DNA from: a virus
IMG/VR virus record: IMGVR_UViG_3300018080_000048
Location: 1-44,117 of that record
Strand: one strand, 5' to 3'
Length of the DNA stretch: 44,117 bases
In this document: one piece after another, positions 1 through 44,117 of the stretch
Position numbering within the stretch: position 1 is the stretch's first letter
Layout: every line of letters starts with the position of its first letter
Position numbers and translations under genes: made by a program
The notes under the pieces: generated by a model
The model's input: the letters and a program-made list of their open reading frames with translations, nothing else
Database searches by the model: none
Told to the model about the DNA's origin: nothing

Positions 1-123
1 AATAACCTCTGCGTACTCTCATCATCGTAACTGAATATGACAGCCGTAATGTTAGACCGCCCCGTCTTAGGATTAGGCACAATGCAGTCAAGGAACTGAT
101 CCCCCAACTTTATCGTACTCAAT
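1..123. repeat. Terminal direct repeat closing the genome (copy 1)
   Basis: These 123 bases are identical to the last 123 bases of the window. The terminase reading frame continues without interruption from the right end into the left end, so the repeat closes a circle of 43,994 bp. It could be assembly overlap on a circularly permuted or circular genome, or a true short terminal repeat. The sequence alone cannot decide. It lies inside the terminase gene, which favours assembly overlap. Confidence 0.95.
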
Positions 124-290
124 CCACCCTGCCGATACTTCAGTATTTGCGTCTTATCCCCCTCATTCTCAAGTGTGTACTGCTGACAGTAGTTCGGCTT
201 CAAGGGTATGAGGTCCCCAGCCTTATTAACAATCTTAAGTAACTTCGGCATGAGAAGTAGTTTCTGTTCTGTCGTCAACCAGCCTGCCAT
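1..290 (-). CDS. terL: Terminase large subunit, N-terminal part (continues at 43994)
   Basis: Start ATG at 290-288, preceded by GGGGAGG four bases upstream and by an in-frame stop at 293-291. The first 59 residues begin MAGWLTTEQKLLL and end in RQGGLST (residues 53-59), the Walker-A-like motif of the terminase ATPase that powers DNA packaging through the portal. The frame continues across the circular join into 43994-42737, giving one protein of 515 aa. In the linear window the copy at 44116 appears to start at a TTG codon only because the contig is cut there. The start overlaps the end of the upstream 47-aa ORF by 16 bases, so translation is probably coupled. Confidence 0.93.
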   Translation of the reverse strand, partial: MAGWLTTEQKLLLMPKLLKIVNKAGDLIPLKPNYCQQYTLENEGDKTQILKYRQGGLSTIKLGDQFLDCIVPNPKTGRSNITAVIFSYDDESTQRL

Positions 291-418
291 TCAACCTCCC
301 CGCATTCACAACGAAGACCTTCTGGTGGTTCAGTATCACAACTACCACTAACCCAAACAAATACATGAACCCCATTGGGACAAAGTTCTTGTACCCACCA
401 GTTCTTTGAACTATCCAT
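275..418 (-). CDS. Small Cys-containing protein between the coiled-coil protein and TerL
   Basis: A 47-aa ORF starting ATG at 418-416, with AGGAGG just upstream overlapping the stop of the preceding gene. It ends at 275 after overlapping the TerL start by 16 bases. The protein begins MDSSKNWWVQELCPNG and ends LRCECGEVEWQAG. Cysteines at C13, C27, C37 and C39 could bind zinc. It fills the otherwise empty gap between two genes of the packaging operon, and the overlap suggests translational coupling to TerL. No family recognised. An alternative frame over the same bases (235-498) gives a hydrophobic ORF but has no comparable ribosome binding site. Confidence 0.7.
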   Translation of the reverse strand: MDSSKNWWVQELCPNGVHVFVWVSGSCDTEPPEGLRCECGEVEWQAG

Positions 419-425
419 AGTCCTC

Positions 426-1124
426 CTACATCATAACAACTGAAACCCGCCAGTCCGCAGGCTTTTTGAATATCTGATCCGTCTGAGGCTCTATACACCA
501 GACAGTCAACTTATCATCGACAAACACGTTCAACGCATGACCCTGCCCATCCCCCATGACCACCCACATAATACCAAGGGCGAGACGGGCAGCCTTCCCA
601 ACACTCAGATTCCCCATAAGCCTGTACGAGAAGTCATCACAATCGTACAAGTCGTTCACGTACTCGAACTTGTTCGTCCTATCTTCGGCAAGGAATCCGG
701 CCATCTCAGCCCCAGATGTCAGTCCGTACTGTTCATCGCTCATGAACGCTTTCACAATACCCTCATCGTCCAACTGATCCGCCAGAGCCTTCCATACCTG
801 TGTCTTCGTCGCAGTCGCCAATATATCAATATCTGGCTCATCCATCTGACCCTGACACTTCTCCAACGCGACCAACGCCTCATCCAACAATTTGTGTGAG
901 TCCTCTAACAACACCTTCGTCTCTGCCAACTCGTCCATGATCTTCGCCTTCTCACGCCTCTCCCTCTGCAACGCATCTAACGTCGTCTTGTACGCATTAT
1001 CCGCCGCCTGCAACTGCTCCTGACATTTCACCAACTGACCCCTCGTCAACTCGTGGGCCTCTCTTTCAGCCACTAACGTCTCGTCACTACACAGCAATGA
1101 CCTCAACCACTCCAGTATAAACAT
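426..1124 (-). CDS. Coiled-coil protein with C-terminal transglutaminase-like Cys/His domain
   Basis: 232 aa from ATG at 1124-1122; GGAGGA sits over the TerS stop codon. Residues 15-95 are a heptad-rich, charged coiled coil (Ala/Glu/Leu/Lys). The C-terminal half carries YDCDDFS (C162, D163, D164), GHALNVFVDD (H196) and WCIEPQTD (E212). This Cys-His-acid order recalls the transglutaminase/papain-like fold. The function is unknown: it could be a structural crosslinking or cell-wall-active enzyme, or a catalytically dead scaffold. It lies between the two terminase genes, so it is expressed with packaging genes. A longer start at 1172 would overlap TerS by 43 bases and has no good ribosome binding site. 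Confidence 0.75.
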   Translation of the reverse strand: MFILEWLRSLLCSDETLVAEREAHELTRGQLVKCQEQLQAADNAYKTTLDALQRERREKAKIMDELAETKVLLEDSHKLLDEALVALEKCQGQMDEPDIDILATATKTQVWKALADQLDDEGIVKAFMSDEQYGLTSGAEMAGFLAEDRTNKFEYVNDLYDCDDFSYRLMGNLSVGKAARLALGIMWVVMGDGQGHALNVFVDDKLTVWCIEPQTDQIFKKPADWRVSVVMM

Positions 1125-1129
1125 CCTGT

Positions 1130-1624
1130 CTATCCTCCTCCTTGAAGTAACATATTGATATTCTCCGCCCACTCAATATTAACATTAGTGTTTGTATCGG
1201 GTGGCGACCACCCCTGACTACGCTGAACAATATCCATACACTTCTGCTTGGCCGTGTACTCATAACTCGTCTTGCAGTCCTTCCAGTCCTTACTCGCCAT
1301 GTCCTTGATGTCGTCCAACACCTTCAAACTAACCCCACCCAAGTACAATTGAGATGCTTGATTGGCTGTACTCAACCCCGCCTCCATCTGTATCCTATCC
1401 AAGGCCCCTTTGAAGTCCTCCTTACCTCTCCAGTTCTGCCATGTCTTAGCCGATATACCAGTTAACTCCTTACACGTCTCGTATGTCTCACCCAAGGCCG
1501 CGAGGACGAGGAACTCCTTCTGCTTGGGAGTAAATGGTAGTATCAACGTGGCTAGGTCAAACTTCTGGGGCGGGGTCGGTATTTCAGTAGCATCTGTGGT
1601 AACGACAGCGGTACCTTCATCCAT
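1130..1624 (-). CDS. terS: Terminase small subunit (putative)
   Basis: 164 aa. The region FTPKQKEFLVLAALGE followed by CKELTGISAKTWQNW is a helix-turn-helix of the type seen in small terminases and other phage DNA-binding proteins. The rest is helical, with a Gly-rich end. TerS recognises packaging sites on the phage genome and loads TerL. First gene of the leftward late operon, directly under a perfect sigma70-type promoter whose -10 ends nine bases before the ATG. There is no Shine-Dalgarno, so the mRNA may be leaderless. Assigned from the HTH plus position two genes before TerL. Confidence 0.75.
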   Translation of the reverse strand: MDEGTAVVTTDATEIPTPPQKFDLATLILPFTPKQKEFLVLAALGETYETCKELTGISAKTWQNWRGKEDFKGALDRIQMEAGLSTANQASQLYLGGVSLKVLDDIKDMASKDWKDCKTSYEYTAKQKCMDIVQRSQGWSPPDTNTNVNIEWAENINMLLQGGG

Positions 1625-1632
1625 AACCCAGT

Positions 1633-1661
1633 ATTATACCACACCCATACGGCCCTGTCAA
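1633..1661 (-). promoter_or_regulatory. Consensus sigma70-type promoter of the late operon (PterS)
   Basis: On the minus strand, TTGACA (1661-1656) and TATAAT (1638-1633) are separated by exactly 17 bases, a perfect match to the bacterial housekeeping consensus. The expected start point, about seven bases past the -10, falls at 1625-1626, while the TerS ATG begins at 1624. The transcript would therefore have essentially no leader. Confidence 0.9.
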
Positions 1662-1688
1662 TGCCTACGAGTGGAGGCCCTAAAGTAA

Positions 1689-1720
1689 GTAACTGTCGGT
1701 CGACATGTTCGACTAGTTAC
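1689..1720. promoter_or_regulatory. Inverted repeat upstream of PterS, operator candidate
   Basis: GTAACT (1689-1694) pairs with AGTTAC (1715-1720), and inside it GTCGA (1699-1703) pairs with TCGAC (1709-1713) around CATGT. It lies 28 bases upstream of the TerS -35 box, where an activator or repressor of the late operon could bind. No protein partner identified. Confidence 0.5.
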
Positions 1721-1963
1721 CAAATAAAATTTTTGTATACGGGGAATTGGTGCTTTGTTTGGTGTATATTATATCAGAAGCGCGAGTCCCCCCGTATGCC
1801 ACCTCCGTAGCTAACGTTCGTATGCGACGACTGTTGTTACCGACGCATGTAGCCAACCAATGTAGTTTCCTTGGCAACTATCTCTCACACTCGCGTTTAC
1901 GGGCGTGCTTACCCCCACTCGTGGGCAGGTTAGCAACATTTATATTCTTGTTCACGATTGGCC

Positions 1964-1979
1964 TAGGCATAATTGCCTA
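1964..1979. repeat. Palindromic repeat unit 1 (TAGGCATAATTGCCTA)
   Basis: Arms TAGGCA and TGCCTA around TAAT. A second copy with one change lies at 2012-2027, centres 48 bp apart. Paired near-identical palindromes upstream of the rightward genes are typical of operator pairs for a dimeric regulator; origin-binding sites are the alternative. Confidence 0.65.
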
Positions 1980-2011
1980 CGAGTTATGTCAAGCTGGAAC
2001 GTGCAAGCAAT

Positions 2012-2027
2012 TAGGCATAATGGCCTA
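2012..2027. repeat. Palindromic repeat unit 2 (TAGGCATAATGGCCTA)
   Basis: Direct copy of the 1964-1979 unit with T changed to G. The flanks extend the symmetry (CAAT before, TTG after). It lies 23 bp before the candidate -35 of the rightward promoter. Confidence 0.65.
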
Positions 2028-2049
2028 TTGCCCCTAAGCATTCCGGCGG

Positions 2050-2079
2050 ATGACGGCCTCCGAGTTAGCGTGCTACAAT
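2050..2079 (+). promoter_or_regulatory. Candidate early rightward promoter
   Basis: ATGACG (2050-2055) and TACAAT (2074-2079) are 18 bases apart, and TGC precedes the -10 (extended -10 like). It is the best sigma70-like match before the first rightward gene. The leader would include the GGAACGA/TCGTTCC hairpin (2095-2114) and AACTCCA-CA-TGGAGTT (2148-2163). Confidence 0.45.
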
Positions 2080-2187
2080 GACAGCGTTCGATCAGGAACG
2101 ACCAGCCTCGTTCCGACACTAGCACATTAACAACTGTATATGGCTACAACTCCACATGGAGTTAATTTATAGCATGGAGTATCTAAC

Positions 2188-2496
2188 ATGGCAAAAGCAA
2201 AGGCAGTCACTCCCGAACCGACACTAGCCGATGTACTGGGGGCGATCAATGGACTAGCCGAGAGGGTGAACACCATTGAGGCTACGGCTGGTAAGGCAGT
2301 GAAGGCGAGTAAGTCAAAGGCGTTACGTAAACCTAACCCGCTGGACTATGCCAAAGCTGGTATGACTATCGCTCTGGATGAAGTCCTTCAAGCTGGTATG
2401 GTCACTCGTTCCGGGAGGCACAAGTTCACTGCATCGGGTCACTTCAATGGCGACGGCCAGGAGTGCTACATCGTGGTAGTAATTGGCGGTAAGTAG
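2188..2496 (+). CDS. First rightward gene, unknown function
   Basis: 102 aa, ATG at 2188 with GGAG eight bases upstream. The first 50 residues are rich in Ala, Lys and Glu and look like a short coiled coil (LADVLGAINGLAERVNTIEA) followed by a basic stretch (KAVKASKSKALRKPNP). The C-terminal half looks like a small alpha/beta domain ending in YIVVVIGGK. I recognise no family. As the first gene after the early promoter region, set off by about 250 bases of structured noncoding sequence downstream, it may be expressed alone and strongly. The basic linker would fit nucleic-acid binding, but this is inference only. Confidence 0.7.
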   Translation: MAKAKAVTPEPTLADVLGAINGLAERVNTIEATAGKAVKASKSKALRKPNPLDYAKAGMTIALDEVLQAGMVTRSGRHKFTASGHFNGDGQECYIVVVIGGK

Positions 2497-2745
2497 TCAT
2501 ACGATCAAGGACAATTGAATAGAGAGTATAGGGGGCTGAAATATGCCCCCAAAATACTAGCCTAGTACGTGTGTACTGGGAGAGAATACACCCCTAGACT
2601 GCTGGCTGTATGCTGGTTGTGTACTAGGGGTGTTCTCATACGGGTTGTAGAATCCCCGTCAGGCTGTATTTATGGCGATGGGGGTATGGTTGGATAGATA
2701 GAGGGTGAAAGTCCCTCAGATTTGGATTCTCGGAGGTCAGTGAGC
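2497..2745 (+). ncRNA. Structured noncoding segment, possible ncRNA or leader
   Basis: 249 bases with no gene but at least three strong hairpins in a row. They are GGGGGC-8 nt-GCCCCC (2531-2550), CCTAGTAC-GTGT-GTACTGGG (2561-2580) and ACACCCCTAG...CTAGGGGTGT (2588-2633, extended outside by GAGA/TCTC). The first could end transcription of the upstream gene, though no U-run follows. The strand TGTACTAGG of the third hairpin can also pair with CCTAGTAC of the second, so alternative folds are possible, as in attenuators. A further small stem, GAGGG/CCCTC, lies at 2701-2717. No known RNA family recognised. Confidence 0.5.
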
Positions 2746-2847
2746 ATGATGGACATACTTATGGCAATAGGTTGTGTGATTGTAAGTTTCATAGCCACGG
2801 CATCTATTATGGCTGTGATGGAGTATTGTATTGGAAGGAGAGAGTGA
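2746..2847 (+). CDS. Small single-span membrane protein
   Basis: 33 aa starting MMDILMAIGCVIVSF, with one hydrophobic helix covering most of its length and a charged tail (GRRE). CGGAGG lies about nine bases upstream of the first ATG; a second ATG follows at once. It stops two bases before the start of the next gene. Function unknown; it opens a run of tiny genes that continues to 4 kb and includes two further membrane proteins. Confidence 0.6.
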   Translation: MMDILMAIGCVIVSFIATASIMAVMEYCIGRRE

Positions 2848-2849
2848 GT

Positions 2850-3080
2850 ATGTATATTGAGATGAGCCTAAGAAAACAGGGGATGGTGCAGAGAGGTTGT
2901 TGTCCTCGGTGCAATACAACGGGCCAGATGATACGATTGTCGGATAGACAGACAAGGTTGCATGTGATGAGGGATGTTATGTGTACGGTGTGTGAGAAGG
3001 TTGTTGAGGTTCCTGTGTACCTGTGGGATGAGTGGGCAAAACCGAAGGGGGAAAAGGGGGGGAGTGATGAAAGTGAATAG
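2850..3080 (+). CDS. Small zinc-ribbon protein
   Basis: 76 aa from ATG at 2850 (AAGGAG upstream), beginning MYIEMSLRKQG. Two CxxC knuckles, CCPRC (about residue 16) and CTVC (about residue 47), with a loop of about 25 residues form a typical zinc ribbon. The C-terminus is charged. The frame is open further upstream (2772), but that start has no ribosome binding site and overlaps the membrane protein. Probably a nucleic-acid or protein binding accessory factor; no specific family. Confidence 0.7.
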   Translation: MYIEMSLRKQGMVQRGCCPRCNTTGQMIRLSDRQTRLHVMRDVMCTVCEKVVEVPVYLWDEWAKPKGEKGGSDESE

Positions 3081-3198
3081 TCGCTTGCAGAAGTTGTTGG
3101 ATAGACAGCGAGAGACTATACAGAAGCATAAGAGGTTTGTGGCGACGAGGATGGATGAGGGCGTGAGTCGTCAGGTTGAGAAGGTGGTGAAAGTATGA
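3067..3198 (+). CDS. Small basic helical protein
   Basis: 43 aa from ATG at 3067 (GGGGGGAGTG just before it), overlapping the end of the zinc-ribbon gene by 14 bases. The sequence MKVNSRLQKLLDRQRETIQ is one amphipathic basic helix. The stop overlaps the next start as ATGA. Function unknown. Support comes from the overlap chain and start context only. Confidence 0.55.
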   Translation: MKVNSRLQKLLDRQRETIQKHKRFVATRMDEGVSRQVEKVVKV

Positions 3199-3350
3199 AA
3201 AGGCAGAGGGAATGGGGGTATGTGGTAGAGGATGCTATGGAGACGTGGGTTGACCTCTTTGTCATTCCCATAGTCATTCTGGTTTTACTCCCTGTGTGGG
3301 TTATACCATACTGTATTGTGAAGGTGGTAAAGACATGGGCGTATGGATAG
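3195..3350 (+). CDS. Small membrane protein
   Basis: 51 aa, ATG at 3195 coupled to the previous stop as ATGA. A charged N-terminus (MKRQREWGYVVEDAMETW) is followed by a long hydrophobic segment (VDLFVIPIVILVLLPVWVIP) and a short basic tail. One transmembrane helix, probably N-terminus in. The following gene also encodes a membrane protein and overlaps this one by 16 bases. The pair could act together at the host envelope (for example superinfection exclusion), but nothing in the sequence proves that. Confidence 0.6.
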   Translation: MKRQREWGYVVEDAMETWVDLFVIPIVILVLLPVWVIPYCIVKVVKTWAYG

Positions 3351-3526
3351 TGTTGTGGCTTTTGTATATCTTTGGTGTTATTGTGGTAAGTATCAGAGTT
3401 TGTCTAGTCATTGACGAAAGAGAGTATCCTAACCGCTGGGTACTAGGCTTTGTTACCTGGTTTCTTGCAATGACTTGGCCTGTATGGTTTGTCATTAAGG
3501 TTATGTGGAGACTGTTGTTTTGGTAG
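3335..3526 (+). CDS. Two-span membrane protein
   Basis: 63 aa from ATG at 3335, MGVWIVLWLLYIFGVIVV. Two hydrophobic helices (about 2-22 and 37-60) flank a short charged loop (DEREYPNRW). It overlaps the previous membrane gene. Size and topology are compatible with a holin or exclusion protein, but it lies in the early block, far from the late genes. Function not assigned. Confidence 0.6.
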   Translation: MGVWIVLWLLYIFGVIVVSIRVCLVIDEREYPNRWVLGFVTWFLAMTWPVWFVIKVMWRLLFW

Positions 3527-3540
3527 AGAAGAGGTTGACT

Positions 3541-3873
3541 GTGAGTAATGACGTGTTGAAGTTACCTTGGTACTATGACAATGATAGACGTGTGTGGCCT
3601 GAGAAGGACAGATGGCAGAACGTAGGGGATTACAGGGCATTACTGCCTCCTGATGACGGGGATGAGATAGGGGAATTTATAGTGAAGGCTTGTAACTCAT
3701 ATCAAGTGATCCTGGAAGCACTTGACCGTATTGTCCATCACGCTTACGATGATGATACCCCATTGGAGGATATACTAGCAGACTTTGATGACATGAGAAG
3801 CATAGCCTCGCAAGCATTAGACAAGGCAGGAGAAGTCAATGATCCGGTAGGTAGTAATTACGTAGGAGGTTAA
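3541..3873 (+). CDS. Unknown acidic protein
   Basis: 110 aa with GTG start at 3541 (AGAGG six bases upstream). The frame is open from 3505, but those starts overlap the membrane gene. Begins MSNDVLKLPWYYDNDRR and continues with a strongly acidic helical part (PPDDGDEIGEF, DDDTPLEDILADFDD). No cysteines pair into a ribbon. Ends just before an AGGAGG used by the next gene. No family recognised. Confidence 0.65.
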   Translation: MSNDVLKLPWYYDNDRRVWPEKDRWQNVGDYRALLPPDDGDEIGEFIVKACNSYQVILEALDRIVHHAYDDDTPLEDILADFDDMRSIASQALDKAGEVNDPVGSNYVGG

Positions 3874-3874
3874 C

Positions 3875-4006
3875 ATGGACCTGGAGACGTTGGAGTTGTT
3901 GAGACGTGTGGCTTGTCATCTTGAGGGTAATGAGGAAGATATATCAGACTTGCTATTCGATGTGCAGTGTGCTATAGCAAGTGCTGAGGCTGATAGACAA
4001 GAGTAA
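3875..4006 (+). CDS. Small acidic helical protein
   Basis: 43 aa from ATG at 3875, with a strong TAGGAGG ribosome binding site seven bases upstream. Sequence begins MDLETLELLRRVACHLEG and looks all-helical and acidic. Followed after a few bases by AAAGGAGG for the next gene. Function unknown. Confidence 0.6.
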   Translation: MDLETLELLRRVACHLEGNEEDISDLLFDVQCAIASAEADRQE

Positions 4007-4021
4007 AGGAGGTAGCGTGAA

Positions 4022-5485
4022 GTGAAAGCATATGTTAAGAAGGGAATTGAGAGAGGAGGTCATGGGTCTTGGGCGTTATATAACGCAGATATGGAACGTA
4101 TCCAAGGGCAGTTCATTACGGTTAAGCCGTACGATAGGGCACCCTATCATTGGGTAGGGGGATTGCCCGGTTGTGATAGTTTCGGGTGGCTGGATGAGTG
4201 GTTACTGTTCGACATCAGGAAGGAAGTTCGTCAGGCTAGAGTGCAATTGTTGAGGGCGTTCGGTGATGTATCCTCACCCACTGAGGTATCGTTGGCTATA
4301 TACAGGGAGCTGAGACATGGTGTCGGGAAAGATCAACGTGTCGGATTTAGTATTGACAGGGATGGAAGTGTGGCGTACTCGGCTGACATGGAGAATTTGT
4401 ACAGCGTGACGAAGAGAAAGAAAACATCGTTGCAGAGGTATGTTAGGAGACAGTTGGGGTTCAATGTCAGTGACATTAAGGACCATGAGCTTGACTTGGT
4501 GTGTCGGCAGGTTGTCAAGGTCTGTCATGATGGGATGTTCAAAGTCATTCGGGGTGATGATGTGCAGAAGGCGTACGAGGGGGCTGTTGGGTGTAGTTCC
4601 TGTATGACGTATAGTAGCAGTAGATACACGTCAATGTATAAGTTGAACCCTGATAAGGTTGGGATGGTCGTGTATGAGAGTCCTAGAGTGACGGCGAGGG
4701 CTTTGTTGTGGACGTGTGATGATGGTGTGACTGTCATGGACAGGATATATCCGAATGATGGCGGTCATGTGGAGATTATGCATGGGTGGGCTGACAGTCT
4801 TGGGTATGTGTACAGGATAGGGAATTCGTTGCCCTGTGGGGGGTACGTTAAACTGTCGGATGGTAAGGATCATGTTGTGACGTTGAAGTACAAGGCGTAC
4901 ATACCGTACATGGATACGTTCAGGTATGGTAAGAGACGGGCTGGTAAGATATGGTTGTCGAATGTGAGAGGGCGTGTTGGTATGGTTGCTTATGACGCTA
5001 AGATAACAGGGTTCGTGTGTCAGATTTGTAAGGAGGAGTTCGTAGGTACAAGTAATAGAAGGTCAGGACTGTATGGACATGTATGTACTGACTGCTGGGG
5101 GACGAGAGCATATTGTCGAAGATGTGAGAGGTGGTTTGCAAAGGGGAGTGAGGATGAAGTTAAGGCGGTTGATAGAGGGCGGTATATGTGGTGTCGGGAG
5201 TGTCGAGAAGATAAGGGTGTTTCTGAGTGTGAAAAGTGTGGGGGGCTTACGAGAGGGACATATGTAGTGGGTGGTAAGAGATATTGCTCTGGCTGTGTAA
5301 GTTATTGTTTAAGATGTGACAAGTTAACTTTAAGAGAGGAGATAAATAAGTATGAAGGACTTTGTGAAAAGTGTGCGGGAAAAGAAGATAAAGCCGTACA
5401 GGAAGAACATGGCGAGGGTCATAGAGTGTACGCCGATGTCGAGACTGGAGTGGTACTGTCAAGCGAGAATACCTCAGCTGTTTGA
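4022..5485 (+). CDS. Large protein with C-terminal multi zinc-ribbon region
   Basis: 487 aa, GTG start at 4022 after AAAGGAGG. The N-terminal 320 residues have no recognisable motif, apart from being rich in Tyr, Arg and Asp. From about residue 330 there is a chain of CxxC pairs (CQIC, CTDC, CRRC, CREC, CEKC, CSGC, CLRC, CEKC), which would form about four consecutive zinc ribbons. Such chains bind nucleic acid or protein partners. The last 45 codons overlap the next gene in another frame (5352 onward), an unusually long overlap for this genome. Neighbouring genes are a peptidase and a replication ATPase. No family name can be given. Confidence 0.75.
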   Translation: MKAYVKKGIERGGHGSWALYNADMERIQGQFITVKPYDRAPYHWVGGLPGCDSFGWLDEWLLFDIRKEVRQARVQLLRAFGDVSSPTEVSLAIYRELRHGVGKDQRVGFSIDRDGSVAYSADMENLYSVTKRKKTSLQRYVRRQLGFNVSDIKDHELDLVCRQVVKVCHDGMFKVIRGDDVQKAYEGAVGCSSCMTYSSSRYTSMYKLNPDKVGMVVYESPRVTARALLWTCDDGVTVMDRIYPNDGGHVEIMHGWADSLGYVYRIGNSLPCGGYVKLSDGKDHVVTLKYKAYIPYMDTFRYGKRRAGKIWLSNVRGRVGMVAYDAKITGFVCQICKEEFVGTSNRRSGLYGHVCTDCWGTRAYCRRCERWFAKGSEDEVKAVDRGRYMWCRECREDKGVSECEKCGGLTRGTYVVGGKRYCSGCVSYCLRCDKLTLREEINKYEGLCEKCAGKEDKAVQEEHGEGHRVYADVETGVVLSSENTSAV

Positions 5486-6299
5486 ACTATTGGGTGGTAA
5501 GTCGACTGACAAGTATGCCTTTCAGGACAACGGCAGTGACATACTGGCGGTAGCTCATTGTGACGTAGCGGCTAGAGTGGAGAAGGAGAAGCACTTCGCC
5601 ATTGCACAGTTGACGTACGATGCATTGGTGTACTCGACGGCCTTGGATGACAGACTTGGTGTGTTCACTATACTGGAAGTCTTACCTATGTTGGGTATCA
5701 ATGTGGACGTGCTGTTGACGAAGGATGAAGAGATTGGGAAGTCAACGGCGGAGAAGTTCGTGACGGACAAGAAGTACAATTGGATGGTTGAATTTGATAG
5801 ACGAGGGACTGATGTTGTCACGTACAAGTATCGTGAGACGGTGTGGAAGGACGTGCTGAAGGATTACTTTAGAGCTGTTGGTTATGGGTCATTCTCTGAC
5901 ATTTGTGAACTGGAGCATTTGGAGTGCTGTGGGGTTAATGTGGGGGTAGGGTATCATGACGAGCATACGAGTTTTTGTTATATGTCAGTTGTGGAGTATA
6001 GGGAGCAGTTGTGTAGGTTCATGGCATTCCATAAGGACTGTAAGAGATGTTTGTACCCCCATGAGGAGATGAAGTACACGCAGCCGACGGTTACTAAGTG
6101 GCCGTGGGCGGGTAGGAATGGGTGGCGTGGACAATATGACTGGGGGGAAGTGGAAGACATTGAGTACACTATAGAAGTGTTTAGGTGTCCTAGTTGCAGT
6201 CAGACTATGAGGGAAGATGAAGTCGTGCATTTGTTTGGCTGTCAGTGTTGCCCTATGTGTGGGACTACTGTTGTGAAGGAGGTGGCATTGAAGAAGTAA
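5352..6299 (+). CDS. M20/M28-like zinc metallopeptidase with C-terminal zinc ribbon
   Basis: 315 aa from ATG at 5352; ATG at 5409 (residue 20) is an alternative with AGGAAG upstream. The order of metal ligands fits the co-catalytic zinc peptidases of clan MH: AVAHCDVAA (H69, D71), ALDDRLGVF (D99/D100), LTKDEEIG (E126/E127), VEFDRRGTD (D149) and GYHDEHTS (H202/H205). These enzymes are aminopeptidases, carboxypeptidases or amide hydrolases. After about residue 270 come two CxxC pairs (CPSC, CPMC), a zinc ribbon not usual for the family. It starts within the previous gene. A phage-encoded soluble hydrolase could trim host or phage proteins or modify a metabolite; its substrate is unknown. Confidence 0.7.
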   Translation: MKDFVKSVREKKIKPYRKNMARVIECTPMSRLEWYCQARIPQLFELLGGKSTDKYAFQDNGSDILAVAHCDVAARVEKEKHFAIAQLTYDALVYSTALDDRLGVFTILEVLPMLGINVDVLLTKDEEIGKSTAEKFVTDKKYNWMVEFDRRGTDVVTYKYRETVWKDVLKDYFRAVGYGSFSDICELEHLECCGVNVGVGYHDEHTSFCYMSVVEYREQLCRFMAFHKDCKRCLYPHEEMKYTQPTVTKWPWAGRNGWRGQYDWGEVEDIEYTIEVFRCPSCSQTMREDEVVHLFGCQCCPMCGTTVVKEVALKK

Positions 6300-6320
6300 T
6301 GCGAGTTGTAGGAGGACACT

Positions 6321-7244
6321 ATGTGGGTATTGACGGATGAAGGTGAGCAACTAGAAATTACTGAGGAGGAGTTCAAGGCGTTAGGGCTGTCGCTGAAACT
6401 GACACCGCCTGTGGGTGCGCTGAACTTGTATAAGTCGTCAGCTTTTCGTCGGTTGCCGTTGGATATAGGGCCTCAAATACTTGGCGACGGTATACTACCG
6501 AGGGCATGTAAGTTGGTGGTCTACGGCAAGGAGAAGACGAGGAAGAGTTTTCTTTCCATGCAGCTGTGTAAGTGCGTGGGGCGAGGGGAGACTTTTCTAG
6601 GCATTGATACGACACAAGGGCGTAGTGTGTACATACAGAGTGAGTTGAGTGCGGCGGCTGTACAGCAACGTATGAAAGCGGATTGGGGAGACGGGTTTGT
6701 GGCTAATGCGTACTCGTTGAAGTTGGACGAGAGACAAGGGGCCAAGGATTTTTTGGATAGTGTAGCTGAAGTTAATCCCGATCTTGTAGTCATTGATCCG
6801 CTGTATAAGGTGTTGACAGGGGATTTGAATGATGCGAGTGCTGTACAGGTAGTGCTGGATGTGTTGGACGAGGCCATTGAGGAGACGGGTACTAGTATTG
6901 TACTTGTGCATCACGAGAATAGGGAAGGGAAGGTGCAAGGCAGTGGGCGTATACTGCAATGGCCTGACGGTGTGTTGCATATGAGGAAGAAGACGCCGGA
7001 GAGTCCTAAGCATAGGCTCGTGTTTGAAGCGATGAGGCATTGTGTGAAGACGCCAAAGGACATACACTTAGTGTTCAATGATGAGACGTGTGAGTTTGAC
7101 GTGAGTGATGAGAAGACGTTGAAGGAGAGGGTGTTTGAATGGCTGGACAGTGGTGGGGAACCTGAGGAGTTGGAGAGGGAGTTCCCAGAGGAGAATGGTA
7201 TAACTCTCAGGGGATATAGAAAGAATTGGAGGGATAGTCAATGA
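6321..7244 (+). CDS. RepA/DnaB-like replicative ATPase (AAA_25 type)
   Basis: 307 aa, ATG at 6321 after TAGGAGG. RecA-fold ATPase: P-loop VVYGKEKTRKSFLSMQ (G69, K75, S76; Arg replaces the usual Gly before Lys, a variant I recall in RepA-like phage ATPases), Walker B DLVVIDPLY (D159) and sensor-like SIVLVHHEN. This family includes hexameric plasmid/phage helicases of the RepA type. A role in unwinding at the origin is likely because the iteron/hairpin region lies 330 bases downstream. The C-terminal 70 residues are acidic. It could also be a recombination ATPase, but that role is filled by the Sak4-like gene at 17.7 kb. Confidence 0.8.
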   Translation: MWVLTDEGEQLEITEEEFKALGLSLKLTPPVGALNLYKSSAFRRLPLDIGPQILGDGILPRACKLVVYGKEKTRKSFLSMQLCKCVGRGETFLGIDTTQGRSVYIQSELSAAAVQQRMKADWGDGFVANAYSLKLDERQGAKDFLDSVAEVNPDLVVIDPLYKVLTGDLNDASAVQVVLDVLDEAIEETGTSIVLVHHENREGKVQGSGRILQWPDGVLHMRKKTPESPKHRLVFEAMRHCVKTPKDIHLVFNDETCEFDVSDEKTLKERVFEWLDSGGEPEELEREFPEENGITLRGYRKNWRDSQ

Positions 7245-7573
7245 CAGATACAGATGGAGTTCTTGAGATGAAGGACGTTGTTAAGAAAGTTGCGGACAGG
7301 CTTATTGATGACTGTGGGAAAGAGGCTGATGGTGAAATGTGGAAGGAACGCGTACTGAAGGCACAGGCTGTAATAGAAGAGGCAGACAGTAGTGGTGTAC
7401 CGGATGAAGACGCTGAGGTCCTGTCGTCCGTGGGTAGTCTAATCACGGGTGTAATGGAGAGTATTAGTAATCCTCTCATGTTCATGTTGGAGAGGGACAA
7501 CATACATATGACCACGGCTATGTGTCTGAAGACGGCATACTTTATTGGTAGACAAGGAGGTAAGACGTCTTAG
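7241..7573 (+). CDS. Unknown helical protein, coupled to the RepA-like ATPase
   Basis: 110 aa; ATG at 7241 overlaps the ATPase stop as ATGA. The sequence is helical, with an acidic middle (EEADSSGVPDEDAEVL), and ends GRQGGKTS. No motif. Tight coupling to the replication ATPase and its position next to the candidate origin suggest a partner (loader or specificity factor), but this is inference from context only. Confidence 0.65.
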   Translation: MTDTDGVLEMKDVVKKVADRLIDDCGKEADGEMWKERVLKAQAVIEEADSSGVPDEDAEVLSSVGSLITGVMESISNPLMFMLERDNIHMTTAMCLKTAYFIGRQGGKTS

Positions 7574-7824
7574 CACATGTTGACCGCAGTTTTGATCGTA
7601 ACAACGGCCTACAACGGGCTAACAACGGGGCAAAAATACAGTGTTCCACTCGTAAAAACGGGAGTATTCGAGAGTGCTACGATCAACAACGGCCAACAAC
7701 GCAATCAACAACACGAGTGGATAGCCTCGCCTGTTGTTGGTGCGGGGGGGCTAATAGGCCCCCGCAACAAGCAACGGTATGACGGGCAGGTACAAATAAC
7801 AATGTAGAAACAAAAGGAGGTATT
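7574..7824. other. Iteron and hairpin region, candidate replication origin
   Basis: 251 bases without a convincing gene. The word AACAACGG or ACAACGG recurs at 7600-7607, 7611-7617, 7621-7628 and 7685-7692, with partial copies (AACAACG, AACAAC) at 7695 and 7706. The blocks starting GATCGTAACAACGGCC (7594) and GATCAACAACGGCC (7681) are imperfect direct repeats. CCACTCGT (7646-7653) and ACGAGTGG (7713-7720) form an inverted repeat across the middle. A long stem follows: TGCGGGGG (7741-7748) with CCCCCGCA (7759-7766), extended outward by GTTG/CAAC to 7733-7775 with one mismatch and one bulge. Iterons plus a cruciform beside a RepA-like gene are the usual architecture of a plasmid/phage origin. 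Confidence 0.6.
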
Positions 7825-8817
7825 ATGAAGGCACGGGTAAGAACAGGGCTAAAGGGAACTGGTATAGGACAGGAGTATCTTGACAAGTTGGAAGGAACTG
7901 TCATAGAAGTTCGAACTCTTGGGCGAGGACATTATGTAGGAGCAGGATGGTCATGGAAGGAGGACTGGTTAGACTTCGACAGTGTTCCGGTTATGGCGAT
8001 GGTGAAGAGAGGATTGCCTTACTCCGATACGAGGGATGGGTATGTTCTCTTGGACAGTATGAGAGACAGAGGTGGAGAAGTTCATGAGTTCACAAAGGAA
8101 GGGGGGTTCTATCGAAGAGTTGGAGGTATTCAGTATCATTTCTGGGTCAAGGAGTGGCTCGATTTCAATTACGATAAGGAGGCAGGAGTGGAAGGTCAGG
8201 AAATGCAAAGGTGGGAAGCTGTAGACAAGAGTGGGCGTATGTGGGAGTTCATAGCTGTTCATGGTTGTACGAAGGTGAAGGCTATGAGAGAGTTGTTTGG
8301 TGGTGGGAGAGTGAAGGAGAACTGTTGGCTTTGTCAGTACGTGGAGGATATACGAGGGGGTTGTTGTGATTGTCCGTTGATGGGTATGTGGGGGAGTAGG
8401 GGTGGCGGCGGTTGTGCGGATGAGGAGTCGCCGTTTACCAAGTGGCGGGATACGGTGTCGAAGGAAAGCCCGGAAGCCCGAAGTGCAGCGTGGGAAATGG
8501 TTAAGTTGCATAGGGACTGGTTGGACAGTCACCCGAAGCCGACAGTTAATATGAAGGCGGCGGCGAAGACACCCAGTAGACATTCTAAGAAACCAACGAT
8601 GAAGTTCCCAAAGAATATTACCAGTGAATGTACGGGGAAGTTGATTTGCACTGATGGTAAAGCCTTCATGGAAATCTCGTGGCCGGGGCGAAAAGGCGGG
8701 TATAATGTGGTTGCTCATGTTGGTATGACGGATAAGCCTGTAGTCAATGACGGTTTCATAGTTGAACGTATTGATGATACGGATTTTAGAATCTATGTGA
8801 CGAGGGAGGATGCCTAG
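7825..8817 (+). CDS. Cys-rich protein of unknown function, copy 1 of a duplicated domain
   Basis: 330 aa, ATG at 7825 after AAAGGAGG. Residues 1-125 are Trp/Tyr-rich. The middle (about 134-230) contains ENCWLCQYVED, CCDCPLMGMWG and CADEESPFTKW, ending in a Trp-containing helix (WEMVKLHRDWL). The next gene repeats this domain (ACYLCQYTED, CSLCPMIGMW, CIDDGSPY, WDIVALHRQWL). Five or six cysteines at conserved spacing suggest a zinc-binding module. The C-terminal 80 residues are a separate basic segment. I do not recognise the family. The adjacent pair probably arose by tandem duplication and divergence. Confidence 0.75.
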   Translation: MKARVRTGLKGTGIGQEYLDKLEGTVIEVRTLGRGHYVGAGWSWKEDWLDFDSVPVMAMVKRGLPYSDTRDGYVLLDSMRDRGGEVHEFTKEGGFYRRVGGIQYHFWVKEWLDFNYDKEAGVEGQEMQRWEAVDKSGRMWEFIAVHGCTKVKAMRELFGGGRVKENCWLCQYVEDIRGGCCDCPLMGMWGSRGGGGCADEESPFTKWRDTVSKESPEARSAAWEMVKLHRDWLDSHPKPTVNMKAAAKTPSRHSKKPTMKFPKNITSECTGKLICTDGKAFMEISWPGRKGGYNVVAHVGMTDKPVVNDGFIVERIDDTDFRIYVTREDA

Positions 8818-8819
8818 TT

Positions 8820-9440
8820 ATGAATAAGAGAGAAGCAGTTGTCAAGTCTGAGGAAGTCTGGACTATCATTGCTGAGAAGGGGCTGAGTAAACAGGACGCC
8901 TTTGCTGAGGTTGGGGTTGGTTACTCCAAGACCCCCAAGAATGCGTGTTACCTGTGTCAGTATACTGAGGACAAGTGTGGGTTCTGGAATTGTTCTTTGT
9001 GTCCTATGATCGGTATGTGGACGGAGGAAGAGCAAGGCCGTTGTATTGATGACGGATCGCCTTACTTATACATAGAAGACAAGTTGGGTAAGGCTGCTAA
9101 TCCGGGGGACCCAATGTACAGGGTCGCAGCATGGGATATTGTGGCGTTGCATAGGCAGTGGTTGCAGGAGAATCCTGAAGAGGTTAACCACCCTGCCAGT
9201 ATTGGAGATACGTACTCTTGGTGTGGTACTCCATACTCAATACGGCGTTGTGGTAGTGATGGGTTAGTGTTTGTTGCTCTTGAGAGGGAGAACTTCTACT
9301 CAGGAGGGGGTTCACCCTTTGGTCAGGCAGTACTGACTGAGGAACAAATGCAGCAAGAGATTAATGCTCTAGTGAATAATTACAGTCTTGTATACATCGG
9401 GAAACTCGATGATATTATTAAAATTAAAGGAGTGAAATAG
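8820..9440 (+). CDS. Cys-rich protein of unknown function, copy 2 of a duplicated domain
   Basis: 206 aa, ATG at 8820 after GGGAGG. An N-terminal helical motif (EEVWTIIAEKGLSKQDAFAE) matches the position of a similar helix in the previous gene. It is followed by ACYLCQYTED, CSLCPMIGMW, CIDDGSPY and WDIVALHRQWL, the same Cys-rich domain as at 7825-8817. The C-terminal 80 residues differ from the neighbour. Likely a metal-binding protein that may pair with its paralog. No known family name. Confidence 0.75.
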   Translation: MNKREAVVKSEEVWTIIAEKGLSKQDAFAEVGVGYSKTPKNACYLCQYTEDKCGFWNCSLCPMIGMWTEEEQGRCIDDGSPYLYIEDKLGKAANPGDPMYRVAAWDIVALHRQWLQENPEEVNHPASIGDTYSWCGTPYSIRRCGSDGLVFVALERENFYSGGGSPFGQAVLTEEQMQQEINALVNNYSLVYIGKLDDIIKIKGVK

Positions 9441-9442
9441 TC

Positions 9443-10024
9443 ATGGATAAACTAACACAAAAGTATGCACCTGTATATCAAAAGACGGAGGGAGGGGATT
9501 GGTTTCCTTGTGTTCCTAGAGGGGCTGACGATGATGCGGCGTACAAGTACCCGTATAGGGTGGGTATCAAGAAGACATTGAAGAGTGGTCGATACTACTT
9601 GTACGATGTTGCCTTGGACCCGTGTTCTGAGTTCGTGGAGAGGATGAGGGCCGAGTGTGGGGCGGTCAATGTTGGTGTTATGAGAGTGTTCGGTGTTGGT
9701 GATACGTATGGGAGTAATGTAACTTATGGCTTAAAGGCCGAGAAGTACAAAGGTATTGTGCCGTTGGAGATTGTCAAGGAAGTCAAGGTGCCGAAGGGTA
9801 TAGTGTTGACGAAGAATGATCTTGAGGTGCGTCTTGACTGTCATGGTGACGGGTTTGACGTACATTTGAAGGACAAGACTACTGGCGTCGTCATAGGCTC
9901 TTTTGGGGTTGATGGGTTACATAAGTGGAACGATTCGGAGATGTATACTATTGATAGTCGAGAGGACTCTATACGGGGGGGCAATGATTGTTATGCCTCC
10001 TTCCGCATAACACGACAGGGGTAG
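9443..10024 (+). CDS. Unknown protein
   Basis: 193 aa from ATG at 9443, AAAGGAG upstream. Mixed alpha/beta composition, Tyr- and Gly-rich (YKYPYRVGIKKTLKSGRYY). The C-terminal part (LEVRLDCHGDGFDVHLKD) looks like beta strands. No catalytic motif or ribbon. It lies in a string of unknown early genes with short gaps. Function not inferred. Confidence 0.7.
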   Translation: MDKLTQKYAPVYQKTEGGDWFPCVPRGADDDAAYKYPYRVGIKKTLKSGRYYLYDVALDPCSEFVERMRAECGAVNVGVMRVFGVGDTYGSNVTYGLKAEKYKGIVPLEIVKEVKVPKGIVLTKNDLEVRLDCHGDGFDVHLKDKTTGVVIGSFGVDGLHKWNDSEMYTIDSREDSIRGGNDCYASFRITRQG

Positions 10025-10027
10025 GCC

Positions 10028-10243
10028 GTGGATGAGTGTGTACACCACTGGATAATCGAGGAGAACAAAGGTCTAACCAGTCAGGGTGTATGCAAGAAGT
10101 GTGGGCAGAAGCGTGACTTTGAGAACGTTTTTAATGTGTATGAGCTTATGAAACTTGGAAACGTTGCTCAAAGTCAACGCTCTGGTTTGCATTGGGGGAG
10201 GTCTGACTGGGTGTACTATATGACAAGACCGACAAGGAGGTAG
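10028..10243 (+). CDS. Small zinc-binding protein
   Basis: 71 aa, GTG start at 10028 three bases after the previous stop. CVHHWIIEEN near the N-terminus and GVCKKCGQKRDF at residues 20-31 give a C-H...CxxC zinc site of a kind common in small phage and bacterial proteins. The rest is Trp/Tyr-containing and ends in a basic tail (RPTRR). Role unknown. Confidence 0.65.
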   Translation: MDECVHHWIIEENKGLTSQGVCKKCGQKRDFENVFNVYELMKLGNVAQSQRSGLHWGRSDWVYYMTRPTRR

Positions 10244-10250
10244 AGATGGT

Positions 10251-10424
10251 ATGTTGAGACTTAGAGTGTACAACATTAGTGAACTAGCCCCTGAGTCTGA
10301 TTATAAATACGTTGTTGACATTAACGGCGACGTGTTGGATGAAGGGTTTCTTCGTGGGCATAAAAGGGGGGATGGCTGGAAGAAGTTACTTGAGCTTATT
10401 GTGGAGGACTTAAATGCCAAATAA
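10251..10424 (+). CDS. Small unknown protein
   Basis: 57 aa from ATG at 10251 (AAGGAGG about 11 bases upstream). Sequence begins MLRLRVYNISELAPESDYK and has a predicted beta-hairpin (YVVDINGDVLDEG) followed by a basic helix. It ends inside the next gene (11-base overlap). No family recognised. Confidence 0.6.
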   Translation: MLRLRVYNISELAPESDYKYVVDINGDVLDEGFLRGHKRGDGWKKLLELIVEDLNAK

Positions 10425-10836
10425 GGAAGCGGCTATACTCAAGATACGGGATAGGATTGGTCGTATTGTTGAGGGAGCGACAAGCTGGGATGATATTAAG
10501 GACGAAGTGTCTGCTGACTTGGACTACCTGTGGGAAGAGAGTTTGCAGCAGGCTGGCATATCAGGTATGCAAGAGGTTTTGGATAAGTTGGTTGAGACTT
10601 GGCGTGGGGATGAGGAGTTGCAGACGCTTGCTTTGGGAGTGCTGACTGATGAGGTTATTGAGGGTATTGAGGAGTATGTACTAGGCAGTATGTTGAAGGC
10701 GTTGAGAGAGTGGGCCGAGAATTACTTTGGGGAATGGCAAGGGCGAGAGATTGTGGAAGAGGCTGAGAAGGATATACGGCGACTGTATGCGGAGTATGGG
10801 AAACGTGTGCAAGAGGCGTTGAAGGAGGGGGAGTAA
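10414..10836 (+). CDS. Helical acidic protein of unknown function
   Basis: 140 aa, ATG at 10414 overlapping the previous gene. Almost entirely helical, rich in Glu, Leu and Ala (EVLDKLVETWRGDEELQTLA, EWQGREIVEEAEKDIRRLY). No cysteines. It ends in GKRVQEALKEGE and overlaps the next start by one base (TAATG). Possibly an oligomeric or protein-binding factor; function unknown. Confidence 0.65.
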   Translation: MPNKEAAILKIRDRIGRIVEGATSWDDIKDEVSADLDYLWEESLQQAGISGMQEVLDKLVETWRGDEELQTLALGVLTDEVIEGIEEYVLGSMLKALREWAENYFGEWQGREIVEEAEKDIRRLYAEYGKRVQEALKEGE

Positions 10837-11381
10837 TGGCTGTAGGATACGGATACGAAACTCTTCCTACTTTCCCAGAGGTCAGGAGGGGGCATTGGTA
10901 TGAGTTGGAGGAGACAATGAAGAGAGCCAGAGATCAACTTATAGTAGACAGGGCTATAGGTCAAGGTCTTGTCAATGAGGCGTTTAGGAGAAAATACGAG
11001 GAGGGGAATATAGTGAAAGAGGATATGGAGTTTTTTGAAGGTCGTCGTGTGGTGCCGACGGGGGAAGAGAGAGTACCGGAGAGGGGGGAGTTGTATAAGT
11101 ACCATACAGGGGTAATATCTAAGGCTGTTTGTGCGTCAGGGACGTATCCTATATACAAGTTTGCCGATGAAGTTGATGTGGACATACGGGGGTTCTGGAT
11201 GGTCATACGAGGGAGTGGTCCGGGGGCCGGTCAGACGCAGAAGAGGCATTACAGTGGGTCTGAGGCTATGAGAGAGGCTGAGAGACTGACTAGAGAGACT
11301 GGGGTTGGTTTCTTTGTCCTTCGTACGGATTTGTATGTAGAGCCGGAGACGCCTCCTGTGAGGTGGAGGCAGGTTCTTTGA
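10836..11381 (+). CDS. Unknown protein
   Basis: 181 aa, ATG at 10836, coupled to the previous stop as TAATG. The N-terminal 70 residues are a charged helix, followed by a beta-rich part (GELYKYHTGVISKAV, DIRGFWMVIRGSGPG). It ends VRWRQVL. The segment AGQTQKRHYSGSEAMREAERL joined to GFFVLRTDLY resembles a small domain of one helix and strands. No family recognised. Confidence 0.65.
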   Translation: MAVGYGYETLPTFPEVRRGHWYELEETMKRARDQLIVDRAIGQGLVNEAFRRKYEEGNIVKEDMEFFEGRRVVPTGEERVPERGELYKYHTGVISKAVCASGTYPIYKFADEVDVDIRGFWMVIRGSGPGAGQTQKRHYSGSEAMREAERLTRETGVGFFVLRTDLYVEPETPPVRWRQVL

Positions 11382-11467
11382 CATGGGCAGACGCCGTGTT
11401 GTGGGGGGTAGTTGGAGGGGCTGTAATGGCGTTTATTGTTGATGCGTTTGTTGGACGGAGGCAATGA
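11378..11467 (+). CDS. Candidate tiny membrane peptide, TTG start
   Basis: 29 aa from TTG at 11378, with GGAGG eight bases upstream, overlapping the previous stop. MTWADAVLWGVVGGAVMAFI is one hydrophobic helix with a basic end (GRRQ). Within the same 180 bases two more tiny frames have ribosome binding sites (11464-11523, MIVCSLDKYRRIWYAKHVE; 11504-11569, MLNMLNKNNTFITP). I cannot tell which of these are translated. Confidence 0.4.
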   Translation: MTWADAVLWGVVGGAVMAFIVDAFVGRRQ

Positions 11468-11479
11468 TCGTGTGTAGTC

Positions 11480-11508
11480 TTGACAAATACAGGAGGATTT
11501 GGTATGCT
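11480..11508 (+). promoter_or_regulatory. Candidate rightward promoter before the cassette region
   Basis: TTGACA (11480-11485) and TATGCT (11503-11508) are 17 bases apart: a perfect -35 and a 4/6 -10. It would drive 11565 and the cassette-like genes that follow. The spacer contains AGGAGG, which may instead be the ribosome binding site of a 21-aa ORF. Confidence 0.5.
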
Positions 11509-11564
11509 AAACATGTTGAATAAGAACAACACCTTCATAACTCCCACGCTCGAAGGAGACTTCT

Positions 11565-11813
11565 ATGGCAGCTGTTGAAAGTAAAGTTCGTCATGCGTAC
11601 TTGTTTCTGCCTAACTTTGCGAGGGGTAGGCAGTGGTTCCGTCATCCTTGGCCGCCCCCTGATACGATACGAGTTCCTGTGGAGCCGTCGTTGAGGAATA
11701 GGACGTTTGATTTACCTGTGGTGGAGGATTTTGTCGAGACGAGGACGTGGCGGTGTGACAGGGTGTTTAAAGTGTTTGATATGGCTGTGTATGAGGAGGT
11801 CAGTGATGGATAA
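11565..11813 (+). CDS. Unknown small protein
   Basis: 82 aa from ATG at 11565 with GAAGGAGA upstream. Rich in Arg, Phe and Trp (LPNFARGRQWFRHPWPPPDT), then an acidic tail. It overlaps the next gene by eight bases. Last gene with the phage-typical G-rich coding strand before composition changes. No family recognised. Confidence 0.6.
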   Translation: MAAVESKVRHAYLFLPNFARGRQWFRHPWPPPDTIRVPVEPSLRNRTFDLPVVEDFVETRTWRCDRVFKVFDMAVYEEVSDG

Positions 11814-12252
11814 AGAGAAGATACTGGAGATAGTACAGCGAAATTGCCCGTCCGCAGTGTTCCTGAGTACCAATCTCAGTAAATGTTTTCACTACCCCGA
11901 CAGGTGCCCGGTTTTTTCGGTCAGTCCTACTTGCGATAGGGCAACTGCGGAACTCTCCGCCTTGATGGACGATGCCATATTAGAGAAGGTCAAGGTCGCT
12001 GAGGCAGGGGTAAAGATGATTGATGTAGTTATGGCAGATGAAAGATATTGGCATAAATCAATGCACAGTGAGATATACCATTGCAAACAATACAAGGAAT
12101 ATTACCCCTTGTGTGGTGATTCATGCCAATTGCACCCTGCTACCATACCGGGATGGGCTGTTCCAATGGATAAAATCTGTCAAAAATGCGCCAGTATAGC
12201 GGTCAATCCCAATATGGCGCGCGATACCACATCAAAGGCTCAGGAGCATTAA
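11806..12252 (+). CDS. Cys/His-rich protein, first gene with altered composition
   Basis: 148 aa from ATG at 11806, GAGGAGG upstream. The frame is open from 11707, but the upstream part is a shadow of the previous gene. N-terminal helix MDKEKILEIVQRNCPSA. The C-terminal third holds HCKQYKEYYPLCGDSC, LHP and ICQKCASI, a possible zinc site. From here to about 14.9 kb G and C are balanced in the coding strand, unlike the G-rich early genes, which suggests recent acquisition. It ends just before cassette spacer A. Function unknown. Confidence 0.65.
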   Translation: MDKEKILEIVQRNCPSAVFLSTNLSKCFHYPDRCPVFSVSPTCDRATAELSALMDDAILEKVKVAEAGVKMIDVVMADERYWHKSMHSEIYHCKQYKEYYPLCGDSCQLHPATIPGWAVPMDKICQKCASIAVNPNMARDTTSKAQEH

Positions 12253-12382
12253 GAGATGGCATGGCAGTTCAAGTGGGTCGGACAAAGCAATAACGGGGTG
12301 CAACCGACCGGGCACCGCAGGGGTGCCCATCGGCTGATCCCGCGCCCCGTTAAAAATATCGCCAACGAGAAAAGGGGGGGTA
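12253..12382. repeat. Cassette spacer A with attC-like inverted repeat
   Basis: TAACGGGG (12291-12298) pairs perfectly with CCCCGTTA (12345-12352). Inside, TGCAACCGAC and ATCGGCTGAT flank a second stem, GGGCACC (12310-12316) with GGTGCCC (12322-12328). Nested outer arms, unpaired bases between and a variable centre are the plan of integron attC sites. The 16-mer TTAAAAATATCGCCAA (12350-12365) recurs exactly in spacer D (13838-13853). Confidence 0.6.
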
Positions 12383-12538
12383 ATGAAGAAGTTATGGTGC
12401 TGGTTGTTTGGGCATGATTGGGTATCTTATTCACTCAACAATGCAGATATATTTGATGGTGTGTGGAGAAGCTCTTGGGGGTGCCATACATGTGCCAGAT
12501 GCGGGAAAGAAATTCAATGGCAATGGGATAGGCCATGA
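12383..12538 (+). CDS. Small zinc-finger protein (DUF1660-like)
   Basis: 51 aa from ATG at 12383 after a G-run ribosome binding site. MKKLWCWLFGHDWVSY at the N-terminus and CHTCARCGKEI near the C-terminus follow the pattern of short phage proteins with a Cys-x-x-x-Gly-His motif and a CxxC (DUF1660 type; my recognition, not a search result). It overlaps the next gene as ATGA. A second protein of the same pattern is at 14785, at the other end of the cassette region. Confidence 0.65.
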   Translation: MKKLWCWLFGHDWVSYSLNNADIFDGVWRSSWGCHTCARCGKEIQWQWDRP

Positions 12539-12723
12539 GATTAGTTGAATGCGTTAAATGTGGGAATCGGTTTGATTTGGATATGTGGGTATATACTCCG
12601 CCTTCCCAAACATCAGCATCGAGAGTGTACGAATGCCCGGAGTGTGGTTGTATTACTTTGATTCATAAATATACAGCAGTTGAGGTAAACCCACATGAGG
12701 ATACCAACAAGGCGAATTTTTAA
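12535..12723 (+). CDS. Zinc-ribbon cassette protein
   Basis: 62 aa, ATG at 12535, coupled to the previous stop as ATGA. VECVKCGNRF and YECPECGCIT are two knuckles about 25 residues apart, a classical zinc ribbon. Its stop codon TAA (12721-12723) is the first triplet of the conserved left motif of spacer B, as in integron cassettes where the stop can lie in the recombination site. Function unknown. Confidence 0.7.
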   Translation: MRLVECVKCGNRFDLDMWVYTPPSQTSASRVYECPECGCITLIHKYTAVEVNPHEDTNKANF

Positions 12724-12810
12724 CAAGCTACATGCAACCGATGCTCAGGGCGTGTCGCACGGCTGATTCGCCCACATTGGAACGACCGTAACAGGTAAAG
12801 GAGGGGTTCA
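12690..12810. repeat. Cassette spacer B with attC-like inverted repeat
   Basis: GGCGAAT (12711-12717) pairs with ATTCGCC (12766-12772). Between them are TAACAAGCTACATGCAACCG (12721-12740) and CGGCTGATTCG (12760-12770), the left and right halves. The left half is shared with spacer E (GCGAATTTTTAAYAAGCTAC) and with an internal site at 13194. The right flank CATTGGAACGACCG (12775-12788) recurs exactly in spacer F (14745-14758). Confidence 0.65.
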
Positions 12811-12996
12811 GTGGAAGAAAGGTACACGATAACTCGGATGGCAGAGGATTTGGAAGACCTTCTCCAAGCAGCGGAGGGGCTAGTTGGTTGGCTCAATGGT
12901 GTCGGTTTGACAAATAAGATACGGCGCAATAGGGTACCAAGACAACTCCTTGAAGTGCTTGAAAGTGAAATTGAGAAATGCAGGAGGCATCAGTAA
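12811..12996 (+). CDS. Cassette protein, helical
   Basis: 61 aa, GTG start at 12811 after AAAGGAGGGG. Begins MEERYTITRMAEDLEDLL; two helices separated by LNGVGLTNKIRRNR, ending ESEIEKCRRHQ. It overlaps the next gene by one base (TAATG). No family recognised. Confidence 0.6.
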   Translation: MEERYTITRMAEDLEDLLQAAEGLVGWLNGVGLTNKIRRNRVPRQLLEVLESEIEKCRRHQ

Positions 12997-13304
12997 TGTG
13001 TAGCCCTTTTATTTATTCAGAATCTGACATAGAAGATGCAGTCAAATGTGAACGGCAACGTATTGGTGAATGGCTGCGTAGTTGGACTGTGGTGGATGAT
13101 AACGGTGTACCTATGTACACGTTGATAGACCTTGATGAAATAGAGTCACTTGAAAAGGGCGAATCTTCATCAGCATCGGGAGACGGCGTTTCCAATAATC
13201 TACATGCACCCGACAATGAAGTCTGCGAGGATTGTGGGCAAGATATATCTCAATGTGATTGCCACATTCCCCAAGATTTGGAGCCGCACCTTCATCGCGG
13301 GTGA
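12996..13304 (+). CDS. Cassette protein with C-terminal zinc motif and internal half-site
   Basis: 102 aa from ATG at 12996 (AGGAGG nine bases upstream; an earlier ATG at 12978 lies before this site). Residues 1-50 form one part (DIEDAVKCERQRIGEWL and TLIDLDEIESLEKGE). After a Ser-rich linker (ESSSASGDG) comes a second part with CEDCGQDISQCDCH. The linker DNA holds GGCGTTTCCAATAA (13185-13198), identical to spacer D, and a 20-base copy of the spacer B left half. The gene therefore looks like a fusion of two cassettes. Its C-terminus runs into the arm of spacer C. Confidence 0.6.
   Translation: MCSPFIYSESDIEDAVKCERQRIGEWLRSWTVVDDNGVPMYTLIDLDEIESLEKGESSSASGDGVSNNLHAPDNEVCEDCGQDISQCDCHIPQDLEPHLHRG
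13194..13213. repeat. Internal attC-like left half-site inside a coding sequence
   Basis: AATAATCTACATGCACCCGA matches the spacer B left half (AACAAGCTACATGCAACCGA) at 17 of 20 positions, and is preceded by GGCGTTTCC, which also precedes the left half of spacer D. It lies exactly at the junction of the two parts of the 102-aa protein. Confidence 0.6.
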
Positions 13305-13406
13305 TTCGGGCATTGCTTTGACCCGACGGGGCTATTCACGGCGACAGGTGCCATAGAAGTTGAGACATCCATTGGATTAAAAAATACGGTCTACGGAGGA
13401 AGGAAA
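13280..13406. repeat. Cassette spacer C with inverted repeat
   Basis: GCACCT (13286-13291) pairs with AGGTGC (13346-13351), and inside it TCGGG (13306-13310) pairs with CCCGA (13322-13326) around a loop of 11 bases. It is the least similar spacer and lacks the TGCAACCGA left motif. The flanks carry CCACAT (13262) and CATTGGATTAAAAAATA (13370 onward), weakly like spacers B and D. Confidence 0.45.
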
Positions 13407-13745
13407 ATGGGTAATCAGAAAAAGGTGACCAAGACATACATCACGACGGAGGACACAAAGGAAACATATACATTCCCTCCCGATGATGGTGTGGAGCAGC
13501 CTCAGTTGTGGGAGGTGGTAGTGTATGTTTTGCCCGTCGAAAAGAAAACCGGCATATCCTCTGGTGGGATTAACAGCTACAGCACCCCTAACGGGGCAAT
13601 ATACCTAGAACGCCAAACCTTAGTGAATCACGGCATGATGCCGGTAGTGTATCCGGGTGACAAACCTCCGGCGGATAATCCATCAACAGCCGAAGACTTA
13701 ATTATACAGCTACTTGAGACGGTTGGTTACTACCCGGAATCATAA
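13407..13745 (+). CDS. Cassette protein, unknown
   Basis: 112 aa from ATG at 13407, GGAGGAAGG upstream. Beta-rich start (KKVTKTYITTEDTKETYTF), then WEVVVYVLPVEKKTG and a Gly/Ser-rich segment. It ends EDLIIQLLETVGYYPES. A single gene between two spacers. No family recognised. Confidence 0.65.
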   Translation: MGNQKKVTKTYITTEDTKETYTFPPDDGVEQPQLWEVVVYVLPVEKKTGISSGGINSYSTPNGAIYLERQTLVNHGMMPVVYPGDKPPADNPSTAEDLIIQLLETVGYYPES

Positions 13746-13875
13746 AATTACAGCCACATCAAGCCCCGGTGAGAGCGGCGTTTCCAATAACTCACTGAAC
13801 GAACGCCCGCCGAAGGCGGCGTGTTAGTTCGCTCTCATTAAAAATATCGCCAATGAGAATTAGGAGGGGTACAAG
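13746..13875. repeat. Cassette spacer D with attC-like inverted repeat
   Basis: Outer arms TGAGAGCG (13770-13777) and CGCTCTCA (13830-13837) are perfect complements. The inner stem is GAACGAAC/GTTAGTTC (13797-13804, 13823-13830), with CGCC-C-GCC/GGC-GGCG (13804-13821) and one extrahelical C. Shares GGCGTTTCCAATAA with 13185 and TTAAAAATATCGCCAA with spacer A. The flanking CATT...AATG here replaces CGTT...AACG of spacer A, a compensated pair change. Confidence 0.65.
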
Positions 13876-14187
13876 ATGGCAACATTAACCGAGAATAGGC
13901 AGTTTGCTCAATATGTGCTTGGGCATAGCGGATTAGATGAGGCAATTGAGTGGATAAGAGACAATCTCCACCCGCACGAGGTTTTTGGGGAAGACGAGTT
14001 AAATGAGGTTGGGAAAGATTATGCAGAAAGAGAGGGTTTATTCCCGCCGCTGGAGGCGTCTGAATTAGAGGACTATGATGCGGGGTTGCTTAATGACGTC
14101 GGTGGCGGAAATGTGGAGTGGTGGCAGGACTATCTCCGGACAGAACTAGGCCGCTGCAACGATCATTGGCGGGAGCAAATAGGATAG
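13876..14187 (+). CDS. Cassette protein, acidic, ArdA-like pattern uncertain
   Basis: 103 aa from ATG at 13876, GGAGGGG upstream. Acidic (MATLTENRQFAQYVLGHSGL, GEDELNEVGKDYAEREGLF, LEDYDAGLLNDVGGG). Negatively charged small cassette proteins sometimes act as DNA mimics, but I see no diagnostic motif, so this is only a suggestion. Single gene between spacers D and E. Confidence 0.6.
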   Translation: MATLTENRQFAQYVLGHSGLDEAIEWIRDNLHPHEVFGEDELNEVGKDYAEREGLFPPLEASELEDYDAGLLNDVGGGNVEWWQDYLRTELGRCNDHWREQIG

Positions 14188-14303
14188 GCCACATGAGCAA
14201 CGAGCCAGGGCGAATTTTTAATAAGCTACCTGAACGAAGGCGAACAAGTTCGCTTGTTACTCGCCTTCATTATGCGGCTAAAAATAAATAGAGGGGGTAT
14301 CTG
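14188..14303. repeat. Cassette spacer E with attC-like hairpin
   Basis: A nearly continuous hairpin: GAAGGCGA (14236-14243), ACAAG (14244-14248), TTCG loop, CTTGT (14253-14257), a three-base TAC bulge, TCGCCTTC (14261-14268). The left flank GGGCGAATTTTTAATAAGCT matches spacer B, and CCACATGAG (14189-14197) recurs before spacers B (12691) and F (14671). Confidence 0.65.
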
Positions 14304-14669
14304 ATGGAATTACCAGAAGAAATTAACATTGAACAACTAGGAGAGGTGATGGAACATTTATCTCCATCGGATTACTTGTCAACGCTGGATAGGAATAGGC
14401 CCTATAATGGGCAACCTCACACAGATACAGGGGAAAGAGGCAAGCAGCTTATATCTGGATTGACAATGCGTGACGTGAGGGACTGTTTCGTTAAAGCCTG
14501 TTACCACAGTTCTGGCCTTAACGCAGAAGAGTATCCACGAAGCGTTTACGAGTTACCCTGGGAGGACATGGACCCGATTGCGATATCACAAAATCTTACT
14601 TGTTGGATTGAACGGTATATGGGTATTTTCCCTAATATACCAAGTCTCGAAGTTGAGAATGGGGATTAA
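14304..14669 (+). CDS. Cassette protein, unknown
   Basis: 121 aa from ATG at 14304 after GAGGGGG. Begins MELPEEINIEQLGEVMEHLS; contains DCFVKACYHSSGL and LTCWIERYMGIFPNIPSLE. Acidic overall. The DCFVKACYHS region resembles small phage-encoded proteins of unknown function. It ends just before CCACATGAG of spacer F. Confidence 0.6.
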   Translation: MELPEEINIEQLGEVMEHLSPSDYLSTLDRNRPYNGQPHTDTGERGKQLISGLTMRDVRDCFVKACYHSSGLNAEEYPRSVYELPWEDMDPIAISQNLTCWIERYMGIFPNIPSLEVENGD

Positions 14670-14784
14670 TCCACATGAGCCAATCCTCACGCCGCATAAT
14701 AAGGCGTTGCAACGGAAAGCCGGGGCGGCTTCCGCTGAACTTGGCATTGGAACGACCGCAAATAAATTAAAAGGAAGGTGGCGT
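14670..14784. repeat. Cassette spacer F with attC-like inverted repeat
   Basis: GCCAA (14679-14683) pairs with TTGGC (14741-14745). The inner stem is CAACGGAAAGCC (14710-14721) with GGCTTCCGCTG (14727-14737), leaving unpaired bases on one strand as in attC. Left motif ATAATAAGGCGTTGCAACGG; right flank CATTGGAACGACCG as in spacer B. Confidence 0.65.
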
Positions 14785-14898
14785 ATGAATATACTGTGTT
14801 GGATACTTGGTCATGACAAAAGAGCTACAGTGTACAGGGAATGGAAAGAGACGGGGGCAAACTGGTTTTGTCGTCGTTGTGGAAGGAGGTTTTGGTAG
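14785..14898 (+). CDS. Small zinc-finger protein (DUF1660-like), second copy
   Basis: 37 aa from ATG at 14785 (AAGGAAGG upstream). MNILCWILGHDKRATVY and WFCRRCGRRFW give the same C...GH...CxxC pattern as the 51-aa protein at 12383. The frame is open further upstream, but that part is a shadow of spacer F. It ends one base before the next ATG. Confidence 0.6.
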   Translation: MNILCWILGHDKRATVYREWKETGANWFCRRCGRRFW

Positions 14899-14899
14899 A

Positions 14900-15166
14900 A
14901 TGATTACATTAAACGATGGTGATGCTGCAATAGTTGTTCGTAAGGATGGGAGTGAAGCCGAAGTTGTATTACCCGGAGGTGAGGATCGTGAAGAGGTGTC
15001 CCCAGCTGCTATCATTGTCACTATGTTGTGTTTGGTGCTGGAGGATGAGGAGTTAGGGCAAGTCGCTATGAAGAATTTCGACAAGCGTATGGAGGAGATG
15101 AAGAACGTTGTTGACACCCCAGACAATACATGTGAAGGAGGAGTATGGAAGAAGGAGACAGACTGA
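14900..15166 (+). CDS. Unknown protein
   Basis: 88 aa from ATG at 14900, AAGGAGG upstream. N-terminal beta segment MITLNDGDAAIVVRKDGSEA, then a helical part (PAAIIVTMLCLVLEDEEL and MKNFDKRMEEMKNVV). Here the coding strand is G-rich again, so the phage-typical sequence resumes. It overlaps the next gene by 22 bases. Function unknown. Confidence 0.6.
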   Translation: MITLNDGDAAIVVRKDGSEAEVVLPGGEDREEVSPAAIIVTMLCLVLEDEELGQVAMKNFDKRMEEMKNVVDTPDNTCEGGVWKKETD

Positions 15167-15357
15167 CCTGTGCTGTGTGTGGAAGTGGACGGAACCTGTC
15201 TCTCGTGCCGTCTGAAGGTAAGGATGGTACGCTGATAGGGTTCATTTTCTCATGCCAAGGCTGTCTGGAAGAGACGGATGGTTGCCGGATAACGGTCCAT
15301 CTAGGGACTGACCTTCTGACGGAGGTCAATGACTTTCTGGAAGGGGGTGAGTCGTGA
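15145..15357 (+). CDS. Small zinc-ribbon protein
   Basis: 70 aa, ATG at 15145 after GAAGGAGG. LTCAVCGSGRNLSLVP and FSCQGCLEETDGC give CxxC knuckles about 25 residues apart. The C-terminal helix (LLTEVNDFLEGGES) overlaps the next GTG start as GTGA. Function unknown. Confidence 0.65.
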   Translation: MEEGDRLTCAVCGSGRNLSLVPSEGKDGTLIGFIFSCQGCLEETDGCRITVHLGTDLLTEVNDFLEGGES

Positions 15358-15539
15358 GACCGTGGTCAAGGAAGTTCGGGGACGAGTTCTTCACAGCGGT
15401 TCGTGAGGGAGTTGGTCTCAGTCTTCTCAAAGGGGAGAACCTGAATGAGAAGGAGTTCGTAGAGGCAGCAGTTCTGGAGAAGACCCAAAATATGAAGGAG
15501 GATTTTTATGGCGAGAGAACAGATACGATGGAAAAGTAG
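15354..15539 (+). CDS. Small unknown protein
   Basis: 61 aa, GTG start at 15354 coupled to the previous stop (GTGA). Begins MRPWSRKFGDEFFTAVREG; helical. The last 10 codons overlap the start of the next gene. No family recognised. Confidence 0.55.
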   Translation: MRPWSRKFGDEFFTAVREGVGLSLLKGENLNEKEFVEAAVLEKTQNMKEDFYGERTDTMEK

Positions 15540-16146
15540 TGAGGGAGTCGAGTCTGGGTTTGATGCTATTGAGGTTATTGAGGGAGATGTTGTGTTCATG
15601 GACATTGTGGACAACCCGTGGCCGAATAGTACGAACCCGAAGGATCAACTCAAGATTACGTTGGAGAACTTCGAGGTTATTGAGTTGAACGGTGATATGC
15701 CGAATATTAAGGAGGATGTGTTTGACATATATATACCGTATGCCAAGGCTGGGGAAGAGCCGAAGAAGAATAGTTTCTTCATGAAGCACTTCCTGACTAG
15801 TGCCGAGGAGTTGGGGCTGAGTATGCCTGTGACTGACATACGGGCGCGCTTTCGGCGGAAGACTGTAGGGTTTGGAAAGGACGCTGACGGTGAACGCATA
15901 CAGACGACTAAGTATGTGTTTGACAGCGTGTGTGAGAACGGTCACGCTGAGTTGAGCGATGAGTATGTACAGCAACTTCTTGTCGATAAAAAGGTCAGTG
16001 TGGTGAAGAGGACGTTGATGAGTGATCCGAAGACTAAGAAGGACAAGGATATCATTGCCTCGGCCAAGGCTGACATAGATGCGTTCTTGGACAGTGTAGG
16101 GTTAGTTGACATTGACGGTGTAGTTGCACTGGTTGATGAAGGATAA
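15508..16146 (+). CDS. Unknown protein of the recombination module, possible ssDNA-binding protein
   Basis: 212 aa from ATG at 15508, AAGGAGG upstream. The first 130 residues are beta-rich (GDVVFMDIVDNPWPNST, QLKITLENFEVIELNG, DVFDIYIPYAKAGEE, DIRARFRRKTVGFG). This could be an OB-like barrel with basic and aromatic residues. The rest is helical and acidic at the end. It is the first gene of the block that leads to Cas4-like, Sak4-like and polymerase genes. In phages Sak4-type recombinases are often accompanied by an SSB, so a single-strand binding role is a reasonable guess, not shown. Confidence 0.6.
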   Translation: MAREQIRWKSSEGVESGFDAIEVIEGDVVFMDIVDNPWPNSTNPKDQLKITLENFEVIELNGDMPNIKEDVFDIYIPYAKAGEEPKKNSFFMKHFLTSAEELGLSMPVTDIRARFRRKTVGFGKDADGERIQTTKYVFDSVCENGHAELSDEYVQQLLVDKKVSVVKRTLMSDPKTKKDKDIIASAKADIDAFLDSVGLVDIDGVVALVDEG

Positions 16147-16155
16147 GTAATTGAT

Positions 16156-16306
16156 GGGGGCTGTGGCGGAATAGGTAGACGCTAGTTGTAACCGTTCAGC
16201 AACAAGCCTGACGTGAACGTGTGCAGGTATGCAGGGTGACTATACGAGTATACCAAGAACGTTTGAAACATAACGGGCTTGCTCGGCAAATCCCTGTCAG
16301 CCCCCA
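16156..16306 (+). ncRNA. tRNA-Leu-like RNA with expanded arms (about 150 nt)
   Basis: Perfect 8-bp closing stem GGGGGCTG (16156-16163)/CAGCCCCC (16298-16305), followed by A. Directly after the 5' strand comes TG and GCGGAATAGGTAGACGC (16166-16182), matching a bacterial tRNA-Leu D-arm. The next stem is GCTAGTTG/CAACAAGC with an 11-base loop. The 3' end has CAAATCCCTG, the usual 3' half of a T-arm, and a matching CAGGG lies at 16232-16236, but about 50 bases separate them instead of a 7-base loop. This may be a tRNA-Leu with an insertion in the T-loop, a decayed tRNA, or a tRNA-derived structural RNA. The whole 16147-16328 gap has no gene. Confidence 0.5.
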
Positions 16307-16328
16307 GACATAAAGAGAAGGTGTTGAC

Positions 16329-16547
16329 ATGCCAATCTATACATACAGATGTCTGTCGTGTGGTCATGAGGAAGATTTTTTAGTGCCTGATATGGAGACT
16401 CCAAAGGCTTGCCCGTCTTGTGAGGGGGAGACTGTGCCGTTGTTCCCCGGTGTTAATGTCATATACAAGATGGCCGGGTTCTACACGACGGACAACCGGA
16501 AGGTGAAGGAGTATGATGAAAAGACGGGGTTGCCTAAGATTTGGTAG
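16329..16547 (+). CDS. FmdB-family zinc-ribbon protein
   Basis: 72 aa, ATG at 16329. MPIYTYRCLSCGHEEDF with CPSC about 22 residues later is the standard FmdB/CxxC_CxxC_SSSS zinc-ribbon start, including the usual MPxYxYxC opening. The remainder is a short tail (FYTTDNRKVKEYDEKTGLP). Its length is typical. Members are thought to be small regulatory or zinc-binding proteins, with no settled function in phages. It follows the tRNA-like RNA and opens the replication/recombination module. Confidence 0.8.
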   Translation: MPIYTYRCLSCGHEEDFLVPDMETPKACPSCEGETVPLFPGVNVIYKMAGFYTTDNRKVKEYDEKTGLPKIW

Positions 16548-16556
16548 GAGGACAGT

Positions 16557-16781
16557 ATGTGTGACTTAGAGGACACAGGGCGTTGTGCTAAATGCGGGAA
16601 GCCTCATGAATGGGTTCGCCCCGGCAAGACGCAACCGACCTGCCTTTGCGATATAACTTGCTCTCGATGTGGAGGGTTATGGGAATTCCATGTTGAACCT
16701 AACCCTAAATGGCCGAGAGTATCAGGCTGGTTTTGCCCTGTGTGTGGGCCTGAACATACTTGGAAGGAGGAGGAATTATGA
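16557..16781 (+). CDS. Zinc-ribbon protein
   Basis: 74 aa, ATG at 16557 after TAGGAGG. RCAKCGKPHEW, CLCDITCSRCGGLWEF and FCPVCGPEHTW give at least six cysteines in CxxC pairs (two ribbons). The stop overlaps the next start as ATGA. Composition is more balanced in G and C than its neighbours, so it may have been acquired recently. Function unknown. Confidence 0.65.
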   Translation: MCDLEDTGRCAKCGKPHEWVRPGKTQPTCLCDITCSRCGGLWEFHVEPNPKWPRVSGWFCPVCGPEHTWKEEEL

Positions 16782-17011
16782 CAGGAGAAGAATGTCTACA
16801 AGAAGTTATTGAAGAAGAAATAGAAGCTCAAGAGTATGAGTTCAAGAGACAATTAGGTAAGATGATACAGAATCAAAGGAAGGCGCAATCTGATGCCGAC
16901 ATGTGGGCATCTCGTATAGACGGGTTGGTTAAAGCTGGACCGTATGATGTTGTTAAACGTGGGGAATCTGGCTGGCTTGAACCGAAGGAGGGTTATGGAA
17001 AAGAGGTATAG
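16778..17011 (+). CDS. Unknown helical protein
   Basis: 77 aa from ATG at 16778 (GGAGGAGG upstream), coupled to the previous stop. MTGEECLQEVIEEEIEAQEY begins a long charged helix; the C-terminus (DGLVKAGPYDVVKRGESGWL) is separate. It overlaps the start of the Cas4-like gene by 17 bases. Function unknown. Confidence 0.6.
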   Translation: MTGEECLQEVIEEEIEAQEYEFKRQLGKMIQNQRKAQSDADMWASRIDGLVKAGPYDVVKRGESGWLEPKEGYGKEV

Positions 17012-17738
17012 TAAAGAGATATATAATGATGTCATAGAGAACATGCGGGGGCTGCTACAGAATGACAGGCCAGAGGGTGTGCATTTGAGTGACCTGACGC
17101 TGTGTCTGAACAAGGCATACTATCGTCGTGTTGAGGGAGATCAGGAGTTGACGGATGAGCAGGTGACTGTGTTTAGTCTGGGTCGCATGGGTGAGGCGTG
17201 GATGAGGCAGAGTTTTAGTGATGCCGAGCCGATACTGTGTGAGGGGATATGGTGTAGTCTGGATCATGATACGGGGGAAGATGATGTGCCGTGGGAGTTG
17301 AAGGTTACGAAGATGTCGATCAATACTCCTGTGCCTGCTCACTGGATATGTCAGATGCAGGCGTATGCCTATGCTAGATGGCAGAAGGCTGTTGATGCTG
17401 CTAGTATGCATCTAGCAAGTAAACGAGGTAAGATTGCGGATGAGCAACTCTCTAAATTTCTTGAGTTCGCCCTTGTTCGTCTATGCGTGAACGGGGCCTA
17501 CAAGGCCAATAGGAATATGGTGGTTGTGCCTGAAGTGTACACGTTCACACGAGATGAGTTAGAGGAGAACTGGGATTGGTTGCAGCATAGACGGGATACG
17601 CTGGAATACTGTGTTGAGACGGGTGTGCCACCAAGTCGAGAGTTGGCTGATTATGAGGGACTGGACGTGTCGTTCAATCAGTGTAATGGCTGCGGGTATT
17701 CAAGAGGTATTTGTCCTGCTGAAAGGAGAGGAAGATAG
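16995..17738 (+). CDS. Cas4/RecB-like PD-(D/E)XK nuclease with Fe-S cysteines
   Basis: 247 aa from ATG at 16995 (AAGGAGG four bases upstream; the open frame to 16944 is a shadow). Cas4-type pattern: H30 and C37 in HLSDLTLCLNKAYYRR, D90 in WCSLDHD, E101-x-K103 in PWELKVTK, Q120 in ICQMQAYAYA, and a C-terminal cysteine group C230, C233, C240 (FNQCNGCGYSRGIC). Together with C37 this would hold a 4Fe-4S cluster. Cas4-like enzymes are single-strand exonucleases. In phages without CRISPR they pair with recombinases, and a Sak4-like recombinase follows directly. No CRISPR array is present. Confidence 0.85.
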   Translation: MEKRYSKEIYNDVIENMRGLLQNDRPEGVHLSDLTLCLNKAYYRRVEGDQELTDEQVTVFSLGRMGEAWMRQSFSDAEPILCEGIWCSLDHDTGEDDVPWELKVTKMSINTPVPAHWICQMQAYAYARWQKAVDAASMHLASKRGKIADEQLSKFLEFALVRLCVNGAYKANRNMVVVPEVYTFTRDELEENWDWLQHRRDTLEYCVETGVPPSRELADYEGLDVSFNQCNGCGYSRGICPAERRGR

Positions 17739-17739
17739 T

Positions 17740-18405
17740 ATGAGACCAGTACGAGTGAGAGTCACGGGTAATCCGGGCTGCGGGAAGAGTCATTTCGCAT
17801 TGACATTTCCTGACCCGATTACTGTGTTTGACTATGATGAGGGGCTGGATGACCTGTTGGACAAGGACGTGTTCAAGGACAAGGAGATAGAGGTCATTGA
17901 CTGTTCGCTGCCTATACAGTGGTCGACTAAGAAGAAGACGTTCGGGAAGAAGGAATGGGAGTTCTTCATTGAGCAGTATGAGATAGCCCTTGAGGTGGCA
18001 AAGACTGTTGTCATTGATACGGGGACTACGTTTGGGGAGATCGTCATTGCTGCTGTGGCCGAGACGCTAGGCGTTAAACAGTTGATGCCGTATCAGTATG
18101 GAGACCGGAATGCATACATAAAGGCTATTGTAAATATGGCGAAGAAGGCAGAAGTTAACTTAGTATTTACACAGCATATGAAAGACGTGTATGTGAATGA
18201 ACAGAGGACAGGTGAGAAGGAGCCTGACGGTTGGGGTCGACTGGGTGGTCTGGTCGACTGGGACATATTCATGGAAGTCAGGCGAGCGAAGGATGGGACC
18301 GTAGCGACGGATAGTTACATAAATAAGTGTCGGCTGGAGAGGAGTATCATTGGGGAGACGTACGAGGACATTGACTACGCTTCGTTGGCGGACTTGGTGG
18401 AGTAG
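17740..18405 (+). CDS. Sak4-like RecA-fold recombinase/ATPase (AAA_24)
   Basis: 221 aa from ATG at 17740, one base after the Cas4 stop (GGAAG upstream). P-loop VTGNPGCGKSHFA (K16, S17), Walker B AKTVVIDTGTTFGE (D93) and LVFTQHMKD (Q145, H146). The short RecA core without N-terminal domain is the Sak4 form of phage single-strand annealing proteins. It anneals or exchanges strands on ends resected by the neighbouring nuclease. The frame is open from 17611, but that part overlaps the Cas4 gene in another frame and has no start context. KaiC-like ATPases are the main alternative. Confidence 0.82.
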   Translation: MRPVRVRVTGNPGCGKSHFALTFPDPITVFDYDEGLDDLLDKDVFKDKEIEVIDCSLPIQWSTKKKTFGKKEWEFFIEQYEIALEVAKTVVIDTGTTFGEIVIAAVAETLGVKQLMPYQYGDRNAYIKAIVNMAKKAEVNLVFTQHMKDVYVNEQRTGEKEPDGWGRLGGLVDWDIFMEVRRAKDGTVATDSYINKCRLERSIIGETYEDIDYASLADLVE

Positions 18406-18409
18406 TTGT

Positions 18410-19108
18410 ATGATACTAATGAGTGCAGCCAACGAGCCACATGTGATAGAGGAGCACTTGAAGGCGACTGTTGGTGTAGAGAAGATGACACTGGCTGAGA
18501 TGCCGTACGGTGATTATGCGTGGGGGGATGTCAATGGGAATCAAGTTGGTGTCGAACGTAAGGACGTGCGGGACTTACTCACGTCGGCCATGACAGGACG
18601 GTTGGAGCAGCAGATAGCAGGTTGTATGGAGGAGTACGATAAGGTTGTGCTGTTGTGTGAGGGAAGGTTCTACCCCACTCGTGGGGGTGATGCTATAGGT
18701 GTTAATGGGACTGGGTATATATCACCTGCACAGGAGAAGCCCTTCAAAGCCATGGGGGGGCTGCTACTGAGTCTACAACACAATGGTGTAGATGTCGTGT
18801 ACAGTTTGGATGTGGCACATTCGGGGCTGCTGTTGCAAGGCATGTACGAGTACACGCAGAAGTTGGAGCATAAGTTCCTAAGACGTTACATACGGACGAA
18901 GCCTACTATTCATCATGTTGATCCGAAGGTTGATGTGTTGCTGGCTATTGCGAAGGTGCTGGGGGTGCGGTTGACTGTCATAGCCTCGACACGTATTATT
19001 GAGAAGTATGAGAGTATTACGGAGGCGTTGCGTTGTGTTGATGAGTGGGGGCAAGTGCAAGGCGTCGGGCCGAAGATAGTGAGTGGTATGAAGGAAGGGT
19101 TGTCATGA
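18410..19108 (+). CDS. ERCC4/XPF-type nuclease with C-terminal helix-hairpin-helix
   Basis: 232 aa from ATG at 18410 (GGTGGAG upstream); ATG at 18419 is a close alternative. MPYGDYAWG followed by GVERKDVRDLL is the GD...ERKxxxD signature of the ERCC4 domain (E49, R50, K51, D52), with DKVVLLCEGRF as the following strand. The C-terminus GQVQGVGPKIVSGMKEG is one helix-hairpin-helix. The family cuts branched DNA, so it is suited to resolving replication or recombination intermediates made by Sak4 and polymerase. Stop and next start overlap as ATGA. Confidence 0.82.
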   Translation: MILMSAANEPHVIEEHLKATVGVEKMTLAEMPYGDYAWGDVNGNQVGVERKDVRDLLTSAMTGRLEQQIAGCMEEYDKVVLLCEGRFYPTRGGDAIGVNGTGYISPAQEKPFKAMGGLLLSLQHNGVDVVYSLDVAHSGLLLQGMYEYTQKLEHKFLRRYIRTKPTIHHVDPKVDVLLAIAKVLGVRLTVIASTRIIEKYESITEALRCVDEWGQVQGVGPKIVSGMKEGLS

Positions 19109-19305
19109 CGGAAGCGGATGCAGCTTATCAACAGGGATACGATAGAGGTTTTAATCGTGGGCAGGAGTACGCACGTAAGAGAATGGTTGAGGAGCTTAAG
19201 GATAAACTACCTAGCCTATGCTCGTACTGCTCAGAGAAGAATGCTATAAAATCTAAAGCCTTATGGTCATTTTACAGACAGCTTAAGGAAGAGGGGGAGT
19301 TATGA
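19105..19305 (+). CDS. Small protein between nuclease and polymerase
   Basis: 66 aa, ATG at 19105, ATGA overlaps at both ends. MTEADAAYQQGYDRGFNRGQ is a Gly/Tyr/Arg-rich helical repeat (xGYxxGxxxG type), followed by EELKDKLPSLCSYCSEK with one CxxC. Such short G-Y-G-F helices occur in small phage proteins of unknown role. Strict coupling suggests expression in equal amounts with the polymerase. Confidence 0.6.
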   Translation: MTEADAAYQQGYDRGFNRGQEYARKRMVEELKDKLPSLCSYCSEKNAIKSKALWSFYRQLKEEGEL

Positions 19306-21479
19306 ACTGCGACAAATGCCCTCTCAAAGGTGGTCGCCCTGTTCATGGTGATGGCCCAAGGGATGCCCGATTCATACTTATTGGGGAAGCTCCGGGGGCT
19401 AATGAGGAACGTACTGGAGTACCGTTCATAGGTAAGGCTGGTCGAGAACTACGAGAGTACTTGGATTTGGCTGGTATAGACATAGACGACTGTTACATAA
19501 CAAATATAGTCAAGTGCAGGCCCCCCGGAAACCGCACTCCCCACAAAAAGGAGATGGCGTGCTGTCGAGACGCCTTGGTGGAGGAATTGGTAGAGAACAC
19601 TACAGCTTTGTTAATTCCTCTTGGGGGGCCTGCCACTAAAGCTGTGACTGGAAGGAAGTTAGCTGAGGTTCATGGGTGTCGTATACATGTGGGGATAGAA
19701 GGCATGACGAGGACTTGCGTGCCTATGTTTCACCCGGCTGCTGGGTTCTATAGTGCCAAGACGAGGGGGGAGAGTGTTGAGGACTGGGATAACTTTCCAC
19801 ACGAGGACTTCCCATACGAAGAGGGCTTGTATAGTATACTGTACCGTAACGGGACGCGAAGACAATGGACATATACGGATGATGTTGTGGCTGTTGATAC
19901 TGAGACACGGGAGGGGCGTCTTGTATGTAGTGCGTGGTGTTCTGAGGCTGGAGTTGCCCATGCGATTATGAGTCCTGATGGGGTAATACCTTCTGCGAGT
20001 AGGTTCATTATGCATAACTACAAGTACGATTTACCTGTGTTGAAGGAGGCTGGCATACGTATACATCCTGAGCAGTGTGTGGATACTATGATTGCCGCGT
20101 ATGCGCTGGGGTATCCTCAGGTGGGCCTACATCGTCTAGCTAGTCAAGTGCTTGGTATGGACTTACGACACTGGAATGAGGCCGAGGATGACGACGATTT
20201 GGGTATCGTGTGTTGTAGTCATGCCGATGCTACGATGAGGTTGTGGGAGGCGTTTGAGCCTAGACTACCTGACTACTTCTGGACAATAGACATGCCTGTG
20301 AGTCGTGTGTTGTTGGCTATGGAAGATAGAGGTGTTCGTGTTGACAGAGAGGGCGTCTTGAAGTATGCTGAGGAGTTGGAGAAGGAGATCGCCGGGTACT
20401 CATTTCCGTTCAACCCCGGCAGTCCTCAGCAGATAGGGAAGTACCTGTACGAGGACTTAGGTCTGATACCGACGAGATATACTGACGGTGGTGAGCCTTC
20501 GACGGACAAGTTAGCGTTGGAAGCCATCGACCACCCTATAGCCAAGGAATTGCTAGCCTATCGTAAGGCCACAAAGTCATTGAGTACGTACGTGACAAAC
20601 TACATTGATCGTATGGACGAGGACCAACGTATTCATCCTCAATACCGACAGACTAGGCAACCGGCGTCAGAGACGTCAACGACTGAGGAAGGGACTGTGA
20701 CAAGGCGCTTGTCTTGCGTACAGCCCAACCTTCAGAACGTGACGAGTGGGTTCATGAGGGGTTTGTTTGTACCCAGCCCCGGCAACGTCTGGTTGAAGGT
20801 CGATTACAGTCAGTTGGAATTGAGAGTATTTGCAGCCATCTGGAGGGCTCGTAGTATGTTGGAGGTGTTTCTCGACCCGAACGGAGACATCCATGAGGAG
20901 ACTCGACTGGGGTGTGGGTTTCCTGATACGAAGGCGGGTCGAACAAATGCCAAGATCATGAACTTCCAGATGTTGTACATTGGAGACATGGGGGCTGCTG
21001 TGGCGAAGGCTCATGAACTGTTCGGTTGGGACTGGGGGGTATGTAAGGACGTCGTATCTGCCTACTACCGGAAGTACCCAGAGATACCGGACTATTGGGA
21101 GGAGATCGCCAGCACTGCCTTGGAAGAGAAGGGGATAGCCACGCACTTCGGCTATTGGAGACGACTGCCCCAAATGTACTCGGATAAGAGGGCTGACATT
21201 GTAGCTGCCACACGTCAGGCCATTAATACGCCGGTACAGGGAACCGCTGCGGATATTGTCAAAATAGGCATGATAACCGTAGGGGCAGAGGAGCCAATGG
21301 TAGTTCAAGTGCATGATGAGATGAACTTCGATATCGAAAAAGACAGGGCTGACGAGTTCGCTCAATGGTTGTATGAGGCGTTGCCGACGGCAGTCACTAT
21401 CAATGGTGTACACTTCCCCGTGGAGGTCAAAATAGGGCCTTCATGGGGAGGGCTGACTACAGTAGAGGAGGCTGTATGA
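19302..21479 (+). CDS. Family-4 uracil-DNA glycosylase fused to DNA polymerase I (UDG-exo-polA)
   Basis: 725 aa with three domains. Residues 1-150 are a family-4 UDG: CDKC (C3, C6) and further Cys at 72 and 87/88 for a 4Fe-4S cluster, LIGEAPGANEE (28-36), GVPFIGKAGREL, YITNIVKCRPPGNRTP (65-80) and MFHPAA (H144). Residues about 190-315 are a 3'-5' exonuclease: AVDTET (D199, E201), HNYKYD (N239, D243) and SHADAT (D309, with Cys where Tyr is usual). Residues 330-725 are a family A polymerase: motif A VDYSQLELR (D501), motif B RTNAKIMNFQMLYIGD (R547, K551, F555, Y559) and motif C VQVHDEM (H671, D672). It is the replicative polymerase of this phage. The UDG part could recognise uracil in front of synthesis. 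One continuous frame, no frameshift. Confidence 0.92.
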   Translation: MNCDKCPLKGGRPVHGDGPRDARFILIGEAPGANEERTGVPFIGKAGRELREYLDLAGIDIDDCYITNIVKCRPPGNRTPHKKEMACCRDALVEELVENTTALLIPLGGPATKAVTGRKLAEVHGCRIHVGIEGMTRTCVPMFHPAAGFYSAKTRGESVEDWDNFPHEDFPYEEGLYSILYRNGTRRQWTYTDDVVAVDTETREGRLVCSAWCSEAGVAHAIMSPDGVIPSASRFIMHNYKYDLPVLKEAGIRIHPEQCVDTMIAAYALGYPQVGLHRLASQVLGMDLRHWNEAEDDDDLGIVCCSHADATMRLWEAFEPRLPDYFWTIDMPVSRVLLAMEDRGVRVDREGVLKYAEELEKEIAGYSFPFNPGSPQQIGKYLYEDLGLIPTRYTDGGEPSTDKLALEAIDHPIAKELLAYRKATKSLSTYVTNYIDRMDEDQRIHPQYRQTRQPASETSTTEEGTVTRRLSCVQPNLQNVTSGFMRGLFVPSPGNVWLKVDYSQLELRVFAAIWRARSMLEVFLDPNGDIHEETRLGCGFPDTKAGRTNAKIMNFQMLYIGDMGAAVAKAHELFGWDWGVCKDVVSAYYRKYPEIPDYWEEIASTALEEKGIATHFGYWRRLPQMYSDKRADIVAATRQAINTPVQGTAADIVKIGMITVGAEEPMVVQVHDEMNFDIEKDRADEFAQWLYEALPTAVTINGVHFPVEVKIGPSWGGLTTVEEAV

Positions 21480-21607
21480 GAGGGACGGTAGCGAAGAGGA
21501 TACGTAGGGCTGTACGGGCGGACACACCTATGATGACTGAGGGACAGAGGAAGTCTATATACAGGACAGCCAAGGAGTTCTATAAAAAGTTAAGGAGGAT
21601 AGTATGA
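21476..21607 (+). CDS. Small basic protein
   Basis: 43 aa, ATG at 21476 overlapping the polymerase stop, and its own stop overlapping the next ATG (ATGA twice). Arg/Lys-rich throughout (MRGTVAKRIRRAVRAD, AKEFYKKLRRIV). The double overlap and GTAGAGGAGG upstream support translation. A positively charged peptide next to the polymerase could bind nucleic acid; function unknown. Confidence 0.6.
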   Translation: MRGTVAKRIRRAVRADTPMMTEGQRKSIYRTAKEFYKKLRRIV

Positions 21608-22011
21608 TACCAAGACCCGGAACAATGATAAACACTATACGACATCTCTTGGAGCAGAACGGACGTATCACGGACGACGTGGCGAGTTGTCTATACCATG
21701 GGCAACCGAATGAACAGAGGGGGTTCTGTGAGAAGTTTCCCAACGATGCCATCAACATCTTCAAGTACGTATACAGAATGAAGGATTTGAAAGTAGAAGA
21801 AGTGTATGAAGATGCTTCAGATGCTTTCGAGGTCACTCCTGAGATGAGGAAGGACTTGGAAGATAAAGTTATCTATGATGATAAGGAGAACGTGAGTGGG
21901 CCGATAGGACTGCGTGAATTGAAGGAAGCCAAGAGGATCGGGGAAGTCATGAGAGCTGAGTCCGTCGATATAGCCCTCTCACCTGAGGAGTCGACGGATG
22001 AAGAAGCGTAA
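21604..22011 (+). CDS. Unknown acidic protein
   Basis: 135 aa, ATG at 21604 (AAGGAGG upstream, in the end of the previous ORF). The N-terminal half MIPRPGTMINTIRHLLEQNG is a small helical domain resembling a winged-helix-like fold; the C-terminal half is strongly acidic (VEEVYEDASDAFEVTPEM and LSPEESTDEEA). It overlaps the metallophosphoesterase start by 14 bases. No family recognised. Confidence 0.6.
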   Translation: MIPRPGTMINTIRHLLEQNGRITDDVASCLYHGQPNEQRGFCEKFPNDAINIFKYVYRMKDLKVEEVYEDASDAFEVTPEMRKDLEDKVIYDDKENVSGPIGLRELKEAKRIGEVMRAESVDIALSPEESTDEEA

Positions 22012-22738
22012 AGGTATATTTCTAGGGGATTCCCATTGCCCCTTCCAAGACAAGGCTGTCATCAATGGTATAACACTGTTCGTACGGGATTGGCAGCCTG
22101 ACTTCATATGGTGGATAGGGGATGACTGCGACTTCTATGCCATCAGTAAGTTCAATAAGGACCCTCGTCGTGTGACAATGTTGCAGGATGAAATTGATGA
22201 GACTAGGCGTATGTACGATAAGGTGTGTGATAAGGCTCCGTCGGCTGACCTTTACAAGTTGGGTGGCAACCATGAAAACCGTATGCAGAGTTTTCTGTGG
22301 AGTAATGCTACTGGGCTGTCTAGTCTACGTAGTCTACAGGTTGAGGAGTTGCTAGGCATCAAAGACATGGGCATGACGTACACGCCGTACGACTGGGGTG
22401 TGCAGTTCGGGGACTTGTTTGTTATCCATGGGAATCTCGTGAGTAAGCATTCTGGATGGACAGCCAAGGCTCACTATGAGAAGTTCGGGGGCAATGGTAT
22501 AGTAGGTCATTCCCACCGTGGAGGGCATTATCTTGTGACGAAGAAGGACGATACGAACGGCTGGTGGGAGAACTACTGCCTGTGTGACTTACACCCGGAA
22601 TATGAGCAGTACCCGAACTGGCAACACGGATTTACGTTGGGGTACTTTGAGGACGACAGGTTTGAACTACGTCCTGTGCCTATAATTAAAAACAAGTTCC
22701 TTGTGGATGGGGAGGTGTATAAATGCCGTACAAAATAG
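21998..22738 (+). CDS. Calcineurin-like metallophosphoesterase
   Basis: 246 aa from ATG at 21998. All metal-site motifs are present in order: FLGDSHCPF (D11, H13), IGDDCDF (D42/D43), GGNHEN (N91, H92), VIHGN (H144) and VGHSHRGG (H171, H173). The enzymes hydrolyse phosphomonoesters or phosphodiesters (nucleotides, DNA ends, proteins). In phages they are often next to replication genes, and an end-processing or nucleotide role fits here. The substrate cannot be told from the sequence. Confidence 0.85.
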   Translation: MKKRKGIFLGDSHCPFQDKAVINGITLFVRDWQPDFIWWIGDDCDFYAISKFNKDPRRVTMLQDEIDETRRMYDKVCDKAPSADLYKLGGNHENRMQSFLWSNATGLSSLRSLQVEELLGIKDMGMTYTPYDWGVQFGDLFVIHGNLVSKHSGWTAKAHYEKFGGNGIVGHSHRGGHYLVTKKDDTNGWWENYCLCDLHPEYEQYPNWQHGFTLGYFEDDRFELRPVPIIKNKFLVDGEVYKCRTK

Positions 22739-22881
22739 TCCATCACCCAGAGGAAAAACGCCCATGGGTAATCATCAATACTGAAACAGGAAAACGTGTT
22801 GGAAGTTCGACTAGCCGTGACGATGCCGAGGCGTCTGTGAGAGCCCGGTACATGAGTGAGAACAACCCTAAGAAGTCGTGA
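22723..22881 (+). CDS. Small protein at the end of the rightward block
   Basis: 52 aa from ATG at 22723 (GGGAGG upstream), overlapping the metallophosphoesterase end by 16 bases. MPYKIVHHPEEKRPWVIIN then TGKRVGSSTSRDDAEASVRA: a short beta-hairpin and a helix, as in many small phage proteins that start with a KI...KPW.I.N..TGK pattern. Its stop lies 14 bases inside the end of the opposing gene, so the two blocks overlap tail to tail without a separate terminator. Confidence 0.65.
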   Translation: MPYKIVHHPEEKRPWVIINTETGKRVGSSTSRDDAEASVRARYMSENNPKKS

Positions 22882-24688
22882 TGGCTAGGAACGTCACAGT
22901 AGCAGTATCATTATTCTCAACGATGTCGACGCTGCGAAGATACACTGGTATTCTATCTGGGGTGTACTTGTACTGAAGGTCCACCAACGTATTTTCAGTC
23001 TGGAGGGCTCGTACCTCATCAAAGACATCTCTACCGTACAACCCTTGTGTGGCTAAGAGATCTATGGTGAAGGTATAAGCCCTCAGTACACCCATGAGTT
23101 GTTGGTACTCAATAGATACGTGATGAATAATAGGTGTGTATGTATATTCCCCCGACCTCCTCCGCAACCCCAACCGCCACTGAGCCGCCTGAGACGACAC
23201 ATCTGTCTTATGTGGCGGAATGACAAACGACAAATACGTATTGGATTTATTGAACGTACCCAAGAGGTGAAAGTTGTCCTTGTACAACGGTCTCCAATAT
23301 ACGTCGACTTCCTCAGCATCATCGACTAAGTTATCCGCATATATACGGACTGAGTAGAAGCCTGTTCCCATCTCAGTCAGACGACCCCCAAAGTACGGGA
23401 AGTCTATGTAACCCGTCTCCTCGAACTCCATGGATGTGTCTTCAGCTGGGTCCAATTCCAACCGTCGTATGAATCGGTGTTTGTTGGCTCCGAGTGTAAA
23501 GAACAGTGTCGTATGACCGGGGGTTCCCGTCAACCACATGCGTGTAATGACTTCCGTATTATCGTCGCCTACGTACACGGGGTGCCAACCCGATCCGTCA
23601 TTACAGTATATGCCTGAGTATTTATCACCCTTGACTGCCACATACAGGGCTTCTCGGAATGTCTTAATATCAGTGACGTAGCCGAGGTAGTCAGCCGGGA
23701 ACTGATCCCTCTTGTCTATACCTATAGGGACTGTGCTGGCGACATCAGACTCGTACTTATACTCAACCATGACGACTCCACCCTTACCTTCATGGCCCAC
23801 GAGTATGCTGTTCCAAAATACAATACCATAGCTGTCCTCGAAAGACGGATACAACCGCGAGTCCACGAACTGCGTCGGCACTGCCTCAACAATATGCATA
23901 CCCTCAGCTGTTTGTATAATAACCTCATCATTATCACTCAGATCCGACCACACAAGTCCTTTAGGACCGTACTCAGAGTATATCTCACAAATACTTGCCC
24001 AATTGGCCGCTGCATCCGTCGTCTTGAACACCTCTATCTTGTTGTTGGCCGAGTCCCAAGTGGCAAGGTATATCTCGTCAGCAGCAGCCCCGAACGGCGA
24101 GAATGTGTTGGATGACAACATACTGGCCGGGCCTATACCTGACAGACTGGCGTCCGCGTTGGCCGCCCAGTTAGCACCATTGTCGGACGAGTCATACGTG
24201 TGTAGTGTACCATTGTCATCACACACGGCGAAGAGGTAGTTCTTGTACGTGACTAGATCGTATGCACCATCACAATTCGCCGCCAAGACAGTTCCTACAA
24301 TATCCCACTCTTCATTGATGTTGTCCCATTTGGCGCACTTAGCCACAGCCCCATCCAGTATGAGAGCGTACGTCTCTCCTTCAAGATCGGTAAACGCCTT
24401 TATCTCAGCCGTAGAACTAACCGGATTAAATGGGCATGACTCTGTTCGTCTGGGCAGTGTTATCTTGCCGTGGTATGTAGCGCAGTTGCCAAAGTAATAT
24501 GAGGATTCCTCAGGGTCCCACCACCGCCGCCCCATACCGGCTGAAAACTGAGGTACCCACAGAGGGAAGGGTATTCTATCCTCTCGTAGTTGATCCCCAG
24601 TAGTCCGAAACTGATCCGGCCACTGGTCAAACTTACTCGACTTTATACTGTCACACACATACGGCAAATCGTTTATGTATATATCCAT
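22868..24688 (-). CDS. Beta-propeller-like tail protein (nozzle or hub candidate)
   Basis: 606 aa, ATG at 24688. Rich in short beta strands with repeated blade-like segments (YALILDGAVAKCAKWD, LFAVCDDNGTLHTYD, EIYLATWDSANNKIEVF, LYVAVKGDKYSGIYC), then a C-terminal beta domain. It follows the adaptor gene directly, with an eight-base gap. In short-tailed phages the protein made after the adaptor is commonly the nozzle/tail tubular B, which contains a beta-propeller. This is an inference from gene order. A receptor-binding spike is the alternative. Last gene of the late operon. Confidence 0.6.
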   Translation of the reverse strand: MDIYINDLPYVCDSIKSSKFDQWPDQFRTTGDQLREDRIPFPLWVPQFSAGMGRRWWDPEESSYYFGNCATYHGKITLPRRTESCPFNPVSSTAEIKAFTDLEGETYALILDGAVAKCAKWDNINEEWDIVGTVLAANCDGAYDLVTYKNYLFAVCDDNGTLHTYDSSDNGANWAANADASLSGIGPASMLSSNTFSPFGAAADEIYLATWDSANNKIEVFKTTDAAANWASICEIYSEYGPKGLVWSDLSDNDEVIIQTAEGMHIVEAVPTQFVDSRLYPSFEDSYGIVFWNSILVGHEGKGGVVMVEYKYESDVASTVPIGIDKRDQFPADYLGYVTDIKTFREALYVAVKGDKYSGIYCNDGSGWHPVYVGDDNTEVITRMWLTGTPGHTTLFFTLGANKHRFIRRLELDPAEDTSMEFEETGYIDFPYFGGRLTEMGTGFYSVRIYADNLVDDAEEVDVYWRPLYKDNFHLLGTFNKSNTYLSFVIPPHKTDVSSQAAQWRLGLRRRSGEYTYTPIIHHVSIEYQQLMGVLRAYTFTIDLLATQGLYGRDVFDEVRALQTENTLVDLQYKYTPDRIPVYLRSVDIVENNDTATVTFLAITTS

Positions 24689-24696
24689 AAGTCTCC

Positions 24697-25563
24697 TTAA
24701 GACGGCAATATCATGTTACGAACTTTACGACTGTTAGCTGGAGGTCCCATAAAAGACTCTCGTAGTACTTGTGCAGACTCAGCGTAGTACATGCGAGATA
24801 TATCTTGAGCGTTCTTATCCCCTATTCGCGAATGGAGAATGTATGAAGATGCTCTAGGAATAATGTACGTGTGGGGTATATAACACCATGCCTCACCTGA
24901 TCCCCAAGACAACCACAATTGTCTTGAATACCCTTCTATAATGAGATCAGTACCAACGTATTTACTCTCCACAGCTTTATGAAGCCACAACTCCCCTGTA
25001 GGTAATACTCTCCAATGACGATTCGGTATCTCCTCAAGATTACTCTGATCGCCGTCTTTATCCCCCCATATACGAGCGATGTAGTCTGGGCCTACTTCAT
25101 TACCCCCAAAGACATCATCTGTAGGCATTGAGTACGTATACGTATCAGCAACTACAGTTAATGTGAAGTCGCCGGGGAATACTATATAGGGAAAAGAATC
25201 TCGTATGGCCCTGTTGACGGCATCAGCGTACACACCTATACGTTGTGTGGTCACGATGTAGTTAGCCCCATCAGACCACGCATTAATGACCGCTGGCTCG
25301 TTAATTAAACTAGTGTTTTCCCCATCCCAAGAGGCAATACGAACAGGTATTCCTTCGTTGTTATCGTCTTGTTCAATGACACCTATCCAGTTCCCAACAA
25401 GGTTCTTACTGGCTATGTTTTTAAGACCTAAGTCATCATCTACCAAAGCTGTAGTTGTGCTACCAGTTCCTATTTCCCCCTCATACATCAACTCCCCACA
25501 GGCACGGGCTGTTTCTCTACAAAGTGCGCCAAGAGTACCAACTTCTTCAAGTATTAACTGCAT
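24697..25563 (-). CDS. Head-tail adaptor / tail tubular A-like protein (putative)
   Basis: 288 aa, ATG at 25563. The N-terminal helix LEEVGTLGALCRETARACGE, a beta-rich middle, and the C-terminal helical part IGDKNAQDISRMYYAESAQV with an Arg-rich end (NSRKVRNMILPS) resemble phage adaptor proteins (gp11/tail tubular A type) that dock to the portal. It sits just before the propeller-like protein. Assignment rests on overall architecture and order, not on a unique motif. Confidence 0.5.
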   Translation of the reverse strand: MQLILEEVGTLGALCRETARACGELMYEGEIGTGSTTTALVDDDLGLKNIASKNLVGNWIGVIEQDDNNEGIPVRIASWDGENTSLINEPAVINAWSDGANYIVTTQRIGVYADAVNRAIRDSFPYIVFPGDFTLTVVADTYTYSMPTDDVFGGNEVGPDYIARIWGDKDGDQSNLEEIPNRHWRVLPTGELWLHKAVESKYVGTDLIIEGYSRQLWLSWGSGEAWCYIPHTYIIPRASSYILHSRIGDKNAQDISRMYYAESAQVLRESFMGPPANSRKVRNMILPS

Positions 25564-25567
25564 TGAA

Positions 25568-25849
25568 CTACCCCTCTCTCAGCCTGAATTTAATCCATCG
25601 TCCATACTGGGCGGTTCCGACGTTGGCCCATGCATGAACAAGATACACACCGGGGTAAGCCGAACCGGACGACTCATACGTGTAGAAGAACTTCCCCAAT
25701 TCTTTACGTGTCATGGCCTGCGTGTTCACGACTTCCGTAAAAGTAGGGTCCCACACGGTCACTTCACAATCATCGGGATCAACATACTCCCCATGATACT
25801 GTACATCCAGTCGTATAGGGACAACATCGCCGCGAACATACGTCTCCAT
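25568..25849 (-). CDS. Small beta-rich virion-associated protein (putative)
   Basis: 93 aa, ATG at 25849 coupled as TAATG to the upstream ORF. METYVRGDVVPIRLDVQYHG, CEVTVWDPTFTEVV, KFFYTYESSGSAYPGVY and LVHAWANVGTAQYG form an Ig-like strand pattern. Located among tail genes, so a small structural or head-completion role is likely. Family not known to me. Confidence 0.6.
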   Translation of the reverse strand: METYVRGDVVPIRLDVQYHGEYVDPDDCEVTVWDPTFTEVVNTQAMTRKELGKFFYTYESSGSAYPGVYLVHAWANVGTAQYGRWIKFRLREG

Positions 25850-26007
25850 TATATACCCTCCAAAGACAACTCAACAAAATACTCTACAGTCCCTAAAGAC
25901 AGTTCAACCTCTGGAGCGTTCCCGTTGAGGGAAGGCGTGTCTGAACTGCGTACGCCCAGTATGCTTTCGGCCAGTACTTCTTCCCCTAGTAGCATTGTTG
26001 TTGCCAT
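25849..26007 (-). CDS. Small acidic ORF
   Basis: 52 aa from ATG at 26007. Starts MATTMLLGEEVLAESILGV, ending VEYFVELSLEGI; stop and next start overlap (TAATG). The ribosome binding site is weak (GGAG 13 bases upstream). It overlaps, in another frame, the zinc-ribbon reading frame at 25904-26090; both cannot be equally conserved. Probably real because of the coupling to the next gene. Confidence 0.5.
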   Translation of the reverse strand: MATTMLLGEEVLAESILGVRSSDTPSLNGNAPEVELSLGTVEYFVELSLEGI

Positions 26008-26096
26008 ATCTTCGGTAACACTCCTTACAGTACTTCCCTATCCAAGGATTATCCCGTATCTCGCCCCCACAGTAAGGGCAAATCCCTATACCTCAT
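25904..26096 (-). pseudogene. Zinc-ribbon reading frame lacking a start codon
   Basis: The frame contains GICPYCGGEIRDNPWIGKYC followed by KECYRRYG, a convincing CxxC...CxxC ribbon, but no ATG, GTG or TTG between its upstream TGA and the first cysteine. A well-placed start (ATG 26096, AGGAGG seven bases upstream) lies in a frame offset by one base and stops after 15 codons. One missing or extra base, or a +1 shift in the first five codons, would join them. It may be a sequencing error, a decayed gene or a recoding site. Confidence 0.4.
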
Positions 26097-26192
26097 GACT
26101 AAACCTCCTCTGACGCTCTGTGCGTTGATTCTGAGAGACTTTTACAAATATATAACAGGTAAATCGCGTATCATGGATAAACCCCTCAGATT

Positions 26193-26315
26193 CTAATCCT
26201 CGCAAGACTCCGACAGTAATGCTAGTATGTCATCGACGGCTTCCTCCTCTGCATCCACACAACACTCCAGACTCTCCACCAGCATCTCCGCCACAGCATT
26301 CATGAATTCTTCCAT
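26193..26315 (-). CDS. Small acidic protein
   Basis: 40 aa from ATG at 26315 with AAAGGAGG seven bases upstream. MEEFMNAVAEMLVESLECCV then an acidic helix (DAEEEAVDDILALLSESCED). Follows the holin-like gene by 11 bases. Function unknown. Confidence 0.6.
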   Translation of the reverse strand: MEEFMNAVAEMLVESLECCVDAEEEAVDDILALLSESCED

Positions 26316-26326
26316 GACATCCTCCT

Positions 26327-26554
26327 TTACAAACCGAGACTACCTCGGATGTATTCCACAATCTTCGTAATCTGACTGAGACCTTCTTTGATGTCGGCGC
26401 ACTCATGCTGTATATGGTTGTCCAGCTTGGTATCAATAGAGTCCAGACGAGTCTCTATGCTACCAAACTTTCGACCGGCCCCCCATAAAGACCCACCCAC
26501 GACAGCAAGACCGACAGCCCCCTCTATGATTATGGCAAGTTCCCCCCCACTCAT
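26327..26554 (-). CDS. Membrane-anchored coiled-coil protein, possible holin-like
   Basis: 75 aa from ATG at 26554, overlapping the previous stop as ATGA; a GTG start six codons earlier is possible. One N-terminal hydrophobic helix (LAIIIEGAVGLAVVGGSLWG) followed by a heptad coiled coil (GSIETRLDSIDTKLDNHIQ). Size, topology and position near the fibre genes fit a holin or lysis accessory protein. A virion-anchored adaptor is equally possible. It is the only candidate for a lysis function in the late block. Confidence 0.55.
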   Translation of the reverse strand: MSGGELAIIIEGAVGLAVVGGSLWGAGRKFGSIETRLDSIDTKLDNHIQHECADIKEGLSQITKIVEYIRGSLGL

Positions 26555-26997
26555 TCTCCGACTCCCCACAGTAATGTATCGTTCTCTAGGTCGACGCAGT
26601 TAGGACATACGATTCCTGTCTTTTGCACAGGCATCATCTTGACACGGGCTACAACTCTAACAGTATCCTCAGGTATATCTGTGACAACTCTCTTGCCTAA
26701 CTTGTCCTCTACAATCTTAGTCTTCCGCGTCACGTCGATAGCTTCAAACCCAGCGTCATCGTCGGGCAAGTCCTCTGCTGGCACATACACATCAATGTCT
26801 TTACCCTCTACGTCTTTCTCCTTCTTGAACTTCTGCTCTTCAATCCTAATGTCCTTGAGGGCTAGTACTCTCTCCCTCTCCTCATCCTCTATAGTGTCTT
26901 CCCCCATGATGTAGTAGGAGTTATGTGCGCCAGCATGATGTATAGGCTCTCCGCACCTGAAACAATTAATATACCCCTTGTACTTCCTGTTTATCAT
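26551..26997 (-). CDS. Unknown protein with split zinc site
   Basis: 148 aa, ATG at 26997 (AGGAGG upstream). INCFRCGEPIHHAG at the N-terminus and IVCPNCVDLEND at the C-terminus give two CxxC pairs separated by more than 110 residues. The middle is charged (EDEERERVLALKDIRIEEQK) with a beta-rich stretch (DTVRVVARVKMMPV). If the pairs join, termini meet in one ribbon. Late-operon position; function unknown. Confidence 0.6.
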   Translation of the reverse strand: MINRKYKGYINCFRCGEPIHHAGAHNSYYIMGEDTIEDEERERVLALKDIRIEEQKFKKEKDVEGKDIDVYVPAEDLPDDDAGFEAIDVTRKTKIVEDKLGKRVVTDIPEDTVRVVARVKMMPVQKTGIVCPNCVDLENDTLLWGVGE

Positions 26998-27006
26998 GTC
27001 TCCTCC

Positions 27007-27948
27007 TTACGTCTTCATTATGAAAGCTACATCATGAAATGGGGGTTCATTAGCGTGAGCCCCACCGCCGCCTGTACTTCCATTGCTTTTTTGAGTCGCA
27101 TACGAACCAAGCGCACCATCATTATAAGGTTCAGAATTAGCGGCACCACCACCTTCCCATATCCAACTCGTATGTGTATGAGCCGGTATTTCCCCTGTGA
27201 CCAGAGTATGTGTGGCTGATCCACCTGTAGCTCCGGGGTTTGTTGCAGCAGTGGCGACACCCTGAAGGAATTTTTGTAATAAGTTCTCAGTTCCGTTGTT
27301 GCCGTCACATATAACAAATCCTGAAGGTATACTGGCGATTGTATCAGGCCATACAATGACAGCCCCAGCCGGTACGACACACTCGTCTATGGGACCAGCC
27401 AACGACACCGCAGCAGGCTCATTACTGGCATCTCCCTGAAGGACGTTGTACTGTGTCCAATCCTGATTCTCTAACATACCAAACTCAAGGACCTGTATAC
27501 GTCTGTCGGTGATGTCGGCGTCCTGTATAGTTGTCTCACCGGCCTCCAACCAGACCTCAGCCAGTATGATTTTGTCGGTTGGCTTGTCAGGCAGTTCCGG
27601 TTCCTTAGTCTCTGGCCCAGTATTGCCTACTGGATCAGCCGCAGCAGCTACACCATCAACAACAGCAATGCTGTCGTCGTCCTCCAATACTATGAGGACC
27701 TTCTTAGGGTCAGCCCCATCGATGTAAGAGGACAAGTCTACGTTGGTAGTACTGCCCACAGTTACAATTGTCCCGTTGACGACTGCTGTCCCTGCTGCCA
27801 CATCAACAGTCTTGTCCGCCCCAGCCCCTTTTTCAGTAACACCAAAGCCCGTGACAACACCATTGCCTATAGCCGCTTCCTCAAGGTTATTCAAGTGAGC
27901 GTCGAACAGGTAATGACCATCACTGAATTGGTTGTTTGAACCTGTCAT
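27007..27948 (-). CDS. Tail fibre with C-terminal collar domain
   Basis: 313 aa, ATG at 27948. The N-terminus (about 10-150) is beta-rich. From about 190: VVPAGAVIVWPDTIASIPSG, FVICDGNNGTENLLQKFLQG, GEIPAHTHTS and NEPPFHDVAFIM. This is the phage tail collar (Collar, PF07484-type) pattern of a Gly-rich motif, HTH segment and C-terminal P-P-F-H-x-V-A-F-I-M. Trimeric fibre tips of this type bind surface glycans. It follows another large fibre-like gene and lies among other tail genes. Confidence 0.82.
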   Translation of the reverse strand: MTGSNNQFSDGHYLFDAHLNNLEEAAIGNGVVTGFGVTEKGAGADKTVDVAAGTAVVNGTIVTVGSTTNVDLSSYIDGADPKKVLIVLEDDDSIAVVDGVAAAADPVGNTGPETKEPELPDKPTDKIILAEVWLEAGETTIQDADITDRRIQVLEFGMLENQDWTQYNVLQGDASNEPAAVSLAGPIDECVVPAGAVIVWPDTIASIPSGFVICDGNNGTENLLQKFLQGVATAATNPGATGGSATHTLVTGEIPAHTHTSWIWEGGGAANSEPYNDGALGSYATQKSNGSTGGGGAHANEPPFHDVAFIMKT

Positions 27949-27951
27949 GCC

Positions 27952-29862
27952 TTACCTCCATCCTAATCCGGTTTGTGGATTTGTTATCAAATCGGGGGTT
28001 GTTCGTATATGTGTGACAAGACTTAGAAAACAACCCCCAGACGGAATAGCCCCAATCCTTGCTTGCCCGCTGGTATCGGAGTCACGTTGATAAACACCAG
28101 CGACTATACCACTCTGCAAATAGGCTACACTGGCTCTGGCGCAATCATTGGAATCGACTTCCTCGGCTGAACCCAGAGTAATAACTCTTGTTGACCAGTC
28201 GACGGAAGAGTAACGAGATTTGAGTTTATCACTGTCGCTGTCGTCCACGTAAAGAGCTACAAATTCGGTTGCGCTAACAAATGCGGTCCCGGCCATATTG
28301 GGTTCTGTGCCAGTAAACAGGCTGGCAGAAGTGCCCTCTGTAGGTGTTGTGCCAGAGATTGTAAACGGAACAACTTTTAGTGCATGGGAGGTATACAATT
28401 TATACGTGCAAATAGCTTTATCCGATTCACCAAAATCTAAGTATGGCGAATCAACATCAAAAACTAATTTGTCGTAACCATCCCCGCTGGCCCAAGCAAC
28501 CACCGATCCGGCGCTCAAGATTGACCCATTCCAACTCACCACTACAGCCACGCCTGTATGAGTAGTTGCATTACGACCACAGACAAATGCTTTGTCCGTG
28601 CCAATCTCTGTGGCTTGAGGATTCTGAAATGTCGACGATGTAAGAGCCCTATGGTCATCATCAGTAATGGTGGTTTTAGGAGTACCGCTTAATGTACCGT
28701 GCATACCGTACAGATAATTATTCCCGGTGTTGCGGCCGAAAACCATAAATTCGTCATCGTCACATACTGTTATGGCCGTAGAATAATAGAAGCCGGATGA
28801 ATATATTTGTACCTCAGAACCCCAAGAATTTACTGATCTACCTGATATTTCGGCTGCTCTGACATTCAAATCATTACCATCATCATTGTAAGCCAACACG
28901 ACAATATCGTCAGCCGGAGAACACAAATCGTGGCCGTCATAAGTAAACAACGACATACCGGACCCGGATGTCGCCCCCCAATCAATACCAGTTCCACCAT
29001 CATACTCGCCGATTATAAGTTGCAATGCTTTAACTTGCGTGTAACTGACTGCAAATTTAGTGCTTGATCCCTTAACTCTACATACTCTGGGCCAATAAAC
29101 ATCACCACCGTAAAACTCGTCAGCTGAACCCCATGTAATATCCGCATCCGTGTAGATGGGATATTGAGCTTTCTCCAGCCAATCAGTCGGGATACTCTTA
29201 ATATAATAATATTTTCCGCCTTCTACCATTAAACGAGATGAGATGGATATAACGTTTTCGTCAAAGTCCTTCCGGTCTTCGTTCCATCCTCTTTTCGAAT
29301 CCCACGCTTTGGCCGGATTGAGCCAACTGTTTTCTCCTACCCGTATGGATTTAGTTATCTCAATGCCCGTCTTGTAATCCCATTCCAGAGGCAGGTCCCC
29401 GTCAATCTCCGTCCAAATATCGAGGGTTTTTGCGGTTTTGGGTATAGGTGGCAGAGAGTCGAAGGATTTGACTACCTTCATTTTGTATTTGTGTGTCAAT
29501 AACCCAACATGGACACCGGCACCAAAAGCATTTGGATAATGGACGCCTACGGCCTCTCGCCCCGGTCTGCCTTCGATCAATATCCCGATATCGCCGGTCG
29601 GCTTGACTACATCGACGGCGGAGGGGGAAGCCTTAAAGGGAGTCCCGTCATCCCAAACCAGCTTGACCGATTTTAACTGGAGCTTTTTGCCCTCGGACTC
29701 ATAAGCCACACCATCAGCGACGGTCTTTTCCGCCACCATGTGGTAGTAAGGCAACTCCCGCATGACGAGCTTGTCGCCTTCCTCGGTGATGACAGGCTTC
29801 TTGCTCCCGGCCACCTTATCGAAGACGGCTTTGGTGAGTTGTGGTTTAAGATTCTCGCTCAT
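27952..29862 (-). CDS. Large beta-rich fibre or propeller-type virion protein
   Basis: 636 aa, ATG at 29862. After a mixed N-terminal 220 residues (DKLVMRELPYYHMVAEKTVA, LDIWTEIDGDLPLEWDYKTG) come repeating blade-like segments with acidic loops (TKFAVSYTQVKALQLIIGEY, DIVVLAYNDDGNDLNVRAAE, EFMVFGRNTGNNYLYGMHG, AFVCGRNATTHTGVAVVVSW, EFVALYVDDSDSDKLKSRYS). These look like a seven-bladed-type propeller. It may be the receptor-binding adhesin or the fibre stem for the collar protein that follows after three bases. The codon and G/C pattern differ slightly from neighbours, as is common for adhesins that are exchanged between phages. Confidence 0.6.
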   Translation of the reverse strand: MSENLKPQLTKAVFDKVAGSKKPVITEEGDKLVMRELPYYHMVAEKTVADGVAYESEGKKLQLKSVKLVWDDGTPFKASPSAVDVVKPTGDIGILIEGRPGREAVGVHYPNAFGAGVHVGLLTHKYKMKVVKSFDSLPPIPKTAKTLDIWTEIDGDLPLEWDYKTGIEITKSIRVGENSWLNPAKAWDSKRGWNEDRKDFDENVISISSRLMVEGGKYYYIKSIPTDWLEKAQYPIYTDADITWGSADEFYGGDVYWPRVCRVKGSSTKFAVSYTQVKALQLIIGEYDGGTGIDWGATSGSGMSLFTYDGHDLCSPADDIVVLAYNDDGNDLNVRAAEISGRSVNSWGSEVQIYSSGFYYSTAITVCDDDEFMVFGRNTGNNYLYGMHGTLSGTPKTTITDDDHRALTSSTFQNPQATEIGTDKAFVCGRNATTHTGVAVVVSWNGSILSAGSVVAWASGDGYDKLVFDVDSPYLDFGESDKAICTYKLYTSHALKVVPFTISGTTPTEGTSASLFTGTEPNMAGTAFVSATEFVALYVDDSDSDKLKSRYSSVDWSTRVITLGSAEEVDSNDCARASVAYLQSGIVAGVYQRDSDTSGQARIGAIPSGGCFLSLVTHIRTTPDLITNPQTGLGWR

Positions 29863-29926
29863 ACCTACACCCCCCGCCAGTGACGAAGGGCTATAGGAAT
29901 TTGTCTAGTTACCATAACCCCCTCCC

Positions 29927-30259
29927 TTAGCCAACATTAAACCCACGCACAGTAAATACTCTATCGGCTGCCTGAGCGTCAGCGGTAGCAATCTTGAGGA
30001 ACTGCCACTTACCTATCTCAACAACAGCGACATATCCACCTGTCCCACAGGCTTCCGTATTATCAGCATTACCAATAGTTACGAAGGTCCCACCATGGTC
30101 AGTAGCGACGAGGAACGTCAAACTAGTATCTGTCATAGTGGGTATGAAAATCTCAATGTACTGGTACTCGTCTTGAAGATCAATCTCGTCAGTCAAGTCA
30201 TTGTCTTCAGAAACGTCAATAGTGGCAGTGACCCAAGGGCCTGAAAATGTCTTAGGCAT
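29927..30259 (-). CDS. Small beta-rich virion protein
   Basis: 110 aa, ATG at 30259 after GGAGGG. MPKTFSGPWVTATIDVSED, YQYIEIFIPTMTDTSLTFLV and WQFLKIATADAQAADRVFTV describe a beta-sandwich of a kind found in phage decoration or head-fibre proteins. It is placed after the decoration candidate, separated by a strong hairpin. Function inferred from position. Confidence 0.55.
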   Translation of the reverse strand: MPKTFSGPWVTATIDVSEDNDLTDEIDLQDEYQYIEIFIPTMTDTSLTFLVATDHGGTFVTIGNADNTEACGTGGYVAVVEIGKWQFLKIATADAQAADRVFTVRGFNVG

Positions 30260-30282
30260 ATCACCCTCCTCGGTATAGTGGA

Positions 30283-30306
30283 AGGGGGGCCATTTCTGAC
30301 CCCCCT
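30283..30306 (-). terminator. Strong G/C hairpin after the capsid genes
   Basis: AGGGGGG (30283-30289) pairs with CCCCCCT (30300-30306) around a 10-base loop, in the gap between the decoration candidate and the next gene. No U-run follows on the minus strand, so it may be a partial terminator, a processing site or an mRNA 3' end stabiliser that keeps capsid mRNA more abundant than fibre mRNA. Confidence 0.45.
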
Positions 30307-30326
30307 CTTGGTCTCTCTAGCTTAGT

Positions 30327-31124
30327 CTAGTCGAGTGTTAGGAATATCGCATTGTACTTATCAGCCACACCCAGAGTCATCATGTTACCAATCTTCAACT
30401 CCGTGGTAGCAGCAGCAGCCGGGTCAGCCTCACCAGCACTCGTGCCAGCAACAGCCTCAGTACCCAGAGCAATCTCCGCATTACACAGGACTACCGCAGG
30501 GCCGCCTGTCTGCATCCAGAAGTAGTAGTTGGCAGTAGGACCGAACTGGGGAACACCCAGAATTGCCCCAGACACAACTGCTGCAGCAGCAATGACACTC
30601 TTGTATGGGTTCTGAATGAGCCCAGCAGTATCAGTACCAGCCGTCACAGCAACTCTCAAGGGATCGTACAGAGTAATAACCTTGGTAGCAGCAGTATTGA
30701 GAGCGACGTGGGACTTAATCCGAAGACATTGGCCCCCGCCAGCTTCTTTACTGTCTGTGAACACATAGCCCTCAGCGTAGATGTTCGCAGTACTTGACAG
30801 GTTGGTCGTGCCTGTAATAGACAGTGTGGTATCTCCCACAGCACCAGACACAGCAATAGCTAAGGCGTCATCGGCATCCGCGTGCAACGTCTTGGCCTGC
30901 TGCGTAGGTACACCAATGCCGGGAGCCGTAGCCCCAGCTTTACAATACCGGAACTTCCTATCCCCCCAGATCATCAACGACCCCAACGGGAACTCCTGAA
31001 TGGAACTCTCCACGAACGGGTCAACGTCCACCATGTCGAATGACTCAAGGATGTCGGTAGTGACGTAACCGGGAATTATGAGTCTACCTTTTGCATCCAT
31101 TCTTGCGTTAAACTCTCGTCTCAT
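30327..31124 (-). CDS. Capsid decoration/minor head protein (putative)
   Basis: 265 aa, ATG at 31124, 11 bases after the capsid gene. Basic start (MRREFNARMDAKGRLIIPG), then low-complexity Ala/Thr/Gly-rich beta segments (DTTLSITGTTNLSSTANIYA) and AGTSAGEADPAAAATTEL. The placement right after the major capsid gene and the composition suggest a decoration or head-stabilising protein. No recognised family. Confidence 0.55.
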   Translation of the reverse strand: MRREFNARMDAKGRLIIPGYVTTDILESFDMVDVDPFVESSIQEFPLGSLMIWGDRKFRYCKAGATAPGIGVPTQQAKTLHADADDALAIAVSGAVGDTTLSITGTTNLSSTANIYAEGYVFTDSKEAGGGQCLRIKSHVALNTAATKVITLYDPLRVAVTAGTDTAGLIQNPYKSVIAAAAVVSGAILGVPQFGPTANYYFWMQTGGPAVVLCNAEIALGTEAVAGTSAGEADPAAAATTELKIGNMMTLGVADKYNAIFLTLD

Positions 31125-31135
31125 CTCATACCCCC

Positions 31136-32161
31136 TTATGCAGTCACCGCAGCGTCAGTAATATCATGGATTCGACCGAGACACTTAGTACTACCCAGCA
31201 TGGGAGTAGTGTAAGTGACCACCCGAATTCCTCCAGCGTCAAAGTCCTCAAGCTCATCGAACACGACAACCTTGAAAAACTGCCCGAACCCGCTGGTTCC
31301 ACCGAAGCCGACCGACAGACCCGGCTGCTGCATCATGACCTGACCGAACTTGATGCCGAAAATCGAGTACATCTGGGTACCGGAGCTATACTTAGCCCGT
31401 GCATCGGAACCCTGTCCAGTATTGGCCTGTTCAGCAACCAGATAGTCCGACCGTACTATCGGAATACTGTCGAAGAAGGTAATCCGTTTGCCAGCCTCGG
31501 TCCAGCCAAAGCTGACCTGACCCATGCCGACATAACTGGCGATACCCGCCTCTTGGTATGACGCATCAATACGTCGGCCCAGTTCAAACGGGACATAAAA
31601 CATATCGCACCCGTACTGCATAGCATCCAACAGAATTCGGAGGTTACGCAAGGACAGTGCGCCCTCACCCTCGTCAATATCCAAGTTGGTGCCATTCTGT
31701 TCAGCCGCGAGTGCGTGCATACCGTCGACCTGCTTGGCCCCACCGTAAGTAATGTCGTCGTAAATCATCTTGTCGCCCAACTTCAACATGACACCCTTCT
31801 GCATCTCTTTGAGCTTCTGGGCTTGGTAGTTGTTGATGTTGCCGTAGATGGACTCCACGAAGTTGTCGAGTTTGCGCTGGAGGTAACTGATCTTCAACTC
31901 GGTCTCAACCTCAGTGTACGTGACACCCTCGGTCCAACTAAGCTGTTCACCAATAGTTACATCCGCAACGTCGTCCTCAGTCGTGGCATTCTCCCGTAGC
32001 CATTTAATAGACTTACCGCTGTTGGCAGCCTGAGCAACAGGAGCGTATTCGAGGATGTTACCCCTCTTAATGGTCTCTTCTATGACACCGGGAATGAGCA
32101 TACTCTGAGTAAGTTTCTGACACTCAGCAAGGCTATCCCAATGTCCACCAGCACTAGCCAT
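31136..32161 (-). CDS. Major capsid protein (HK97-fold type, putative)
   Basis: 341 aa, ATG at 32161 after TAGGAGG. Features of a HK97-fold coat protein lacking a cleaved prohead domain: N-terminal arm, long helix with QAQKLKEMQKGVMLKLGDKM (spine helix), KMIYDDITYGGAKQVDGMHA, LSLRNLRILLDAMQYGCD and DMFYVPFELGRRIDASY, and C-terminal SIFGIKFGQVMM plus a beta strand region. Preceded by a scaffold gene and followed by a decoration candidate, the standard head order. It builds the icosahedral shell. Confidence 0.82.
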   Translation of the reverse strand: MASAGGHWDSLAECQKLTQSMLIPGVIEETIKRGNILEYAPVAQAANSGKSIKWLRENATTEDDVADVTIGEQLSWTEGVTYTEVETELKISYLQRKLDNFVESIYGNINNYQAQKLKEMQKGVMLKLGDKMIYDDITYGGAKQVDGMHALAAEQNGTNLDIDEGEGALSLRNLRILLDAMQYGCDMFYVPFELGRRIDASYQEAGIASYVGMGQVSFGWTEAGKRITFFDSIPIVRSDYLVAEQANTGQGSDARAKYSSGTQMYSIFGIKFGQVMMQQPGLSVGFGGTSGFGQFFKVVVFDELEDFDAGGIRVVTYTTPMLGSTKCLGRIHDITDAAVTA

Positions 32162-32173
32162 ATCTTCCTCCTA

Positions 32174-32815
32174 TTAAGTTACCTTGGAAGGTATAGCACC
32201 GACATGCTTTGACATACTGATTATGTTCTTAGCTGCCGTGAGTGGGTCAGGTATGTTTCCCACAATCCCGCCCGGTACAGGTGGAGGAGGCATTTTGCCT
32301 GGAGGTGTTTGGTTCATCTCCTTGGTCTTCTTAAGGGCCGTGATCTCCATGTCCTTAGGGTTCTTAAACTCCTTCAGGACTTCCTCATCTATCCCGTACT
32401 CTCTTGCTATTCGCGTTCTTTCAATGGTCAGTTCCCGTTCCTGTAGGGCTATCTTCTGAGATTCAAGGTCGGCCATGGCTTTCTTCATAGCGGCATCCCT
32501 CTTACTCAGGTTGTCCTGCGTCGCAAGTATTTGCTTACGAGCGTCGTCTAGTGACCCCTCGGACAACGACAACTTACTTTGAAAGTCGGAGACTTGCGAT
32601 TCCAAGGTTTGTAACGTCTCCTTGCTCTGACTTTGCGCTGCCAACGCTTCGTCTCTTTGTCGGGTCAGAGACTCCTTCATGGATATTAGGTCTGCGTTGG
32701 GAACATATTCAGTCTCATTGAATACTACCATGCGCTGGTCTTTGGCGTGCTGGTAGACAGTTCCTTCCATAGCCTGTCCAATTAGGTCTGCGGTCCCACC
32801 GTTTTCCTCTGACAT
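32174..32815 (-). CDS. Scaffolding protein
   Basis: 213 aa from ATG at 32815 with AGGAGG upstream (an in-frame ATG at 32839 lies before it). MSEENGGTADLIGQAMEGTV at the start, then coiled coil from about 50 to 145 (SLTRQRDEALAAQSQSKETL, LESQKIALQERELTIERTR), Pro-rich linker (TPPGKMPPPPVPGG) and a basic-hydrophobic tail (AAKNIISMSKHVGAIPSKVT). Long coiled coil plus short C-terminal helix right before the coat gene is the classic scaffold plan. It directs shell assembly and leaves or is degraded before packaging. Confidence 0.8.
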   Translation of the reverse strand: MSEENGGTADLIGQAMEGTVYQHAKDQRMVVFNETEYVPNADLISMKESLTRQRDEALAAQSQSKETLQTLESQVSDFQSKLSLSEGSLDDARKQILATQDNLSKRDAAMKKAMADLESQKIALQERELTIERTRIAREYGIDEEVLKEFKNPKDMEITALKKTKEMNQTPPGKMPPPPVPGGIVGNIPDPLTAAKNIISMSKHVGAIPSKVT

Positions 32816-32845
32816 AAATCCTCCTGTTTTTGGTTTCAAATTCTT

Positions 32846-32874
32846 ATTATACCATTGTCATAAACATTTGTCAA
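32846..32874 (-). promoter_or_regulatory. Consensus sigma70-type promoter of scaffold/capsid genes (Pcap)
   Basis: Minus-strand TTGACA (32874-32869) and TATAAT (32851-32846) with exactly 17 bases between, again a perfect consensus. Start point near 32839, giving a leader of about 24 bases with AGGAGG before scaffold. The promoter overlaps the end of the 1817-aa gene and would raise capsid expression above the upstream part of the operon. Confidence 0.88.
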
Positions 32875-35800
32875 GACGGTGGTATAGTACCTTCGTCGTC
32901 TGCCCTAAGCCACTCCTCAACACCGAGTTCTTTGGCTCGTCTGAGGAGGACTTCACGTTCTCTGTCCTCGTATGTTGGAGCCCACGTCTCATACTCACCA
33001 TACCCCGGCGGTGTCTTGCCCCAGTTATGTATACCATCGTTGTAATATAGGGGGACAGCCTCACCGCCGACACCTTTCTCGGTATACCCGTAAAACCACA
33101 GGTAGTAGTCGACTTCAGGGTTAGCTGTCCTCATAAGCTCACGGGCATCACGCAACTTCTTCCTGAATCCTTTGTACACGTCAGAGTCTTGGAGGGCGTC
33201 GCGTACTCTAGGATCACTTGAATGATCCGCCTTGGATATCAGCGACCTGTCTATGGGGGAGTATGCCTTCAGTATGTCACCCCAGAGATTCCAGTATTGT
33301 CGTAGTACACCATTACGGGCTTCCATGGCAAGTCTTTCAGGCTCAGGGAGAAAACGCCCCTTCATCTCCTCCCAAGGCTCCCTCCAGTAGTCCGGTATAG
33401 CCTCTTCAATTTCGTCCTTCTTGGAGTATACCGTATCCCAGTCGACGCTTCCATCCGGTAATGTATAAGCTGACGGGTTAACCCCATAGTACGCATCCAA
33501 GTACGTCTGTAGAGGATGCGGGGGTGCCATAGGACCGACACGCCCAAGTATCTCATTGTACTCTACCATGTCATCCCAGCCCATAGGAATACCTTGTATG
33601 TACTTGCCGTCCTCGACAACCCATCCGTACTCGCCATACATAGGCTCTCCGGTAATAGGATCGATGGCCCACTGTAGCTTACCGTCAACCATCTCCTTCT
33701 TGCCGTATAACTTCTCCATCTCGGCAAAGTACTTAGTGTTGATGTCGCCTATCTTCTCTCTCAAGACAGTATTGGACAATTGCCCACCGCTGACGAACTC
33801 TGTCCACAACGATGTCAAAGCCTTATGTCTCCACGATTTCCACTCGTCTGCCTTTCGACGGAGTTCGTTCTGTTGGCGGGTTATTGTGGCTTCGGGTTCC
33901 TGTGACCTCAACTCACTGGCAACACCCTTGTACTTCATAGGCCAGCTTTCGTTGATGATGGCCCACATGTCCGGTGTGATTTCGTTGGAGTGCATTGCCC
34001 AAGGATCGTTGCCGTACTTCAGCAAGTTCCTGTAGTAGTCCTCGTCCTTCCCTATACGACTGCCTACAATATCCACCCACATACTGGCCCTCGCGTTCTC
34101 AGCCTCTACTCTGTCCTCATGCCGCATATGAGTCATGCCTGTCTGAGTACCAATGACATCGTACTTAGCTACCTGTCTGTAGGCGTCGTCTCTTATGTTG
34201 TTCAACTCAGACTTGCGTGTCTCTATCTCAGCGGCTTTCTCAGGAGATACATCCCCAAGGTCTATGCCATTTAACTCCTCCAACTCGGCCTCAAGGTCAA
34301 ACAGCCGTATACCATGATGACTCTCTAACCATTGGTTGATGTTGTAGTCCCTGAACTTATTGGGAAACAACTTCTCATGTAAATCTCTAGCATGTGTACT
34401 ACCGGCGGCTATGAGGACATTAAGCCCTGTCTCTTGCAGGGGTGGTATAATACTGCCTGTCTCGGCTGGACCCCCCTGAATTATACGTGTCATAGCAAGG
34501 ACGGACTGCCCCGGTGCCCCCAGATAAAACCCATACCTCTGCATGTCGTCTATGGCCTCAAAAAAAGGCCCACTCATGACAGCGGGGTAATCGGGTTTGG
34601 TCAGTGTCGCCGTCATACCGAATATAGTCCCCCTCAGCGGCATTATCTGTAACTCCTTGGCGATCTGTAAATAACCATACCCACCACCACTAATACCGAT
34701 TTCCTCATCCATGTCGTAGAAACGCCCTGTCTGTGTCGGTATCCAAGGGTGACGTATACTCATGCGAGCCAACCACTCAGGTCGACTAGCCTCATACGTC
34801 CAGAATGGGAAGAAGTGACGCATGAAAGAGTTAAGGGCCGTCGGGTTATCGTACATGACGAAGTTCTTCTCTAACTCCTTATTGGCTATATCGACGGCCT
34901 GAATCCTCATCTCCTTAAAGTTCTCAAACAGCTTTGGATCAGCCGCCCTCTTACCGTCAACAAATGTCTGCATATTCTGAACACGTTGGCGCGCAGCTTC
35001 AATGGCTTTCTCATTGTAGACATTCGTAATAGGAACCCCTCGGAGATCACTGGCGAGGTTGGTAGCTTCTATCTCCTTAGGCCCAGCTATAGTAGTCATA
35101 CCACCGCGTTCACCAGACAACTGCTTATGTATACGTCGTATGACTTTCTCGTTCACACCCTTCATCTGCCCAGTCTCTCTAAGGTATGTCATGACGTACT
35201 GTGTGAAATTGTCCTCATCCAACAAAGCCAAGTTCTCCACGAGAGCCCTACGGAGTTCGTTCGATGACCCCCCCATGCGTTTAGACAACTCTTCCATACT
35301 GATATTTCGTGGTCGCCCTCTGACACCCATTGGTATGGGAGCTTGTGATGGAAGATTACGAAGGTCTCCAGTCAGTCGACTGAGTTTACCAACCAACTCA
35401 CCCGTCAGTGCAGCCTGATCGTTGCCCTGTTTAATCCATATATCGTCCATACGTTGCCTGTACTCAGACCAGAAAGCATCAGACGTGAAGTCTTTCTTAC
35501 GAGCGAAGTGACTACGCCGAAACGCATTGGCCTCTTCCCACGCTTTCCTCGTATTCTCTACCATGGCACGGGCAGTATCTACAGGGCCTCGAATATGTGA
35601 AACCCCTTGGGCTTTCCCAACTCTCTCCAAGGCTGTCGCCATCTTGTCCACGGCTTCCTCCATGGCGAATACATACTCATCCAATGAGTCATCAGTCATC
35701 CTCCACAGAGCATCCATGTTCTCGTCACCGACGTAACTGGCCTGCCTAGCCACAGCCCGTCTGACCTCACTCGGCAGCATGGCCGACGTGTATACAGTCG

Positions 35801-38324
35801 TATGGAAATTACTCATCATACCAACAAGGTCTTCAGGTGTCGCAGCGTCGTTGGCAGCCTTGACAAACATATCCCCGAAATCCTCCAACCTCTTCGTTAT
35901 GTATGCAGGATGACGAGCAATATTAGAGTATATAATGTCAATGCCCTCTGTCTCTACCCACTTCGCCATGTCCTCCCAGCTAGCCCCTGCATCGTATAGG
36001 TTCCTCAACTCCACCTTGAACTCTGGGAAGTGGGTCAACTCACCATACTTACCAAGTATCTCCTCGAACCTCCGTCTCTGTATACCTTGGGCATTCACAG
36101 TCCTGTTGAACACAGCCATGAGATCGCCTTCTGGAGTCAGGGCTATCTGGCGGAGACCCGCGTTCAAACTCTGCATCTCCTTGGCAAATATCTCTGACCC
36201 AGTTATTATTGGGTCGCCCTTCAGTCCTGTCAAGTGTCCGTTCAATCCACCGACGTACTGTTTCCTAACCGCCAAAAACTCGTCCTCAGTACGTAGTATC
36301 AAATCCTCCAAGGCATCATCATACAGTCTTAGGAAGGCACTGTTCTTCATCTTCTGTGTATACTGACTCATGAGTATAGACCCGTGGCCCATGACATCTC
36401 CAATGAAACCAGTCGGCTCCAACATGAACTTACCAGCCCTCTGAGGATCACTGAATGGTTTGAACCTGAACAAGGGATAGTTCCCCATTCTGTCCAAGTA
36501 CGGTATGTTCCTACCCCCAGCCGCCTTTCTCAATGACTCACCGAGACCTTTAAGAGACTCGGCCTTTCCTATCTTGAGAGCAGGCAACTCTATAAGTCCT
36601 GGGGCGTTCTTATCAACTGCCCTCAACGCCTTCTCAACACGTCGTTCAATAACTGAATCAGACAACCCTCTGATGGCCCCGTCTATACGGATGCGGTTTT
36701 CCTCAGCGTCCTTTAGAAGTTCAATACCCCCCGGCTTAGACAAATCACCTGCGTGTACACCTAACTCACTAGGCATGGTCGCCCGTGTCTCACCAATGAC
36801 GAGGAACTCCTTGACATTTGGGAGGTCTCCAACTCTCTCAATGACTTCCTCAGATGTCGCGGCTCCAACGTGACGAGTAGACAGTAACGAACGGAACCCT
36901 TCCTCAACAATATTCATAGGACCATAGAAGCCAAACGACAAGTACGACTGAGCAAACGGCTTACTCCAAAAGTCGTCAAGAGCTTTCCTCATAATGTTAC
37001 TCTCAACCCAGTCGGCCTTATTAAGCAGACTCCCCCACATACCCTGAACATGCTTCATACGTTGGGCAACGGCCACATCCCCCATGGCATTTGCATACCT
37101 CAAACCTGCTTCATGGGCGAACTGCTTAGGTGTCAAGCCTCTCTTGACCACAGCGTTCATGAAGGTCTCACGCCTCTTCATCGTGTTCTCTGTCAACGAC
37201 TTAGCGTATTTCTCAGCATACTTGTTGTCGTTAGCCCCAAGAAGATTGTATATACGCCCCTGCGTCTGCTCGTTAGTCATATTGCCTCTGACCCCAGAAG
37301 CCCTCTTGGACAACTCATCGTATATGTCAACCACAATCTCTTCTACCCGCCGTCCTGTAACGTCAGAGGCCGTCAACAACGCATTATGTTTCTTCATCGT
37401 ATCCATGACGGGTAGACTACCAACAGTGATGAGTTCATTCAAGTCGCGCAGGACAGTTGGTGCCTTGGAGAAGTTCTTATGCTCTGCCATCGTCTTCAGC
37501 ACGGAAGCAGTCCTTTCCTTCCCTCCATATATAAACGCCTTGTTATCACGAGCCTGATTATTCACAGCTGTTCTGACTATTCCATGACCCTCATAGTAAG
37601 CACGAAACGCCTGTGTATGACGAGTGACTGACGGAGGCACAAGACTAAATTTACTCACACCAGTCTTAACCCCAACACGTCTCGCACCTACGACGGGAGC
37701 CTTGATAGTCCACTTCAGCCCGTCCACAACAACATCACTGAAGTAATTAAACGAGTCATCTATCTTGCCGAGAAATCTCCCAGCCTTAGGTACCTTCCCA
37801 AGTATACCCCAACCAACAAAATTGAGGGGGTCGCCCAGTATACGGAGAGCCATCTTCTCCCCCTCGCTGAACTGCTCGGACTGGTCGAAGGCTTCACCCC
37901 AAGCCAGCCACGTATTTGTGCCTTCATCCTTCAACCTCTTCTGCAACGCCCTCGTCTCATCATTGCCAAGGAAGAACCCAAACATAGGGTCCTGTACGTA
38001 ACTCTCGTACGCTTCAACAGCCTCTCCAATAGCCTTCCCCGGACTCTCTATGAACGCCCCCCAGACCTTATCCCACATATTGGGTTCCTTAACTTTGTAC
38101 TCTTCCTTAGGTACTATAGGAGAATCCATATTGACCGGAGTAGCCTTTCTATTAGCCACAGGCTTCAACCCCTTCATAGAGAATGACGGGGGTTGTTCTG
38201 TAGGTGCTGAGGCCATGGGAGCTATAGGAACATCCCCCTGAGCCGGTATCAAATCAGGCTTAGGATCATTCCCACTGCCCATACCCGCCGGTATGATGTC
38301 ATCGAATAAATTCCCGTTCGCCAT
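32871..38324 (-). CDS. Giant internal virion / DNA-ejection protein (putative)
   Basis: 1817 aa, ATG at 38324, coupled as TAATG to the previous gene. N-terminal 80 residues are Pro-rich and disordered (GNDPKPDLIPAQGDVPIAPM). Then come long amphipathic helical regions with basic and acidic patches, hydrophobic stretches near residue 160-185 (RILGDPLNFVGWGILGKVPK), and a C-terminal half with Trp/Tyr-rich segments. I see no lysozyme, protease or transferase motif. Very large helical proteins encoded between portal and capsid in short-tailed phages are usually core or ejection proteins that enter the host with DNA. That role is inferred. Confidence 0.6.
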   Translation of the reverse strand: MANGNLFDDIIPAGMGSGNDPKPDLIPAQGDVPIAPMASAPTEQPPSFSMKGLKPVANRKATPVNMDSPIVPKEEYKVKEPNMWDKVWGAFIESPGKAIGEAVEAYESYVQDPMFGFFLGNDETRALQKRLKDEGTNTWLAWGEAFDQSEQFSEGEKMALRILGDPLNFVGWGILGKVPKAGRFLGKIDDSFNYFSDVVVDGLKWTIKAPVVGARRVGVKTGVSKFSLVPPSVTRHTQAFRAYYEGHGIVRTAVNNQARDNKAFIYGGKERTASVLKTMAEHKNFSKAPTVLRDLNELITVGSLPVMDTMKKHNALLTASDVTGRRVEEIVVDIYDELSKRASGVRGNMTNEQTQGRIYNLLGANDNKYAEKYAKSLTENTMKRRETFMNAVVKRGLTPKQFAHEAGLRYANAMGDVAVAQRMKHVQGMWGSLLNKADWVESNIMRKALDDFWSKPFAQSYLSFGFYGPMNIVEEGFRSLLSTRHVGAATSEEVIERVGDLPNVKEFLVIGETRATMPSELGVHAGDLSKPGGIELLKDAEENRIRIDGAIRGLSDSVIERRVEKALRAVDKNAPGLIELPALKIGKAESLKGLGESLRKAAGGRNIPYLDRMGNYPLFRFKPFSDPQRAGKFMLEPTGFIGDVMGHGSILMSQYTQKMKNSAFLRLYDDALEDLILRTEDEFLAVRKQYVGGLNGHLTGLKGDPIITGSEIFAKEMQSLNAGLRQIALTPEGDLMAVFNRTVNAQGIQRRRFEEILGKYGELTHFPEFKVELRNLYDAGASWEDMAKWVETEGIDIIYSNIARHPAYITKRLEDFGDMFVKAANDAATPEDLVGMMSNFHTTVYTSAMLPSEVRRAVARQASYVGDENMDALWRMTDDSLDEYVFAMEEAVDKMATALERVGKAQGVSHIRGPVDTARAMVENTRKAWEEANAFRRSHFARKKDFTSDAFWSEYRQRMDDIWIKQGNDQAALTGELVGKLSRLTGDLRNLPSQAPIPMGVRGRPRNISMEELSKRMGGSSNELRRALVENLALLDEDNFTQYVMTYLRETGQMKGVNEKVIRRIHKQLSGERGGMTTIAGPKEIEATNLASDLRGVPITNVYNEKAIEAARQRVQNMQTFVDGKRAADPKLFENFKEMRIQAVDIANKELEKNFVMYDNPTALNSFMRHFFPFWTYEASRPEWLARMSIRHPWIPTQTGRFYDMDEEIGISGGGYGYLQIAKELQIMPLRGTIFGMTATLTKPDYPAVMSGPFFEAIDDMQRYGFYLGAPGQSVLAMTRIIQGGPAETGSIIPPLQETGLNVLIAAGSTHARDLHEKLFPNKFRDYNINQWLESHHGIRLFDLEAELEELNGIDLGDVSPEKAAEIETRKSELNNIRDDAYRQVAKYDVIGTQTGMTHMRHEDRVEAENARASMWVDIVGSRIGKDEDYYRNLLKYGNDPWAMHSNEITPDMWAIINESWPMKYKGVASELRSQEPEATITRQQNELRRKADEWKSWRHKALTSLWTEFVSGGQLSNTVLREKIGDINTKYFAEMEKLYGKKEMVDGKLQWAIDPITGEPMYGEYGWVVEDGKYIQGIPMGWDDMVEYNEILGRVGPMAPPHPLQTYLDAYYGVNPSAYTLPDGSVDWDTVYSKKDEIEEAIPDYWREPWEEMKGRFLPEPERLAMEARNGVLRQYWNLWGDILKAYSPIDRSLISKADHSSDPRVRDALQDSDVYKGFRKKLRDARELMRTANPEVDYYLWFYGYTEKGVGGEAVPLYYNDGIHNWGKTPPGYGEYETWAPTYEDREREVLLRRAKELGVEEWLRADDEGTIPPS

Positions 38325-40867
38325 TATTCCACTCTCCTATATACTTGTCCTACAACCTGTCTCGGTATTAACCCAGTAAGTCTCTCACGACCAATACCTT
38401 TCAAATACTCCTCAGGACTGGGTATGCGTTCCCGTCTCAACATTTCCCCCGTAAAGGAATCGATAGTAACATCCCCGGCAGCTGCCAAAGCCCGACCCAA
38501 GTACTCCTGTTGGAATTCAGTCGTGTAAGGAGCCAACACACGCATCTCTCTAGGTGAGAACCCTTGCTGCGCGAGGTACTGAGGAAACACTGTTCCAATA
38601 CGTTGTGCCAACTTGTAGGCCCTGCTAGTCCTACCCTCAATGTCCTGTCTAAGTATCCCCATATGATACTGTCTCAACGGCTCATGTATACGTTGTCCAG
38701 CAGTCGTTCTAGCAGCAACATCAGCCATAGCCCACATTTCATCAAATGTCGTAGGCTCCTCAATGTCCTCGACTGGAGACAGTTCAAACGCCTCCGCCCC
38801 ACCGTACTGTCTTAGAAACTCCCCAGCCCCAGTGTACTGTCGGACAAGAGATTGCACAGCCCTGTTAGCAAGTATTAGGTTTGTATACATCTTGGGCTCA
38901 ACACCCTTCTCCATGATATAGCCCTCAAGAGTGTCCACATACCCCATACGTTTAGCGGCGAAATACTCTTTCCCAACACGACGGTATTCATCAAACACTG
39001 TAGCCCACTGACTCGCAGGCATACCAGACATGGCCTTGTTGATAGCTTCCTCAACCTCAGTAATCTCAGGACGGAAAGTCTCTATCTTATCTTGGAAGTA
39101 CTCCTCGACATCCTCCTCCATGACGAACTTCTTATATTCCTCTGGGTCGTACGGGTTCTCCACGTTCTGTCGGACGAACTGCTCGTATTCATCCAGCACG
39201 TCAAGAATTTCCTCTGACAAATTCACAGTATACCCAAGACCAAATCTCTCTACACTACCCAGTCGTATATCCCGTGCTAACATACCCTCAGGGATGTCTG
39301 TCGGGCGAAGGGCTGTCTCTCCAAGAGTATAGGCGAAGTCTTCTGACTTCATGTACGCGTCCATCGTGAGATATCCTAGACCACCAGCCTCCGCCTCCAT
39401 AGTGTCATAATTACGCGCTATATACCTCAGAGCCGTTTTTTCGTCAGGGAATATCTCAGGGAAGTCAGTCTGTAGCTTTCTCATGACAGCTTGCTCTTCC
39501 GGGGACAACGTGGGCAACGTATACCGCGTAGACCCAGTATACTCCATAATAGCCCCAGCATACTCTTCCCAGAACGACGGCAAGTAGCTACCCAAATCGT
39601 TCGCTACAATACTCTCAACAGCAGTGACATCTCCACCAGCGGCAACAAGTATTCTCTCGTACATACGCTCAGCCAACATTAACGTCATAGACAAGACCTT
39701 ATCTTTCTCCTCATTAGTCATCTCATTGACGTCTTTCCCAAACACGGGATCATAGAATTCAACTATAGGAGCAGGCCCTTCCTGTTGTATACCCTCCTGA
39801 GCAACATACTTCCTCAACCACTCACTAGTCTGCATACGGAGCATTTGTTTGACATCATCGCCCGTCCCCGCAGTGAAGTACGCCTGTATCTCAGGGGAAT
39901 TTCTGTACGGAAGTGTCTCATCCATGACGACTTCCATAAGGTCCTTGATAAGAATGTTCTCGTCGGACGTGGCATCGAATGGAACCCCCTGCTGGAGAAG
40001 GACTAGCGAATACCCAACGCTGCTGACAACACTCTGGTATTCGGCCTCGTCCTCAATGCCTTGATACCACCTATATGCAAGCATCAATTCTTCAAATGGC
40101 GTAGTCACCCATCCTTTAATTCTTGCTTCCTCTATGTCTGCCATTGCCTGTTTCCAATTGTCTAAGTCCCCCCCTTCAAGACCAATACCGTTAATGTAGT
40201 CCTTGAACGACACGCCCCCGGCAGAAGCCATAGCCTCACCGACACGAGCCAGCGGAATACCGGCCCCCTCAACAAGTCTACGTACTCTTGCAACATTATT
40301 CAACGAGTTGTGTAGTTTCTGAGCTTCAGCCTGCTCCTCAGCCGTCCTCTCAGGATTAACCCTCTCCTGATAAACCTCTTCAGCCAATGCAGTCATATCA
40401 CTCAAAGCCCTCTGGATAGTCTTCCAACTGACAGCATTAGACAACTGATTACTAGCCTTCTGTCTCCACGACCCCATACCAACAACAGGGGACACTTCAT
40501 ACTGCCTCAAGTCAACAAAGACACCGGGCATATATTCAGCCATATCAGTCTCAGGATCAACAATAGGCCCCTCCGTCCAAGACTCAAAATTCTTCTTAGC
40601 CTCAGTCACAGGTACATCAAGTCTTTCATATTCAGGCGGTATAGGCTGACCAGTAAATGGGGCAGTTCTCCCAATGTCCTCCTCAGGCACAATGAAGAAA
40701 CCCCCCATTCTACGTAGAGGATGTGTGTACCTATTGAACACAGAAGGTGCGTAGGCATCACAACGAAAAAGCATTTCCTGATAGGCCAACCACTCAGCAT
40801 CCCCCCACTTACCCACAGGATTACTATACAAATACCCTAATGTCCTTAAACCATCATTATCCGCCAT
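38324..40867 (-). CDS. Large virion protein, ejection/core candidate
   Basis: 847 aa, ATG at 40867. Starts MADNDGLRTLGYLYSNPVGK. Helical with many Glu-rich segments (TAEEQAEAQKLHNSLNNVAR, KKFVMEEDVEEYFQDKIETF), no transmembrane segment, ending in a basic stretch (IPRQVVGQVYRRVE). It forms a block with the 1817-aa protein (stop/start overlap). Together the two cover 8 kb, nearly one fifth of the genome. Function not known; a co-packaged core protein is the best guess. Confidence 0.55.
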   Translation of the reverse strand: MADNDGLRTLGYLYSNPVGKWGDAEWLAYQEMLFRCDAYAPSVFNRYTHPLRRMGGFFIVPEEDIGRTAPFTGQPIPPEYERLDVPVTEAKKNFESWTEGPIVDPETDMAEYMPGVFVDLRQYEVSPVVGMGSWRQKASNQLSNAVSWKTIQRALSDMTALAEEVYQERVNPERTAEEQAEAQKLHNSLNNVARVRRLVEGAGIPLARVGEAMASAGGVSFKDYINGIGLEGGDLDNWKQAMADIEEARIKGWVTTPFEELMLAYRWYQGIEDEAEYQSVVSSVGYSLVLLQQGVPFDATSDENILIKDLMEVVMDETLPYRNSPEIQAYFTAGTGDDVKQMLRMQTSEWLRKYVAQEGIQQEGPAPIVEFYDPVFGKDVNEMTNEEKDKVLSMTLMLAERMYERILVAAGGDVTAVESIVANDLGSYLPSFWEEYAGAIMEYTGSTRYTLPTLSPEEQAVMRKLQTDFPEIFPDEKTALRYIARNYDTMEAEAGGLGYLTMDAYMKSEDFAYTLGETALRPTDIPEGMLARDIRLGSVERFGLGYTVNLSEEILDVLDEYEQFVRQNVENPYDPEEYKKFVMEEDVEEYFQDKIETFRPEITEVEEAINKAMSGMPASQWATVFDEYRRVGKEYFAAKRMGYVDTLEGYIMEKGVEPKMYTNLILANRAVQSLVRQYTGAGEFLRQYGGAEAFELSPVEDIEEPTTFDEMWAMADVAARTTAGQRIHEPLRQYHMGILRQDIEGRTSRAYKLAQRIGTVFPQYLAQQGFSPREMRVLAPYTTEFQQEYLGRALAAAGDVTIDSFTGEMLRRERIPSPEEYLKGIGRERLTGLIPRQVVGQVYRRVE

Positions 40868-40870
40868 GTC

Positions 40871-40960
40871 CTACCCCTTTCCTTTATTACCTCTCCGTCT
40901 CCTCATCGCCTTCTTCTTACGTCTCTTTGTCTGTCTCGCAGTCGGTTTACGCTGGCCCAA
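40871..40960 (-). CDS. Tiny Arg/Lys-rich ORF after portal (TTG start)
   Basis: 29 aa from TTG at 40960 (GAGGAGG eight bases upstream), overlapping the portal end by 14 bases. GQRKPTARQTKRRKKKAMRR is extremely basic. The frame is open further back inside the portal gene. It could be a DNA-condensing peptide of the virion or a chance ORF; only the start context and gap filling support it. Confidence 0.45.
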   Translation of the reverse strand: MGQRKPTARQTKRRKKKAMRRRRGNKGKG

Positions 40961-42740
40961 CGCTACCACCTCCTCTCTGTAGTAACTCCATTTGTTCTCC
41001 AGTGACGCCGCCTTGTGCCATCTCAGTTCCACCGACCTGAGGCGGTATACCCGGTCTAGGCGCAGGAGCCTGCCCTTGAGGAGCCTGACCACCCAGCGTC
41101 GCCATGACACGTTCGGCAAATGCAGCCATGATGTCGGCGTACGACGCGTTATCAGCCTGTCGGAACTCGGCCTCCTTCTTCTTGGCCTCAACAACCATCT
41201 TCAACATTTGAACTTCCGGCATCTGAGCGAACGCCTGAGCGTCCAGTCTGTCCTTGACCAGCTTAGGATCGTCAACGTTAATAATCTCTTCAAGTATTGT
41301 TATCTCGTCCAACAAGTCTCCCATGGGTTTTGCCTGTCTAGCAATAGTAACCCTCTCCAGCAAGTCACTCGGAGTCGCCAACGGCACAGTCACGTCCACA
41401 TACAGACTATCAGGAACATCCTCGTAACTCCAGTCTTCAATAAACACACTGCCAGAGTCACTCGGTCGAGACCTACCCGATATTTGTATAGTTTTCTTAC
41501 TGGCCTTGAATCCCTCTAACCATATACGATCAACCTCCCCCATGACGTTCGTGACACCTACATGGTAAGGCCCTACGATGTTCTGGGCTGCTGTCATAAG
41601 AAGACCTATGGCAAACCCTGACAGGTCTAGCGCAGGCGGTACAGCCCCATACAGCGTGTACGGTACAGACCCCTGTTGTACCTTCTGCTCTATCATGGCC
41701 TGATAATTATACAAGTCAGGTGTAGTCCTCGTCTCCACGGGGTACACTCTATCGCCCGTTCGCCTGTGTATAATTTTCCCGTCCTCAACGTCTTCAGAAT
41801 CCAGAAGCGCATCACCAGCAGCATTCTCATCGACCATAGGAGGCTCCGCGTGTCTGTCAACTATCTTAGCCAACTTCGTCAACATCTTACTCTGATGCTT
41901 ATACATCTCAGCATTCGGCTCCAGAATACTTTGCCCTATCCTCGCTTTCCAATCGGCATCACCATCACCCCAACCACCCCAACTCGCCTCACCGCCAGTT
42001 GGCCCTGTAATAATAGGTATACGGTCAACATTCGGTATCTCAGTAAGACCAAGACACGTAACCCCATTTGCCAATATACTGTTCTTGACTTGCCCGCCTT
42101 CGACAACCCAGTACGACTCCATTGTAATGTCCCCGCCGTAGATGTTGTCGGAGTGATTAGCCAGAAACGGAGGCATCACCCATCCTTCATCCCCATCGTC
42201 AATACGACTCTGCACCATCTTCTTAACAGTCGTAATATTCCTCTTGTACTCGACAGAACACTGGAGCAGCCCGTCCTCACCGAACTCCTGATACACGCCC
42301 ATGGGGTTCAGTATGTCGGCCACGAAGTCGAGATTACCTTTCCCGTCCTTGAAGACACCCGCATATACAGCATACCACCCACTGATAAGTATGTGGTCCG
42401 CTAATTCCCACCGCCAAGGCCGTCGTCCTTGTCGAAACATCTTAATGTCCTGATTCTTCCAAGAGCTTATAAGACCTCTTTCACTCCTGCCCTTCTGCTC
42501 CTGAGTGATAGGACTATCGGCCTTAATAGGGAGTTTGTGCTTGGCAGGCAACGCACTTATCATGTACTGGGCCAAGTTGAAAAACGTCTTCGGGTCATTC
42601 GCCACTATACTCTCATACCCCTCGACCTTGTTCTCGTCCGTCAACTTCCTCAACCTATACATCTCCTGTATACGAAGCGTTCTACTGTTCCAGAAGTCCT
42701 TCAATGACCTGACCGCATCCACTACTTGTTTCTCACTCAT
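40947..42740 (-). CDS. Portal protein
   Basis: 597 aa, ATG at 42740 (overlapping the TerL stop). MSEKQVVDAVRSLKDFWNSR at the N-terminus, a wing/stem of mixed alpha/beta (NGVTCLGLTEIPNVDRIPII), then QSILEPNAEMYKHQSKMLTK, VQQGSVPYTLYGAVPPALDL and a C-terminal Gln/Gly/Pro-rich tail (PQGQAPAPRPGIPPQVGG). Position right after TerL and length of about 600 aa fit a portal of the podovirus kind. It forms the dodecameric DNA channel. The assignment is from order and architecture; no single diagnostic motif. Confidence 0.8.
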   Translation of the reverse strand: MSEKQVVDAVRSLKDFWNSRTLRIQEMYRLRKLTDENKVEGYESIVANDPKTFFNLAQYMISALPAKHKLPIKADSPITQEQKGRSERGLISSWKNQDIKMFRQGRRPWRWELADHILISGWYAVYAGVFKDGKGNLDFVADILNPMGVYQEFGEDGLLQCSVEYKRNITTVKKMVQSRIDDGDEGWVMPPFLANHSDNIYGGDITMESYWVVEGGQVKNSILANGVTCLGLTEIPNVDRIPIITGPTGGEASWGGWGDGDADWKARIGQSILEPNAEMYKHQSKMLTKLAKIVDRHAEPPMVDENAAGDALLDSEDVEDGKIIHRRTGDRVYPVETRTTPDLYNYQAMIEQKVQQGSVPYTLYGAVPPALDLSGFAIGLLMTAAQNIVGPYHVGVTNVMGEVDRIWLEGFKASKKTIQISGRSRPSDSGSVFIEDWSYEDVPDSLYVDVTVPLATPSDLLERVTIARQAKPMGDLLDEITILEEIINVDDPKLVKDRLDAQAFAQMPEVQMLKMVVEAKKKEAEFRQADNASYADIMAAFAERVMATLGGQAPQGQAPAPRPGIPPQVGGTEMAQGGVTGEQMELLQRGGGSVGPA

Positions 42741-44117
42741 GCCTTCCTCCTACTACCGTAACCCGTACTTGCTTTCTTCTTCCCCACAACACTCATACTC
42801 CCCCTTGGTATCTCATCGATGCCGAGAAGAGCCAGCCCCAACGCTATCACTAAATCGTCATGACTACCTTCCTTCGCCATGAACTTGTTCCCTATCTTCC
42901 TGAATATGCGTAACTCACTCAGCAACTCATTGTCCCGCGTGTACAACACGGACGAATTAATAACATCCTCCAACACGCCAACAAGCTGCCTCTTAGTCGC
43001 CTTATTACTCATCCAACCCGTACGTTCTCCCGTCTTGTATATGTACGGGTATCTCTCAACTTCCTCCAGTGCCACGCAGACGGCAGTCCCTATGCTATTC
43101 CTCTCCGGCACTATGTAGGCCCCGTTGTACATCTCAGCCAGTCTAGCAACTCTGTACGCGAACTCAACAGGCGGCCACTGACCACGAAGGGTTGCTACAT
43201 GGCGAAACCGAGAACTCACAACAATGGCCACACAGAAATCCCCCCCTGTCTTCGGATTGGCCGGATCAGGATCAGCACTATCAACACCAATAATGTACTT
43301 CTCGCCAAACATAGGCAACTCCCACCTCTTCAACCCGTCCTCCGCCTTCAACGGCTCACATGTAAATCTTGCCATATGCTTCAATACATCCGCACTGAAT
43401 ATACTTCCCCCACTCGCCACGAAACACGTCACAGGGTCCTCTGGGTACCACTGAGGAAACATCTCCTTCGTCTCAGCGACCTTCATACGTCGCCACCGTA
43501 TCTGGTCCTCAGTCAACGCGAAGGCAGATACCAACTCGATCTCCTCCTGACTGAACTCCAACTCACCCTTGTCTTCCGGCCTCATTGTGAAGTACTGCAA
43601 GTTCTCCAGCCTCGGATCATCCCTTCCCAGACTGTACTCCTCGTGCCAGTACCACGGTAGGAATATCTTCCTGTACGGACAGTTCGGATCATGCCACATG
43701 TCGTAGAACTCCCCGCCCTCTCCGTTGGCCGTATTCTCTATCGTTATCTTATCCCCCATGGGTACGGCCTGTTCCAGCCCCTCTTTAATACGACGGGCGT
43801 TCGTAGGGGACCAGTAGGCAAATTCGGACAAGTGCGCCCTGTTCACAGTATCCCCCAGTCCAGCCACTCTCGCCCCAGCAGTCCCTATGTACAAGCGACT
43901 ACCCAACTCAGGGAACGTCTTCAAGTGCGTACTGTCTCTCCCCATGTACGGCTTCGGGTTAGGAAGATTCTCGTACATCGTCTCGACCTTCCCTAATAAC
44001 CTCTGCGTACTCTCATCATCGTAACTGAATATGACAGCCGTAATGTTAGACCGCCCCGTCTTAGGATTAGGCACAATGCAGTCAAGGAACTGATCCCCCA
44101 ACTTTATCGTACTCAAT
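42737..44117 (-). CDS. terL: Terminase large subunit, main part (C-terminal 459 codons)
   Basis: Packaging motor ATPase/nuclease, 515 aa when joined to 290-1. In full-protein numbering, the Walker-B-like motif is AHLSEFAYW (SE at about 153-154). The RNase-H-like nuclease domain shows acidic residues in IIGVDSAD (D335), IVPERNS (E394) and SHDDLVIAL (D476/D477). The length is usual for phage TerL. The stop overlaps the portal start as ATGA (42737-42740). It acts at the portal vertex with the small terminase encoded two genes upstream. The family assignment is secure from motif order. Subfamily and packaging type (headful or cohesive) cannot be read here, although the circular closure is compatible with headful packaging. 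Confidence 0.95.
   Translation of the reverse strand, partial: LSTIKLGDQFLDCIVPNPKTGRSNITAVIFSYDDESTQRLLGKVETMYENLPNPKPYMGRDSTHLKTFPELGSRLYIGTAGARVAGLGDTVNRAHLSEFAYWSPTNARRIKEGLEQAVPMGDKITIENTANGEGGEFYDMWHDPNCPYRKIFLPWYWHEEYSLGRDDPRLENLQYFTMRPEDKGELEFSQEEIELVSAFALTEDQIRWRRMKVAETKEMFPQWYPEDPVTCFVASGGSIFSADVLKHMARFTCEPLKAEDGLKRWELPMFGEKYIIGVDSADPDPANPKTGGDFCVAIVVSSRFRHVATLRGQWPPVEFAYRVARLAEMYNGAYIVPERNSIGTAVCVALEEVERYPYIYKTGERTGWMSNKATKRQLVGVLEDVINSSVLYTRDNELLSELRIFRKIGNKFMAKEGSHDDLVIALGLALLGIDEIPRGSMSVVGKKKASTGYGSRRKA
43995..44117. repeat. Terminal direct repeat closing the genome (copy 2)
   Basis: Exact second copy of bases 1-123; see the first copy. Base 43994 is followed by base 1 on the circle. 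Confidence 0.95.

What the first reader, a model, noticed from the sequence alone, without database searches (positions are those of the whole stretch)
16156..16306. tRNA-Leu-like RNA of 150 nt with an interrupted T-arm
Seen: a perfect closing stem, an exact tRNA-Leu-type D-arm (GCGGAATAGGTAGACGC) and a 3' CAAATCCCTG T-arm half whose partner CAGGG lies about 50 bases away. The extra bases contain their own small stems (TTGC/GCAA, TATAC/GTATA). Inference: a tRNA with an insertion in the T-loop, a decayed tRNA, or a tRNA turned into another structural RNA. A normal tRNA-Leu is about 85-90 nt.
Basis: partly seen in the sequence, partly recalled or inferred. Interest (0 to 1): 0.65.

Follow-up and report, generated by a model that had tools for sequence, protein, structure and literature searches.

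The report
Phage tRNA-like RNA lacking an anticodon
Many unrelated bacterial viruses carry a small structured RNA that copies the shape of a transfer RNA but replaces its code-reading arm with a knotted, fast-changing domain, which suggests a tRNA mimic that does not decode; in Bacillus SPbeta phages such an RNA sits exactly where relatives carry a known RNA of unknown function, so it can be tested in a laboratory phage.

Summary
Window 16155-16306 (+) is not a decayed tRNA. It belongs to a large phage RNA family unknown to Rfam and ARAGORN.

Relatives in dozens of unrelated phages keep one frame: a covarying closing stem, U8, a tRNA-Leu-type D-arm (GGCGGAAUAGGUAGACGC), and a 6-bp T-stem. The window belongs to 'type 2', where the T-loop is opened by an insert with a nearly invariant module (UGACUAUA-CGAG ... 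CUCG-KCAAAU). 'Type 1', common in Lactobacillus plantarum phages and found in Bacillus phi3T, has a closed T-loop, UGCAAAU.

There is no anticodon arm. Its place, and that of the variable arm, is usually taken by an H-type pseudoknot. Between phages with 88-98% identical flanks, the variable parts are mostly no more alike than shuffled sequence, while the frame is unchanged.

At one SPbeta-phage locus, phi3T, SPbetaL1, SPbetaL4 and BUCT083 carry type 1, whereas SPBc2, SPR and Goe14 carry skipping-rope-like RNA (RF02924), which has the same layout and a pseudoknot. I conclude this is a new variant of a skipping-rope-like class of phage tRNA mimics.

Identity as a conserved structured RNA: about 0.95. 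The mechanism, a trans-acting elbow mimic or decoy for a host tRNA-binding factor, is inferred: about 0.35.

The parts
16155..16306 (+). whole tRNA-like RNA (type 2, with T-loop insert)
   Evidence: CM R1 match 109.2 bits, E 5e-29 (the window was among the sequences the model was built from); fits between two genes on the same strand with gaps of 8 and 22 nt
16155..16163 (+). closing stem, 5' strand (TGGGGGCTG)
   Evidence: perfect 9 bp with 16298-16306; all 8 pairs tested covary in relatives
16298..16306 (+). closing stem, 3' strand (CAGCCCCCA); no CCA follows
16164..16182 (+). U8 plus tRNA-Leu-type D-arm TGGCGGAATAGGTAGACGC (D-stem 16166-16168/16180-16182)
   Evidence: near-invariant in alignments A1 and A2; D-stem pairs in 100% of cells
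16183..16230 (+). variable domain that replaces the anticodon and variable arms; predicted H-type pseudoknot
   Evidence: S1 16193-16198 with 16214-16219 (CGTTCA/TGAACG); S2 16206-16210 with 16224-16228 (GCCTG/CAGGT); score 26.8 against shuffled mean 16.2, p about 0.03 for this sequence; enriched family-wide
16231..16236 (+). T-stem 5' strand GCAGGG (6 bp, one more than a tRNA)
   Evidence: pairs with 16292-16297; paired in 30 of 30 relatives; the sixth pair is absent in 9 of 9 control tRNA-Leu genes
16237..16248 (+). invariant module TGACTATA plus CGAG
   Evidence: 28 of 31 stretches found through the opposite strand of the insert also hold the exact 15-mer
16249..16281 (+). variable T-loop insert (33 nt here; about 5-98 nt in relatives, often but not always a pseudoknot)
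16282..16291 (+). CTCG (pairs with CGAG) plus GCAAAT, the second half of the T-loop
   Evidence: CGAG/CTCG pairs in 30 of 30; becomes CGGG/CCCG and TAGGA/TCCTA in divergent copies
16292..16297 (+). T-stem 3' strand CCCTGT
15508..16146 (+). upstream gene, 212 aa, no family found
16329..16547 (+). downstream gene, 72 aa zinc ribbon (PF09723)

Best explanation
The element is a phage-encoded, non-decoding tRNA mimic. Shown by comparison: it keeps the acceptor-like stem, D-arm and T-arm of a class II (leucine) tRNA. In place of the anticodon and variable arms it has a domain that is usually an H-type pseudoknot, and its T-loop is opened by a conserved module carrying a variable insert. Inferred: it is transcribed with the flanking phage genes, probably trimmed by tRNA-processing enzymes, and folds a tRNA-like elbow. 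It then acts in trans, as a decoy or inhibitor that occupies a host factor which reads the tRNA elbow and the acceptor/T stack, most plausibly a tRNA-directed defence effector or tRNA-processing enzyme, without being usable in translation. The knotted domain is exchanged as cassettes because it must keep changing to match or escape that partner. It is a variant of the same functional class as skipping-rope RNA, which occupies the same locus in sister phages.
For: Covariation of the frame in two independent alignments. Invariant D-arm and T-loop residues, including those that form the tRNA elbow. No five-pair anticodon arm with U33 in any member, against an arm in 9 of 9 control tRNA-Leu genes. 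Pseudoknot pairing above shuffles (Wilcoxon p 3e-8 in type 2 and 2e-5 in type 1), while real tRNA-Leu genes prefer sequential hairpins in 9 of 9. Standalone intergenic gene, mostly in the sense of its neighbours, with no common partner gene, so it probably acts in trans. In SPbeta phages, type 1 and skipping-rope RNA replace each other downstream of yonN/HU; skipping-rope has a pseudoknot (PMC7779021). In close relatives the frame is fixed while 9 of 10 variable segments are no more alike than shuffled sequence. [quoted passage not shown] a viral tRNA-like structure combines a tRNA elbow with pseudoknotting, and such mimicry can engage RNase P, synthetases and the ribosome (PMC4810234).
Against: No expression, processing or binding data. 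No partner protein or defence system is linked to it. The 13-15 bp T plus closing stack differs from the 12 bp of tRNA. Without an anticodon it cannot be bait for anticodon nucleases. Location varies (early genes, tRNA arrays, near terminase), so a cis role at some loci is not excluded.
Confidence: 0.4

Rival explanations
1. Cis-acting punctuation or leader element: the tRNA-like fold recruits RNase P or another tRNA-processing nuclease to cut a polycistronic phage transcript, or controls the gene downstream.
For: Mostly sense orientation, tight intergenic placement (8 and 22 nt gaps in the window); neighbours in Gram-positive phages include late activators and terminase genes; tRNA mimics are known to recruit RNase P.
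Against: No conserved downstream gene; several different copies in one phage, or copies inside tRNA arrays; does not need a pseudoknot or the invariant UGACUAUA module; 13-15 bp stack instead of 12.
Confidence: 0.2
2. Catalytic or ligand-binding RNA: the near-invariant loops are an active site or aptamer and the variable domains are peripheral.
For: The 15-nt module is conserved beyond pairing needs; variable peripheral domains are typical of ribozymes and riboswitches.
Against: Type 1 members lack the T-loop module; the conserved D-arm matches a tRNA-Leu D-arm; no expression platform or conserved downstream gene.
Confidence: 0.12
3. RNA-RNA specificity element: the hypervariable loops pair with targets, for superinfection control or as guides.
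For: Diversified loops in a fixed frame, as in plasmid incompatibility RNAs (own knowledge).
Against: No excess complementarity to its own genome: longest match 11 nt, shuffles 10-12; loop bases are largely used in the pseudoknot.
Confidence: 0.1
4. A functional, unusual or intron-bearing tRNA-Leu gene.
For: D-arm and T-arm of tRNA-Leu type; found near true tRNA genes in some phages.
Against: No anticodon arm with U33, a sixth T-stem pair, closing stem of variable length, no encoded CCA seen; the T-loop insert (about 5-98 nt) looks too short for a group I intron (own knowledge).
Confidence: 0.03

Closest known systems
skipping-rope RNA (Rfam RF02924)
   Same: Phage sRNA gene with a closing stem of about 8 bp, a D-arm-like hairpin (GGAAAgGGcag against GGAAUAGGUAG), a pseudoknot (PMC7779021) with a variable region, AUG before a T-arm-like hairpin stacked on the closing stem; occupies the same SPbeta-phage locus
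   Different: D-stem 5 bp instead of 3; T-loop AaagGCcgc instead of UG..CAAAU; no T-loop insert; the RF02924 model does not match the window or any of 40 tested records except one phage that carries both RNAs
bacterial tRNA-Leu
   Same: U8, D-arm sequence, the elbow residues G18G19, U54, C56, A58, and a class II layout
   Different: No anticodon arm, pseudoknot instead; T-stem 6 bp; G (not U/psi) at 55 in most members; T-loop insert in type 2; closing stem 7-26 bp
tmRNA
   Same: tRNA-like ends without an anticodon, plus pseudoknots
   Different: No tmRNA called by Rfam or ARAGORN; different D-arm; domain too short and too variable for a conserved tag reading frame
plant-virus tRNA-like structures (e.g. 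TYMV)
   Same: Viral, tRNA elbow combined with pseudoknotting (PMC4810234)
   Different: Those lie at the 3' end of RNA genomes and are aminoacylated (own knowledge); this is an internal gene of DNA phages with no CCA end

Membership tests
tRNA-Leu | 5-bp anticodon stem, 7-nt loop with U33 and a Leu anticodon | tested here: not met
   Even a 4-of-5 stem with U33 turns up in only 4 of 59 type 1 and 4 of 47 type 2 domains, none with 5 of 5; controls 9 of 9
tRNA-Leu | 5-bp T-stem | tested here: not met
   A sixth T-stem pair is always present in A1 and A2; 0 of 9 in controls
tRNA-Leu | recognised by tRNA models (ARAGORN, RF00005) | tested here: not met
tRNA-Leu | tRNA-Leu-type D-arm and elbow residues | tested here: met
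tRNA-Leu | CCA end and aminoacylation | not testable with these tools
   No CCA is encoded after the closing stem in the window; charging was not measured
skipping-rope RNA RF02924 | match to the curated covariance model | tested here: not met
   No match in the window at E up to 10; 1 of 40 records, a separate RNA; SPbeta type 1 loci do not match
skipping-rope RNA RF02924 | layout: closing stem, D-arm-like hairpin, pseudoknotted variable region, AUG, T-arm-like hairpin | tested here: met
   Model printed against A1/A2; pseudoknot
skipping-rope RNA RF02924 | orthologous genomic place | tested here: met
   For type 1, in SPbeta phages, downstream of yonN/HU; not testable for the window itself
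tmRNA | tmRNA fold with a tag reading frame | tested here: inconclusive
   No tmRNA called by ARAGORN or Rfam; variable domain unalignable and of very different length; a tag peptide was not searched for separately

The most novel reading that the evidence does not exclude
Phages of several bacterial phyla carry a family of pseudoknotted tRNA mimics (this family plus skipping-rope RNA) that act as RNA counter-defence or RNA-based competition factors. Their knotted domains diversify by cassette exchange anchored on the conserved tRNA-like blocks, in an arms race with host factors that read tRNA.
Probability: 0.3. Interest if true: 0.9.

Novelty: new variant of a known kind. Interest (0 to 1): 0.74.

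Why it matters
It links three things treated apart: tRNA-like oddities in phage genomes, the unexplained skipping-rope RNA, and hypervariable phage loci. The swap of type 1 and skipping-rope RNA at one SPbeta locus makes the function of an orphan RNA class directly testable in Bacillus subtilis. If the decoy idea is right, it adds an RNA tRNA mimic to phage counter-defence. Annotation pipelines also miss it: nearly all the matching Lactobacillus phage records show no feature at the match.

Tried and rejected
Rfam at gathering and at permissive thresholds: nothing for the window. INPHARED blast with the window sequence: only D-arm matches to tRNA-Leu or noise; a consensus of the module found one uncultured phage, MW202647, and plasmids none. 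Recurring partner gene: none; YopX and terminase genes recur in a few loci only. Guide or antisense function through complementarity to its own genome: no excess. Intrinsic terminator or promoter at the RNA: none above background. Core cellular RNA: no full-length type 2 match in 395 further actinobacterial genomes apart from G032 itself, where weaker hits are true tRNA-Leu plus one divergent tRNA-like copy (L223), and none in 293 further planctomycete genomes. tmRNA, group I intron and decayed tRNA were considered and dropped. Pseudoknot in the T-loop insert: only partly supported (38% of inserts at p up to 0.1). My first script to extract tRNA-Leu controls found none because the pattern was wrong; it was corrected. 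Literature: the library holds no description of this family in the searches made; the paper I recall as the original skipping-rope description is not held.

Full report
WHAT IS THERE. The window is an IMG/VR virus record of 44,117 bases. Its plus-strand genes include DNA polymerase, metallophosphoesterase and an ERCC4-type nuclease, and a terminase lies on the minus strand. Between a 212-aa gene (15508-16146) and a 72-aa zinc-ribbon gene (16329-16547) lies a 182-base gap that is almost filled by the RNA at 16155-16306. ARAGORN and Rfam do not recognise it.

IT IS A FAMILY (TYPE 2). A scan of viral contigs with the exact 15-mer GGGTGACTATACGAG gave 67 stretches, 68 places. In 64 of the 68 the partner CTCGKCAAATCCC follows, with at most two differences; one exception runs into a contig end and three look like chance. 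Contexts show the same frame: closing stem, T, GGCGGAAUAGGUAGACGC, a variable segment, (A)UGCAGGG-UGACUAUA-CGAGU, a variable insert, CUCGK-CAAAU-CCCUGC, closing stem. Scanning with the other side of the module (TACGAGT..CTCGKCAAATCCC) gave 31 stretches, of which 28 also hold the exact 15-mer. The 15-mer is therefore nearly invariant and not just a product of the search.

COVARIATION. In 30 aligned members, 97.9% of cells pair, against 79% in column shuffles and 41-46% when partners are slid. There are 127 cells with changes on both sides, against 36 in shuffles, and all eight closing-stem pairs show two-sided change. The CGAG/CTCG stem is nearly invariant there, but in divergent paralogues it changes in step: CGGG/CCCG, TAGGA/TCCTA, or no stem. 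The covariance model R1 scores the window at 109 bits and finds several different copies in some phages.

TYPE 1. Searching for the D-arm followed by GYAGGGTG gave 106 stretches, 80 listed. Most are a shorter form whose T-loop is UGCAAAU without insert. They are frequent in Lactobacillus plantarum phages, where nearly all records show no annotation at the match, and one is in Bacillus phage phi3T. An alignment of 33 members gives 96.8% paired cells and 119 two-sided changes, against 39 in shuffles. The G after U54 is shared by both types, so the simplest reading is an insertion between positions 55 and 56 of the T-loop.

NOT A tRNA. Nine control tRNA-Leu genes all show an anticodon arm, and all prefer sequential hairpins to a pseudoknot. 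None has a sixth T-stem pair. In the family, a sixth pair is always present. An arm-like match of four pairs with U33 appears in only 8 of 106 domains and a five-pair arm in none. The closing stem mostly runs from 7 to 26 contiguous pairs; lower counts arise where the script's fixed register is broken by a mismatch.

PSEUDOKNOT. With the 3' strand of S2 required to end next to the T-arm, pseudoknot scores exceed dinucleotide shuffles in type 2 (25.7 against 18.5, Wilcoxon p 3e-8) and in type 1 (21.6 against 15.8, p 2e-5). They are more enriched than the sequential or nested alternatives, although nested pairing is enriched too. For the window, S1 is CGTTCA/TGAACG and S2 is GCCTG/CAGGT, p about 0.03 from 30 shuffles. 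Taken alone this is modest; the family-wide test is the real support. The T-loop insert is a pseudoknot only in part of the family.

HYPERVARIABILITY. Window and L003 share 88-97% identical flanking DNA, and three actinobacterial-type relatives share 92-98%. Their conserved blocks are identical or nearly so, yet the variable domains differ in length and sequence. In the five close pairs, 9 of 10 variable segments are no more alike than shuffled sequence; the exception is the middle domain of window/L003, 0.78 against 0.63. Two otherwise different phages (L019, L054) share an 89% identical insert with different middle domains. This points to cassette exchange through the short conserved blocks (inference).

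DISTRIBUTION AND CONTEXT. Members occur in viral contigs and in four genomes of the GTDB collection, of two phyla: Antrihabitans, Arthrobacter, a Brocadia MAG and a Pirellulales MAG, one or two copies each apart from weak tRNA-Leu-like hits. They are not a core feature of actinobacterial or planctomycete genomes. No partner gene recurs. Neighbours are mostly on the same strand (120 of 144). Some copies lie inside tRNA arrays, others near late activators and terminase genes in Gram-positive phages.

LINK TO SKIPPING-ROPE RNA. In phage vB_BsuS-Goe14 the RNA directly downstream of HU (yonN) is annotated as skipping-rope. Aligning this locus across SPbeta phages shows two alleles in conserved flanks: type 1 tRNA-Leu-like RNA in phi3T, SPbetaL1, SPbetaL4 and BUCT083; skipping-rope-like sequence in Goe14, SPBc2 and SPR (model match only in Goe14, 31.3 bits, below the 36.7 cut-off). 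The printed skipping-rope consensus has the same order of elements, and Rfam 14 shows a pseudoknot in it (PMC7779021). One phage (L062) has a skipping-rope RNA (58.7 bits), two tRNAs and a type 2 RNA in one cluster. The replacement shows interchangeability of place. Shared function and descent are inferred and could instead reflect an insertion hot spot.

MECHANISM. Shown: a conserved tRNA-like frame without an anticodon arm, a pseudoknotted variable domain, standalone phage genes. Inferred: a trans-acting tRNA mimic. The elbow is recognised by RNase P, RNase Z, the ribosome and other partners, and viral tRNA-like structures, including one with pseudoknotting, hijack such factors (PMC4810234). 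[quoted passage not shown] phage tRNA-Tyr counters both, and the T5 version resists retron-Eco7 through its distinctive variable loop (PMC13096335). A class II tRNA mimic whose variable and anticodon arms are replaced by a fast-changing knot would fit such a target, so I commit to the decoy or inhibitor model at about 0.35, with cis punctuation next at about 0.2.

LIMITS. No expression data were available. Most members are metagenomic contigs. The collections were scanned with exact patterns, so counts are lower bounds. The paper I recall as the original skipping-rope description could not be read, so whether its tRNA likeness was noted there is unknown to me.

Noticed in passing
L116:2288-2345 and L126:8160-8219: In L. 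plantarum-type phages, next to the RNA, there are 58-60 nt tRNA-like genes with good acceptor, D- and T-arms (RF00005 42-45 bits) but only about 8 nt where the anticodon arm should be: armless mini-tRNAs.
   Followed up: partly
L009, L016, L034, L055, L073 (about 440 nt upstream to 300 nt downstream of the RNA): In actinobacterial-type elements the RNA sits in a noncoding region with further conserved stems enclosing hypervariable loops, e.g. GTAGTGCTGGTAGT..GCTACTAGCACCAT and CTATGTAAG..CTTACATAG.
   Followed up: partly
L019:7514-7588 and L054:1338-1412: Two otherwise different phages share a nearly identical T-loop insert (89%) but unrelated middle domains, suggesting module exchange.
   Followed up: partly
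L120:3709-3804 and L141:10417-10514: Just upstream of a type 1 RNA, ARAGORN calls a tRNA of about 97 nt with a four-base anticodon and unknown identity.
   Followed up: no
L223:1501-1623: A divergent copy in an actinobacterial genome has the 6-bp T-stem and no obvious anticodon arm but a normal T-loop (TTCGAGT), a possible intermediate form.
   Followed up: no
L208:2858-2923 and L077:1402-1438: Other orphan Rfam RNAs lie in the same phages: DUF3800-VIII in phi3T and abiF in the Manatee Spring phage that carries a type 2 RNA.
   Followed up: no
NC_001884.1 (SPBc2), about 60,580-60,830: The laboratory phage SPbeta itself appears to carry an unannotated skipping-rope-like RNA downstream of yonN; the Rfam model does not reach threshold there.
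   Followed up: partly
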